Assembly (NCBI GenBank): GCA_023053545.1 | Contig: JAKZAN010000001.1 | Coordinates: forward strand, 11,118,565-11,182,564 | DNA from: Lepidurus packardi | Lineage: Eukaryota > Arthropoda > Branchiopoda > Notostraca > Triopsidae | Direction: 5' to 3' | DNA: 64,000 nt | Shown: positions 1 through 64,000 of the stretch, piece by piece | How the letters are laid out: each line of letters opens with the position of its first letter | Position numbering within the stretch: the first letter of the stretch is position 1 | Program-made: the position numbers and the translations under genes | The notes under the pieces: generated by a model | Databases searched by the model: none | Told to the model about the DNA's origin: nothing | What the model saw: the letters and a program-made list of their open reading frames with translations, nothing else

Positions 1-436
1 TGGTTGAAACCTTGCGGACAGCATCTGCAATTCTGCCGTCAGCTTTGGGCGTGGCTTACAGTGCGTGGTTAGACGTTTTAGGTATACTTTTAATACGCTA
101 TTATAATTTGAAGTGGACCTTCCGTGACCACCTTTTATCTTTTAGTCATGAATAACAACTTCAGCGAAGCTTTAGAAGTTATTAAACAAGCCGTGGGCAA
201 CAAAGTGCTCCTAGACGACCTAAACCGAACTGCGCTTATCAGAGTGAAAAAGGGATTAGAAGAAGGCGGAGTTAGTTTTCCTTACACAATACCCAACAAA
301 GTGGGTTTGGCTTAAATCTCTTTTACGAGAAGCATTCAATTGCTAATTTTTTATGTTTATTCTTGTTTTTTGGCAGAAACCGAAAGGGAAGAATGCGAGT
401 TCCAGCGACAGTAGTAGTGACGATGAGAAACAGTAG
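1..436 (+). CDS. 3' exons of an unidentified host gene (partial)
   Basis: Three exons join in frame: 1-81, 146-270 and 377-436. The junctions are GT/AG and the phases match (g|tc, then phase 0). The reading ends in a serine/acidic tail of the form SSSDSSSDDEKQ followed by TAG at 434-436. The body is predicted helical (NNNFSEALEVIKQAVG and a basic helix around LIRVKKGLEE), which would suit a helical-repeat protein. I do not recognise the family; a pentatricopeptide/LRPPRC-like C-terminus is only a guess. The 5' part lies outside the window. It converges on the HD-domain gene, with only about 105 bp between the two stop codons. Confidence 0.5.
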
Positions 437-540
437 TCAAGTGGGAAAAGCATTGTTGTTTTTAGTAAACGAAAAGAAATTGATAGAAATTCCATTGGAT
501 TCTCAAGTCATCGCTTGCCTTTGCATTTCAGTTGTCATTA

Positions 541-1252
541 TTACAACCCATCACTATTAACCAGCGAGAATATATCCAAGCATAATTGACGGTATTTGCT
601 TAAAGCTGGCATTGGCAGCTGGGGAATTTTCGCAGCTTCATCCCATCGCCGCATGGCTAGTATGGTTTCAGAGTTGCTGTCGTTCTCGAATAATAAGGCT
701 TCAGAATCCTGCATGGGGCCACCTTGGTGCTTCAGTGTTTGTTGACTAGCTTCTGAGAGATCTTTTGTCAGACAATATTAGTATTAGCTGTTGAGGGATT
801 TGTTTTTGTTTTCGCTGATACTCGAATGATAGTCGGAATCCTTCCAGACCAAGTAGCGCTTGGCGTTTACGTGGTTCGCAACCAGTTGAGTTATCATGTC
901 GGGAAAGCCAAGTTGTTTCAGATACTCGGCTCCAATGGTTCATGATGAAGCATGCCGAAATTACCCGAGTGTCCAGTCATGCGACCCGAAACGTTTTGCA
1001 ACCCCACCAAATGGCCAATATCATGCAGATATGCCGCTACAATTACCTTTTTATATAAAGTAATGACACAAACTTGAAACCTTAATAACTTAATTCGATT
1101 TAAAAAAGAAGAAAGTACTTGTGCTCGATAGCTAGCTTGCTCGGCTGACATGGCAGCTTGAACCATATGTTCAAGCTGAGACACGGCTTCGCCAATGTAA
1201 TCGCTTTCTCCGTACCGCCTTATCAAATCAAACACAACTTCGACCCTTTCTC
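541..1252 (-). pseudogene. HD-domain phosphohydrolase-like gene with one frameshift
   Basis: Minus-strand exons are 1119-1252, 822-1046 and 541-761, with GT/AG introns and matching phases. The first carries YGESDYIGEAVSQLEHMVQAA, the second AAYLHDIGHLVG with the HD metal-binding pair and then MLHHE, the third LSEASQQTLKHQGGPMQD and RRWDEAAKIPQ, ending at TAA (541-543). This layout resembles the PhnZ/TmpB-like branch of HD proteins, known as iron-dependent oxygenases acting on organophosphonates; that is recalled, not tested. Inside exon 2 the frame shifts by one base at about 931-938, between MLHHE and GAEYLKQLG, so the gene is either broken or mis-sequenced. A small first coding exon with the ATG was not located. 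The entry depends on the shifted frames being read together. Confidence 0.65.
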
Positions 1253-2363
1253 CTGTGACATTTCAATTTAACCGTACAGTAGTTATTGACGTAATAGACT
1301 ATCGACGGATAAGCTCAGGTTTGCTTCAAGAAACGCCGAGAGCTGGCATTTTGATCGACTCGGTTTCCCATGTTTGGCTGTATGCTTATCTCTGCAAGAT
1401 AAGGGAGGGCATTGAATTGGTTTAAATGTTCTTCGAATCATGGGAATCTGTGTGGCGAGTATAGCGAGAAACTTTATCAGCAGATTATTTTTTTCTTATT
1501 ATTTGAAGCATGCTGCATTCATAAATCCGCTTTTCTGGTAAATAAATACAGGCGTTGTTTTGTTATTAATTGGAGTTTCCCATTGGTGGATGAAATCTGT
1601 CCCACCCCCTCGTTTTAGGAGTGCTCGTGTGGCGCAAAGCGGGTTAAAGCCCGCCGCGCCTGAGAACTGTATGGCATGCGGGCTCGAGAACCTGTATTGC
1701 TCTGTTCTATTTTGGATTCGAAGCGTGACGAACCGCCGGAGAAGCCGTTCGTGTGCTGGGCCAGGGCACTGTCATGGCAAAATATTGTTTACTATTTTGT
1801 TGCTAACATTTGCGGGGCTTTACAAAGTGTTTTTTAACAAGTGATTTCATGATTTCGAATGCCTTCGTTCGCCACAATCCGTGCCGTGGTGAGCTTTGAT
1901 TAAGCTTGTAAAGTGACAACAAGCTCAGCAAGTTTTCAGTATTGTGTGTGGGATTGGTTTCTCTTTCTTTCGTGGGGATGTTTGCTGGGCTGCTTCGGTT
2001 GTGAATTGAATATTTGAATTGCATAAGTGATTTTTGACAGCTTTATATTGGCATTCCAACAAGTGTCGTCGTCTCTTCGCCATGATAGATTTTTCTATTG
2101 ATCACCTACTTGCTTAGAAACTTACGTACAGTACTTTATTGCCGAAAAACTCTCACCACAACACTGGCCTTTGTTGTTCCACATGAGTCGCTGACGAGGA
2201 TAAGAAAAGCTGGCAAACCCTTTGAAACGAAAAAACGCTGCCAAACTTCTAGTGAAAAACTAACGAATTATTTTTATTAATCAAGTGTATCTATATGTTT
2301 ATAGACGGGCAGAATTGTGGGAGTATAATTACTGATTGACTTGGATGTGCTATAAGTATAAAG
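1253..2363. other. Intergenic / 5' flank of PLC-beta gene
   Basis: No supported gene. A GC-rich stretch near 1620-1700 can form an imperfect hairpin. The last few hundred bases precede the PLC-beta ATG and may hold promoter and 5'UTR, but no motif is convincing. Confidence 0.4.
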
Positions 2364-5300
2364 ATGGCAGGAGCCAAGCCAGGAGTCCACGTTGTCCAAC
2401 TTCGACCGATCTCTGTTCCCAAGAGTATGCAAAATGGAGAAAAGTTTATCAAATGGGAAGAGGTAAAGTATCCTTTACCTTTTGTTTATTCCTATACGCA
2501 CACAAACATCCTTAGGAAAGTATTTCTAGCCAAAACGTCACCATGAACCGCCTTTTTGTCAGATTAAATGGATAGAATGGAATGTCGTTGTTTCACTGCT
2601 CTATTCATTTTTTGTTCTTTAAGGAAACCCTGCTATTGGGCGGGAAAACGTAGTGTGAAACTCGTTTAAGTTTCAAAGGAGCTTTTATGGCAAAGCATTT
2701 ATTCTACAGTGCTGCCGAAATAACGCGAGCTGACCTTTGAAACTTGCTAATGAGACTCGACTCGAGCAACTTACATCTTTGTTTTTTTCTGTCTTAGGAG
2801 TGGGCTTAAAAGTCTTCTATTTTGTACAGAAAGTTTAGAAGAAAATAAGAAAAATAAGGAAATAGTCTCGACTGGAGCTGTCTATTTTGTTCCAAGCACT
2901 TTTCTCAGATAACAGGTCTACTTCTCCGCCGTCATGCTTTTACCTTTTAGTGTTCTATTGTTTGTTTCCCTAAACCTTACACTTTGAGCATCCTATCCTT
3001 CTCAGCTTTTGCCACTCGTTACATTACATCAGATAAATAGATACACATTTCAAGTAAATGCTAGATTTCTTACGTTTTTTCACTTTTGTCGTTGGGTCCT
3101 TTCTTTTTTGGTATAAGTCGTTATGACAATTAACATCACCGGGGTTATGTTGGATTGACTCAATTTTTTTTATTTATTGTTGTAAAGTTAAAATCTTTGT
3201 AGGAATTAATATCAAGAGTCCATAAAGCTCCGTAAGAAGCTGATACGTCTTAAAAAATTTCTTAATTACGTCCTTTGTGGCCGTAAGCTAAAGTCTTCGT
3301 GGGAGTTCCAAGCTCCTCGTATTTTCTTTTTTTGGGGGTGCTTTTCAAGTTTGGAGAGATGTGAAGAGGTTGTTAGAGTGCCGACATAAGTTGAGTTTCT
3401 ACCATTTTTATTATTTGGGAAGATGCCCAGTTGCTTTGCTGCTTTTCTCCAGTACCCAGGATTTCGGAAAGGAATGAGATAATGATGCTCGCTGTACATT
3501 ATCGTTCCATATTGGGCTCATTCGCGTCGCACTACGTTCCGGAACTCGTCAGGATAGGCGTTCCCTACCAGTTTAATGTATAGTGTCTTGAACTTTTACT
3601 CGAAAAGCCGTAAATTAGTCTTACTTCACCGTCTACTATTTTCCCTTTTTTTACGTGTAAGCATGCTGGTATGTGCTTCTGAACACATACTCTAAATGCG
3701 AACGTAGATCAGGAATTCACTCATCTTGTGATTTCCGAATCTCACTTCACCGTCTACTATTTTTTCGATTTTTTTATACGGCTTTGTTTCTTCATAAAAC
3801 TTATTATTATTATTGTTATTGTAATGAAACGAACGCTGTTGTTAATAATAACAATACATATTTTATTTTATTTTTTTGTATAGGATTCCAATGCAATAAC
3901 TCCAGTTACGTTACGAGTGGATCAGAGCGGCTATTTCTTATACTGGACTGATCAAAATGAGGTAAACTACGTGAATCTTCCTTTTCGATTATTATTTCGC
4001 TCGTTACTTATTGCCAATATCTCAGTTGTGCGTCCAATATTGATCTTGTCTTGGGGAAAAAACTTTTTAAAGAAGTGTCTTAAAAAGTGCCTTAAAAGGC
4101 ATTTCTATACTCTCTATTCTACATCCAGCAATGTCTATCCATCCGTGCTGCGCTCCAATATAGCGTTTCCATCTCTCGCCACCCGCTCCGATGCACATGT
4201 ACATACATACGCAACACACACATACACAGTTTCGATCCGTTTACCCACTTTTTCTTTTTCCATTCGACATATACGGGAGTAAAGCTTCATCACAGAAGCC
4301 GAAGCAAAGAAGAATAAAGAAGCTCTAGATTTAGACATTGGGGCAAGTAAGCCTTGCTACAGCCAAGAAAACATGAAAGGACCATCCCCCACCGTAATGC
4401 AAACAAACCTTGAGGCCAATAAGTTGCGATCAACAAACTTTTTTTTTTTAATCTTCCTCTAAGTCAAGGTCTATATATTACCAGAACCCCTTGTGTGCAG
4501 ACTTCCCAGAACGAAACGTCAAAAAACTGTTCCGAAGATTTAATAGGGCAAACCTGGCTTTTCTTGTTATTGAGGATCTGTGATAACGGTGCCTTCTGAA
4601 GAAGGTAAATAGTTGTGATGTTTCCTCACTGATACTCCCAAAAAATATAAAAAATAGACGTATTTGAATGTGTGATGTACTTTGAGACAAGCGGGCAAAG
4701 CCACGTGATGTGACTGTAAAGCCAAACAGACACAACAGCCAAAAAAGAAAGAAGAAGCTCAACTTCCTCGCCAGGAAAGGGCCCCGCCTCCTAATTGGAA
4801 ATCAATGGCCCAGTAAGGACGCCCCCGGAGCATGCTGGTGTGTTGTATGGTAAGGGCTCTGCCGCTTACCGGGAGCCCTTTTACTTACTGACGATGACTT
4901 AAGAACAAGCCAAGCTTAGCGGAAAGCCTTAAAAGGGCTTAAAGTGCCGTAGATGATCACATAAGATATAAACAAAGGTATACATTGTGAGGATATATAA
5001 GCTTGTAAACGGTAAAAAAGGTTTAAGAAAAAAAAACGATAAAAGTGTTCAGTCGCGATATATCACTTGGCGCCGTATCGAATCCCATATCAGCTTTTTT
5101 GGTTTCCTTATAAGAAGGTGCGAGAGAAGTGAATTAGGTTTTACGGGATGGAAAACATCCAGGAGACCCGTTATGCGTCAGAAAAGTGGAAATTCTTATA
5201 GGGCTTGGACGTTGCCCTTCGTTTGGGATTTGTTTGGGGTTTCAAGGAATCGAGTTAAATCTCAGTAAAACAAAAACTCCCTTTGTAGATCTTTTTAAAC

Positions 5301-8300
5301 TGACAAGGGTTTTTTTTATAGGGTTTAGGGAATTCTGTCAAAACCGACTTGGAAGAAGACAAAATGTGATGGATGCGGTCTGGCTTTGTCAGTCAGGAGA
5401 GGCTCAAATAGTGCGAAGCATTCATATACGCATATGCGGGTTTAGCTTTCATTGTTGACGAGTTCTGGCGAATACAAGAACATTGTAACAAGGAATATGC
5501 AAATATTTCTAGCTGTTTCTAGCCAAGATTTTAGTTTTGTCAGTCAAGAGAGGCTCAAATAGCGTAAAGCATAGATGCGGGTTGATCGTTCATTGTTGAC
5601 GTGTTCTGGCGAATGCAAGGACATTGCAACAAGGAATATGCAAATATTTATAGCTGTTTCTAGCCAAGATCTTAGTTTTGTAAAGTCAAGAGAGACTCAA
5701 ATAAACCATAGCATTTATCTACGTATAGCCTAAATGCGGGTGGAGAATGCACTCATTGTTGACAGGTTCGGTTCTGGCGAATGGAAGGACATTGCAACAG
5801 TGAACAATAGCTTTTGTCTCTTAAAAAATTTAGTTTCCAATCAAGAAAAAACATAAGATCGTGCGTGAAGTAGTCAGTAAGCAAATAGAAGAAAGAAATT
5901 TTCAAAAAATTTTCAAAATTTCGTATACCGGAGACGTATTGGTACCTTTAGTACCCTGAATGCTTTGTTTTTGGCTGTTTTTAAGCATGGAAATAAAGAA
6001 CAACCATGCTAGTAAGGTTCGTAACACCTCCGTGACTTCACCTCTGTGATCTAACCTAACCTAACCCAAACTTCACATGCCATAAAACCTGTGAATGACC
6101 CTATGGCTGTTCGTAGCCAAGTTTTAGTTTTGCCAGTAAAGAGAGACTGGTAAAAGCGTATAGAGGTAGAGCATTCGTTGTTGGCGGGTTCTGGCGCGTC
6201 GAAGAAAATTGCAACAATGAACATGCAGATGCCTGACTTGCCTGACTGTATTTGTGGCTGTTTCTATACAAGTTTTAGTTTTGCTAGTACAAAGAGACTG
6301 ATAAAAGCGCATAAAGAGCATTCATTGTTGTCAAGTTTTGGCGAATAGAAGGACACTGCAACAATGAATATGCAGTATTTACTGTATTTGTGGCTGTTTC
6401 TAGGCAAGTTTTTCGTTTCCTGGGAGGGAGTTTTGGGGGGTAGTTTAGGGGATGGAATTCGGGACTTGGGTAGCGAGTTTGGGAGGATTTTTTTTTCGAG
6501 AGTTGGGAGTTTTTATTTTAGTTTCGACCAGCTTGGTTTTAACTGTTCGTTGTATTTTCTTTGAACTTCTTTGGCTTCCTCCTTGGCATGGTTTTTTACC
6601 CTTAGCACTCCAGCCATGAAAATGAAAGTGACGAAGGATGGATGTTTTTGAATAACAAAGAAAAAGAAACATTAGTTTTCGAGAGTGTTGTTTGCCAAGA
6701 GATTTTTTCTTTTAAGTTGATTGGCAAGCCTTTAGTTAATTAAAACATGTAACGATCACCTTTTTGTTTCCTGCCCCTTTTTTCATTTATATTTTCTTTT
6801 TGATCCAGAAAGGGTAAACAAAGATGCCTGGCTAGATGCTAAGGGACTTTTAAAATATGTGGCAGTCCTTTCAAAAGTTTTAACACTCTTATTTTCTCCT
6901 TCTCCCCTGTTTTTGTCTCAGGAAACCCAGTTCTTGGATTTGGTTACCATCCGGGACACACGCACGGGGCGCTATGCTAAATTCCCGAAAGTAAGTGAAT
7001 TACTTCCATTATTGCAGACATGTTCTAACTTTTAAAGGGTAAATAACACCAAAAAAATAAACTTTTGTTTCTTAATTATGTAGTTAGCGACAATTAGCTA
7101 TGTGTTTCTTTCGTTACGTAAGGTTCGCCCAAAACAGTAACAAACATCAACGCCATCTGTGAGTGTTTCGCACCAATAAGCTAAGGTTGACGGGAAGTCT
7201 TAAGCATAGAGATAAAAGAAATAACCATGGTAATAAGGGCCGAGACATTATATGACGTCATGAATCGAATTTTGCATACCAAAAAAATCGTTCGCGCAGG
7301 ACATTTGAATCACTTCGTTCGTTTTCAAAAGACTGTATTGCAGATTGCAAGTGTCCATCCGGATCTCAGCATGTGATTTGGGTGATTATTGCCCCTTTAG
7401 CGGAAATGAGCAGAAATGGACCCTTTAACAGTAAATGAGCAGCTGCGGTTTTGGCTCGCTAATGGTAGGCCAGTTTTGACATGACGTGTGTTGACGCTAA
7501 CCAAAGGCATTTGTCTATTTATTTATTTTTAAATGTTCGCTCCAATGAAGTTGCTACCTTAAAGCTAGGAGCCCGTGGTCTTAATGAGCCTTGTCCTTAA
7601 TGGGAGGCATATAACATGCTAAGTCTTTAGGAAGGGAACTTCTGTAAAGCACTTTATGTCTTTTAGAGGGAAGGCAAACAGGCCATGTTTGAGCAGTTGT
7701 GAGCTCCTTAACAAACTCCCAACTTCTGTCCAATGCACCTGTTCGCTACAAATAAACGCCCTCTTGCTGCTTTTGGTGATTTTTGGGGACTTGGTCAACT
7801 TAGTAGAGGAAAACTAATATTCGTAGAATACTCTTACGCGCTTAACGTGAAAAGAAACATGACTGCTTTTACTTATAAACACTTAGAAATTAAATTACTA
7901 CTAAATATTCAATAAAACTTTTAACTAGTTTCAAGACGAGCGGTTGTGAGTTTTTTTTTGAAATTTTATTATTAATATTATTTTTTATTATTTTTTGTGG
8001 CGGTGACTTTTCGCCGTGCACCTTTGATGGTAAGAGCTTTTTTGTCAGTCTGAAGTATTTCTAATGGAATTTTTAAGCTATTTTTGAAGATTTATAGTCT
8101 TTGGTAAGCGGCTTTCAGGTATTATTCATTCATAGAAATTGTTGCCGGGCGAGTCATTGATTTTCCCCGACCTGAAGCGATTCTGATCTTACCTTCCTGT
8201 ATTAGGGAACAGGAGTCTTGAGATAGTTAAGAAAAAATGCTTGAATTGAACTAGTGTTTATATGTACTTAGCATTCACCAAGCACTTATGCTGTCCAAAA

Positions 8301-8471
8301 GAAGGGATTGTATCGAACAAAATAAAAGCAGAGCAAACCGGAGTAACGCTACAAGTCCCGGTTCGTTTAGCCGATAAAATTCATGATTGGGTTAGAAGCG
8401 CGCCGTTGCGAAAAGCAGGCCGGAGTAACGCTACGAGTGCGGGCATGGCAACACCAGAAAAAGTCCTGGAT

Positions 8472-8534
<63 letters not shown>

Positions 8535-11500
8535 CTCCAGCGGATAGTACACTTGGGAAAATATCAGCGACGGTTTTAGTAAATACGTGGTATATATAGG
8601 CTAAAGGCGGTAGGCTGTTATGATAGGCGAGTGTTGTTGTGATTGGTGGTTGCTTTTTTCTCTTTTGGGTAAAGGTTGGACGGGTTTTGTTCGTTAATGA
8701 CGTGGACACTTATGAATGATGAACTTCACTGTTGGTCTCACTGACGCTCAAATACGAGTGCTAACATAAACGTTTCTTGTAGAGGACCCTCTTACGGTTA
8801 ACTTTTCGGTTAATGGCATGTCATTAATCCAGTCATTTGCGGGGTCTTTCCTGACAGGATCCGAAAATGCGTGAAGCGGTGAACATCAGCACTCAAGACA
8901 CGTTGGAAGAGAAGACTTTGACGGTGGTATATGGTCCGGACTTTGTCAACATATCTTTCGTAAACTTTTGCTGCACAAAGAAAGAAACTGCCAAGGTACT
9001 TCACCCAGCTTTTTCCTGCAAATACAATAAGCACCCCCCTTCTTTTTTTTAAAAAAAAAAAAGAAAAAAAAAAAAGTCCACCTACGCGCAGCTTCGTACA
9101 AAACTTTAAAGCTCCAAAAACGGTAATGACGTAAAAACACTCCAAGAAAGCGTAATTAGCAATTGACTTAGGAACAGGATCTTCTTTTCTCCTCCAATTT
9201 CTCTTGAAAACGCAGTACCTTCTGTAATTAACGCGAGGAATAAGAATTTGCATAGACCTTGGTGAGCTGTTTCAGAAGTAGGGAGCGAAACGCGCAGGTA
9301 GTTTTTTTTTTTTTTTTTTTTTTTTTTTCGGTTCCAAGTCTTGCAATCCCGAAGTTTTGCTTTCCAAGTCGGAACGAGAAAACAAAGTTTCCCTTATGTA
9401 AAAATAATAAAAAAAAGAAAACAATAAAAAGGATCTGAAGCGTTGCCCGGTAGCGCTTCGGGCTAAAAAGACCAGCTGAGGTATTTTGGGCGCCCACTAA
9501 TGATGATATATTGTCGGCAGTTATGGACAGAAGAGCTCCTGAAAATGGCCAACAATTTGTTAGCTCTCAACGCCTCCATCACATCGTTCTTGAAGAAAGC
9601 TTACGCCAGGATCATTCTATTGACGGACAAAACTGGTCGTATTCCAGTGAAAGAGTAAGCACGTGCCGTATCTTCCTTTAAAAAAGAAAATAAAATGAAT
9701 GATTTGGGGTTTAGTGTGGTTCGAATGTTCTCTAAACATTCAGATGACCGCAAGCGAGTTGAAAAGGCTTTGGAAAGTACCGGCGTAGCATCAGGGAAAG
9801 TTAGTTTTCTACGCATTTTTTCAGGTTCTTTTTATTAGTGATTTTTTTAATGATATTTTTTGGTTTGATTTTCTTTAGGACGACTTCATTAAGCCTCAGG
9901 GCTTCACTTTTGAAGTCTTTTTCGAGTTTTATAGACACTTGACTGGCCGTGGGGAGTTGGAGAAGATCTTTGAGCAAATGTAAGCTATTTTGGCTATTTT
10001 CAACTGATTCAGAGACAAAATGAGAGCAAAAAGAGAAGAAAAAGAAGAAGGTACTAAAGCATTTTGGAATGATGTTGCCGTAGAGCTGGAGTCAACAAGA
10101 AGCACATCACAGTGGATCAATTCGTCAAATTCCTCAATGAAAGTCAGCGCGATCCACGTCTGAATGAGATTCTGTATCCGTATGCCAACCCAGCACGTGC
10201 CCGGGACTTTATCTCCCAGTACGAGCCCAGTGTGAGCCACGCCCAGCGTGGCTTACTCTCATTAGAAGGTTTTCTTCGCTTCCTGCTCAGCGATGACAAT
10301 CCGATTGTGTCAGCCGAGAAATTTGATTTGAGCGACGACATGGAGCAGCCTTTGTCTCACTACTTCATCAATTCCTCCCATAATACGTACTTGACGGGTC
10401 ACCAGTTCACGGGCAAAGCCTGTGCGGAAATTTACCGACAAACATTACTGGCGGGCTGTCGATGCGTAGAACTGGACTTTTGGAATGGCAGAAACGAAGA
10501 TCCTATCGTCTATCATGGTTATACATTAGTCCCTGAGATCCCAGCCAAGGTATCGAACTAGATCGAGATGAATTTTTCTTTTTCTAACTCGGGGAATGTG
10601 CTTTGAATAGGAAGTTATCGAAGCTATTGCCGAGTCTGCTTTCAAGACGTCCGAATTCCCAGTTGTGCTATCCTTTGAGAATCACTGCAATCCCAAACAG
10701 CAAGCCAAAATAGCACAATACTGCCGGGAGAGCTTTGGAGATATGCTGCTAAATAACCCCCTAGAAAACTTTCCAGTAAGTTCTTCTATATTTAATAACA
10801 AAACAATTCCCAGAAAATTCCAAACAAGTTCATTCTTATACGCTAAAATGAAAGATTCCAGTAAATGAAACTATAAAATAACTTTTTTTTCGTTTTTTTT
10901 GTTTTGTTTTCGTTTTGTTTCGTGGTATAAGCTTGAGCCAGGTGCAGAACTGCCTTCTGTTAGCTTGTTGAAAAGGAAAATTTTGATTAAAAACAAGAAA
11001 GGAAAGCCGAGGTCACAAAAGAAGCCGGAGATGGTAATGGCAGCCCAGGCGATCAATTCCGTTGCAGCTCCTAGCGTTGAAAAGTCCGTACCAGAAATGC
11101 CGGGTAACGGGGAAATCCCGCGTGCTAGATTGGAAAAGGAAGAAAGTAAAGAGAGCATTGAAAATGCGGATGGTAAATATCCCCCAAAGCAAAGAAAAAT
11201 TGTTGTACTTAGCATCAAAGTAATTCATAACTAATTCGAACATATCCTACGCCTTTTTTTTATTTCATCCCTGTAGGAGACACCGAAGAAGGTTTGTATA
11301 GCCAAATAGGCAACTTTTCAGGGTCAAAAATTATCATAATAAATGCACACGTTACCTTTTAACCGTTTACTGTGTTTCTTTTTCTTGCGTGTTCACAGTA
11401 GTTGAAAATGATGACGGTGAACCTAGTGATGTGGACGATGAGGATGATGATGTCCTTTTGACGGCGGAAGAAATTCGGTTACGAGAGAAAGCACAGAAAG

Positions 11501-14500
11501 ATAAAGGCACAGCAGGCAAAGAAACGCATGCCGTAGCGGAAATTTCGGCTCTGGTCAATTACGTGCAACCAGTTCACTTCCATTCCTTCGACCATGCAGA
11601 GCGTACGTAAAAAAAAAAAAATAATAATAATTCCCCCTTCTCTTTTTCTTCATCACTTTTGTCTTTTTGTATTAAGTTCAGCTTGAATTTCGAACATTCC
11701 GAGTTTTCGTTCTGGAACAAAAGTTGTTATTCATTGTTGCAACGTCCTTTCACTCGCCAGAACCCGTCAACAATGAATCCGCATATATGCTGTACACTAT
11801 ACGTATATGAATGCTATAGTAAAGCATTCATGTACGTATATACGCTATATAAGTATATGAATGCGATACGCATATGAATGCTGTAGTATAGCATTCGTAT
11901 ACGTATCGCTTTACGCTGTTTGAGCCTATATGCAAAATCTGAGCTCAATTTGCTTGCATACGTGGTTAATTCCTTTGAATTTAAACTGAAAATTCTTGCG
12001 TTTGAGTTTATTTTCCGTGAATTGGAACTCTGCAAACCGAATTGCAAGAAGGGCTTTCATTCGAAATGAATTCCATTCAAGATGAATTAATTGAATTCCT
12101 TGAAACTTGTTGCATTCGAGTTGAATTTCCTGAATTTTGCTTCGAATCATACTTTGTTCTTGTTTCTTTGAACCGCAGGCCGTAATCGTAGCTATGAGAT
12201 GTCGTCGTTCGTGGAGACTCAAGCAACAGCGTTGCTCAAGCAAAGTCCGGAGGAATTTGTGAACTACAATAAACGGCAATTAAGTCGGGTTTACCCTCGA
12301 GGTTCTCGCATGGATTCATCCAATTACATGCCCCAAGTGTTCTGGAATGCGGGGTGTCAATTGGTAGCCCTGAACTGGCAGACTTTAGGTAAAAAAAAAA
12401 AAAAAATGATCTCGCTCTGGACAATTTTAATGGCACTTTTTTCTTTTTTGCTAGACGTGGCCATGCAGCTAAATGTGGGCATTTTTGAGTATAACAACCG
12501 CAGTGGCTATTTATTGAAACCGCATTTTATGCGCCGACCAGATCGCACTTTTGATCCTTTTGCAGAGTCCACCGTGGACGGAATTATTGCCGGCACCGTC
12601 TCCTTCCAAGTATGAATAAAGTACAATGAAAGAAAGCGAGATAGATAGCTTTTTACATCAACATTATTTTTTTAACAGGTACTTTCAGGCCAATTTTTGT
12701 CAGATAAGCGGGTGGGGACTTACGTAGAAGTGGATATGTATGGTTTACCCGCTGATACGGTGAAGAAACGTTGGCGGACGAAAACCGTCATGAATAATGG
12801 CATTAACCCTATTTACGATGAAGAGCCTTTTGTTTTCAAAAAAGTAATAGCAAGCATTGAAAACCCCGCATCAAAATATCTTGAATGGCATTAAAAAAAA
12901 AAAACGCAGGTGGTGCTTCCCGAATTGGCTTGTTTGCGAATAACGGTTTATGAAGACTCGAATCGATTTATCGGCCACCGCGTGCTGCCGGTGACTGGAT
13001 TATGTCCCGGCTATAGACACATCACTTTACGTAACGAAGCGGGCCAGCCCTTGGGCTTGTCCACTTTGTTTGTGCACATCGTCGTCAAAGACTACGTGCC
13101 CGACAAGTTAGCCGAGTTAGCTATAGCATTATCGAATCCCATCAAGTACCAGTCCGAGTTGCAAAAGCGTGCGATGCAGCTGGCGATTTTGACTGAAGAA
13201 CTTGAAGAAGATGAGGTAAAAACTTAAAAAAATAAACTTGAATGATTTCTAATAATGGCTACAAATTTCCCCTTTTTTCTTTTAAAATAGTTACTGGGGG
13301 AAATGAAAGGTGATCGGTCAGCGTTGGAAGCTAAGAAATCCGATGCAGCGACGAGATTGGGTACTAGTCCGGCGCCCATTTCCAAAGGCGGGGACAGTAG
13401 TTTGGTTAACGGAGAAATGGGCGGATCTACTCCAGGATCTGGCTCGTCTATTCCCAACTCGGCTGATAACAGTAATTGTGTTGTCTTTTAATTAAATTAC
13501 GCTAATGACACTCGTTTGTGTTGAGTAGAGCGCCAAAACTCCCAGAAAACAACCAAGTTTCCCCGGACGAGCACGGAAGACGGCAGTGCTTTGTCTACCA
13601 ACCCCCCAAAGTTGGAAGGATTTGACATTATCCTCGTGGCTGAGACTCTGGAGAAGCTGTTGGAGCACAAAACCGTCAAAGATAAGAAGGAGGAACTGGC
13701 TAAGCGATTGGAGAAGCTACGGAAATCGTTTGAGAAGGTAAAAAACCTCAGATTTCCTTGGCAACTTTTTTTAAGATTTTTTTTTTTCTTATTTAATTCA
13801 TTTTTGCTGATCTAACTTCTTAAAAGGAGCGGGATAAATTAGAGGAGGACCAGCAAGCCAAGCAAGGGAAATTGACACAAGAGCTGGGCAGGAACAAAAG
13901 CAAAAAAAATCGTTTTATCAGACGCTCTTCCAGCAAGAATATGTGAGTTTTCCCCCTTTTTGAGCCCCAGCTCCCCATGAACATGGAGCCAAGGGGACTT
14001 ATTACTATTGTTCTCGTTTGCAGAGATGGTCTCGCTGTAAGATTGGGATCCGAGAGTGCCGGGAATGGTCCCACACTGGATCCTGACGTGGAATCTAAAT
14101 TAGCCGAGTTGAGTCGTTCCCATTCCGAGCGTCTGCTTTCTCTAGCTCAAGATCAAAGCGACAGGGAACGTGAATTGAAGGGCAAATATCATGAATTGGT
14201 ATTCTGTCAAAGGAGGAGGGGGAGCCGGATATTTTATTACTATTTTTTCCTTTTTATTTTCCCGCCCTTTTCGGGAGGTTAGATCTTTGCAGCGGTGGAA
14301 AAGATCATGCGTACATCACAAGACAAGCAGCTGAAGCAGCTGACGGAGGCGTTCGAAACAGAAGTGACCAATGCGATGAAAACCATCAAAACGCAAACCA
14401 GCCGGGAATTCAAAGAGCTGAGTAAAGTTCACCGAGACAAGGCCGAGCTAACTCGCATGAAACGCGAGGTCAGTCAAAGCATAATTGAAAACGGCGTGGC

Positions 14501-14743
14501 CGAACGCGAGAAACTTCAAAAGGCGTTTAAAGAGAAGAAATTGGAATTGGAAAAGCAGTACGAGGAAGTGCTGGCCAAGTTCAGGGACGAAAAGGCCAAA
14601 GTATGTAACCTTATTTGCTTTTACAACTTACAAAAAAGTTGTAATTTTTTTTTTTTTAATAGGCGCACAAGCAAATCGCACAAGAACACGAGCGGTCCAC
14701 GTCACGGTCTACGGACGAGGTTTTTGAGAGTTCCCGGGATTGA
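2364..14743 (+). CDS. Plc21C-like: Phospholipase C-beta (PLCB1/Plc21C-like), complete, 21 coding exons
   Basis: Exons: 2364-2462, 3884-3961, 6922-6990, 8858-8995, 9521-9654, 9715-9799, 9879-9979, 10084-10549, 10611-10775, 10932-11172, 11399-11602, 12179-12388, 12455-12609, 12679-12843, 12910-13215, 13291-13471, 13529-13737, 13827-13942, 14024-14198, 14283-14600, 14663-14743. All junctions are GT/AG with consistent phase, giving 1231 residues, close to PLC-beta1. Order: PH (about 1-140, starts [13 protein letters not shown]), EF hands, X box with both catalytic histidines (SSHNTYL and YHGYT), acidic X-Y linker (VDDEDDD), Y box ([15 protein letters not shown]), C2 ([18 protein letters not shown]) and a charged coiled-coil C-terminus. 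The family is activated by Gq and cleaves PIP2 to IP3 and diacylglycerol at the plasma membrane. Opening residues resemble fly Plc21C and vertebrate PLCB1 more than norpA. No lesion was found. Introns 1-3 are long and repeat-bearing; most later ones are short. Alternative exons cannot be excluded around 11173-11290. Confidence 0.93.
5388..6410 (+). repeat. Five degenerate copies of a hairpin-bearing repeat in PLC-beta intron 2
   Basis: Cores lie at about 5450-5500, 5590-5640, 5753-5810, 6173-6226 and 6319-6374. Each is flanked by variants of a 'gagagactgataaaagcg' and 'gctgtttctagccaag' segment. The core begins with CATTGTTGAC, contains GTTCTGGCGAAT, and ends with GCAACAATGAA or a variant. 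The two ends are complementary, so each core can fold into a stem-loop; copy 5 has a perfect 10-bp stem (TTCATTGTTG / CAACAATGAA). The copies behave as an array, not as independent genes. Confidence 0.8.
6050..6069 (+). repeat. Short telomere-like (CCTAA)n tract
   Basis: A short run of CTAACC/CCTAA pentamers sits in PLC-beta intron 2, the same motif as the larger block at 17213-17347. Confidence 0.6.
8471..8533 (+). repeat. T11-G52 homopolymer tract in PLC-beta intron 3
   Basis: Eleven T are followed directly by fifty-two consecutive G, about 325 bp before exon 4. Apparent ORFs here encode only poly-Gly or poly-Pro and are spurious. The tract can form G-quadruplexes; exact length in an assembly is unreliable. 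Confidence 0.95.
11728..11785 (-). repeat. Inverted sixth copy of the hairpin repeat in PLC-beta intron 11
   Basis: This is the reverse complement of the intron-2 core, with a perfect 10-bp stem at both ends. It is followed by an AT-rich block of ATGAATGC/ACGTATA repeats to about 11930, ending in a segment that matches the inverted 'ggctcaaa' flank of the intron-2 units. Confidence 0.75.
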
Positions 14744-15399
14744 GTACTTAAAAATTAACCGTTTTTTTCTCATTCTTTTCGTGTAAACGTTGTCAACGGT
14801 CACAATTTAGACAACGTTTCCTAATTGGCAGGTACAATCTTTTGTGTGGCCTGTCTTTTTGACCCCCTACATGGACGCAACAAGAGTTAGTTAGCAAAAC
14901 AAAGGAAGGACGAAGAAAAAAACTTTGTAATTTATAAATTCCCTCATCATCAAGGCTGAGATTTCCCCCATTATTGTGTCCGCTTGTTGGTCGAAATTCG
15001 CAATCCCATTCCCTCTATCACTAGCCCATGACGCAACCAAAAAGAGGTGCAATTTTACGGCTGTTAAAACGTTAAGAAAGTATTGTAAGAAATTCCGGAA
15101 GGGGAAAAAAGGAAACCCGTGTTGATATTGAAGGGTTGTTGTCCTGCTACCAAGTTAGTTTCCAAGTATTCGTTGTACATCGTTTATTGTGAATCCACCC
15201 CCTGCTATGTGGCGTTTTTTTGGATCTTGGTTTTGACATTGTAAAAAGGTTTCGTTTTGTTTAAACCAGAACGACATCTAAAGATTAATTTCGTGTCATG
15301 TTTTGTGTCATGTGATAACTCTGATGCAAATTGGGAAAAAAAGCGGAACATACATCGTCTCCAAAGTTCCAAAATCCATCTTTGGGTTGTAAAAGACTA
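14744..15399. other. Convergent 3' region between PLC-beta and endonuclease G
   Basis: No coding signal is seen. The stretch must hold the 3'UTR of PLC-beta and the downstream flank of EndoG. No AATAAA was confidently assigned to PLC-beta. Confidence 0.5.
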
Positions 15400-15405
15400 T
15401 TTATT
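15400..15405 (-). terminator. Polyadenylation signal for endonuclease G
   Basis: AATAAA on the minus strand, about 60 nt past the EndoG stop codon. Confidence 0.6.
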
Positions 15406-15462
15406 TAGTATTCTGCTTCTTGTTTTTGCACCGTGAGCTGGTAAACTTGATTTGTTACACAA

Positions 15463-16707
15463 TTAAACCCAGATTTCTTTCTTTCCATTGATGCGAGCTA
15501 ACTTATCACGGGATATTTTGTCAAAAAACAAAAGCCCCGCAGCTCGTTCCACGGTTTCGGGAGGAACCTAAGATTTCCAGACATAACCCAGGTTGGATAT
15601 GAAAGTTTTTTTTGTTTTGTTTTTTTAGATTTTTTTGATTTGGAAAGATTTTAAAAGTTTACTTGAAAGGCGGCCAAAGGAGTTTTGTCGTCTACGGGCT
15701 GGTTAGGCATCACGTATGACTCAAGATCTAGCATTCTGCAGTCGTCCGATTCCATGACAACGACTTTGAAGAAATGAGTAGGCACCGCAACATGATTGGC
15801 ACCTATGACTTGATATCGTACATATAATTTGCCATCAGCTTCTTTCCTGTAAAGGAGGCGGGAAAATTGGAAACGACATGATAGACCCGGGGTTCCTTTA
15901 ATGGAGGTACATTAGCGACCAACCTGGGGAGATAAAGAGGCCCGGTACAAACGTACACGTTCCTGTATTGCTTGGTAAGATTGCGTACGTGTTTCTCCAA
16001 TCGATTCCAGGAATCTCTGTTAAAACCTTTGCCAACTTGCGGAGTCATATTAGAGAGCAGGAACGTCTGTTGGCAGTGTAACTGATCCTTCTTGTGATTG
16101 CCGGCTGCTGCCAAATGGCCACGATCAAAGCCACTTCCCTTGTAATCGCTATTCTGTGATCTAGCAGCGAAAGAACAAAAATTGGAGCTAAAAGATTATA
16201 CAGTAGAAGCCCAAATTACCGGAAAAAAGGATGGACGGATGCGTCTTCATGGAAATCGCATTTGCTTCGATCAACGTTCTGATTAGAAGCGACTCGCTCT
16301 TTTGTCAAGTGCTCGAAAACCCAGTGGGCGGTACGATTGCGGCGATCGTAAGACAAAACGAAGTCGTCAAGTGACCTGATGTTATCCAGGCCAGGAAACC
16401 CGAATCGCATGATCTGCAATGAAAAGGAAATTCTCTTAGGAAAACGCCCTAAGTTGTCAAAATATACTTGTGAAACTCGGGCGGCAGACAGCGAAGGTTC
16501 TGGAGGAATTAATTGATTTTTAGCTCTCTCGGCTGGAACTATGGCAGTTGCAGCTGAAACCGTCGCAAATATCGGAAGACCAGGCTTTGAGATCAATGCA
16601 GGAGTACCCTCTCCACTACCTGTATCTTTCCAACGCTTCTCGAGTCCATTACCCAAAAAGTAGCCTCCAACACCAATACTTGTAATGCGCAATAATTTAG
16701 GGAACAT
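15463..16707 (-). CDS. EndoG: Endonuclease G, mitochondrial, complete
   Basis: Five exons on the minus strand: 16468-16707, 16220-16413, 15924-16160, 15663-15846 and 15463-15567. All are GT/AG with matching phase, giving 319 residues. The N-terminus (MFPKLLRITSIGVGGYF) is basic/hydrophobic and fits a mitochondrial import signal. The DNA/RNA non-specific endonuclease core follows: IMRFGFPGLDN, SYDRRNRTAHWVFEHL, the catalytic DRGHLAAAGNH motif with its metal-site histidine, LSNMTPQVG, VYVCTGPLYLPR and a C-terminal VPPETVERAAGLLFFDK. EndoG is a mitochondrial intermembrane-space nuclease that cuts DNA and RNA and is linked to mtDNA turnover and apoptotic DNA breakdown. Length and motifs are normal and no lesion is seen. 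It converges on PLC-beta. Confidence 0.93.
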
Positions 16708-16970
16708 GATTAAACCGAGCTTGAACTAACTTGATTGAGTTAAAGACATAAAAATTACATAGGCCTGTAAAAAGGCGAGTAAAAAGAGTACCCTGACTGT
16801 ACAATTAGTTCACTTTATAAAGGAATATTTTTTATGCCCCGCGCTTTGTTATGATTTCTTTCAGCATGGCGGCGTAATCTAATGGCGAGCATCAGAAACA
16901 CTTGTTCCGATCATTAGAGTTTTGCCGCCATTTGTGTCGCGCTTTTTTTTTTTTTTTGCGCTCGCCTCGG
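16708..16970. other. Upstream flank of endonuclease G
   Basis: Presumed EndoG promoter and 5'UTR region with a long T run around 16945. No gene or clear motif is seen. Confidence 0.4.
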
Positions 16971-17040
16971 TCCATTTGGAACATTTGAAACATTTGGAAC
17001 ATTTGGACACCATTTGGAACACCATTTGGAACCATTTGGC
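16971..17040 (+). repeat. Short tandem array of CATTTGGAA(C) units
   Basis: About seven imperfect copies of a 10-14 bp unit (CATTTGGAAC with ACAC variants) lie head to tail. The same word recurs singly near 17488. Confidence 0.8.
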
Positions 17041-17212
17041 AACACGTTCTCCGGATTTAGTTACATACGTACGTAAAGTGTCCCTGGGTCAAACATGACA
17101 CTAGTGTGTCATTGGCCAACAATGAATTCTTCTTTTTTCAGCTAGTGGAGTGAAAGAAAATTCAAATTTTAGCGACTCTCATCAACGAAAATTGATGAGA
17201 ATCGTGAAGCTA

Positions 17213-17347
17213 ACCTAATCTAACCTAACTTAATAACCTAACCTAAGTTAACCTAACCTAACCTAATCAAACCTAAACTAACCTAACCTAATCAAACCTA
17301 AACTAACCTAAACCTAACCTAACCTATCCTAACTTAACCTAACCTAA
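17213..17347 (+). repeat. Interstitial telomere-like (CCTAA)n block
   Basis: About 135 bp consist almost entirely of CTAAC/CCTAA pentamers with scattered substitutions. This is the complement of the TTAGG telomere repeat of many arthropods. Degeneracy shows it is an old internal tract and not a functional chromosome end. Confidence 0.8.
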
Positions 17348-17511
17348 ACTAATGTATTTACAATCCAACTACCATTTTTGAATTCGAGTGACACCCGTTT
17401 GTCATTCGTTTTCCGAGAACGTTTTGAAACCATAATACACACTAGTGTCATTTTTATCTCGGATTTCCGAAACTGGAGAACCTGTTGCCATTTGGAACAT
17501 TCGGACCTCCC

Positions 17512-17523
17512 GCCATCTAGCGG
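17512..17523 (+). promoter_or_regulatory. CTCF-like motif GCCATCTAGCGG
   Basis: The 12-mer fits the reverse-complement core of the CTCF consensus (GCCMYCTRSYGG) at every position and is followed by CAG. It lies between the telomere-like block and the gene-poor stretch. Occupancy is unknown. Confidence 0.35.
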
Positions 17524-17547
17524 CAGTGGACTGAACCGCGTCGTCAT

Positions 17548-19970
17548 TTAACATTGGTGCCTCTACCCTCTACCCTCTATCCTCGACTCCGGACGCCTTC
17601 AACCCGCTCAACCGACCTTTCCGAGCTGGCGCTCCCATGCAGGCTTCTTACGCATTTGCCCGTTTATTTATTAGCTCGATCGACTAACTCCCTTTTCTTT
17701 CCTTTATTTTTTAAGAATAATTCTGGTCGATCCTTTGCATCTCTATTTTGATTTTCGCATACTGTGGTATACCAATCCTGCTTTACCAAAGAACACGCGT
17801 AAGTTAACGAAAGCCAAATTAAATAAAAAGAATTCCATGTTGAGGGGTTCATTTATCCAGTCAACGCTATAAGTTAGAGATTGCTCATAATAAAGCAATT
17901 TCATAATTTCATTTAAGCACAGGGATGCTGGTACTATCTTCCTCCCGTTTTATTATTATTTGTATCCCCGGACACTAATTGATTATGGATTATTGATCAA
18001 GGCGGCCGGCTTCATTAAACGACACACGTCACTTAAAAATAAGCTCAATATCGAGTGGAAAAAAAAATACTAATTTTAAATTCAGGAAATGCAATACTAG
18101 TCTCCTTCCCAGTTCGGAATTCTGGATGCTTGTACCGATTGATCAAGTGATCAAGAATTTGATTTCATCAATGTGAGTTTTTTCATTTCTATTTTTTAAT
18201 GGTAAGAGCACAACTCATAATTTGTCTAAATAGGGTGCCATTTTTCTGGACGTTTGATTTGTTTCCTGCATGGTTTAAATGAAGCCAAGTCTCCTTTGTT
18301 AACAACATTCGTAAGCTTAAAAATAAGAGTAAAATATAGTTTATCCATTTTAGTGCAGGTGTTTTTGATACCATTTTCATCAGAGTAGATGTTGCTTATT
18401 GTGATCACATTTGTCAAGCGAATATTACTTCGATTAAGCGGAGATTCTAATAACCGAAAATCGGAAATGTGTACATGTGTACAGTACATGTGCGTAGGTT
18501 GTTTTATGATGTAAATAAGAAAAATAAAAATAATGATATTAAGAACGAAATTACATTTTCTTGTCTATACCAAATGACCATATTCTTTATTTTGCAACGA
18601 TTTTTCAACAATTTTGATAGAGATGATTGAGGAATTCTTAAATTAACAGCCGCTTTCCTTTGTTGCAAATCTTTTAAATTCAACTTGTCGTTTCAATGCG
18701 AGCCACACCTGCTGTTACATTTCTATCAACGCTTATTTTCTTGTTCTTTTTCTGTTATTTCCGCAATTTTTCTATAACCACACGTCCAAAGCACAACCAA
18801 CACTGCTGAAGCCTACTCCTACGCTTAGGGAGGGTTCTCAACACGGTTTGAATCAGTCCTTTAAAACTTAATTCCATAAACCGTTTCGGACGAAGCCGAA
18901 AGGGATTTTTTCTCAAGAGCTCTTTTTCCTATTGTCTCCTATTTTCCTATGAATACCCTTACTATATAGAATTTTTGAGAATAAACCCGGAACTTGTAAA
19001 TTAAGATTTAATATCCCATGTATGGTCCCTGTGGTGGTAAAATGCTGTGACATTGATTGTTGCCCAACAGTTAAATTTGGTAGCCTCTCAACCACGAATC
19101 CTAAAATTCATTATTAGAAAGAATGAAATCCCCTGCACCCAGCCTGTAAGAAGAGTTCATGCTTGACCTTACCATAAGCAAGTTCGTTTCTTCAATGTAA
19201 AATTTGATTGTTGTAACGGAAAGTGAGAGTTAGCATGAAAGAGAGTAGAACGTGACAATACATCAAATTATCAAATAAGATAAAGACTTGGCTTCTTTGT
19301 GTTCCAATATTTCGTGGCAAAGAAGAGATTCCCTGTTCCGCAGTGTCATAAGCGCGTGGATAAGTCAAGACGGCATTGTTGGGAACAAACCCGCTGATTC
19401 CAAGAACCAGGGATCGCAATAAGTGGCATCTACTACGGGACCTTGACTATAGTATTGGATATTTTTTAAGAGTCGCAATATTTTTGGTTCTCTTGCAGTT
19501 GATTGGGAGCTTTGAACGGTAGCTTCTCTTTTCCTTTCACTTCCCTTTTTTATTTTCTCCGTGTTTTCTCGTCATTGGATTGTGTAAACTTCCACGCCGG
19601 GTTTTTTACAGGTAGGAAACTTTCTATGTTCGCTTCAGAACATAGCTTCAGAACTCGTCAGCTATTCTGCACGAGCTGACCGTAGTTGTGGGGTGGGGGA
19701 AGGGGAAGCCAGCTCTAAACGGCGTCGGTTCAATGCACAGGTTTCGAGTCGGGTAGACTTTTTAAATGGCCCACTATTACGGTGAGGCCGGGCAACGTTG
19801 GGTGGCACTCATGCAGGCAGCGTACGAGACAGGGATGACTCCCCGACGTTTGCTGTCTTCTTCTTAAAAGATGGCTGGAGTCGCTCGGCGGCTAATTCGT
19901 ATGGCTGCGACATATTTCTTTCTTTGTTTGCATAGTCTTCCCTCTCTTCCCCCTTTTTTCCTTCTCTTAC
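17548..19970. other. Gene-poor, AT-rich stretch
   Basis: No ORF has the look of a protein; those present are short and low in complexity. No tRNA, rRNA or transposon terminus was recognised. A G-rich block lies near 19690-19720. Confidence 0.5.
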
Positions 19971-19974
19971 CCCC

Positions 19975-20349
19975 GGTGACCGCGAACATCATGTCCCAGC
20001 TTAGACCTAGTACCAGAACCCAACCAACGAGGAATCGTCCAAATACCCCTCCCAAGGTGCATCATCTCCAAGATAGTACAACTTCGAACCACACACTTCC
20101 CTACGAAAAGCTACCTTAGGCGAATCCGAAAATCGGATTCAGATAGATGCCCCTGCCAAGAGCAATCGAAACAAATTATTCCACATTTGCTCTTCCACTG
20201 TCGCCGCCTCAATAAAGAACGGGCTCAACTACTTCGTCACTTACGCCTCGCACAAATCCATTTCAACGCCCAAGTTATAACTACCAACCCTAAAGCTTTT
20301 CCTGCATTAGTCAGCTTTATGGAAGTAGCCATAAAAATATGTAAATAGT
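19975..20349 (+). mobile_element. 3' tail of a jockey-like non-LTR retrotransposon
   Basis: In one plus-strand frame the translation reads KIVQLRTTHFPTKSYLRRI, DSDRCPCQ, PHLLFHCRRLNKERAQLL and KAFPALVSF before TAG. The same blocks, with the C-x-C...H...C signature, occur at the C-terminus of element B (35060-35743), so this is a 5'-truncated relative. No RT domain remains. The upstream boundary is approximate. Confidence 0.75.
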
Positions 20350-20413
20350 ATGATTAAATGCATGATTAATAAACTAAACATCAGCAAGGTACCCAACTAA
20401 CTTCCCGCATTCT

Positions 20414-20439
20414 CCCCCCCCCCCCCCCCCCCCCCCCCC
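20414..20439 (+). repeat. C26 homopolymer
   Basis: Twenty-six consecutive C lie between the retrotransposon tail and the DEG/ENaC 3' region. An uncertain assembly join is possible here. Confidence 0.9.
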
Positions 20440-20632
20440 GGGAAATGCACTAGCATTTCCCATGTACTGTACGATCTACTCCCCTAACGCTGTAATAACA
20501 CATCTGTTCTCAATAAATGACCCAGTAACAGGCTACGGCCTACACTGGTATTAAATAAAAAAAAAAAAAAGTCATAATTATCTAAAATAAGTAAATTAGT
20601 AGAACAGAAATAGAATTTAAAAAAAAAATTAC

Positions 20633-22869
20633 AGATAAAGTCTTCCCATCGATAGCGCGTATCTTTCTTGTATCTTGTGATACGTTCATCTCGGAAATAG
20701 ACGCGAAGCACAGCAATATTTTCCCAAAAAAAAAAAAAATTAAATTAATTATGGATTGTTGTAATGAACCGAATTGATTTACTTTATGTCGGTTAAATTG
20801 GTGTAAAAGGGGGTATGTTTGCGTTGGTTTTTGATTTCGCGGAGCTTGAATCCTTTCCCAGGGTACGGAGTATTGATAACTTCGACTCCGTAGAAGATTT
20901 CGTCACAGGAAGGCAAACATTCGCAGATAGACGAGTTCTTCAAGCTAAATGACACATTAGCCAAGCATTCGTACTTTGCAATATCGCAACTCTCTGCCAA
21001 CGTCCACTCTAAATCATAGAACTTTAATAAATTAACCTTAATAAATTAATAATTTAATAAATTATGTACTTAACTAAAGTAACTAATCGAATTCATTCAT
21101 TATTTAGCCTAATTTGATCTTAAAAAGTGAACTTACATAAACAGAACATGAAGAAACTTTAAAAAACGAAAAATGGTTGAAACGAGGTACTATGTACTGT
21201 ACCTGCAAAGTAATATGGCTGACATTGGCATTCCTCTTGCATTTGTTTAGCGGTACACATGGTATTGCATACGCTGTGGCTGCAATTCCCCATTTTGTCC
21301 GAAGGTTCTTTTTCGTCGAAGAATTTGCACCGTCGCGAACTGATGGGCAGATTACGAACTGACGGGGTACTCGATACCTCACTACCCCCTATAGCTAGCA
21401 GCGTCTGGTGGCCTGGATGAGCTAGGAATGCGCGGTCCAATACTTGAGGGAAAATATCCGGTCTGTTAAGCGATACCTAAAAGAACGTGGAAACGCAATT
21501 CAGTTAAATTTAATTACGTATTTGTATTAATTTAACATATTATAAAATTCATATATTTAATAATGTTATTTATATAATAATAATATAAACTATAAATACT
21601 AATATATAATATATACTAATATATGAATATATTCTATAGCAAGTTACTATTATTATATAGCATGTTATATATTATTAGCATGTTTAATAATAAATATGTA
21701 ATTATATAAGGTAATGAAATTGATTTAAGGTTAACTTATTTAAATTAGTTAGATTTAGTTTTATGAAAAGTTTACTTTAAATCCATTGGTACTGCTGGCA
21801 ATTACTCCGTAGTCATCCAGCTGGGCATCGAGTATTACGCGTAACCCTCTGCTGGTACCCGCTCCGGCGGTATAGATCGCAGGATACGCATTACTCAAGG
21901 CAAAGGAATTGAAAACGCAGCAAAAGCCTCTGGGAGTGGGCAACAGTTCGAACTTGTCATTACAAACTTCTATGCCTTGCCAGGAGCAATCCACAATTAT
22001 GTCGTCACAAGAGGGCGAGAACTGAATGTAAACACAATCCAAAACTTGGCTTTAGGATTACCATTACTACACAAAATATTACTTCTTGGAGAAGCTGAGC
22101 AAAGATTGTTCCAGTGAAATTAAACAATTTGAAGATTGACTTCATATCATCCATATTAGTCTTTTTGCCCATCGCTACGTCCAAATTGCTTCCAGTACGA
22201 ATTAATCGTTGGAATTCTTTCTCTCTGCTCAGCAATCTAAGGATAGTTTATGCTTGTAATCCTAGAATCATTATTGCATTATTTCTGCGATCGAAGAATC
22301 ATTCGGTACTATTTTTGTAATATTTAGAACCATGTTTGCGTGATCATTTGATAGTATTTTTGCAATCTTAAAGTAATTTAAGAATCTTAAAAGATAAAAT
22401 AAATCCTTTACCCATGCTTTGCTAAATACGCCTGCAGTTTGCGGTTCGAGGCTTGGTTGACGTTGCAGATGGTAACGGTAGGGAAAGGAACGTTAGCAAT
22501 AGAATGACTCTCAATATCAATGGAATGACTCTCAGCTTCAATAGTTGTTAGGATTGGGTTCAGGGACCATTCTCTCCATACTTTCCAGCAGAGGAAGCCA
22601 GAAATTCCAAAACCCAAACCGAAAGTAATACACCACATCCACCTTTCCCCACCCCCCAAAAAATATAAAATAAATAAAATAACCACAGCAAAAGGCTAAT
22701 AAAATAACCACAGCAAAAGGCTGATATAATAAATACATAATTAGGATTTATTTTTGTACTTTTCCCAATTCCGCGAATCTTTGGATGCGATATACTTTAA
22801 GCCATGCATAGAGCTATTGCTTAGAAACTGGGAGAGTAGCAATTGCTGTCGATTGCGCTTCTTCGGCAT
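20633..22869 (-). CDS. DEG/ENaC (pickpocket-like) sodium channel, 3' end missing
   Basis: Minus-strand exons are 22760-22869, 22412-22642, 22083-22236, 21776-22021, 21203-21476, about 20785-21013 and a tentative 20633-20724. The ATG (22867-22869) opens a short cytosolic tail with SSMHGLKYI. The first membrane span follows (CITFGLGFGISGFLCW), then FPTVTICN, SCDDIIVDCSW and GFCCVFNSF, RRCKFFDE with paired cysteines, and ECLPSCDEIFYGVE before LRVYFRDERI. These are hallmarks of the arthropod ppk branch: trimeric, amiloride-sensitive cation channels gated by ligands or mechanical cues. The second membrane span with its selectivity filter was not found downstream. The last exon follows a T run that lacks a clear AG acceptor. 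The gene may be truncated, mis-assembled or a pseudogene. Confidence 0.75.
21500..21760. repeat. AT-rich low-complexity intron
   Basis: Runs of ATAATA/TATATA fill the DEG/ENaC intron between the exons at 21476 and 21776. It is not coding. Confidence 0.8.
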
Positions 22870-23439
22870 TCCTGAAGTCGCCCAAAAGAATTTCTACAGA
22901 GAAGTTAATTGAAACGAAGACACTAGTACATCCACCTTTACTTTGAAACTGCTCCGAGGACAATGGATTAATCAAGTAACACTACCAGTACCCTATATGC
23001 CTTTTATACGGCGAGAACGTTGACGGATATAGTTTTGTTTTTGTGTCCATATTGAGTGTTTTTTTTTAGTGTTGTCATTCATGAATGTCCTCAACTGGCA
23101 CACCTTGTTTCCGTGAGCGTAATTGAAGTCGATATTCTTAAGTGGTGTTTGTTTTTCTCTTGGAAAGGGAAATTGAATTACTAGGTAAACGGCACGATGT
23201 ATGGCCTTAGTCCTAATCACAAAAAGCCACGCATTCCAACTGAATTCGGTTGGTACAAGTAAATAATAAGAAAATATACGTCTTATAATTGAAATCTCTC
23301 TTTTTAGACAATTTACCCTATGTGCTGAGTCTTGATTGTTGTTGTTGTTGGACTGTTTTTAGTCAAAACTGTGCCATCTAACGGGCACATTATCGACTAC
23401 TTCTGTCCATTTTTTTATAAGATTATTTCTTAAACAAAC
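22870..23439. other. 5' flank of DEG/ENaC gene and left flank of the transposon nest
   Basis: No gene seen. A short TTG repeat lies near 23338-23350. Confidence 0.4.
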
Positions 23440-23505
23440 TTTCTTTTGATCTTATTATTGGTCTTGATCTTTCTATTGATCTTATTATTATCTTATATAT
23501 TATTA

Positions 23506-24264
23506 TTACAACACTTCTATTAGTCTAGTGTCTTTAAGGTAGTCTACTAGACAGTTTCTTAACTTATATTGTCGTTCTGGTTCAATTTCCCCTAATCCTA
23601 ATACATTTTCCATGTTAAAGGTTACTCCGATCTGTTCTACTTTTCTCCTCCATTTTTCTCTTTCGTATCCGTATGATGGGCAATACAGCAAACTGTGTTC
23701 CACTGTGTCTGTTTGTTCCCTACAGTTTTCACATATATCTGTGTCTTTAAGCTTAAATCTCTTCATCCACCAACCCAACTTTGCATGTTTGCTTCTTATT
23801 CTTAAGAGCGCTACGGCTACTCTTCTATTCGGGTGTTCTAGCCATGGTTGCGGTTTGAGAGATATGGCCGCTTGTACCAATTCTTGTTCAGATTGAAGTT
23901 TTAGCGTTCTTAAAATTCTTTTTTCGTTCTTTTCTTTTTAAAGTGACATTATTTCTTCAGTTGTTAGTCGTCTGTTTATAAAATTTTCTGATCCTTTTCC
24001 CAGCTTTGCTGCTAAATCTGCCTTTTCGTTGCCCTTAAAACCCTCGTGTCCTGGCACCCATTGTATAGCTACGTCTTTCCCTTGAGTTTTTAAAGCCATA
24101 ATTGACCTTTGGATTTCCTGAATGACTCGGCTATATTTCTTGTTACCATAATTTTTTATTGGCAAAACTGCCGCCTTTGAATCTGTAAATATTACATATT
24201 TGTTTTCCTGTGCTGTATTTACGAATTGTAAAGCTTCCAAAACTGCATGCAGTTCGGCTGCCAT
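23506..24264 (-). pseudogene. Element A RNase H and C-terminal zinc motif
   Basis: The RNase H residues are visible: FTDGSK (encoded in the preceding frame), ELHAVLEAL, FTDSKAA, and NEKADLAAK after WVPGHEGFKGN. A C-terminal block with ICENC...H...YCPS follows. One frameshift near 24264-24275 separates RT from RNase H. The C-terminal ORF (23506-23880) is separated from RNase H by a stop near 23938. Confidence 0.8.
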
Positions 24265-25150
24265 TACTGATGAAATTTCGGTAGAGCGAGAGCCACCATC
24301 TTGTCTTCGTACTCCACATATATCCCTGCTCCTACGTTTCCTTCGTCGTCTTTTGAGCCATCTGTAAAGATTCTTTTCCTATCTTTGTAACGCTTCTCAA
24401 AGAAATCTAAAATTGTTGCGTGTCTTCCGGCCTGGTAAGCTGATTTCGTGACAAGTCCTGGTATTGAATCCGTTATACCTTCTACATCGAAATCCCATGG
24501 AGCGATTTTTTTCTCATAGATATTTCCTGCTTCTATTTCCGGTAGTTGGTAGGCTTCTATCCATGTACTAATTTGTGCATATATTCTTTTTTCCCTGTGA
24601 TCTAGGACTCTGAATACTACCTCGTCTTCATAATGACGTTCCATCATTCTGTTGCGATACCTTAAAGCTAGTTCTTCCCACCTATCTCTGAGTGGTGTTA
24701 GTCCTGTTGAGCACAGTAACACAGATATGGGCGTGGTTTTCATTGCCCCGAGAATTATTCGTAGTGCTCTGTTTTGTATGGTTTCTATGCGTTTTAACAT
24801 GCTCTTGTTGGCGTCTTTAAAAACTATTGCCGCATATTCTAATTTTGCTCTTATTAGTCCTTTATAAAGCGTTAGCATTGTTTTTATATTTGCTCCCCAA
24901 CTTGTCCCTGCCAATTTTTGCAGTATTAAATTAGCTTTCATTCCCCTTTCTCTCATCTTTTCCATGTGTTGTTTAAAATGTAGTTCCTTGTCGAAAGTGA
25001 TTCCCAAAAATTTTCCTTCTTTTATTTTTTCTATTTCCGTTCCTCTGATTTTGACTTTAACTTCTGTTTCTGTCTTTCTTTTCTTTGTTATGACTAGGCA
25101 TTTCGTTTTTTCGGCTGCTATTTCAAAACCATATTTCATATCACACCATA
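24264..25150 (-). pseudogene. Element A reverse transcriptase, C-terminal part
   Basis: Contains EKTKCLVITKKRK, a KFLGITFDKELHFKQHM thumb block, and GLIRAKLEYAAIVF, which is the typical LINE connection region. The frame is continuous until the RNase H boundary. The 5' end is cut by the BEL LTR at 25151. Confidence 0.8.
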
Positions 25151-25469
25151 TGTTCCGGATGAAAGTATCCGGAAGGTTTGCCAACGCTGGCTTATCGCGT
25201 GGGACATTGCGACCTCGACCGCTGACTATTAACCCTTTTTGGAATTTGACGTTTGCTTACGCCTTCGACGTTTTTTTTCTACGAATTGACTTGGCACTAT
25301 GCTTTACCTTTCACCTTTTCTTTCCCTTGGACAAGACAGTCGGAGAACAGACGTGACGAAAGACAGATATAGAAAAGACTAAGTTGTACGTGGCTTTTTG
25401 TTCGAATAAAGAAACCTTTCCTTTACACATGTGTTGTGTTCGTCATTTAAAACAAGCACATTTGTAACA
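25151..25469 (+). repeat. BEL 5' LTR
   Basis: 319 bp, TG...CA ends, with an AATAAA at 25405-25410 that can serve as poly(A) signal. It matches the 3' LTR throughout by eye. Confidence 0.95.
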
Positions 25470-25472
25470 TTT

Positions 25473-25490
25473 TGGTGCCGAAACCCGGGA
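25473..25490 (+). promoter_or_regulatory. BEL primer-binding site, tRNA-Phe
   Basis: TGGTGCCGAAACCCGGGA begins 3 nt after the LTR. Its complement is the 3' end of a tRNA whose 5' acceptor strand would be GCCGAAA, as in animal tRNA-Phe. Confidence 0.8.
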
Positions 25491-25502
25491 CCCTCGACTA
25501 TA

Positions 25503-26585
25503 ATGGCCAACAAAACTCCGAAAGATTCAGTGAGTGTTATTCCCACCGAGAGAAGACCGGTTGAAGATCAACTAATTCCTACAGATGACTTGCGAGTGAA
25601 TGTGAGGAATGTGGGAGACCTTCACCGACCCGGATCTTCTTGGGAACCTGCAGAAGAGGATCCTGCCGACAACGAAAACGTCAACGACCCTGTCACCGAA
25701 AACCCGACCTTGCTCAAGGTCCTTCGAACGCGAGCTAAAGCCCAAACAACGAAATTGATTAACAAGATTAAGAAATCCATTTCCACGAGGACATCTAGCT
25801 CTTTGGTGAAGGGCCAACGAGCGCAACTTGTGGAACGTTTGGAGGATTGCATTGAATTAAACGAACAACTTACGCAGGCGGAAGCTAGAAATGGAACGGT
25901 TTCACGTGATCACTCCCAGTGGATCGCAGACGTGGAGGCTGCCGTCGACTCCTGCTATAAGGCTATCGATGATTACCTCATGTCACGGGCCGGCAGCTCC
26001 TCATCAACGTTGACATCCAGTGTGTCCTCTAGGCATTCCAGAAATTCTAGAGCTAACTCTCAAGCCTCAAATGCTTCACGGCTACAAGTTGTGCGTCAAG
26101 AGCGGCAGATAACGGAGTTACAGCTCCAGCAACTGCAACGAAACGCGCGAGAGGAAGCAGATGAAGAGAGACGCTTACGGAAACTGGAGGATGAACGTCA
26201 GGAGTTGCTAAACCGGCGAAAGCGGAGGGAACTGGAAGACCTACTCGAGAAACAACGCACCGAAGAACGGATCCTAAACTCCCCGAACGATCCCACACCC
26301 GTGGTGCAGATACAGCAGAATACGTCCGTCCCTCCGATACCGTCAAATATGTCCGTTCCCCCGCCGATCCCTAACACATTTAGTGCATGTACAGGGCCAT
26401 TGGCTTCGAATCCACAACCACCTGTTATTTCCTTCGCACCTCCCAGCGTACCTTCGGCTTCTACTAGCTACCAGATCGCTCCACCATTGGCAACAGTAAA
26501 CGAGGCGTGGATATATTCCCCTGACGACCCCCTACTGCGTCGCCTTATGGGCGGAGTACTGCCCAAATCCATAAGGTCCAAATGA
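25503..26585 (+). CDS. BEL Gag N-terminal ORF
   Basis: From ATG 25503, 360 residues: an acidic N-terminus, then a long charged coiled coil (about residues 190-270, rich in RQERQITELQLQQLQRN-type heptads), a proline-rich stretch, and WIYSPDDPLLRRLMG. BEL gag genes carry such coiled coils, and capsid follows. It ends TGA at 26583-26585, overlapping an ATG at 26582 in the -1 frame that opens the capsid part. Most BEL elements have one continuous gag-pol ORF, so this break is probably an indel, although an ATGA overlap can also allow restart. Confidence 0.8.
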   Translation: MANKTPKDSVSVIPTERRPVEDQLIPTDDLRVNVRNVGDLHRPGSSWEPAEEDPADNENVNDPVTENPTLLKVLRTRAKAQTTKLINKIKKSISTRTSSSLVKGQRAQLVERLEDCIELNEQLTQAEARNGTVSRDHSQWIADVEAAVDSCYKAIDDYLMSRAGSSSSTLTSSVSSRHSRNSRANSQASNASRLQVVRQERQITELQLQQLQRNAREEADEERRLRKLEDERQELLNRRKRRELEDLLEKQRTEERILNSPNDPTPVVQIQQNTSVPPIPSNMSVPPPIPNTFSACTGPLASNPQPPVISFAPPSVPSASTSYQIAPPLATVNEAWIYSPDDPLLRRLMGGVLPKSIRSK

Positions 26586-29500
26586 AGCACTTCTCTGGGA
26601 ACCCAAAGGATTGGCCAATGTTCATAGCTGCATTCAGATCACTGGTACATAATGTGATCGAAAGCGACGATCAACGCCTGGCAATTCTCCATGAATTACT
26701 AGCACCGAATGTCCGAAAGGGTGTCGCGGGCGTTTTGAACAATCCGACACTGTATCGAAAGGCCCTAGAGAAGTTACACCGTAAGTATGGGCACCCACAC
26801 ATGGTCGCCAGAGCTTGTGTACAAGCTGTACTCAGCTTTCCCCATGTAAAGGAAAATAGCTTTGAAGAGCTGGAAGAGTTTTCCGAGGAGCTTCACAGCG
26901 TGGTAGTCACCCTTCGTACCTGCCAGCATGATCACGAATTGATGTCCAGTACCCTAATTGAACAGCTCGTAGTTAAACTTCCAGCCACCCTGAGGAGCCG
27001 TTGGGGAGAAGAAATGGAGAGACTGCAGCCTCGATCTCCGAACTTACTGGACTTCGACTCCTGGCTAGAAAAGAAAGTCACGTCAGAAAGGTTCGTCCGC
27101 CCATTGTCGAATTTGATGACACCGAAGAAGGATACCAAGAAGGACCCTGGGACGGAACAGAAGCATGGCGCCTAGAAACCGAACAAGCAGGATAAGACGT
27201 TAAAGTCCTTTAATATCCTCGCCACCGGCCAAGAAGCTCAACCCGACTGTCTTTTCTGCGAGAAACCAAGACATGGCATTACCGACTGCAGGTCCTTTGC
27301 AGCGTTAACCATCGAGGAGCGAGCCAATCAAGCCAGGAATAGAGGCCTTTGCTTTCGCTGCATGGGGCAGAGCCATCGGGCTAAGGAATGTTCCTTGGAT
27401 GCCGTTTGCACTGAAGCTGGCTGTAAGGCAAAACATCATCCGTTACTTCATGGCGCACCTAGGATTTTCCCTAAGGGCGGATCGAAACCAGAAGCAAAGC
27501 CCCCAGCCAACCCGGACCATGACCCTCCCGCGGTCAACAGGTTGAATCAGAATAAGACCGAAAGTTCCGTCCGAGACTCGAAGCATCGTAAAGTAACACT
27601 TCTGTGTGTTGTACCGATTCAACTCTGGGCCAACCACAAAACTGTGAATACGTTTGCTCTCCTAGATCCCGGGAGCGAGGTGACGTTAATTCGAGAAGAC
27701 ATGGCACGCAAGCTCAGCCTCGACGGTCCTTTGGAGGAAACTGAGTTCAGTACCTACAAAGGTCGCGAACCGAAGACGCTGACCCGAACAGTCAACTTTC
27801 ACATCGCGTCAATCGATGGCAAAAATGTGTTCGAAGCCGAAGAAGCCACAGCGGTCCCAAATTTGGTAGCTTCATGTCGCACTCGGAACTTACCATATTT
27901 ACGCAAAACGTGGCCACATCTGAGAAACGTTCCTTTAGACGAAGCAGAACCGGGAGAAGTGACCGTCCTAATTGGCGAAGACATACCCGAAGCCCATGAC
28001 TACGACGACATTAGGAAACCGCCTCCTGGTGTAAGAGGGCCTCGTGCCGTACTTACCCCCTTCGGTTGGTGCGTAAAGGGACCAGTCGACCGCAGCGACC
28101 CTACGGAAACCAACTTGAGACAAGTTATGAAGGTGTCGCTTACTGACCTGGACGAAAGCGTAAAAAACTTCTGGACGACAGAATCGCTTGGTGTCCAGCT
28201 CCCAACGCGGAAGCTCTTATCCGAAGACGATGCAAAGGCGCTAAAGACGTTAGAAGACACTGTGCGTCTCGTTCATGACCGATACGAGGCCGGATTGCTG
28301 TGGTCCTCCCCGACCGTGAGTCTGCCCGATAATCGAAATGCGACTTTACGCCGATTCTTCGCGTTGGAACGGAAACTTAAACTCCACCCAGAGCTGGTGA
28401 CGTCGTACGCGAAGACAGTGAAGGGCTATTTGGCAGACGGTCACGCACGCAAAGTCCAGCCAACGGAGTTAGGCATACCATCCCCACGCACGTGGTATCT
28501 CCCACACCACGCCGTGACCAACCCCATGAAACCGGGTAAGGTCAGGGTGGTGTTCGACGCCGCAGCTGAGACGGGTGGTGTATCCCTTAACAATGTTCTG
28601 TTAGCTGGACCCGACTTGTTAAACAACCTATTGGGTGTTCTCTTACGTTTTAGAGAGTACCCGGTGGCTGTCTCCGCGGACATCAAGTCCATGTACCACC
28701 AAGTAAGAGTTATCTCACGCGACCGACCCGCTCTCCGTTTTTTCTGGAGACCTCCTGGCAGCAACATTCCTCCGCAGACCTACGAGATGACGGTTCAAAT
28801 CTTCGGAGCCAAGTCCTCGCCGACTGTATGCAACTACGTGTTGCGGAAGACTGCCCAGGACCAAGCGAATACTTACCCTGACATTCCACCGCGAGTTGAA
28901 AGAAACTTCTATGTCGACGATTACCTGGACTCCATGCCTTCTGAGCAAGAAGCCGTTCGTATCTGCCGTCAATTGAAGGAAGTACTTATTCGCGGCGGAT
29001 TCCCGTTAACTAAGTGGAAATCTTCGTCGCGCACCGTACTGGCTTCTCTCCCTGCCGAAGATCGAGTGGATCCACAAATGAATTTGGATTTGGATCACCT
29101 TCCCGTCGAACGAACTTTAGGGGTCTGGTGGGACGCTGAAACTGATGAATTCACTTTTCGCGTGAAGCAGAAACCAGTGAGACCGACCAAGAGAGAATTG
29201 CTCAGAATTATTGCCAGCGTTTTCGATCCGATCGGGTTCCTCATTCCAGTGACTTTAACTGCTAAGGCTCTGTTGCAAGAGCTGTTGAGGTTAGAGATAC
29301 AATGGGATGACGAGATTCCTGATAGCATTGCACAGCGTTGGAACACCTGGCTATCCAATCTACAAAAGCTTGAAGCCGTAGCAATTACGAGATGCCTGCA
29401 GCCTTTCGCCGAGCCTTCTTCCATCCAACTCCACGTATTCGCGGACGCGTCGGAACTCGCCTTCGGGGCTGTTGCTTACCTGCGTGTCTCCGATGGAACA

Positions 29501-31467
29501 GGCATAGTGGTCAACTTCATCACGGCAAAATCACGCGTGGCTCCCTTAAAGCAATTGACCATTCCCCGTCTAGAACTCCAGGGAGCCTTGTTGGCAGCGA
29601 GAATTGCACTCACGATTTCCGTCGAACTCCGACTCAAGATTGGCCAGACTATCCTTTGGACGGACTCGTCTACCGTTTTGAAATGGATTAGATCAAAAAC
29701 TTACAGATTCAAAACGTTTGTCGCCAACAGGATTGCCGAAATAGGAGATCTAACCGAAACCTATCAATGGAGGCACGTGCCCGGAAAACTAAACCCGGCT
29801 GACGATTGTTCTAGAGGCCTAGACGCATCGTCAATGATCCTGCCAAATCGATGGCTCAACGGGCCGGCCTTCCTGAAGCAGCCGTCCTCCCAATGGCCCG
29901 CAGAGCTCGTGGAAGACAAAGATGACGAAACCGATCTGGAAACTTTGCCACCCTTGGTTGCGAGCGTCACGTTACTAGAAGAAAGACCGCTCGATCCGTT
30001 GCTGAGCACGTCGAACTTGCACCGCATAAAACGAATTCTGGCGTGGATCCTTCATTTCATAAATAACACGCGTCCTTCCAAATTTGCAGTTCAGCGCGGA
30101 CAGCTCACTGTTCCTGAAATTCGTAACGCACTTTTGGAATTCATCAAAATAGAACAGGAGCGTTGTTTCCTGTCCAAGTTTGCAACCCTGCGTGCCAATC
30201 GTCCGTTACCGCGTACCTCGAAGCTCTTGAAGCTAACGCCTTTTCTGGATGAGAAAGGCCTCCTACGAGTGGGCGGAAGAATCCAGCATGCGGATATTCC
30301 CTCAGATGCGAAGCACCCGATTTTACTTAGTCCCGATAGTCTTTTGACCACGCTGATCATTCGAAGCACTCATGAACGACTATCACATGGGTCCGCTGAG
30401 CGTACTCTTGCTGAGTTGCGCCTCCAATATTGGGTTACAAGTGGCCGATCATCCGTCAACCGAGTTGTAAACAACTGTTTTGCCTGCAAACGTTACCGAG
30501 CAAAACCAAATTTCCCCTTGATGGCCGCTTTACCTCAACAACGCCTGGAGGCTTTCAGCCCCCCATTCTCGAACGTCGGCGTGGATTATTTTGGTCCATT
30601 TATGGTAGTAATCCACCGGAGAATCCACAAACGGTATGTTTGTCTTTTCACTTGTTTAGTCACGCGTGCGGCCCACTTGGAAGTGGCACACGCATTGGAC
30701 ACAGACTCCTTCCTAATGGCTTTCCGGCGCTTCGTTGGCCGCCGCGGAACACCGTCGCATGTCTACAGTGACAACGGGACCAATTTAAGCTCCGGGGAAA
30801 GGAAATACGGCAATGTTTGAAAACGTGGAATGAAAACCGAATAAACGACGAATTAGCTCGACGAGAAGTCACGTGGCATTTCTCCCCTCCTGCATCGCCC
30901 CATTTCGGCGGGGTGTGGGAAAGCCTCGTGAAATCAGCTAAAGTCGCCCTTAGACACACCCTGCGAAATCAATCTGTCACCGATGAAGTCCTTGCCACTG
31001 TTATGGTTGAAGTAGAAGCCTTACTGAATGGGAGACCGCTGACGCATATTAGTGTCAATCCAGAGGACCCGGAGCCACTAACCCCGAATCACTTCCTCCT
31101 AGGCCGAGCAAACCCGAACTTTCCTATTGACGTTGGGACCGAAAGAGATCTAAACGCGCGTAAACGCTGGAGGACTGCTCAGGCGATTACCGAGAAGTTT
31201 TGGGCAAGATGGCTACTCGAATACGTTCCGTCGGTCATTGAGCGCCAGAAATGGTTAAGACCTAACCGAAATCTTCAACCTGATGACGTGGTCCTTTTAA
31301 TCGAGGAAAATACTCCGAGAGGCCTCTGGCCTCTCGCCCGTATTATCGCCGTCTACCCTGGAACCGACGGCATCGTTCGGACAGCTTTGATCAAAACCAA
31401 GAACGGCGAATATGTCCGACCGGCTGCTAAACTCTGTTTGTTAGAGATTCCGGAGCCAAGGGTTTGA
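26582..31467 (+). pseudogene. BEL Gag capsid - Pol polyprotein with lesions
   Basis: One frame carries capsid (KHFSGNPKDWPMFIAAF), an in-frame TAG at 27173-27175, and two zinc knuckles (CLFCEKPRHGITDC, CFRCMGQSHRAKEC). Protease (LLDPGSEVTLI), RT (ADIKSMYHQV, FYVDDYLDS), RNase H (FADASELAFG, IPRLELQGAL, WTDSSTVLKW) and integrase (HERLSHGS, CFACKRYR, VDYFGPF, YSDNGTN) follow. The frame shifts at about 30794-30806. Integrase resumes at about 30800-31467 with GVWESLVKSAK carrying the third acidic residue and a C-terminal LWPLARIIAVYPG module. The protease triplet is DPG where many BEL proteases have D-S/T-G. With three lesions the element as read could not make a full polyprotein. Confidence 0.88.
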
Positions 31468-31496
31468 GTGTTTACTTGCGTAAACAGAGCCGGCTA

Positions 31497-31815
31497 TGTT
31501 CCGGATGAAAGTATCCGGAAGGTTTGCCAACGCTGGCTTATCGCGTGGGACATTGCGACCTCGACCGCTGACTATTAACCCTTTTTGGAATTTGACGTTT
31601 GCTTACGCCTTCGACGTTTTTTTTCTACGAATTGACTTGGCACTATGCTTTACCTTTCACCTTTTCTTTCCCTTGGACAAGACAGTCGGAGAACAGACGT
31701 GACGAAAGACAGATATAGAAAAGACTAAGTTGTACGTGGCTTTTTGTTCGAATAAAGAAACCTTTCCTTTACACATGTGTTGTGTTCGTCATTTAAAACA
31801 AGCACATTTGTAACA
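31497..31815 (+). repeat. BEL 3' LTR
   Basis: 319 bp, same sequence as the 5' LTR by eye. Followed by the second CCATA target duplication. Confidence 0.95.
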
Positions 31816-32870
31816 CCATATTTCTGCCTCTTTCGCTGATTTAGCTATTCTTCTCATAGCATTGTCTAACGTTGTGTCCCTTGTCCAGATGGCAATATCA
31901 TCTACATAGATCGAGGTGTTCATTCTATACAAATCTGTCGGAAAATCACTAATCATAATATTCAAGAGCCATGGACTCAAAACGGATCCCTGTGGTATAC
32001 CTTTACGTAAGTTTACTTTTCTTGATGTCGTCGCACCTATTCTGACTTCCATTGTCCTGTTCGTAAGCAAGCCCTGTATAACTGTAATATTTTTCCTTTA
32101 AAGCCTACTTCCCCTAATTTTGCTAATAGTTTGCTTGACCAAACCGAGTCATATGCCTGTTTAAGATCTAGTAGGAGTATAGCTGTACAGTATCCCGCCT
32201 GGATAGATTCGTAGGCGTCCTCCTTCAGTCTGACTAGTTGATCTATTGTACTTCTTCCTGGTCTAAACCCCGTTTGATATATTGACATTATGTTATACTT
32301 TTCAGTTATCCAATTTAGTCTTTTTACTAATAAACGCTCAAATATTTTCGCTAGACACGAGATCAAAGAAATAGGTCTATATGATTCAACTTTTTCTGCG
32401 CTTTTCCCCTTTTTTAATATCGGAATTACTGTTGCGTTTTTCCACTCTTTGGGTACTTGTCCTACTCTTAGTATCAGATTATATATGTTATACAAAGCTT
32501 CTTTGAAGTTGTTTGGTAAGTTACTGATTATTTTGTAGTGAACTAAGTCCCTCCCCTGACTAGTGCTGGGTAATCTTGTTAAAATTTCGTTGAACTCCCA
32601 TTTAGTGAACGGCCTTTCCAATTCTTTCCACCTGCTACTTCCTTGTATAAATTGTTCTACCTGCTGCCTAAGAAACGTTTCCTGTTCTTCATTCTCCTTG
32701 CTCGTCTGTAGTTGTGCCCCGCTTTGAACTTTTGCAAAGTGTTTCGCAAACTCTTCTGCTATATCCTCTTCTTTCTCGCACATATCCCCGTTCTCCTTTA
32801 TTACATTTCCTAAACCCTTACTTCCCCTGCCTTCCATTCTCCCAATAAGATTCCATACCTCTTTCATACT
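31816..32870 (-). pseudogene. Element A reverse transcriptase, N-terminal part
   Basis: Shows ATVIPILKKGK, YRPISLISCLAKIFERLL, YQTGFRPGRSTIDQL, LLLDLKQAYDSVW, GIPQGSVLSPWLLN and IYVDDIAIWT, in canonical LINE RT order with the YVDD active site intact. A frame change near 32040-32070 splits it, and the BEL LTR cuts its 3' side. Confidence 0.85.
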
Positions 32871-33083
32871 CGTATTCCCCCCTAACTTTTCTACCTTTTC
32901 TCTCCATGCCCTCCTTTTGATGCTACGAAAAGTCTTTTTGCATTGAGCTTGTGCTTTTTATAGTTCTCTAAGTTAGTTGTTGAAGGGTTTCTCTTGAATT
33001 CTCTGTAACCTTTTCTCATTATGCCCATTAGCCTACTGCACTCCTCGTTTCACCACATTTTCCTATTACTAGTCTCTTTCTGG

Positions 33084-33983
33084 TTATTTTTCTTTGGTCC
33101 TCCTTTGAGCGGTATGTCTTCTGCATACTTCTATGAGCTTTTCTACATATGTATTATATTTTTCTTCTAACGATCCGTTTCCTAGTATGTTTTGGATGTG
33201 TGTTCCCTTCAGCTCTTCTGCTAAACTTTGCCAATTTACCTTTTGAAAAATCCATTTATATGTATAGGTTTCGTATGTTGTGACTAATTTTTCTTGAATC
33301 TGAACTAACTGCGGTAAGTGGTCGCTAAGTAAAGGTGCCCCGTTTCTGACCGTTGTTTTTGTTACTAAATCTGGTGTCGCAAAAGTTAGATCTAGTGTAG
33401 AGTTTCTCCCGTTTCCTCCAATATATGTCTCACTTCCTTTTTCTGTTACTAATTTGAGCTCCTCCCATTCCTCTAGAAAATCAAAAAGAATTCTTCCTCT
33501 CCTATCCGATATTCGGCTACCCCACATGCTGTGGTGAGAATTGAAATATCCCATTAACAAAAAACTGTTTCCTTTCCCAATTTGTCCCACATAATGTTGA
33601 TATTCTGCTATTGAGATTCGGTGTTCTTTATCTTTTTCCTGTAGGTATAGCCCAGCTAAATAAAGCTTCTTTCCTTGTCCCACTACTTTTATTCCTATAA
33701 ATTCTAAGGCCCTGTTATTGTATCTTTTGATATTTATTTTCTCCCACTGAATATCTTCTTTAACCCAGAATAGGACTCCTCCCCCTCTGTCTCCTTTTCT
33801 GTCTACTCTACATTCCTCGTAACCTCTTAAATTAGTTTTCACCCCTTCTTTTAGCCACGTTTCACTAGTAAAAATAACATCTATTCTCTTTTTTAAATCA
33901 CTTAAATAGGCTGTTAAAGAATCTACGGTGGCCCTTATGCTCCTGGCATTCCAAAATACAATGTTTATGCCCTCGCAATCCAT
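33084..33983 (-). pseudogene. Element A APE-type endonuclease
   Basis: INIVFWNARSI, FTSETWL, RGGGVLFWVK and LSDHLPQLV are the usual APE blocks. The block normally read GDFN appears as GYFN (Tyr codon 33546-33548), so a catalytic/metal aspartate is lost. Stops follow downstream towards RT. Confidence 0.85.
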
Positions 33984-34263
33984 GTTAATATTTGTTGTAT
34001 AAAGTTTCCATTCCTAATAACATTTTTAACTTCCTTGCAGATTTCTTCCCATTTCCCTCCTGTCAAAACTACTGAAATTATTTTTCTGACCAATCCTCCT
34101 ACCCAGATCCCCAAATCAGTTGTCTCTTTTTCATCTTCTGACTTCTTTTCATCTTGTTGACTTTCCTCTCGATTTGTTTGTCTCTCGTTTTCCTTTTTTT
34201 TACCTTGTAACACCTCACTGTAACTTTATTTCGCTACTACTAAAGTTTTCTTCGCTTTTTCCA

Positions 34264-34836
34264 TTAGTTCTTGCAGAACTGTCCTGTCTTCTTCTTTTTC
34301 TGCCATTTCTCCTGTCCTGATGAGGTCTGATCGCCTAATGTGTCCGCATTTCGCTTTGCCTGAGTTTGGTTCCCTTTGGCTCGTTTAAAAAACTCACAGT
34401 TCCTGTCCGCTGCAGTATGTTGCTTTTTACAATTTGCACATGTTGGCTCCTTTCCCTCTCTCTTGTTTTCGCAGATTGTCGTGGCGTGTTCTCCACCACA
34501 GTGCCCACATCTATCCCTTGCCTTGCAGACAGAGCTGATATGCCCAAATCTTTGACACTTATAACGTCTGATGGGTCTTGGTTCGAAGTGATGAACTTTT
34601 ATTTTTAGGTATCCTAAGTTCAAATAGGATGGCAATTTGCCGTTTTCAAAAATAAGGTGGAAACGGCTAGTTTCCTCTTTAACTTTTCCCCCGTTATCTA
34701 TTCTTCGCTCTTTGTACAGGGCTCTTACCCCGACTAATCCTGCGATATTCTCTTCCTCGATCTCCTTTTTAGTCGCCCCGTATATTGTTACAATCCCGTG
34801 TTGCAAAAACTTAGGTTTGGTTATCCTGGCCTGAAC
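34264..34836 (-). pseudogene. Element A ORF1 C-terminal half (zinc knuckles)
   Basis: After an RRM/PRE-like segment (IVTIYGATKKEIEEENIAGL) come knuckle motifs: CGHCGGEHATTICEN and CANCKKQHTAADRNC; a preceding motif starts KCQRFGHISSVCKARDRC. Such ORF1 proteins bind retrotransposon RNA. The upstream half lies at 47737-48232, displaced by element B. Confidence 0.8.
34827..34836 (+). other. Left target-site duplication of element B
   Basis: TGGCCTGAAC (possibly plus TTTT shared with the poly-T) here equals 47737-47746. Removing one copy and element B restores the ORF1 frame of element A. Confidence 0.85.
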
Positions 34837-35059
34837 TTTTTTTTTTTTAATTTATTTAGGCGTAGGCTTATGCCTATTGCCTTTCTTACAGTATCTACAA
34901 TCTGGATTTCAATAATCACCATAACATCATGAGTGGGTTTGTGTTCCACTCTTAACTTGGGTGAACAAACCACGAGTGAGGAAACTTGTTTGAAATGACT
35001 AGGGTTGATGGGTGCGAGATAAAAATAACGTAAAAGGGTTTGTGAAACAGGGCTTAAAA

Positions 35060-35844
35060 TTAGCGACAGGAATCAATAGCTTTCTGCATGAAGGTGACAA
35101 GGGCGGGAAAAGCCTTCGAGGTAGTAAGTACAGACTTTACACTAAAATGAACTTTAAGTTTGCTCAGTTCTCGTAGAAGTTCGGCTCTCTCCTTATTAAT
35201 TCTTCGGCAGTGAAACAATAAGTGGGGTAGGTCTTGTTTGGACCGGTCTTGGCAGGCACAGATGTCAGAGTCCGTTTTAGCAATTCGTTTTAAGTAGCAT
35301 TTAGTTGGGAAGTGTGTCGTTCTAAGTTGGATTAGCTTGCTTAAGATAGGTCTGGTTATTTGAAGGGATGCACTATCCTGAGAAGGGATAGTGATGAGAT
35401 CTTTCAATGGGTTTGTACAGTTTTGCCATCGTTCCCTCCATTGGGTCATTATCATTACGTCTATTTGTTCCAGGGCTTCTTTTTCGGACTTCGGACGTGT
35501 TTTCCATGCTTTAGCCGTGAGGAGTCTAGCTCTCTCTGAACAAGACAGGTACCGTTTATGCTTGGAGTATTTTGCTTGTGTGGGCCATTTATTCCAATTC
35601 CGTCTTGCGAAATTCCTTAGCATTGATTTCTGGAGTATAAGGTCCAGCGGAGGGAGATCCGCTTCCACTTCTAATGCTGCTGATGGCGTCGTTGATAGGG
35701 CTCCTGTGATAATAAGGAGTCCCCTTCGGAATAGTTGACTCAATGGGAGTAGTCCAGTCTGTGAGATGTTGTTCCAAGCTGCGTATCCGTACCTCAGTTT
35801 TGAGAGTATAGTGGCTTGAACAACATTTCTGAGTTGCTTGCAGG
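35060..35844 (-). pseudogene. Element B C-terminal region
   Basis: Reads LRNVVQATILSKLRYGYAAW, then an alpha-helical region and a C-terminal CACQ...HLLFHCRR zinc-like motif, ending at TAA/TAG near 35060. The upstream end abuts the hAT terminus at 35845. The relative at 19975-20349 shares the last 100 residues. Confidence 0.8.
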
Positions 35845-35851
35845 CAGGGCC

Positions 35852-35859
35852 GGATTAAG
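35852..35859 (+). other. Left 8-bp target duplication GGATTAAG of the inner transposon
   Basis: GGATTAAG precedes the terminus at 35860 and is repeated exactly at 40625-40632, right after the other terminus. Confidence 0.9.
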
Positions 35860-35929
35860 CAAGGGGTTCGCAACTCGTGTTTAACTTCGTACACCCTGAC
35901 CATTCAGCTAAAAATGTTGAAATTTTTAA

Positions 35930-36192
35930 CGAGTATAACTTGTTTTAGCTTTTTAACTGAACAGTTTAACTAAGTTTAACATTTTAACCATGCAACTCTG
36001 TGTTTAACTGAGTTTAACAGAGTTTAACAGAGTTTAGCAGAGTTTAACGGAGTTTAACTGAGTTTAACCGAGAGTTTAACAGTTTAACGGAGTTTATTGA
36101 GTTTAACCGAGAGTTTAACAGAGTTTAACAGAGTTTAACGGAGTTCAACAGAGTTTAACGGAGTTTAACTGAGTTTAACCGAGAGTTTAAAC
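35930..36192 (+). repeat. Left subterminal AGTTTAAC array
   Basis: About eighteen GTTTAAC words, mostly as GAGTTTAAC spaced 10-13 bp apart, fill the left subterminal region. Such arrays in DNA transposons commonly bind the transposase. Confidence 0.9.
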
Positions 36193-36461
36193 CGAAACTC
36201 TATACCTGTTCGCTGTAGTGAAAAAAAGTAAAAAAAGGTCCAACGAGCGAGGGCTCCAGCGAGAGCTCTCGTTTGAAACATCCGGTATACCGCGTGGGAA
36301 AGTAAAGAAGTAAAAAGTTTCCAACTTCTTGCAGATCGAGGCTTCCCCTTTCAAAAACGAGTCATAACACAGAAAAATTTTTGAGTTTGGATTTGCGTTA
36401 TTCTGAGCTCAGTCTGAGAAAGAACGTCTTAGAACATAGTGAAGATTGGAATTACATAGCA

Positions 36462-37403
36462 ATGTCGGAAACCGTAGAAACACTGGCGGATGATCCGGAG
36501 TTAACCAGCGAACAGCGATTCCTTCAGGAATTAATTAAGTTGGGCAATCTACGCCCACACATAGCTGAACTCCTAAAAACTTTGGGTTACTGTACCTGGG
36601 AAACAGTCGCGGAGATAGATACTGACGCTTTGAAACAGATGGAAGCTTTTGCAAGGACAAAACTAGTAAAGCGATGGGCTAGTAAGTCGGAAGAAGACCG
36701 AAAAAGAGTTTTTGGAGACTTTTTTTGTGACACTCCAGAAGAATTTGAAATTTTAGGCGGCGAATTGGCCCAGTTGAAACGTGCCATAGAATACGGAAAG
36801 AAAAAAAGTGCCGGTTTTGAAATATTAGCTAAGCCTTTGGCAAAAAAGCCCCGCCTTCAAGCAGTGCCGAAAAACACAGGAAATTCAGAAGCTTACCAAC
36901 CTTCTATGCAAAACTTGGCGGAAGTCTCGGGAGTTGCTGGTCCGTCTGGTACCGCACCTAATCTTACGTCACAGCCTGCGACAGTTCCCTTACTTATTAA
37001 AAAGGTAACTGCATGGATTGAAAGCCACATAGAAGAGCTGTCATTTGCTTCGGAAGATCTTGAATTTCCAAGTGAAGAAGATGCATTAGGCAAAAAGTCA
37101 ATACCTATTAAGTGTCTGCGATGTAAGACAAACTTCAGTTGTTTAAGAATAAAGAACGGTCTTTATTGGAATTTCGGATCCGTTACGCGGCATCTGTCAC
37201 AGAAACATGATAGAAAGATGGGCGAAATTAGTGGCTGTCGTGCCAACACTGTCAAGAACTACTTCGTCAATAACCAACCCAATTCTGCAGCAATTGCCGC
37301 GCCTCCACAAGCTAACCACGAGGTTACCTCAGTTGTCAATATAGATATTGACGAGGAAACAGAGATTTTGGATGAAGACTCCACAGCGGAGCTGGGTTTT
37401 TAA
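36462..37403 (+). CDS. Zinc-finger protein of the inner transposon
   Basis: 313 residues from ATG 36462; an upstream in-frame extension to 36381 lacks an ATG. The N-terminal third is helical (LTSEQRFLQELIKLGNL, LKTLGYCTWETVAEID). A lysine-rich KKPRLQAVPKN looks like a nuclear signal. Near residues 220-260 a BED/C2H2-like finger is visible: CLRCKTNF, then HLSQKH. The C-terminus is acidic. It probably binds element DNA, such as the AGTTTAAC arrays; that is inference. It may be the first exon of the downstream gene: a phase-compatible junction exists between GAG|GTTACC (donor near 37321) and an AG at about 37419. I do not recognise the protein. Confidence 0.75.
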   Translation: MSETVETLADDPELTSEQRFLQELIKLGNLRPHIAELLKTLGYCTWETVAEIDTDALKQMEAFARTKLVKRWASKSEEDRKRVFGDFFCDTPEEFEILGGELAQLKRAIEYGKKKSAGFEILAKPLAKKPRLQAVPKNTGNSEAYQPSMQNLAEVSGVAGPSGTAPNLTSQPATVPLLIKKVTAWIESHIEELSFASEDLEFPSEEDALGKKSIPIKCLRCKTNFSCLRIKNGLYWNFGSVTRHLSQKHDRKMGEISGCRANTVKNYFVNNQPNSAAIAAPPQANHEVTSVVNIDIDEETEILDEDSTAELGF

Positions 37404-37417
37404 TAACGGGAGCTACT

Positions 37418-40164
37418 GAGACCCACAGTGCTCCCGTGAAATGGAATAGTCGGGTGTATAGGCGTCAAGAAATGCGAAGAAATCTGGATGAAAGAGACAG
37501 CTTACAGCCTCGGATAACCGAATATTACAAAGTGCTAAACGTTTTAAAGAAACTGGAGCGGGACAACGTACTTCTAAGAGACCTTTGTAAGGAACAGCGA
37601 GATCGTATCAGCGTTATAGCTAATTGCTTTGGTTCAGTTAAGCAATTGTCTACCTTATGCCAAGCAAAAGGCAGCCAGCAAAGCTTACTAGTTAGACTGT
37701 TAAATTCAGCTGTTAGAAATTCCCAGAAAGATCGTCATGGGTTTCGATACGACGACGAAAGTTTGGTACGGTTTGCATCGTACGTATGGATTGTTGGAGG
37801 AAGAACACTCTATCAGACGCTTGTCACGAATATGATAGGCTGTTTACCTAGTCCAAGGTCAATCGAAGCCAAAGTTAATGAGCACGTGCGTTCGTTTGGA
37901 GAAGGAGAGGTTCAAGTGGAAAAATTGAAAGCCTACTTAGACAATAACGGTTTTCCTTGCGTTGTTGCGTTATCCGAAGACGCTACCAGTATAACTGGAA
38001 AGCGTGAATACTCCTCTGAGACAAACACAGTGATAGGCTTTAGTTTGCCCATCGGAGTAAACGGAGTACCAGTAATTGGAATCAATGAAGCAAATAGCCT
38101 AGCGGACTTAGTTCGGTTGTACAGAACGTTGGACGTTGCTACAAACGTTTTCGTAGTGATGGCGCAGCCGTTGGCAATCGGAGCATCCCCTATCTGTATT
38201 TGCGTTTTTGGTAGCAACAACCGCTTTACGAGCGAAGATGTCAAACGACGACTAGACTATGTTTCAGAAGTACTGTGCCAATCTGGAATCGAGGTCCTCA
38301 CGTACGCCACTGATGGGGACAGTCGAGAAATGAAGCTAATGAGACAAGAGTTGCAGCTTGGTGGCAATTGTAAAGAATTATTCTTTAGATATTTCTTGGT
38401 CTGCAAGGGTTTGACATTAACTTATTTTCAGGTGGTGTTTTAAATGGCTGGCGCTGGTTTTATGCAAATCCCTTTGCAAAGATAATTCCCTTGCAAGATA
38501 GTCCACACCTGGGAGCAAAATTCCGAGTACGACTGCTAAAGAAGGAAAAAATTCTTCCTTTTGGAGACCATATTGCAACTCCCATCGATATAGAGCAACT
38601 TCGTCAGACAATAGGAAAAGACGTCCATCTCATTCGTGACCGTGATCTTGATCAGCGCGATAAAATGAACTACGACGGCGTCGAGAGAATTAGCAGCCCG
38701 AATGTCGTTTCCTTGTTAGAAACTCACATTGCTACTTCCAAGGCCACTTGCTTTTACTTAAAGCTCTTGCATTTTTCGACAAGCGCCTTCCTAGAAAAGG
38801 ATTTAGATCCAAGCGAACGTATATACCGAATTTGGTACGTAGTTTTCGGATTGAGACTTTGGCGCAAATGGATGCAATGTGATAAAGTGTATTCCCTTCA
38901 GGATAATTTTGTCACATTGAACATTTATTTGTGCGCCGAAATCAATGCTCACAGCTTGATTCTAATCATCAGGAAACTTCGTGATACCAAGAGGCATCAT
39001 CTATTTTTGCCGCATTGCATGAGCAGTCAGCCTTGTGAGCAGTTTTTCAGGTCAGCTAGGGCGTGCTCAACTACTGGTACAAGTCAGGTGAATTTTTCGC
39101 TTAAGGATTTTATTACCTCGCGTTGTAAAAAAATTGATTGCACCCTGCTCCTTCATTCAACCAGTGAAAAAGACGGCATTACTTACCCAACGTTTGAGCG
39201 CCACAAGAAGAAATACGGTCAGGGAAGTGAAAAAAATTCTAAAATTCTGCCGACAGACGTAGAAATCGAAGCTGTAGCTTGCAAAGCCATGCGTGACAGT
39301 GAGCATGATTTGGAGTGCTTAGGTGTTTCTTTCGACATAGAACATCCTGAAACGAAGGTGGATTTTGACAGGAAACTGCAATATTCCTCGCCACCTGCTG
39401 ATGATTCCACTTATGGCATATTTGAAGACGAAGAAACGGAGAGACTCGAAGCAGGTGAAGCTATCAGTTCAATAGAGACGATCGAGGATGACGACGACAT
39501 AGACCTTGCGTTACTTGCTTCGCTAAGTAAGATTCAAGTACGGGAATTCGGAGGAAGTAGTCTAACGGAGCAGCCTTCGAATACCGCGATAGACGCTCGT
39601 TCTCCTTTCCTCAAGATTCCTGTAGGGGATGACTTTAAAGTCGTTAAGAAGCGCACCCTGTGCTGGTATTTGTCGAGTGACTGTGTCCGCTTGAGTAATG
39701 ATAGAATTACCCGTGTTACTCAGGCAAGCCTGGTATCCAGACTGGGAAAAAGAAACTATAATTCTAGAATCCCTCGGAAAGAAGATGAGATTCGAGTTGG
39801 AGAATGGTGTGCCTTTAGGGAACATAAAGGGAAAAGATTTACTAAACCATCGATGGTACTCTTAGGACGCGTTCTGGGCTTCGGCTTTTTGCAAGTAGAT
39901 ACAAAAAAAAAGAAGTTCATCGATTTGAGTTGCCCAATTAATGAAAGTAATATGGGAGCCCTATGTACATGGTATACATTCGATATGGACACTGAAGAAA
40001 TCAAAGAATGTAATGTACACCAACACGGCTATCACCCTTTGAAAACTTACCTATGTACACTTCCAGTACCTGTCGTGAAAAATGTTGAGAACAATTTTAC
40101 TCTATTTTACTCGTCTGAAAGTGTAGTTCAGGTACGACAACTTATAGAAAGTGCAATATCCTAG
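37418..40164 (+). CDS. Putative DDE transposase of the inner transposon, one intron
   Basis: Coding runs from about 37418 (no ATG at the start, so an upstream exon is likely) to 38369, then a 62-bp GT/AG intron, then 38432-40164. Phase 1 is kept across it, giving about 890 residues. A coiled coil (LKKLERDNVLLRDLCKEQ) opens it. A candidate triad is visible: Asp in LSEDATSITGKREYSSE (codon 37979-37981), Asp in YATDGDSREMK (38312-38320) and Glu in QPCEQFFRSARA (39037-39039). Between the last two lie WFYANPFAKIIPLQDSPHLG and RDLDQRD. The 3' third is acidic and variable. I recall similar multicopy proteins in cnidarians and fishes but cannot name a superfamily. No internal stop occurs. Confidence 0.72.
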
Positions 40165-40189
40165 AGTCTTAACAGAAATACACTTGGGT

Positions 40190-40585
40190 TTCCTTATGCT
40201 AATATTTTACAGTTCAGATTTTGAATTTTTTGTACTTCGCTTTACAACTTGGGTCTTTTTAACAGAAATTTAAACTTTTTAACCGAAGTTTTAACTTTTT
40301 AACCGAAGTTTTAACTTTTCAACAAGAAGTTTTAACTTTTTAACCAAAGTTTAACTTTTCAGCAAGAAGTTTTAACTTTTTAACCAAAGTTTAACTTTTC
40401 AACAAGAAGTTTTAACTTTTTAACGAAAGTTTAACTTTTCAACAAGAAGTTTTAACTTTTTAACCAAAGTTTAACTTTTTAACCGAAGTTTAACTTTTAA
40501 ACCGAAGTTTAACAAAGTTTAACAGTTTAACCCATTTTTTAACTGTTTTAACCGTAAGATTACTTTTGGTTAAAAAAAAAAGTTT
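40190..40585 (+). repeat. Right subterminal AGTTTAAC / TTTTTAACC array
   Basis: Alternating AAGTTTTAACTTTTTAACC and AGTTTAACTTTTCAAC units of about 20-35 bp repeat more than ten times. It is the counterpart of the left array, with the AGTTTAAC word in the same orientation. Confidence 0.88.
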
Positions 40586-40776
40586 AACCCTCGTACACCT
40601 ACCAAAGGAGTTACGAACCCCTTGGGATTAAGCCTTTACGGGCCCCTAGGCTGACGTATCCGCGGGCCCCCCCCCCACTTTTTTGACTTCCTTAAATTAA
40701 AAATGCAGACAGAGTATTTGAGAAATAGAGCGGAAATGCAGAATGTATTGATACCCGACAAGAGTTAGTGTGCGAG

Positions 40777-43408
40777 TTAAACGGATACTTTTCGTGCTTT
40801 TTTTCTTGCAAAGTCAGCAATAATCTCTTTAAAGTCCAGAGAGCGCATGACCTCACTCTCAATGCACAATAAACTGAGAGAATTAAGCCTACAATCAGTC
40901 ATAGTGGTGCGAATAACACTTTTTACACGGTTCAGTGTAGAGAAGGAGCGTTCGCCTTGGCAATTAGTGACGAACATTGAAAGGTAAATTCGCAATACAG
41001 TGTTGACGTTTGGAAATGTCTCGCGGACGCCAGGCTGAGATGAAATCTGATAGAGTATTATTTCGTAGCTTTGTTGAGATTGTCCGTTGTCAGTCGTTGG
41101 GGATGTCTTCACAAATTCGGTAAAATGAACGAATTCCTCAGGAAGGGATTCTTCCAAATCTCCTGTAAAATACAAACATATTAAGTTCTAAAAAACTGGA
41201 ATAATGTACAATAGTACAATAATGACAGAACTATACTATAGAATTAATCCTACCTGGATAAGCTCGGACAAGTGTTGTCGCCGATTCGCGTATGTCTTTC
41301 GGAGAGAGCGTGTGGAGACAATGGAGAAAGCCGAAGAGACTGCAAACTGTTGTGTATGCTCCCAGGCGCCGTTCCAAAGCTGCGGCTAGCTGATCCACAA
41401 TAGGAAGAAAAACTTTCGTCCTGAAATTGTCCCGTGCTGAAAGACTTGTCTCTTCAGCTGGACCCTCGTATGCCTTCATCCTTGCACTGCGCGATCGCTT
41501 CCTTGACGTCTCTTCCGTGTAGTGTAGATTGCCAGACTTCTGTTTCCCATTCTTCTCCATGTCTTCGAATTGGTTTCTGAGCGTTTCGATGTATGACTTC
41601 AAAGATGCCAACAACTGTACAGCTTTATTCAAATGCATACTTTCGCTTTGCAGAGATATGCTTGTCTCATTGATACGCTCCAAAGCGGTCCCCCACAGGT
41701 CTGTCAAAATCCCATATTCAAGCTGCTTCATTTTCGTCAACAGTCCGGCGGCTTCACGCTTCGTTTCGGGTTTTTCTTGATCAGACTTCTGAATGGCGTC
41801 CAACGTTTGTCTTACTTCACTGTAGCTACGCGTGATTGCTTTTGTTGCTTCTGCCTGAGCAGACCAACGTGTTTTGCTGAGACTTTTGACGACTGGATTG
41901 TTCTCAAGAAATTCTCTCATGACAGACCACCTTCTAGTGGATGCGCTGAAGAAGTTATAGAGGTTCTGCAGAAAATCGAAAAATGCTGTCGCTGCGGGAA
42001 TATTTCTGACTGCTTCGGTTCCAACGAGATTCAGGGAATGGCCAAAACATGGTATGTGATGAGCCTGTGGATTATTTTCACGTATCAATGCTTGTACGCC
42101 GTGATATTTACCTGCCATATTAGAGGCATTGTCATAGCATTGTCCTCGACAGTTGGCAATCTCAATGTCCATCTCACACAAAAAATTAAGCAGGTTGTTA
42201 GTTAATTCTTTGGCAGTATGATTTTCCATGCCTATGAATTTCACAAAGCGTTCAACAGGAATGGTTGCATTCGGAGGAATATAACGAAAAGTAACTGTGC
42301 AGCGATCGACGTTGCTTGCATCAGGAGTTGAATCTAGAGAAATGGAGTAATACTTTGCACTTTTAATTTCAGCTACAATTTTGTCCAACACTTGCTTTCC
42401 CATTATGTCAATGAATTCATTACAAACAGTGGAGGACAAATATGACACGTATCCTCGACCTTCACCTTTGCCTTGCAACGTTTTACTCTTCTCAATATGA
42501 CCAGCTAGAAATGGATCGAATTTGGAAATCAACTCCAGTATCCCAATGAAGTTTCCGTTTGTTTTAGAACCTAGAAGTTCATCTTCACCTCTAAAGGCCA
42601 AGCCCCTTTCACAAAGAAATGTTATCACCTCTACGATGCGTTCAAGGATTGCTCGCCAGTATGCACACTCTGTTTCATATTGTTGCTCCAAGCCTGTATA
42701 GACACGAGCCTCCGTTTGTCTGAGGTAATTAATCTTTCCAATTGCTCCAATATGCGTAGTACTTCTTTCGTGGCTTGTCAAGCGTGCAGAGGCATTTTTC
42801 CAATCATTATATCCACCCTTCGCGAAGGAATTTTGTTCCGAGAATAATTTGCATGGGAAACAGAATACCTTTCCAGTCGTGGGGGAATAGCAAAGCCAAG
42901 ATCTATTTATCTGCATATGAGTGAGCGGATGCGTACACGTGAACGAACTTTTGGAACAATATCGAGCCTGCCGATCCCCATCCACGCTTTTAGAGACTTC
43001 AAATCCATCATCGGAATGCTGACATTCTTCGCCACCTCGTTCCACCCAATACAATCGCATTTCCGTGGAAACAGTCTCAGGCCATTGTGCCAAATCGGTT
43101 ACAGTCATCTTTATGCCTCCCATTTCACTATGTGATTGACGTGAATGAGAATCACAACACTCACCAGTTTCTGGTATAGCACTTGAGACTGGAGTTTCTG
43201 CTTTGATATTGTCTTCGCTTCCTTCAACTGCTTCTTCATCTGCTGGTTCAGAAGGTTCAGTAACATTAACACTTTTAGCAGGTTCATTTCGTGGCAGGAA
43301 GGTTGTTATCTTTGGGATTTTGGCCAACACCTTGTCGAGACGCTCCTTTTCCTCTTGTTGTACGCGCCTTTTCTCTGCACCCGATTTGTGATGATATGAA
43401 CCAGACAT
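40777..43408 (-). CDS. ZMYM1-like hAT transposase, intact
   Basis: Two minus-strand exons, 41254-43408 and 40777-41162, with a 91-bp GT/AG intron and phase kept, encode 846 residues with no stop. The ATG (43406-43408) opens MSGSYHHKSGAEKRR. A TTF-type zinc finger follows (WLCYSPTTGKVFCFPCKLF, then HERSTTH), then a DUF4371 segment (GLAFRGEDELLG, FDPFLAGHI). Catalytic-core blocks are YSISLDSTPDASNVDRC and CRGQCYDNASNMAG, and the C-terminal hAT dimerisation block is CQGERSFSTLNRVKSVIRTTM. hAT transposases cut and paste their element and leave 8-bp duplications. The element's own left end has been separated from the gene by the inner transposon, but all coding sequence is present. The complete frame suggests recent activity. 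Confidence 0.88.
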
Positions 43409-43925
43409 GATTCTGCAGCCTGCAGGTGTACACGAAATATGTTTCATGCAAGACAATTGCTTTCGAAGCATGTCAAGTACAGATGGCATACAAATATACA
43501 ATACATACCTGCAGGTATACAACAGTATGCAGAAAAGCCGAATGCAGTGGTGACTCGTGAGCAGTGCCTCTGGGCTGTGGTGTTCTATTCAAGTTTACGC
43601 TGTATCTAGCGTACACAATACACAGTGAATAGCCCACACTGACAGTGAATTTTCATTGGTCCATTGCCTATGTCAAATTGCAAGCATATCCATGCCCTCC
43701 TGGCTCCTGTGGGTGTGACGCTAAGTTTGACAATGTCTGTTTGTGGGTGTGTCTGTATGTGAAGGCCTGAGAAGCGCGCCAGACGTGATAGGCTGGAGAG
43801 AGAATTGATGTGTTGTAGTGTTAATGAATGTGTGTTGCTGAGAAAGAGTACTTTTTTGACGGGCCCCCCCACACCACGGGCCCCTAGGCTGCAGCCTACT
43901 TAGCCTCCATTATGATCCGGCCCTG

Positions 43926-44190
43926 CAAGATGCAGGTGATTGTTCTTGAGGATTTGCTGAGTTTTTTCAGACGTTGTAGGATTGAATTTACCTGAGCTGC
44001 TAGGAAGTGTGTATGGCTAGTCCATTTCAACTGGCTGTCGAATATGACGCCCAGGTATCTAACTGCTTTTTTCGGGAATATCGTGTTTTCTCCCCAAAGA
44101 AGTGGGGCGTCTTCCTGTGAGCGTCTCCTAGAAAACTGGATCAGTTCCGTCTTCTCCTTCGAAAATTCGAGGTGTAGCTTTTTGCCCATT
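43926..44190 (-). pseudogene. Element B RT/thumb, middle piece
   Basis: Contains LEFSKEKTELIQFSRRR and VRYLGVIFDSQLKWTSHTHFL, typical of jockey RT connection regions. Both ends are cut by hAT insertions (43925 and 44199). Confidence 0.82.
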
Positions 44191-44563
44191 TTTCTAGGCA
44201 GCCCCGTACCGTGACACCTTTTGAAGGGGGGGCCCAGACTCTTATTAAGGGGGCCAGTAATTCTCGTGTAATAAATGAATACTTTTTGAAATGTTCAAAT
44301 TTCGAATGATCAAGAAAAACAAAATAGACCTTTTATCTCGACATTATTTTGCGGCATTATTGCCTATATGGAATGATTTTCGCACATTTTTCCGAAACAA
44401 AGACAAAAACCAATTATTATGTTTGCACGATGGACAATTGAACATAGAGAGTACATACAGTCAGACAGATTTGCTATAACAAAGGAAGAATGCAGTAGTA
44501 TAGAAATAACACAACAATTACATACAGAAGTAAGAAATTGTATGCGTAAGATATTAACGTGAC

Positions 44564-46337
44564 TCAAAATGACTGCAATCGACGATTTTTCATTTCATTA
44601 AACCGTCGAAGAAAGTCATCAGATTTGATGTTATTAGTGATGTCACTTTCAAACGAGAGCAATACAAGGTTGGCTTTACGAGAATGGGTCATAGATGTAC
44701 GAAAGGGAGTTAGAACACGAGATAAAGTACTGAAACTCGCCTCACATGTGGCAGTTGAAGCACCAAGTGTCAGTGCGGAAGCTGCAAGACGATACACAGA
44801 TGGAAATGCCTCTCGGTAAGAGTACAGTTCTTCCACTAACTGATGAACGTTTGTTACAGTACTGGTCCTCTTCAATAGGAATATCTTCGCAGTTTCAAAT
44901 TCATGTTGGGTTTTGTTTAGGTCCACGCCACGCAAATTCGCTAATGTCTTTAGCTCCTCAATATTCAAAAAGTTTGGGTGATTTGTCTTTAAACATGCCA
45001 GAGACTTGTAAAGGTTTCTGTTAGTGACACTGAAGCGGTTTGTTAGTTCCAGCAGAGTCCTGTCAACGACTTCGTAATACATTTGGCGATATGCGCATCT
45101 GATAGACAAGTCCTGGTGTTCTGGCTGTCCCACAGATTCCAACACAACGAAATTCTTTAATTGTGAGTTCATCTGAGTTCGTCTTCTTTTCGGTCTCTGT
45201 TCCATATCAACATGACCTTCAAATTTCTCAAAAAGAACTTGGAATTTCTCTTCATTACGGAGGCTGCGAATGCGCTCTATGACGGCATCCATGACATCAC
45301 ATGCAGATGAAAGATCCATTGCTTCACCCTGCAAGCTATTGTTGGCTGGTTCAAGGATGGTCAGCAATGAGAGAACCATGTGTGCAATGAACTGAAACTC
45401 CACTGCATTGACTCGATGCAAGAGTCCAGTTGCTTCCAATTGAATATCAATGGAAAAGTGAGAATCTCTATTAGAGCAGAGTTCAAGCAAATCCACAACT
45501 GTATCATAATTTGTTGTTATTGCCTGAGTCGTCTGCAGGTGTCATGTCCAACGATGTTCTATGAGCCGCTTCAATTTATCGCCTTGATACATGGCCGCAA
45601 CATGACCTTGTTTTAATGATTCGAGCCAGATCAGGATTTTTCTTAACAGTGTATTCGAAGAGACGTAAAAAGAGACCACTTGGAAGTTTCTCATCCTCAT
45701 CAATGTCATTTCTACTGAAACTGTCGCCACGAAAGGCTAATTCATTTGTCACAAGAAACTTCACAATGTCAACAAGTGCGTCGACATAATAGCGGTTGTT
45801 CTTGAGTTGTGTTTCATTAATCAAAGGGCAAACTTCCTCACCTCTTTCACATCGCAGCTGCCTCTCCTTCCAGCGTTCCATGGCATGGATATGGTCAGCA
45901 GAAGATTCATGCTTATGAAAACCTTTCCCCTTTTCTAAAGCTGATTTCCAATTTCGGAATCCACCAGTTCTGAAAACACTTTCTCCAGCAGAGCCGGGCA
46001 ATGAGAATTTTCGACAGCAAAAGCAGAACACTGCATCTTTCTCAATAGAGTACTCCAAATATGGTCTTCCACCATACCACGCAGAAGAAAATGAGCGTTC
46101 CCTTGAACCAAACTGAGTCTTTGGGAAATTTACAGCAGTTGGCTGGCGCGGCATGTCGTCCCCCAAATCAGATTTAGAAGTAGTGGCGCAGGTTGGTTGT
46201 ATAGTAGCAGGGATGGATGTAGTAGCACAGATTGATGACATAGTAGCAGGGATAGTATCACTAGGTGAAGTGACTGAAGTCACAGAATTCTTCGGAATGA
46301 CTTGGAAGAAATTCATGATGTTCTTGTGTGTCGACAT
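44564..46337 (-). pseudogene. hAT transposase remnant lacking its catalytic core
   Basis: The N-part (45576-46337, from MSTHKNIMNFFQ) carries a TTF-type finger (AVFCFCCRKFS) and ELAFRGDSF. The C-part (44564-45540) carries KRLIEHRWT, a TGA at about 45545-45547, and the dimerisation block TCEASFSTLSRVLTPFRTSM. The aspartate-bearing core between ELAFRG...ARII and KRLIEHRW is missing: only tens of bases remain where several hundred are expected. The protein therefore cannot catalyse transposition, and the element would need a related transposase in trans. Confidence 0.82.
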
Positions 46338-46445
46338 GTTTTAATACAATCAAAAGAATGTCACAAGGTAGGACCAATTACAATGTCACTATGCATGTAA
46401 TGCTCATCACACACACACACATAATAGACTGTAACAGCACTTTCG

Positions 46446-46595
46446 TTCTCTCTCACCCCCCACCTACGCTACATCCCGTCTTGCTCTCTACCAGTGAGGC
46501 AGACAGAAAATTGTTCCTTCTCTCTCACCCACCCCACCTACGCTACATCCCGTCTTGCTCTCTACCAGTGGGGCAGACAGAAAGTTGTTATGCAA
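46446..46595 (+). repeat. Tandem duplication inside the second hAT
   Basis: Two copies, about 75-80 bp each, of a segment running CTCTCTCACCC to GGCAGACAGAAA differ at only a few positions. Confidence 0.8.
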
Positions 46596-46808
46596 CACCC
46601 CATAGGTCAGTTGTTCTCTATACATTGTGCCTACTACTGGATTATATATGGTATATATGAATAAATATGATTCCTTATTTCATTTTCATCTTGCAATAAA
46701 ACCATTAATTCTTCTTCATATCCATTTTTTTACTTGGGGGGGCCAGACTTGCGTTTGGGGGGGCCGGGCCCTCTTGGGCCCCCCCGACGGTACGGGCCTG
46801 TTTCTAGG

Positions 46809-47690
46809 GAATTGATGTTATTTGCCAAGAACTGAGCATTCCATTCGCTGGAGGGTCCCGAAACGTGGAAAAGTAAATCATCAGCAAAGGCCCCGGACAA
46901 CATTCTTTTTCTTTTAATGATCCGGAGAGCCCCATTAATGTAGACCAGAAATAGTATAGGTGATAATGGGGAACCTTGCGGAACTCCTTTATAAATGTTA
47001 AAATTGTCACTTCTTTCAGCTCCATTTTCAACGAAAGCGTGCCTGTTTTTCAAGAAACTTTCTATCCAATTAGTTAATTTAGGCGGAATCTTACGCTGGC
47101 GTAATTCGGTGACAAGTTTCTTGTGTACTACATTGTCAAACGCCCCTTTTATATCCAGTAACAATGCAGTGTGAACTTTGTTTTTATCAAAACTCGAAAG
47201 AACTTCGTTGCTTAGGCTGAGGAGCGCGTCGGTCGTGGATCTATGTGGACGGAAACCCCATTGGTTTTCTGCTAGAACATTGTTTTCTTCGAGAAATGTT
47301 TGCAAACGCAACGTAAGTGCTTTTTCCATTACTTTCCCCAAAACAGGTAAGAGAGAAATTGGTCTAAAACTTTTTATCGTTGAGTAATCTTGTTTGTCTG
47401 GTTTTGGAAGCGGAAGTACTTTAGCCATTTTCCAGGTAGACGGGTAAAATCCCATCGAGAATGAAGCGTTAATTACGTTAACCATTATTTCGCCAATGAC
47501 TGCCCATATCTCTTTGAGGACCCTGGGTTGTATACCGTCATGGCCAGCAGCTTTATTAGGGCGGAGCTCTTTGACAATGTTAGAAATTTCTTCTAAAGAG
47601 AAACTTTGTGTTGCTGAGAGGTCTTGGATGATAAGACTCATTGTGAGAAGTCCTGGGGGAGATTTGATCCACGTAAGGGGCCCCCTCTAG
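46809..47690 (-). pseudogene. Element B reverse transcriptase, N-terminal piece
   Basis: Shows KELRPNKAAGHDGIQPRVL, FRPISLLPVLGKVMEK, QWGFRPHRSTTDALL, LLLDIKGAFDNV, GVPQGSPLSPILFLVYI and AFADDLLFH: RT blocks in order with an intact ADD site. The 3' side is cut by the hAT at 46800. The 5' side starts within the segment just before RT, next to the tRNA half. Confidence 0.87.
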
Positions 47691-47700
47691 TAATTTCGTC

Positions 47701-47736
47701 GCCGTGATCGTCTAGTGGTTAGGACCCTGCGTTGTG
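47701..47736 (+). other. 5' half of tRNA-His(GUG), 36 nt, at a retrotransposon junction
   Basis: The 36 nt start GCCGTGATCGTCTAGTGG and end TTGTG, matching nucleotides 1-36 of animal tRNA-His, and stop exactly after the anticodon GTG. No T-arm or 3' half follows; the next bases are the element B target duplication TGGCCTGAAC (47737-47746). It is therefore not a functional tRNA gene. It carries no extra G at position -1. It lies antisense to element B, between the truncated 5' end and the target. Confidence 0.88.
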
Positions 47737-48232
47737 TGGCCTGAACTTTTATTTCCCCTATCTGTTTTATCTTTAGTAATCTATCCGTTTCGTCCTGATT
47801 GGTCGGAAAAACCAACAGTTCTCCAGCACGCGTTACTTTGATTTTCAAATCTCTCATTTTCAACTCTCCCACCATTTTATTAATTTTGAAGGGGCTTAGC
47901 TTATCGAAACTCTCCTCATTTTTTAGTGCTCGGTATGCTACTGGACATTTCTCCTCCGCTTTCTCTAATTCCTCCTCTGTATCCGTTTACGTAGTCGAAA
48001 CCTGTAGTCTTCTACGTTTGCTTCCTACATCAACCTGGGTAAGAGAAGATTTCCCACAGCCAAAACCTGTTTTTACTAATCCTGTAAACTCACCACAACT
48101 TTTCTCTAGTGACAATTCCCCCCAGGAAAATTCACCACAGATGGCTCCACAGCCAAATCCTGTTTGTACTAATCCTGGAAACTCAACACAACTTTTCTCT
48201 AGTGACAATTCCCCACACAAAAATTCACCACA
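47737..48232 (-). pseudogene. Element A ORF1 N-terminal half
   Basis: The minus frame reads KSPFKINK-type helical sequence and VGELKMRDLKIKVTRAGELLVFPTN, an RRM-like strand pattern, ending GEIKVQA at the element B target. Upstream of a TAA (47987-47989) the same frame continues as DVGSKRRRLQVSTT and a duplicated CGEFSWGELSLEKSC-like block. The TAA disables it as read. Confidence 0.65.
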
Positions 48233-48233
48233 G
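48057..48233 (-). repeat. 93-bp tandem duplication in element A
   Basis: Two copies begin at 48057 and 48150 (period 93 bp) and contain ACTTTTCTCTAGTGACAATT in both. The gypsy LTR starts four bases after the second. Confidence 0.8.
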
Positions 48234-48236
48234 TAT

Positions 48237-48430
48237 TGTAGCGTAAATTTGTGATTTACACTAACGGATTTCACACTAAAAAGGAGGAAAACTGGCCTGG
48301 GAAAAAGGTGTACACAGTTTTAACTTAATTTAGATAGGATAGTTTATTTAAAGTGGGGATTTAGCTCGGGGCTTCTACAACAATCAAAACGGTAACTCCG
48401 TCTTTTACACTCGCGCGCTTTTCCTCTCGC

Positions 48431-48492
<62 letters not shown>

Positions 48493-48540
48493 CCTTTCAC
48501 AGGCGTTCTCCTTGCCTCTCGCACGCCATCTGCCGCTACA
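48237..48540 (-). repeat. Gypsy 3' LTR
   Basis: 304 bp. It contains a (CT)28 tract at 48434-48489, against (CT)12 in the partner LTR; that difference of 32 bp accounts for the whole length difference. Confidence 0.95.
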
Positions 48541-48693
48541 CTCGGCCTTTCCTGACCACCACCACTCGTCCTCGAGTGGTTTGTTTGCATGTTTCTTCAT
48601 TAAATAATTTTGCATACACAAGTCATTCAAATAATCACAGGCAATTTAGGAACTGGCAGGTAAATAAAGCGCGTACAAAATCACAAATATTCT

Positions 48694-49322
48694 CTAAAGG
48701 TTGGTAACATAATCAGTCAGCTTATCAGGAGGTCTAACAATACGCCGTGGATAGCGACTTTTCGGAACTTCGTTTTCCATCATGCCTTCCAGGACGGTCA
48801 AAGGCTCTTCTTCTAACTTGTTCGCCGCCTCACCCTCTGAGCTCTCGCAATCTCTGTCATCGGCATCATCTTTCGGGCTTTCGCTGTCGCCGCTGTAATA
48901 ACCTTCTCGGTAAGGTTTTAGTTGGGAAATGTGTGCCGGAAACACACGCCAGCGTTTCTTGGTATGCAAGCCGGAGGGGTCCTCAACGCGATAGGTAACC
49001 TCTGTTAGTTGCCTGGCGATACGAAATGGACCGATGTATTTCGGCATGAGTTTTGAAGATTTCCCCGCGATCCGAATCTGTCGTCGCACCAAAACTAAAT
49101 CGCCAATCTGGTATTTTTGTGGCCTACATCGTCGCTTATCGTAATTTCGTTTTTGTCGTAACTTGCGCCGAACCGATTGTTCCATAGCATGCCGTCTAGT
49201 GTGTTCCACACGATCTATAAAGTCTTCGTACGACTCCGGAGCTTCCACGGGCCAGGGATACTCAACGTCTTCGGGCAAATTTGGCAACCGACCGTACACT
49301 AATTCAAATGGGCTATAACCCT
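48694..49322 (-). pseudogene. Gypsy integrase C-terminal part
   Basis: Carries VYGRLPNLPED, KRNYDKRRCRPQKYQIGDLVLVR, a PKYIGPFRIARQL (GPF/GPY-like) module and a basic end. It is out of frame with the upstream pol by one base at the CCC run 49319-49321 (plus strand), probably an indel or base-call error. Confidence 0.85.
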
Positions 49323-52300
49323 GTTCTCTCCTGGCGTGCCGTGTTAATCGCGAATACTGCTTGCTGGAGTACTAAATCCCACGTGATTTGTGTTCCGTCT
49401 ACATATGCGGCCAACACTTGTTTTAAGGTACGATTCATTCGCTCACACAACCCGTTCGTTTGAGGATGGCATGCTGCAGCCATTGAATGGTTAATCCCCA
49501 ACTGCTCTAAAGCATCTTCAAGTACTTGAGCCGTGAATCCTGTCCCACGGTCGCTGATTAACTTCATTGGAATTGAATGTCGCCAGATAATGTGGTTCGC
49601 CAGGAAGTCTTTTACAACGAGGGCAGACGTATCCGGTACGGCTTCTGCTTCGACCCACCTGGTACAGTAGTCTATGCAGACCAGGAGATGTCGATTACCT
49701 CGTGGGGTTTTCGGAAGTGGTCCCACGTGATCAATTCCCAATATGGCAAATGGTCGTTGTGCCGCTTCGGTAGGTTGGAGGAACCCGAAAGGCATTCCAG
49801 GCGGCTGTTTGTGACGCTGGCAATGGCCACAAGCACCAACAAAAAGCTTGACGTGTTTGCGCTGATGGACCCACCAATACCGTTCTTGTAGCCGAGCTAA
49901 CGTCTTGCTAACTCCGAAGTGCCCTCCGGTGGCGCCCGCGTGACACGCCTCCAATACAGGTCTTCTCATTGCGCGAGGGACTACCAACAGTAACTTCCGT
50001 CCGTGATGTCCGTTTCTTCGATACAGGCCACCGTTGATCACCCGGAAGGTAAGCAATTCAGGGTTAGTAGTATCCTTCTTCACAGGGTCTTCTTCCTTCT
50101 CCAGTTCTTCCAGTTTCTCAATCAGTCTGCTTATTTCAGGATCTGCTCGTTGGGCCAAGATGAAGTCATTGCGCCGGACAGCAGCATCAGCAAGCACGGA
50201 GATGTACAATTCGGGGCGTACATCCGTTTCTTCAGGGATCCCATTGCTGTTGCGAGAAAGAGCGTCGGCTACCACGTTAAGCTTTCCCTTCCTGTGGATG
50301 AAGCGGATTTCGTGTTCCATTAGACTCATGATCCAGCGGCCAAACTTTGCGTTCGTCTCTTGTTTGGTGTGGAGCCATGCGACGGCAGTGTTATCCGTGA
50401 CAACCAGGAATGGGCGTCCATAAATATAATGGCGGAACTTCTCAATCGACCAGACAACCGCCAACATTTCTAACTCGTTGCCGTGATAGTGGCTCTCAGG
50501 ATCGGTCAATCTTCGGCTGATGAACGCCACGGTGTGTTCTGTCGTCCCGTCCTTCTGAATAAGCGCTGCGCCAAGCCCACAATAACTGGCGTCTGTGTGG
50601 ATCTCACAGCTCAGATCGTCTCGAAAATGTTGGAGGATGGGAGAAGATGATAATCTCGTCCGGAGTTCTTCAAAGGCAGTGGACTCTGCTGGTCCCCATG
50701 ACCAACGACGACCCTTTTTAAGGAGTGCATACAACGGACTGGCAAGGTGCGAAAACCCTGCTACGAATCGTCGGTAATAGCCTGTCATCCCCAAGAACTC
50801 CCTAAGGTTTCGAATGTTGGTGGGTACTTTGAACTCGCGAATACCTTGAAGTTTCTCGGGGTTTGGCCGAATTCCATCTTGGTCAACGTGGTGTCCAAGA
50901 AAATGAATCTGCGCCATGGCAAAGTGACATTTCTTCTTCTTGAGGGTCAAACCAGACTCTCGGATGGCGTTTAACACTGCTCGCAGACGTTTTTGGTGCT
51001 CTTCAAAGCTGCGTTCAAGTACCATAATGTCATCCAAATATACGAGGCAGTGCTCCCACTTAAGCCCTGCTAACACGCGATCCATCAAACGTTGAAAGGT
51101 AGCCGGTGCGTTCGACAATCCAAACGGCATCTTTTTGAATTCAAACAGTCCATCTGGAGTGCTAAAGGCTGTCTTTTCACGGCAAGACGATTCAATTGGC
51201 ACCTGCCAATATCCACTGGCTAAATCTAAGGAGGTGAAAAACGTTGTTCTTCCAAGACGATCCAGCACGTCTTCGGTACGGGGAAGCGGATATACGTCGC
51301 GTTTAGTGATGGAATTGAGTCGACGGTAGTCAACACAGAAGCGTATTTCGCCCGTCTTCTTCCGGACCAGTACTACCGGGGACGCCCAAGGACTAGCAGA
51401 TGGGATGATGACGTCGTTGGCCAGCATTTCTTCTACTTGCTCGGTGATAATTCGGCGCTCACCAGGGGATACTCGTCGTGGTGGTTGGTAAATAGGTTTA
51501 CTGTCCCCAACATCAATGGTATGGGAGACTAATGTTGTACCCGTAATAGGCTTATTGGGACCATCGAAGCAGTCTTGATACTCTCCCAGTAGAGTACTCA
51601 ACTCTTCACGCTCAGAATTGGACAAATCTTCCCCCATACTCCATTCTGTAGTGGACGCTTGATGCTCAGGTGTCGCTTTAGAAAGGGAACAACATAACCG
51701 GCTTCCGTTTGTCCCCAAAGGGTCACTTACGGCGTCTACGTATTGGGCGTTGACCAAACGCTGTTTTGGAGTAAGGCGAAGCGTACGTTGACCAATGTTA
51801 ATTATGGGGATCATCACGCTGTTTTCGTGAACACTTAGCAATGACGCTGGACTAATCCATTCTTTACCAGGCTTTCCACACAACGTCGTCGGGGTACTGA
51901 TAGTATCTGGTGCTGTTCCTGGTACCTTTGCTTCGACAAACACGAGTGTACCGGGGGCAATGTTGACAACCTCCGCGACGGTTAGTGTGCCATTGGTGTT
52001 GGGTTCTTCTCGGTCGGTTATGTCGATCTCGCTCATCTGCCGTGCCACAGTTTCCCAATCGTCCGACTCCCTTCTCCTGACATCCACTGCTCCACCAGGC
52101 CGCAGTGACGTCATCTCTGGACGGTGCTCGTCATCACCAGTCAGTTTGGCCTCTGCTTGGCCATCCCCCACCGTGACCTTCATCCCACCGTTACCATCGG
52201 GACACAGAGAAACTTTGCTTTTGGCGATCCAGTCCATACCCAAAATTAACTGAAAAGGAGACGACTCCACCACCGGTACGCTGTCCAATTGTACTTCTGT

Positions 52301-52603
52301 GTTTTGAAATGTAACCCTAAGTTGCACCATCCCCAAGGGACGCACCAAACTTCCATCGACGCTACGTAGGTCTACTCCATTGGTCGGTATCATGTCGTTT
52401 GCCAGAGATTTCGCCGCGTCCGCTCGAATGACGCTGACACACGCTCCAGTATCTACGAGTGCGTCATATCCACCAATAGGATGAACAGTCACCTGGACCA
52501 AGGGTAACTGTCCTTTCGTCGTCGTCAAGCATACTATTGGGTGTGCCGGACCTGGTCCCGTGGACCGGCTTTCCCGTTTCCCGAAGCAGTACGTTGCGGG
52601 CAT
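49313..52603 (-). CDS. Gypsy Pol (PR-RT-RNH-IN)
   Basis: A continuous 1096-residue frame. Protease has LVDTGACVSVI. RT has VRKKTGEIRFCVDYRRLN, FTSLDLASGYWQVP, FGLSNAPATFQRLMD and LVYLDDIMV. RNase H has HTDASYCGLGAAL and VTDNTAVAWL. Integrase has HAGATGGHFGVSKTL, CGHCQRHK, GIDHVGPLP and ISDRGTGF, then NRTLKQVL. The order PR-RT-RNH-IN is gypsy (Metaviridae), not copia. The start shown overlaps gag in another frame, so pol is expected as a frameshifted Gag-Pol product. All catalytic residues checked are present; the IN tail is shifted at about 49320. Confidence 0.92.
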   Translation of the reverse strand: MPATYCFGKRESRSTGPGPAHPIVCLTTTKGQLPLVQVTVHPIGGYDALVDTGACVSVIRADAAKSLANDMIPTNGVDLRSVDGSLVRPLGMVQLRVTFQNTEVQLDSVPVVESSPFQLILGMDWIAKSKVSLCPDGNGGMKVTVGDGQAEAKLTGDDEHRPEMTSLRPGGAVDVRRRESDDWETVARQMSEIDITDREEPNTNGTLTVAEVVNIAPGTLVFVEAKVPGTAPDTISTPTTLCGKPGKEWISPASLLSVHENSVMIPIINIGQRTLRLTPKQRLVNAQYVDAVSDPLGTNGSRLCCSLSKATPEHQASTTEWSMGEDLSNSEREELSTLLGEYQDCFDGPNKPITGTTLVSHTIDVGDSKPIYQPPRRVSPGERRIITEQVEEMLANDVIIPSASPWASPVVLVRKKTGEIRFCVDYRRLNSITKRDVYPLPRTEDVLDRLGRTTFFTSLDLASGYWQVPIESSCREKTAFSTPDGLFEFKKMPFGLSNAPATFQRLMDRVLAGLKWEHCLVYLDDIMVLERSFEEHQKRLRAVLNAIRESGLTLKKKKCHFAMAQIHFLGHHVDQDGIRPNPEKLQGIREFKVPTNIRNLREFLGMTGYYRRFVAGFSHLASPLYALLKKGRRWSWGPAESTAFEELRTRLSSSPILQHFRDDLSCEIHTDASYCGLGAALIQKDGTTEHTVAFISRRLTDPESHYHGNELEMLAVVWSIEKFRHYIYGRPFLVVTDNTAVAWLHTKQETNAKFGRWIMSLMEHEIRFIHRKGKLNVVADALSRNSNGIPEETDVRPELYISVLADAAVRRNDFILAQRADPEISRLIEKLEELEKEEDPVKKDTTNPELLTFRVINGGLYRRNGHHGRKLLLVVPRAMRRPVLEACHAGATGGHFGVSKTLARLQERYWWVHQRKHVKLFVGACGHCQRHKQPPGMPFGFLQPTEAAQRPFAILGIDHVGPLPKTPRGNRHLLVCIDYCTRWVEAEAVPDTSALVVKDFLANHIIWRHSIPMKLISDRGTGFTAQVLEDALEQLGINHSMAAACHPQTNGLCERMNRTLKQVLAAYVDGTQITWDLVLQQAVFAINTARQERTGL

Positions 52604-53709
52604 TCGCGCGACATGTGTCCTTGTCCACCGCAGTTATAGCATCCAGGACGTCGCTCACGGGGCTCTGCGAGAGTGTGAGGCACAAAATTGGCGGGTGGTG
52701 TTTGGACATTTCTTCGGACATCGACGTCGGACATTCGGACAGGGACTCCGGGGCTGCGATCAATTCGGTTTTCCATGCTCGTGAGGCGGTTCAACATCTT
52801 CTCCAAAACTTCATCGATGGTCCTTGCTGACTGGGGAGGGTGTAAGGGTGGTGTTCCAGAGACCCTGTGTGTCGAATGGATGGGCGGTGCAGTGTTTGGG
52901 TACACCGGTGTAATAGATGTTATTGCGGCGACCGGCGAAGCGATTGCTGCGCTGCCCATTCCTTGTTCCACGTTATTAACCTACGCAGTGAAGGCGTCCA
53001 CGGTAGCTGGCGCACCCGCCATGACCGCTGCTGCTATTTCTGACCGGAATAGCCCCCAGGCCAATCGCTTGACCTGCTCGATTTCCGGAAGAACTACCGG
53101 GCATAATCGACAAAGGCGGAGTTTGTCGTAAATGTACACAGTGGTCGGCTCTCCAGGAAGCTGTCGTCTAGCCCCCACCATACGCCCCCATTCCTCCAAC
53201 GTCAACGTCCATCCAAACGCGCCTACGAGAGCCGTTCTCCACGAGTCCCAATCCTGGTTGTCCATTCCTTTGGCTGCATGCCAAAGGTAGGCTGTGTCCG
53301 CGATCTTGGATAAGGCGGCTCGTAGACGATCCTCTGCAGTCCATCCTTCTACTGTTCCTACACGGGCAATCGTGTCCAACCACGAATGTACGTTTTCCAT
53401 GGGACCCCCGGTAAAATGGGGAATCGCAGCTAGGCTCGCTTGTGAAAGAGCTCTTGGTGGATTAGCTTGACATGGAACAGCTTGGTTACCCAGTTGACCA
53501 AGAAACGCCTCTCGTTGAGCCTGAAGTTCTTCGCGAAAAGCTAATCTCTCCCGCTCCATGACGCCGGCTTGGCGTTGCACCACAACTTCCAACAAGCGTT
53601 CGACGTCGTTAACATCCATCTTCGGTTCTTGATAGTAGTCCCGGCCGCTACGCGTTGGCATCCAGGGATAAAAACAAAAAGGGAATTCGAAAACAGAATC
53701 GGACAACAA
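52534..53709 (-). CDS. Gypsy Gag, with an in-frame UAG
   Basis: The frame from about 53709 carries MDVNDVERLLEVVVQRQAG, FTGGPMENVHSWLDTIARVG, YLWHAAKGMDNQDWDSW and RQLPGEPTTVYIYDKLRLC (capsid-like). It stops at TAG (52981-52983) and continues in the same frame to a CCHC knuckle (CYNCGGQGHMSREC) near 52610-52650. Likely start ATGs are at 53709 or the internal MPTRSG. The UAG separates capsid from nucleocapsid. Confidence 0.82.
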
Positions 53710-53989
53710 TCAACTTTTGGAGAAATAAGTTTCAATGAACTTGCAGGATCGTCAACACTGAATTGTTCTTTGGACATACAACACACAACGCAATAATGAA
53801 AAATTAAGAGCCACCGGACTACGCAACAGTGGAATTTGATTAGCTCGAATTAGGCAACAATGAAATTTTGGAGAAATCTTATAAAAGTTTTGGAATTTTA
53901 ACAATTTTGAGGTGTTAACCAACTTAACTTTTAGCAAAACTACCCTTTACAATCACGAATTACGCAACTGGGCGCCACTGACACGTTCG

Positions 53990-54007
53990 ATCCCACTCCT
54001 GACACCA
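53990..54007 (-). promoter_or_regulatory. Gypsy primer-binding site, tRNA-Leu
   Basis: On the minus strand TGGTGTCAGGAGTGGGAT lies two bases after the 5' LTR. It complements the 3' end of a tRNA with acceptor GTCAGGA, as in tRNA-Leu. Confidence 0.75.
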
Positions 54008-54009
54008 AA

Positions 54010-54281
54010 TGTAGCGTAAATTTGTGATTTACACTAACGGATTTCACACTAAAAAGGAGGAAAACTGGCCTGGGAAAAAGGTGTACACAGTTTTAACTTA
54101 ATTTAGATAGGATAGTTTATTTAAAGTGGGGATTTAGCTCGGGGCTTCTACAACAATCAAAACGGTAACTCCGTCTTTTACACTCGCGCGCTTTTCCTCT
54201 CGCTCACTCTCTCTCTCTCTCTCTCTCTCTTCGCCTTTCACAGGCGTTCTCCTTGCCTCTCGCACGCCATCTGCCGCTACA
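54010..54281 (-). repeat. Gypsy 5' LTR
   Basis: 272 bp, TG...CA, with (CT)12 at 54207-54230. Followed on the plus strand by the second GTAT. Confidence 0.95.
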
Positions 54282-54352
54282 GTATGATCATTGAATACTG
54301 GGAAACCCACCCCCCACGCTAGCCCCGCCCGATGCTTTGTTATTATTTCTGA

Positions 54353-54770
54353 AAACGAGTTGTAGTTTGTATTCAAATGTATTATTATTAAACGTGAGCA
54401 ATCCTGTTTTTTCCAATCAATGTTTTTTTCCTGGTTGTTACGATCTTTAACGGTTTATAAGCATGTACCTGTAATTCTATTTGAATAAACATTTAAAAAA
54501 ATATTTCGCAGGGAACGCATTATCGTGTTTTACACTGATTTAAATGGGAAAATTAGTTTCGCTTAACGAGTGTTTAAACGAATTGTAGTTTATAATCAAA
54601 TTGTAGAGGTAGTTGTACGAGTTGTAGTAGTTTGTAACACAAAACGAGTTGTAGTTTGTATTCAAATGTATTATTATTAAACGTGAGCAATCCTGAAAAC
54701 GAGTTTTTAAAGTTGTAGTTTTGTTCAAATTCAAACGAGTTGTAGTTTGTATTCAAATTTATTATTAATT
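54353..54770. repeat. Dispersed direct repeats in the 5' flank of element A
   Basis: A segment starting AACGAGTTGTAGTTTGTATT and running through CGTGAGCAATCCTG occurs at about 54355-54408 and 54645-54697, with a partial third copy near 54735-54765. No coding. Confidence 0.75.
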
Positions 54771-54891
54771 ATGATTAAGTTGTTAAAGTTTTCATCTTCA
54801 CTTGGACAAGGACAGTTTAGGACATACAATAGTTGGCATGCAAATAGTAGTTTACCACATTGTCATAAATAAATCTAAAATAAATCCAAAA

Positions 54892-56640
54892 TTATTTATC
54901 TTCATTTCCGATAGGGTCGTATACGTAAGAACATTGCTTCAACAATTCGGCAGCACCCAACTGTCCGTCACTGTACTTTACAAACAGCTGCTCCAACTTC
55001 GCATGTACCTTCTTATGGTGCTTCTTCTGAACCCTCGATAGGCGGTCTTCTGTAATCAGCTGCACGCTAATTTTGACGATCTCTGCCTCCCTTTTCAGTA
55101 GCTCGAGGAGCATGTAAAGGTTGAGACCCTTCTTTTGTGCTTTCCGATTAAGCCTAGCGTGCCAAGATTCGAGGTCGTTGTTTGTCCTGATGGCACGGCC
55201 GAACGCCGACCAGGACTGCGGTGGCCAGATCGTGGAATCGACCCAGGTACGTTTTACATACTGACAAACTTGACCAACAAGCGAATTCTCATTTTGTCTT
55301 GTTAGACTACCCAGGGCGGGAGGGATGTGCTCTGCCGGCAAGAACTGGAGGGCTAGTATCATCCTAAATGATAGGAGTATAATATATAGTGAAGATTTCG
55401 ACATAACGACATTACCGGCAAAAGCTGCGAATCGTTTCTTCATTCCTGTACTGTCGTTGGAGTCCTACTTCCTGGATCTTTCGATATACCGCTTGGCTCC
55501 AGTGGAACGAGCAGCCGCGCAGAGTCACGTGTGGCATAGCGAACTTCGCTGCTTGCCAAATGGCTGCTTCGAAATCCATAATATGTTTGAAACACGTGGC
55601 AAGTGCTGACAGCGGCTGACTATGGCTAGTAAGACATCTTTGTAATCCTGCACCGTTTTGCCAGACATCAGGCTGAAGACCATTGGCACCTGAAATACTA
55701 ATTAGTATTTTTTTTTCTTGATTAAATAGTCAGCCAAATACCTGTTTGATTTTTCCTCCGTGCTTTATGAATGCGTGGATGGAAAATAGTTGAGTAAATG
55801 GAGGCCTTACGACGTAAAAAGTAGCGTCGCAAAACCACTGGACAGCATTCGCCAAAAGGGTAAGCATGCTGTCAGTTGCAAAAATTAAATGTCTACGCGT
55901 TTGTACTCCGTTGTCCGCGTTAAATGAATCCCACTGTAGAAATTCTGGTGGGACATGAGCCATGTTGAGCTCGAAGTCCAAGGACATCGGGTGTCTTCGT
56001 CGCTGCTTTTCTCGTGCCCTGTTGGCCACGCGGACGAGAGTAGGAAAAGTTGGCAAGGCCTCGGGCACAGCGTTCCCTCCTGTATGGGCAATCAACACAT
56101 CTTCTACGATGTTTTGTGCAGAGCGGAATGGGTCTGTTTGAATGTTCCTTTACTATTAAAACTTTTTTGCAAAATCCACGTAATCCAAATACCTTTCATG
56201 GCAGCATCCTTCATGTCTCGCTTCATTTCTACAGCCTTGTCTCTCCCAGCAGCTTAACTGTTACAAATGTGCTTGCGCACCAAAACGAAGCTCGATCCCG
56301 TTTGCTTCACGAAGCCAGGGCACTTAAGAACTGTCCTATGTACGGAACAGATCCAGTCCACTGTACCATTCTTCTGCACCCGGTGTCGGACGTATTTCCA
56401 CCCGCAAGAATCTGCCAGTGCTGGTTTTCCTCGTTCCGTGCCGCGTTCAATTACTTTGTATGTAATCTCGTTATGGACAGCATCAGTGCGAACAGGTTCG
56501 GTAATCAGTGAATCTTCCTCGATCCGTTGCGGAACTGTAAAAGGGATTTCCGGATTGGTGATATTAATAGCCTCAGTATCGCCAGGGTTGTCGAAATCAA
56601 TAAGAAACCCATTAACTTTTTGCCGGGTTGTGTGGTTCAT
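54892..56640 (-). pseudogene. MULE transposase with FLYWCH finger, damaged
   Basis: Minus-strand exons are 56193-56640, 55742-56103, 55416-55689 and 54892-55363, with GT/AG introns and matching phases. Exon 1 holds a FLYWCH-like finger (W at VDWIC, then CPGF, ending KHIC). Exons 2-3 hold MULE core blocks: FATDSMLTLLANAVQWFCDATF, VPMVFSLMSGKT, IMDFEAAIWQA and CSFHWSQAVYRKIQEVGLQ. Exon 4 has NNDLESWHARLNRKAQKK. An in-frame TAA lies at 56254-56256 and a one-base frame change near 55600-55630. MULE elements often donate such genes, so this is a transposon relic or a host copy. No terminal inverted repeats were found. Confidence 0.78.
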
Positions 56641-57164
56641 TGTTTTGCCAATCGGAAGTGAAATATGTTCGATTTTATCGGAATTTAGTTTGGGGGTATT
56701 GAGATTGTTTTGGATAAAGACAATAGCATTTCTAAGATAAGCAAAGTATCATGTATTTACTGAGGGCTAACAACATCAACGTACAGATAAAGGAATTCTT
56801 CGGAGAATAATACAATTCTGAAAGTGTTAGCAATTAAAGTAGTGTTAATATTACAAAATGGTAGTGATGGTTGTAAGTTTATTTGTAACGGAAGAACCTA
56901 ACCTATTCTTAGAACTACTGTAGATTACTTTGGAATTCCTTTGCATTAGGTGGAAAATTTAGGCTTAGGCATTCTTTTAATGTTTTAAATTTTATTTTCT
57001 TTACTGAAATAAAAAAACATTTCGCTAACCAACGTTCTTTCCTGGAGATACGTAATCAGATTAGCAAGCTTGGGTCCTGGGAGGTTCCAGTTCACGGGGA
57101 AATCTCGTTACTTGCTGAGAAATGGCTTTGAACAGCTATATTGGCAGTTATAATGTCGTTCTAG
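56641..57164. other. Non-coding stretch between MULE relic and helical-repeat gene
   Basis: AT-rich, with no ORF or motif that I can support. It may be intron of the next gene. Confidence 0.4.
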
Positions 57165-58722
57165 GTTTTAAGAAAGTTTGGGAGAAGAACTGATCTTACC
57201 AAGGTAAGTTTTAACTTCTCTGTTAAGATTTACCAGCCTTCTTTAAGTAATACCCTTTGGCCTTGCGAATTCCTTCCTATTTGTATTTCTCCTGCGACAT
57301 TTCTTCTCTGACAAAATCGGGAGGAGCTTTCGGGAGAAGCCAGGCTCTCCTTAATTGATGTTTGGATCCAGGATAGTACCAATTATTTACACGAGCCAAA
57401 CGACGCTTAGCTCATTACTCTTTTGCGTCAATTTAAAGTAATGCTTATTATTAAAAACTAAACCCAAAATATTAACAATTCTTTTGCTTTTTATTACAGA
57501 TTTTGCGCCATTCCAATCTCGAAGAAGTTCTTGCCAAAGACCCGTATACAAGCGTTACTTTCATGAACAATTTATGCGAACTTCTCAGTTTACCACCAAA
57601 CCAAGCCTCAGTCATGGTTGGAAGCTTAGAACTCCTTCGCTCACTCTTTGATCAATCTACAGGAGTAGCAAGTTACAGTTCCATGTTTTTCCTTCCGTTG
57701 CTGGACTTACTGAAGTCCAAAAAGCTGAACAAAGAGCAGACCAAATTGGTCCTGGAAGTGATTGTCAACCTCAGTGCAGTCTTATCCATAACCGGCATCT
57801 TCGAGCCTTGGATGCCCAAGCTGATTAACTTCATCTTATCCGAATTGGTCCCAACCGAAAGTCGTTCGGAAGAAAATCCGTTTCTTGATCCTGTTTTTCA
57901 ACATCTCTCCTTAAATATCTTAGCCAATTTGTCACTGGAGAAGTCCAAGCAAGCATTAGAACTGATTTCGTGCTCTCCATCTTTTAAAGCCTTCACAAGT
58001 AAGCATTTTCAAAGGTTTTTTCAGCGATTTTCTAAGGTTTTTTACTCTTTTTTTGTAGAGTTTTGCTATCTTTCCGAGGTCGGGCAGGCATCCGGGCTGT
58101 CACTCAGAACCTTGCTAATAGTAACTTGGTCCAAAAGCTCCGTCTCGGCTGCAAGACAAACAATGTCCGAGCCAAAGCAATGTTGAATTTATTTAATAAT
58201 TTTTTAAAATCATTTTTTGGTTTGTTCCTTTTAGTGTTGTCAGAAAAGGATCCCGAATCTGCCTTAGATGTTGATCCTGAGCTTTGGCACAACTGGTGCC
58301 TGCAAATCCTTCTCGTTTCTGATAAACCCCTTCCAGCTTCTTCGAAAACCATGTCGGATTTTACGCTGATGACGATAGACTTATTGTTGCTCTACGCAAC
58401 GCTTTCCACGTTGAACGTGGATTACACGCCGGGCTATACGGAGATTATTGGAAAAACTCAGGTTAATCAACCCCTGGCCAGTGTCCTGGCGATTGGGGAA
58501 GCTCAATGGATGAAGAAGGCCTTGCAATTGATCCGCTTGACCGGTTTTGGCGAAGCCAAGTAAATTTTAAACAGCCATTATTCAAAAAATTGAATAAATA
58601 GTTAAATTGAGTAAATTTAGCTCAATTTTCGTTATTATTTACCGTTCTTTTTCGTGTTGGACAGTTTGGATGCCATTAGTAAGATGCTCGGCAGCAAAAC
58701 AGCGAAAGATCAGATTAAATAA
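57165..58722 (+). CDS. 3' exons of a helical-repeat (ARM/HEAT-like) protein
   Basis: Exons are a tentative 39-bp one (57165-57203), then 57500-57998, 58061-58559 and 58665-58722. All are GT/AG and in phase, ending TAA. They encode about 365 residues of leucine-rich paired helices, for example VMVGSLELLRSLFDQ, LVLEVIVNLSAVLS, LSLNILANLSLEKSKQALEL and IRAVTQNLANSNLVQKL. That pattern fits an armadillo/HEAT fold, as in scaffold proteins. I cannot name the family. The 5' exons are not in view and may lie left of the transposon nest or in this gap. The final exon was found only by using a GT within GCCAAG|taaat near 58560. Confidence 0.7.
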
Positions 58723-59089
58723 TCAATAATCGAACTTTCCAAACCATTCACTTAAAACCCAACCGCTTCTTGGCAACAGGCGACTATCATATTCAGTGCT
58801 AATGTTCTTTATTTCAGTGTTCTTTTTTTTCAGTGTTCAATGTTCTTTGTTCTTTTATTCAGTGCTAAAGCTCAAATTTGGAGTGGATTTTGTATAGATT
58901 GACACCTCAGTGGAAAATTATCCATCACTGAAGACAATCAAACAAACTAAATATAAAATAGCAAATACATAAAGTTAAGTAATTACAGTTTAAGCATAGA
59001 AAATTGTGAAGCTTTCTAGAAATTATACAATTTAAAAACAAGATTAAGTCCTGTGGCAGTAATGTAGCTAATATCAATGGATCAATAGT
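58723..59089. other. 3' flank, AT-rich
   Basis: Holds the presumed 3'UTR of the helical-repeat gene and short repeats of TTCAGTGTTC/TTCTTT. No gene. Confidence 0.4.
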
Positions 59090-59239
59090 GTAGCGGTTCG
59101 CGAGTCGAACCGCTAGCGAACCTCCGAGCAAGTAGAGAGAGAGTTGGGAGGGGGGGGGGGGTCGTAGAGCGGGCTCGGGAGAAGACGGACGCGAGGGGTG
59201 GAGGCGTGGTGCGTACCAGAATTGAACCCCACGCGACAT
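59090..59239 (+). repeat. Possible short LTR preceding a tRNA-Leu primer-binding site
   Basis: A GC-rich segment starting TGTAGCGG and ending GCGACA directly precedes a PBS. It includes a perfect hairpin with 9-bp arms AGCGGTTCG/CGAACCGCT (59092-59114) and a G12 run near 59147. TG...CA ends fit an LTR of about 150 bp. No partner LTR is visible. Confidence 0.45.
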
Positions 59240-59257
59240 TTGGTGTCAGGAGTGGGA
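59240..59257 (+). promoter_or_regulatory. tRNA-Leu primer-binding site of a second LTR element
   Basis: TGGTGTCAGGAGTGGGAT is the same 18-mer as the gypsy PBS at 53990-54007 but on the plus strand. It marks the 5' start of another LTR retrotransposon that runs into the gap. Confidence 0.7.
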
Positions 59258-59359
59258 TTCTGCAGCAATCCTGTGGTATTAATCAAAGTGTCATACGATT
59301 TCCAGTGACGGAGAGTGTTTGTGATTGGATTCCACGTTGGAAAGAACCTGATTTTGTGA

Positions 59360-59459
59360 NNNNNNNNNNNNNNNNNNNNNNNNNNNNNNNNNNNNNNNNN
59401 NNNNNNNNNNNNNNNNNNNNNNNNNNNNNNNNNNNNNNNNNNNNNNNNNNNNNNNNNNN
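59360..59459. other. Assembly gap (100 N)
   Basis: Exactly 100 N, the usual size for an unknown-length gap. Confidence 0.99.
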
Positions 59460-60535
59460 TTAAAGGCGAGGAGCGCTGCTACGTTGAGAAGTTTGCTTTT
59501 TTCCTCCGTTGTTGAGCAGATGTACCAGATTGATCCAAACTTTTTCGTGCTGCTCGGGTTCAGCCATTTAGCTTGGTCTGCTACAAAATGTACGCCGAGT
59601 GCTGAGTTTTTCTCTGACATATGGGTACAAATAGTGTTCAGGTCGAGGTCGCGAGGAAGTTGGTGAATAACTATCTTCCGGTTACGTTGTCTCACGACAG
59701 TCTTTACGGATCCGAGTTGGGAAAGTGTAGTTTATTTTAAAAGATTTCCAGTTTCTATCATTTCATTTGCATTTTTGAAGGTTAGAAACAGATTGCCAGC
59801 TGGTGATTTGTTGACTAGGATAGGGGTTGGAGCTCTGGGGTTTTTCTCTTTTATATCTTGTTCGACAAGAGTTAACAGGTCTCTCCTTGCGACTGTAAGG
59901 TTCCGTTTTGAGACGTCTTGCTGTTGAATTACCAGTACATTTTCGTACTCTTGATGGGGCCTTGGGATAGCTTTGTTAACATTGCTGTTGGTGACTCCTA
60001 CATTAGCGGGGGTAGGGACGTCAACTTCGGGTATTCTTGGGGGTTTTCGGGTACGTTTGACGACTTGTGTCCATGAAGCTTCATCGGAAATTGTGTTCTC
60101 TCTTTGGTGTTGTAGTGAACTGAGCTCCTTTTCGAGATTCCGGATCCATGTGCTTTGTGTCTGGATGGTATCCGTGAGCTTGGCCACTTCTTGGATTAAT
60201 AACATTTGGTTTTCTTGGATGTTTCGGATGGTGTTTGCTACGTATTCGAACTTATCCTCATTTGCTTTCTCAACTGAAGATGAGCGAGTTCGTGTAACCC
60301 TAACGGTTCCTCCTGGTGAGTGTGTTCTGGTTCTTTTGGTTGCGGCTTCATTTCTGCAGGATGGGCAGGTTTTGGCTCTCGCGTGGTCTTTCTCAAAGGG
60401 TTCGTTGCAGCCTCCGCAGGTTATCACCTTTGGATTTTGTGTATCCATGTTTTGGCCATTTTCTTGGTCGACGTTGTCAGGTTGGTTTATAGTGCAGGTT
60501 GAACCGGTTGGAGGTTGTGGATCAGACGTTTCCAT
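59460..60535 (-). pseudogene. ORF1 of another non-LTR retrotransposon
   Basis: From ATG 60533-60535 the minus frame reads a short zinc-like motif (CGGCNEPFEKDHARAKTCPSC), a basic linker, a coiled coil (VANTIRNIQENQMLLIQEVA, WIRNLEKELSSLQHQ) and an RRM-like end (PAGNLFLTFKNANEMIE). A TAA at 59732-59734 interrupts it, and the same frame continues IVIHQLPRDLDLNTICTHM to the gap. Zinc, coiled coil and RRM suit an ORF1 RNA-binding protein. The EN-RT part is not in view. Confidence 0.7.
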
Positions 60536-60540
60536 ACTGT

Positions 60541-60986
60541 AATGACGTCACTAAAGCTGATCGGGTATAGCTTTGGTTGGATAGGAACTTTTTAACGCAC
60601 TTAACGTAAAACAGGTAAGTAACACTTTTTAACACTTTTTAACGGGTGATGTGAGAGACGGGTGGGCCTGAGGCCCGTCAATTTGAAAGAAAAGTAGTTT
60701 TGGCCAAGGAGATTTGTAGTTTTTCACATTTTAAATTAACTAATTTGATACTGGATATCCACCTTTCAAGAACACAATTTACCATGTAAAGGCTTCGTAC
60801 TATAGATTGGTGCTGAAATTTGAGATTTCTTACACCGATCACTTAGATAAGGGTTATTTCCAGTGGAGCGAATTTGCCACGTCCACACACACTCGAAGCT
60901 AACCTCGGTCTCCTAGTGAAGCTTAAAACACTGCATTATTACTGCGTTAGTGATCTACAGAGGAGCTGCTTCCGGTAAGTCGAAAA
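60541..60986. other. 5' flank of the ORF1 element and of the zinc-finger fragment
   Basis: An inverted GACGGGTGGGCC / GGCCCGTC pair lies near 60657-60681, perhaps an element end. Nothing else is supported. Confidence 0.4.
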
Positions 60987-61500
60987 TGAGATTTTTTAAT
61001 TGCAATATATGTAAATAAGAATGGTTTAAACGTGGAGCTTTCCAAAATCATTTGAAATTGCACGCATCTCTGAGGAAAGGAAGTTTTTCATGTACTGTTT
61101 GCAGTGTTTCATTCCTAACAGCTAGCTCTCTCGGGCGTCATGTATCTCTTTGTCACGGTAGTGTTTTCGATCGTAAGGTTTCTAGACACTATGCGCATGG
61201 CTATTCTTTACAATGCAAACTTGATTACTGCCAAGCGGAAACATCTACATTGCGTGAACTCCTCAAGCACTTAAAGTCCCACATTAGCAAAGATAGGAAA
61301 GTTGTTCATTGTCCGTATAATGGTTGCCAGTTTTCTAGCCGTATTATTTCCACATTTACCAGCCATATGTGCCGAAATCACAAAAGTGCTGCTTATCAAC
61401 AAAGCTGTTCGCGTGAGCCATGTAGAGACGAATTGGCTAGTTCAAATGATGCTGCTATTTCTAGCTCTGAAGCTGCTGAAGACATTGTTTTGCGACCATT
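60987..61500 (+). pseudogene. C2H2 zinc-finger gene fragment (four fingers)
   Basis: ATG 60987 opens MRFFNCNICK, then TAA (61017-61019) falls inside the first finger, whose spacing (CNIC, 12 residues, HLKLH) is otherwise perfect. The same frame gives three more fingers: CTVCSVSFLTASSLGRHVSLCH, CKLDYCQAET...HLKSH and CPYNGCQFSSRI...HMCRNH. C-x4-C and H-x4-H spacings recur in the gene at 62108, so the two are related. Reading becomes implausible after about 61500, where a minus-strand ORF takes over. It is probably a damaged copy of the neighbouring gene's N-terminus. Confidence 0.6.
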
Positions 61501-61504
61501 GTTT

Positions 61505-61722
61505 TGCGACATTGTCCAGCGACCCGGAAAAACTTTGCTTTCACTCTCGAAGTGTGTAATTTGCTTTCCTTCAATAGCACTTTTGAGCACACTACCTTTA
61601 TGCGACGCTAGAACAATCGCTTTCTTCAACCTATCTGTATCGTTTGCGTCATCAACCGACGAAAACGAAATTTCAAATTCTCGGTCCCCAATGACCAAAA
61701 GTACGGTTTTGATCATTTTATG
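61505..61722 (-). CDS. Unidentified minus-strand ORF, putative N-terminal exon
   Basis: ATG at 61720-61722 gives about 70 residues (MIKTVLLVIGDREFEISFSS, then DRLKKAIVLASHKGSVLKSA and ITHFESESKVFPGRW) with a beta/alpha pattern. It looks more protein-like than the opposing plus frame here. The continuation left of 61505 is antisense to zinc fingers and is probably not coding. I do not recognise it. A splice donor was not identified. Confidence 0.35.
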
Positions 61723-62107
61723 AATACAAAAAATCACAAGCAAGAACAACACAAAAAATGGATCAACTGTTGTATGGAAAGCACTAGTACAACAGACATA
61801 TAGTGTGTTCCGTACTAGACACGGAAGGAATATTTTTTCATTGTTGCCAAATTTCACTGTTGCCAAGGAATGTTCTCGTCTCGCTAGCCTGCAAACCCAA
61901 GCTGGCGTAGGCTTGTGTCCGATCCGCTAACCGCTAGTCGGCGTTCCTAAACTTGCAAGTTTATTTGCGGTAATACACTCGCATAACGAAATATAATCTA
62001 CCGTTTTCCCCAGCCAACCCTTGAGGGGGGTAAACTCCACAAGCACCACTTTTTTAGCTCACGATTTAAACATTGCTATTCGACTATAAGGACTCGTAAA
62101 AATAACT
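61723..62107. other. Probable divergent promoter region
   Basis: 385 bp lie between the minus-strand ORF start and the ATG at 62108. No motif is convincing. Confidence 0.35.
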
Positions 62108-64000
62108 ATGGAGCTGATGGACGAAACGTGTTTTGAATACAAGTGTGAAGTTTCAATATGCAATTTTGTGGCCGCAAACGAAAAACTATTACTTACACAT
62201 TATAGTGTAACGCATCGATGTGAACCAAACTTTCAGGCCACGTGTTTTATACCCAAATGCACGCACAAACGAAAGTTCTTGAGTTTTTACGGTTTATACA
62301 AGCACGTGAAGAAAACCCATGGACGATTTTTGAACGAAAAGGAAAAGGATGGTAGTACTAATACTGATAGCCAAACTCGTCTAGAAACGACACTAGCAAA
62401 TGGTACCACAATTTTTTTCAATAATCACTCCCGCATATGCATTTAATGCTATATCTTAACAGGCGTTGAGGGCTCCTTCGATGGAAACTTCGAGCCACAT
62501 ACCTCTAATGCTGTAAACACGAGGGATAAGGAATTGCCATCACTAGAAAGGGCATCAGCAGAGTTTGTCCTGAAGATGTTGGAAGATAGGAAATTAAATC
62601 AGACCGATCTGGAAACGATTATGGACGAAACACAGAAACTCGTAACACTAGCATTAACACAGGTCTTGGAAAACGGACGTAAATCTTTAATGGATGACAC
62701 CGGTAGTCATGCGTCCATGTTAAATATGCACTCTTCCGAAATTCTGCCAAACTTGTTCCAACATCTTCGATCCCAAAATTCTCGCGTAAAGTATTTCGTT
62801 ACTAAACTCGGAATGGTGCAGCCAATGAAAGTACATCTTCCCTTAGTTTCTGAGCAGTTTGCGGAAATACGCAAAAAAGACAATCAAATTCGGCGGAACA
62901 ATTATACTTACGTTCCCTTGCTCCATACTTTATCAAAGGTACTCAATAATAGAGAGGTATACGACAATATTGTGAGCATAAAGGAAAAAGTCCCTGGGCT
63001 TTATTCGAGATTCGAAGACGGAACGGAATACTCGGTTAACCAGTTCTTTCGAGAGCATGAAATTGTTCTTCAGCTTCATCTGTATCTGGACGAAGTGGAA
63101 CTATGCAATCCACTTGGAAGCAAAAAACACAAACTTGTTTTTATTTACTTCTGCATTGGCAACCTTCCCACCAAATTCCGTTCAAATTTCAAACAAATTC
63201 ACCTGCTCGCGATATTTTACAACGATCTTGTCAATATCTATGGAATAAACAAAATGCTAGAGCCTGTGGTCCAAGACTTGAAGAAACTAGAAGACGGAGT
63301 AGAAATGCAAGTTAACGGCAAAAGAAAGAAGATATTTGGCACACTGCTAGCTGTTTCAGCAGACAACCTTTCAAGTCACGTTATTGGTGGTTTTAAAAAA
63401 GGGTTTTCTAATACCTTCCGCACGTGCAGAACGTGCTTCGCTACACGTGAAGATATGCAGACAAAATTTACCCATGGGGAATTACCGGAAAGAACCAAAG
63501 AAGAACATAATTTGCAGTGTGATGGCTTGACGACAGACGGTGCAAATTATTTTTCTAAGTTATACGGCATTTGCTTCAACTCCGTGCTCAATGAACTAAA
63601 GCACTTCCATGTCATCGGAGGATTAGTGCCCGATACTATGCACGATATTTTAGAAGGATTCCTTGGACTAACGGTCTCTGAGCTTCTTTTGCGATGTATT
63701 GCAAAAAAAAGATATTTCGAACTCGATCAGCTAAACTTCGCCATTTCCAACTTCGCGTATGGAAGTAGCGAGACTAAAGACAAACCCTCCACCATAGAGC
63801 TGGGACATCTTAAGAAGAAAAAGCTACGACAGAGTGGTGCACAGCTCTGGCTTCTGGCGGTAATGCTCCCGCTCTTAATTGGAAAGTGTGTGCCGAAGAC
63901 CGACAAAGCATGGAACTGCTTTACTATCCTGCTCGAAATTTGTCAACTTGTTTTTCAAGACGCTATTTCAGAGGGGGGGGTTGTTCATCTTAGAATCCTT
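62108..64000 (+). CDS. C2H2 zinc-finger protein of an uncharacterised multicopy family, truncated by window edge
   Basis: Exon 1, 62108-62402, starts MELMDETCFEYKCEVSIC and has two C-x4-C...H-x4-H fingers (CEVSICNF...HYSVTH and CFIPKCTH...HVKKTH). A 60-bp GT/AG intron follows, then exon 2 from 62463, which stays open for 512 codons to the last base; phase is kept. Blocks in exon 2: YLDEVELCNPLGSKKHKL, IYFCIGNLPTKFRS, NIYGINKMLEPVVQDL, ADNLSSHVIGGFK, a CRTC zinc-like pair, LKHFHVIGGLVPDTMHDILEG and FAYGSSETKDKP. I recall similar multicopy genes in fishes and cnidarians, which suggests a domesticated or active transposon protein, but I cannot name a domain. At least 611 residues; the C-terminus is outside. 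Confidence 0.75.

Follow-up and report, generated by a model that had tools for sequence, protein, structure and literature searches.

The window, a 64,000-nucleotide stretch of Lepidurus packardi DNA, contains a transposon bounded by 17-bp terminal inverted repeats that differ at one position, CAAGGGGTTCGCAACTC on the left (35860–35876, plus strand) and CAAGGGGTTCGTAACTC on the right (40608–40624, minus strand). The octamer GGATTAAG flanks both ends (35852–35859 and 40625–40632) as an exact target site duplication. A 16-base end pattern occurred 71 times, compared with 2 occurrences of a reversed control, and 18 copies with paired ends were drawn from the first 100 of 126 end places. The 8-bp duplication was exact in 13 of these 18 copies, matched at 7 of 8 positions in 2 and was absent from 3. 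Four further long copies with 99–100% identity were found together with one fragment, as were six paralogous empty sites in which the target is single-copy, the outer flank being common to two of the six. The element is a cut-and-paste DNA transposon that was recently active. A sequence-only reading of this DNA had described the inverted ends, the perfect duplication and recent mobility, had proposed that aligning genomic copies would define ends and empty sites, and had looked to other copies with the same ends; the paired-end copies, duplications and empty sites bore it out on each of these points. Judged by sequence similarity, relatives of the element occur in insects and water fleas.

The repeat arrays that had been noticed at both ends were also recovered. 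TRF delimited a left subterminal array of approximately 10-bp units with AGTTTAAC (36002–36190, plus strand; element positions 143–331) and a right subterminal array (40255–40513, plus strand; element positions 4396–4654). GTTTAAC was present 27 times, in 25 cases as AGTTTAAC, and never in the opposite orientation. Closer to the ends, TCGTACAC is a candidate transposase-binding site that is shared with a sister subfamily, L035; it lies on the plus strand at 35887–35894, position 28 from the left end, and at 40591–40598, 26 bp from the right end.

The element contains two open reading frames on the plus strand. ORF1 (36462–37403, 313 aa), defined by its reading frame, by comparison with L035 and by profile, consists of an N-terminal domain (aa 41–113, 36582–36800) and a candidate C2H2/BED-like zinc finger of the form C-x2-C ... 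H-x4-H (aa 218–249, 37113–37208), the residues of which are kept in L035. Profile comparison at the sequence level showed that the N-terminal domain is homologous to the N-terminus of relatives that encode a single ORF, although the profile includes a few rows without a match to this domain (P0051, P0070 and P0117), and P0070 and P0117 had no N-domain match themselves. Alignment by eye indicated that the single-ORF relatives examined have the N-domain without the finger. The D. magna row forms a long branch. Pfam returned no family at E ≤ 10 for ORF1 of either the window element or L035, and no stand-alone ORF1 homolog was found at E ≤ 0.01 among 7,999 candidates of 172–548 aa. A structural model of ORF1 built from two sequences had a mean pLDDT of 46.6 and was set aside.

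ORF2 is interrupted by a 62-nt GT-AG intron (38370–38431), and L035 has a 55-nt GT-AG intron that by eye is in the same place, with the joined frame open. Exon 1 (37400–38369, in the frame reached by a −1 slip) encodes a coiled coil, a helix-turn-helix (HTH) and the first part of an RNase H domain with Asp codons at 37979–37981 and 38312–38314, whereas exon 2 (38432–40164) encodes the insertion domain with the catalytic Glu (39037–39039), a C-terminal domain and the stop codon. ORF2 is 900 residues long when counted from the slip site, in line with the spliced frame of about 890 residues described earlier. The Asp, Asp and Glu candidates previously picked out in SEDAT, ATDGDSRE and PCEQFFR were invariant in 50 aligned relatives, and the zinc-finger frame reported at the same time corresponds to ORF1.

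We next consider the type of transposase. The protein modelled was that of a relative, P0037 (33–35% identical), in whose alignment the exons of the window element form rows; its fold matched P transposase by 15 Z units over the next superfamily, with a structural alignment of about 14% identity. The DDE residues of the element aligned with those of P by hhalign in local mode, on which this alignment rests, the global mode being uninformative. An HTH, a split RNase H domain with DDE and a helical insertion domain make up the P-type core, and the 8-bp duplication is that of the P superfamily. Modelling shows for the family a predicted catalytic core of the P-element type; the DNA-binding end of the element is different, and no THAP was found in it. 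Since Pfam gave no THAP match for ORF1 of the window element or L035, the element is not classed with the canonical P elements; a P element elsewhere in this genome did match the Pfam THAP, HTH, RNase H and GBD models. The Pfam insertion-domain model matched 25 places in the genome, and the element was not among them. P-superfamily transposition depends on GTP and involves a 17-nt staggered cut at the ends. The GTP-contacting residues named in PMC7776569 seem retained only in part: in the alignments, by eye, two lysines may have counterparts, and the F/D/N and D528 positions seem not to be conserved.

The earlier reading had left the choice between a distinct superfamily and a divergent relative of P or hAT, and had held that a match to a named superfamily would speak against the former. 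Structure prediction found that match, to P; the relationship to P stood, and those to a separate superfamily and to hAT did not. A founding member of a superfamily apart from P, hAT and the others would agree with the failure to find a THAP domain, with the lack of any Pfam family over the cut-off in the window protein, ORF1 or the relatives listed, and with sequence searches of solved structures that gave irrelevant weak matches or none, but the lead of the P fold and the aligned DDE residues largely refute it and we consider it highly unlikely. The hAT C-terminal dimerisation domain, which the earlier reading had not recognised either, was not found by Pfam in the window protein, which matched only PF21787 at E ≤ 10, and for the 50 relatives it was not among the 25 of 40 families listed. 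A Hermes-like fold was not the best match, and a search against viral structures yielded a single weak match of hAT type at E ≤ 0.001. Transposase-profile scans of viral and bacterial/archaeal contigs gave no confirmed match.

The junction of ORF1 and ORF2, which the earlier reading did not mention, is a 28-nt overlap in the −1 register, where a slippery heptamer is followed by a hairpin. The heptamer G_GGT_TTT (37394–37400, plus strand) is in the ORF1 phase and adjoins the TAA stop codon of ORF1; a 5-nt spacer (37401–37405), whose first letters are that stop codon, separates it from a predicted 12-bp stem-loop of −19.5 kcal/mol (37406–37437), a candidate frameshift stimulator. The sequence features of a −1 cassette are present: an in-phase X_XXY_YYZ heptamer, a spacer within 5–9 nt, a stable 3′ structure and an open −1 ORF. 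Sequence comparison shows the slip site and hairpin as conserved, the signal being known in effect from two lineages. One in-phase heptamer per ORF1 is as expected from codon shuffling (mean 1.14), so that only its placement is unusual, and L035 ORF1 has a second in-phase heptamer, AAAAAAA, at 1171. For 60-nt stretches the hairpin stability reached z values of only −2.8 and −3.1, with 2 of 200 shuffles equally stable, and two stem pairs had two-sided changes, a covariation score reached by 49 of 500 shuffles. In the 24 codons that follow the slip, the −1 frame was favoured neither by where substitutions fall within codons (5, 7 and 7) nor by residue identity, at 14 of 24 versus 15 of 23 and 12 of 23 in the closed frames. 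Pseudoknot pairings of the hairpin loop, sought by eye, included none homologous between the two subfamilies, and the two Rfam matches over the element were far under the gathering scores, neither being a frameshift element.

We propose that the P-type transposase is quite probably made by a −1 slip that fuses the DNA-binding part of ORF1 to ORF2. The majority of ribosomes would halt at the end of ORF1 and yield only a DNA-binding protein, which may act as a regulator, while some would slip back one base at G_GGU_UUU, where the hairpin that begins 5 nt further on would help, and continue through ORF2. Once the one short intron is spliced out, the product would be a complete transposase, about 1,210 residues long and presumably the active enzyme. 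It would recognise TCGTACAC at the internal site as well as the subterminal arrays, bring the ends together, cut, and integrate at an 8-bp stagger.

The same product could instead be joined by splicing from a strong potential donor, AAG/GTAACT (GT at 37005–37006, plus strand; conserved in L035), which would drop the finger and fuse the N-domain to the enzyme as in Drosophila P, leaving the slip site and hairpin incidental or with another purpose. Linking ORFs by splicing is P element practice according to PMC7776569, one real intron already exists, and the single-ORF relatives examined have, by eye, an N-domain but no finger. By a splice-site weight table, this donor ranked first of 207 coding-region GT dinucleotides and its L035 counterpart, AAG/GTAAAC, fourth of 189, both outscoring the donors of the real intron. 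There were 54 formal frame-keeping GT-AG pairs at homologous places, the best five of which use donor 37005. However, their acceptors scored −1.8 to −9.8 in the window and 1.4 to −3.5 in L035, compared with 6.9 and 5.5 for the real intron, and every frame-keeping acceptor at a homologous place for this donor is far weaker than the real one; the better of them sit past 37500, and their use would remove a basic stretch that by eye seems kept in insect relatives. The introns would be 416–593 nt in the window rather than 62, the donor letters double as codons of conserved residues (KKV), and the hairpin would go unexplained. We therefore judge splicing unlikely. Separate ORF1 and ORF2 proteins, with ORF2 translated by re-initiation or from an AUG of its own on the pattern of PIF/Harbinger elements that have two ORFs, would suit the small overlap, and two-ORF DNA transposons are described in the abstract of PMC5543537; this is very improbable, as relatives encode the ORF1 N-domain and the transposase in one frame and no AUG lies at a common place near the ORF2 start. 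Slippage of RNA polymerase on the T run could add one U and fuse the frames, as some bacterial IS elements use transcriptional slippage in place of frameshifting (PMC5009743), but a run of only five T residues and a hairpin at a distance better suited to a ribosome than a polymerase make it the least credible of these explanations.

P elements regulate their transposase through splicing and repressor forms, and programmed −1 frameshifting is characteristic of viruses, of retroelements and of insertion sequences in bacteria. It is fairly likely that an arthropod P-type clade has exchanged THAP for a different DNA-binding module and regulates the transposase through −1 frameshifting, with the ribosome setting the ratio of ORF1 repressor to enzyme and with convergence on the bacterial IS strategy. 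If true, a P relative regulating at the level of the ribosome would have solved this problem independently; within the literature our search reached, no animal transposon of the cut-and-paste kind was described as using −1 frameshifting. The element also brings to light a large family of P type, of which one search returned 340 proteins, with no Pfam domain assigned among the 120 listed.

Like P and THAP9-type elements, the transposon combines an 8-bp duplication, an HTH and a split RNase H that carries both the DDE residues and a helical insertion domain, and it shares their short inverted ends, internal sites and internally deleted copies. Unlike them, it has a new N-domain and a C2H2/BED-like finger in a separate ORF with no THAP detected, a candidate −1 frameshift, long subterminal arrays and an extra C-terminal domain, and its ends are 17 bp rather than the 31 bp of P. 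The duplication, the subterminal repeats and the idea of a BED-type finger recall hAT elements such as Hermes. In the ciliate Tec elements of Euplotes and telomere-bearing elements of Oxytricha the shifts are +1. Frameshifting is reported or required in these eukaryotic DNA transposons according to PMC5009743 (Tec2 through a title cited in PMC5405496), but they are not P-type, the Tec2 gene named there being a tyrosine recombinase. In bacterial IS elements with overlapping orfA and orfB, as outlined in PMC5009743, programmed frameshifting joins an upstream DNA-binding ORF to a catalytic ORF that is often in the −1 register; their transposase type and host domain differ, and the likeness is one of expression logic, not descent.

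The element spans 4,765 bp (35860-40624) and is bounded by 17-bp inverted repeats with one mismatch and by an exact duplication of GGATTAAG (35852-35859 and 40625-40632), as a sequence-only reading had described. The coding region had 14 matches in the genome that the window comes from (108.6 Mb). These included four long copies besides the window copy (99-100% identity), pieces of one further, disrupted copy spread over some 25 kb (G000:C16:198279-224094) and a second subfamily, decayed fragments included, with about 73% identity to the window coding region. Between the window copy and another copy, L010, there were 3 substitutions across the full length, and L010 had a different duplication. 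ORF1, the putative DNA-binding frame, and ORF2, the transposase frame, were both open in these two copies; copies L011, L012 and L013 contained stops in the reading frames. We examined 18 paired-end copies (the window copy, L010, L011, L012, L013 and L023-L035, the last group drawn from the first 100 of 126 end places listed). Exact 8-bp duplications flanked 13 of them, two matched at 7 of 8 positions, and the duplication was absent at L012, L026 and L029. L012 and L040 mark a disrupted copy with extra sequence and without a duplication. The check for other copies sharing the ends returned 71 occurrences of a 16-base end pattern in the genome versus 2 when the pattern was reversed, and shorter copies with such ends (1.0-1.7 kb) were present. 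The window copy is inserted within a repeat, and searching the genome with its joined flanks gave 25 matches. Two were the window's own flanks and 17 covered only the left flank. The other six (L061, L062, L064-L067) were empty sites: they span the junction without the element and hold GGATTAAG once. L061 and L067 have the same outer flank and may go back to a single, duplicated site. Overall, the window holds a real element that, as had been proposed, was recently mobile.

The transposase core is almost certainly of P type. No THAP domain was found, in agreement with the earlier reading, and the element is thus not a canonical P element. Of the earlier suggestion of a distinct superfamily or a divergent P/hAT relative, the P-type core leaves the latter standing and makes the former very unlikely. 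The P-type insertion domain had 25 matches in the window's genome, one of which is a THAP-type P transposase with 972 open residues (L071, G000:C4:1084000-1087600).

ORF1 (313 aa) contains a candidate finger, CLRC ... HLSQKH, that is retained in L035, the copy representing the sister subfamily. The earlier designation of a zinc-finger ORF holds to that extent, with no Pfam match to the finger at E<=10. A profile of N-terminal segments from 55 relatives, picked by length and including a few without the domain, matched ORF1 with domain E values of 5e-10 (window) and 1e-14 (L035). Among 177 window open frames ORF1 was the only match, the best different frame scoring 0.53. Reciprocally, a two-sequence ORF1 profile was run on 120 relatives and matched 18 at E<=1e-3 and 23 at 0.01; 17 of the 18 matches started within the first 16 residues, and the reversed control gave 0.58. 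Because the matched relatives carry this N-domain in the same frame as the transposase, ORF1 and ORF2 should yield one chain, as parts of one protein.

ORF2 lies in the -1 frame relative to ORF1, with a 28-nt overlap. The overlap holds an in-phase G_GGT_TTT heptamer; the ORF1 stop directly follows it, and a 12-bp stem-loop begins after a 5-nt spacer. This heptamer is the sole in-phase one in window ORF1, and codon shuffling gave a mean of 1.14, so its place rather than its presence matters; L035 ORF1 has two, G_GGT_TTT and an A7 run at 1171. The hairpin was the most stable of 3,663 40-nt stretches in the window coding region and ranked 2 of 3,710 in L035, where the rank 1 stretch overlaps it. 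Its z-scores were -5.9 (window) and -5.6 (L035) over 40 nt, with 0 of 200 shuffles equally stable, and -2.8 and -3.1 over 60 nt, with 2 of 200. Of the heptamers in the 64-kb window (955, both strands counted), only 3 precede a fold at least as stable as -17 kcal/mol: the slip site, an A7 run at 36230 within the leader of the element, and a minus-strand heptamer. The slip cassette is identical in four other window-type copies, and after the slip only the -1 frame is open in both subfamilies. Two of the 12 stem pairs changed on both sides between subfamilies, with a covariation score reached in 49 of 500 shuffles; this control is weak because the three sequences are in effect two lineages. Codon-position and identity counts over 24 post-slip codons singled out no frame. 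The available text of PMC5009743 places G_GGU_UUU among the heptamers on which mammalian ribosomes shift most readily and gives spacers as mostly 5-9 nt. A -1 frameshift joining ORF1 to ORF2 is likely.

Splicing of ORF1 to ORF2 from a donor at 37005 is a serious alternative. This donor (AAG|GTAACT) ranked first among the 207 GT of the window coding region and its L035 counterpart fourth among 189, as scored with a weight table, and its use would skip the finger to give an N-domain-transposase fusion, as in the relatives. However, its acceptors scored between -9.8 and -1.8 in the window and between -3.5 and 1.4 in L035, whereas that of the true intron of ORF2 reached 6.9 and 5.5. At homologous places of the two subfamilies, 54 GT-AG pairs formally keep the frame (37 in the shorter range). 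No formal window pair reached the summed score of the true intron, one tying with it to the first decimal (5.6); the donor of that pair, 36682, takes part in none of the ten best shared pairs listed. The summed score of the true intron was exceeded by one formal pair in L035, whose donor (965) is likewise outside those ten. Frameshifting and splicing could also coexist, unspliced RNA giving ORF1 and the frameshift product and spliced RNA a finger-less form.

The ORF architecture is that of bacterial IS elements, in which, according to the available text of PMC5009743, frameshifting, often -1, joins a downstream catalytic ORF to an upstream one that serves DNA binding and can also regulate by itself. 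Across the parts of PMC7776569, PMC5009743, PMC7618472, PMC5405496 and PMC7175516 at hand, frameshifting is mentioned for 'insertion sequences and transposons' in general, and for ciliate elements in PMC5009743 and PMC5405496. Among the papers outside subscription journals that literature searches listed (at most 12-25 per search), none dealt with a -1 frameshift in a DNA transposon of an animal or with a THAP-less P-type family that has such an ORF1. By eye, a basic stretch and coiled coil follow the slip site in window ORF2 (about 37450-37600), and the related proteins P0065, P0070 and P0117 also start in this way; these similar starts hint that they may likewise have an upstream ORF1.

The arrays previously noticed at both element ends were recovered as 27 occurrences of GTTTAAC in a single orientation. 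This word is absent from L035, at whose left end TRF called a repeat array with units resembling TTTGTAGC/TTGTAACC; similar words were seen by eye at its right end, where TRF called none. Both subfamilies have TCGTACAC at position 28 counted from the left end and 26 bp from the right one. It is a putative primary transposase site, the arrays being putative auxiliary sites.

The host repeat (35845-35859 and 40625-41187) has its end (CAGGGCCGGATTAAG) about 14 bp outside the element, and six near-identical uninterrupted copies of it were found. On the minus strand, 40777-41187 contains an ORF that by eye looks like a hAT C-terminal block. A 264-aa open frame at 35060-35854, also on the minus strand, by eye resembles a LINE reverse transcriptase tail, and the left flank over this interval matched 15 other genome places at 96-99%.
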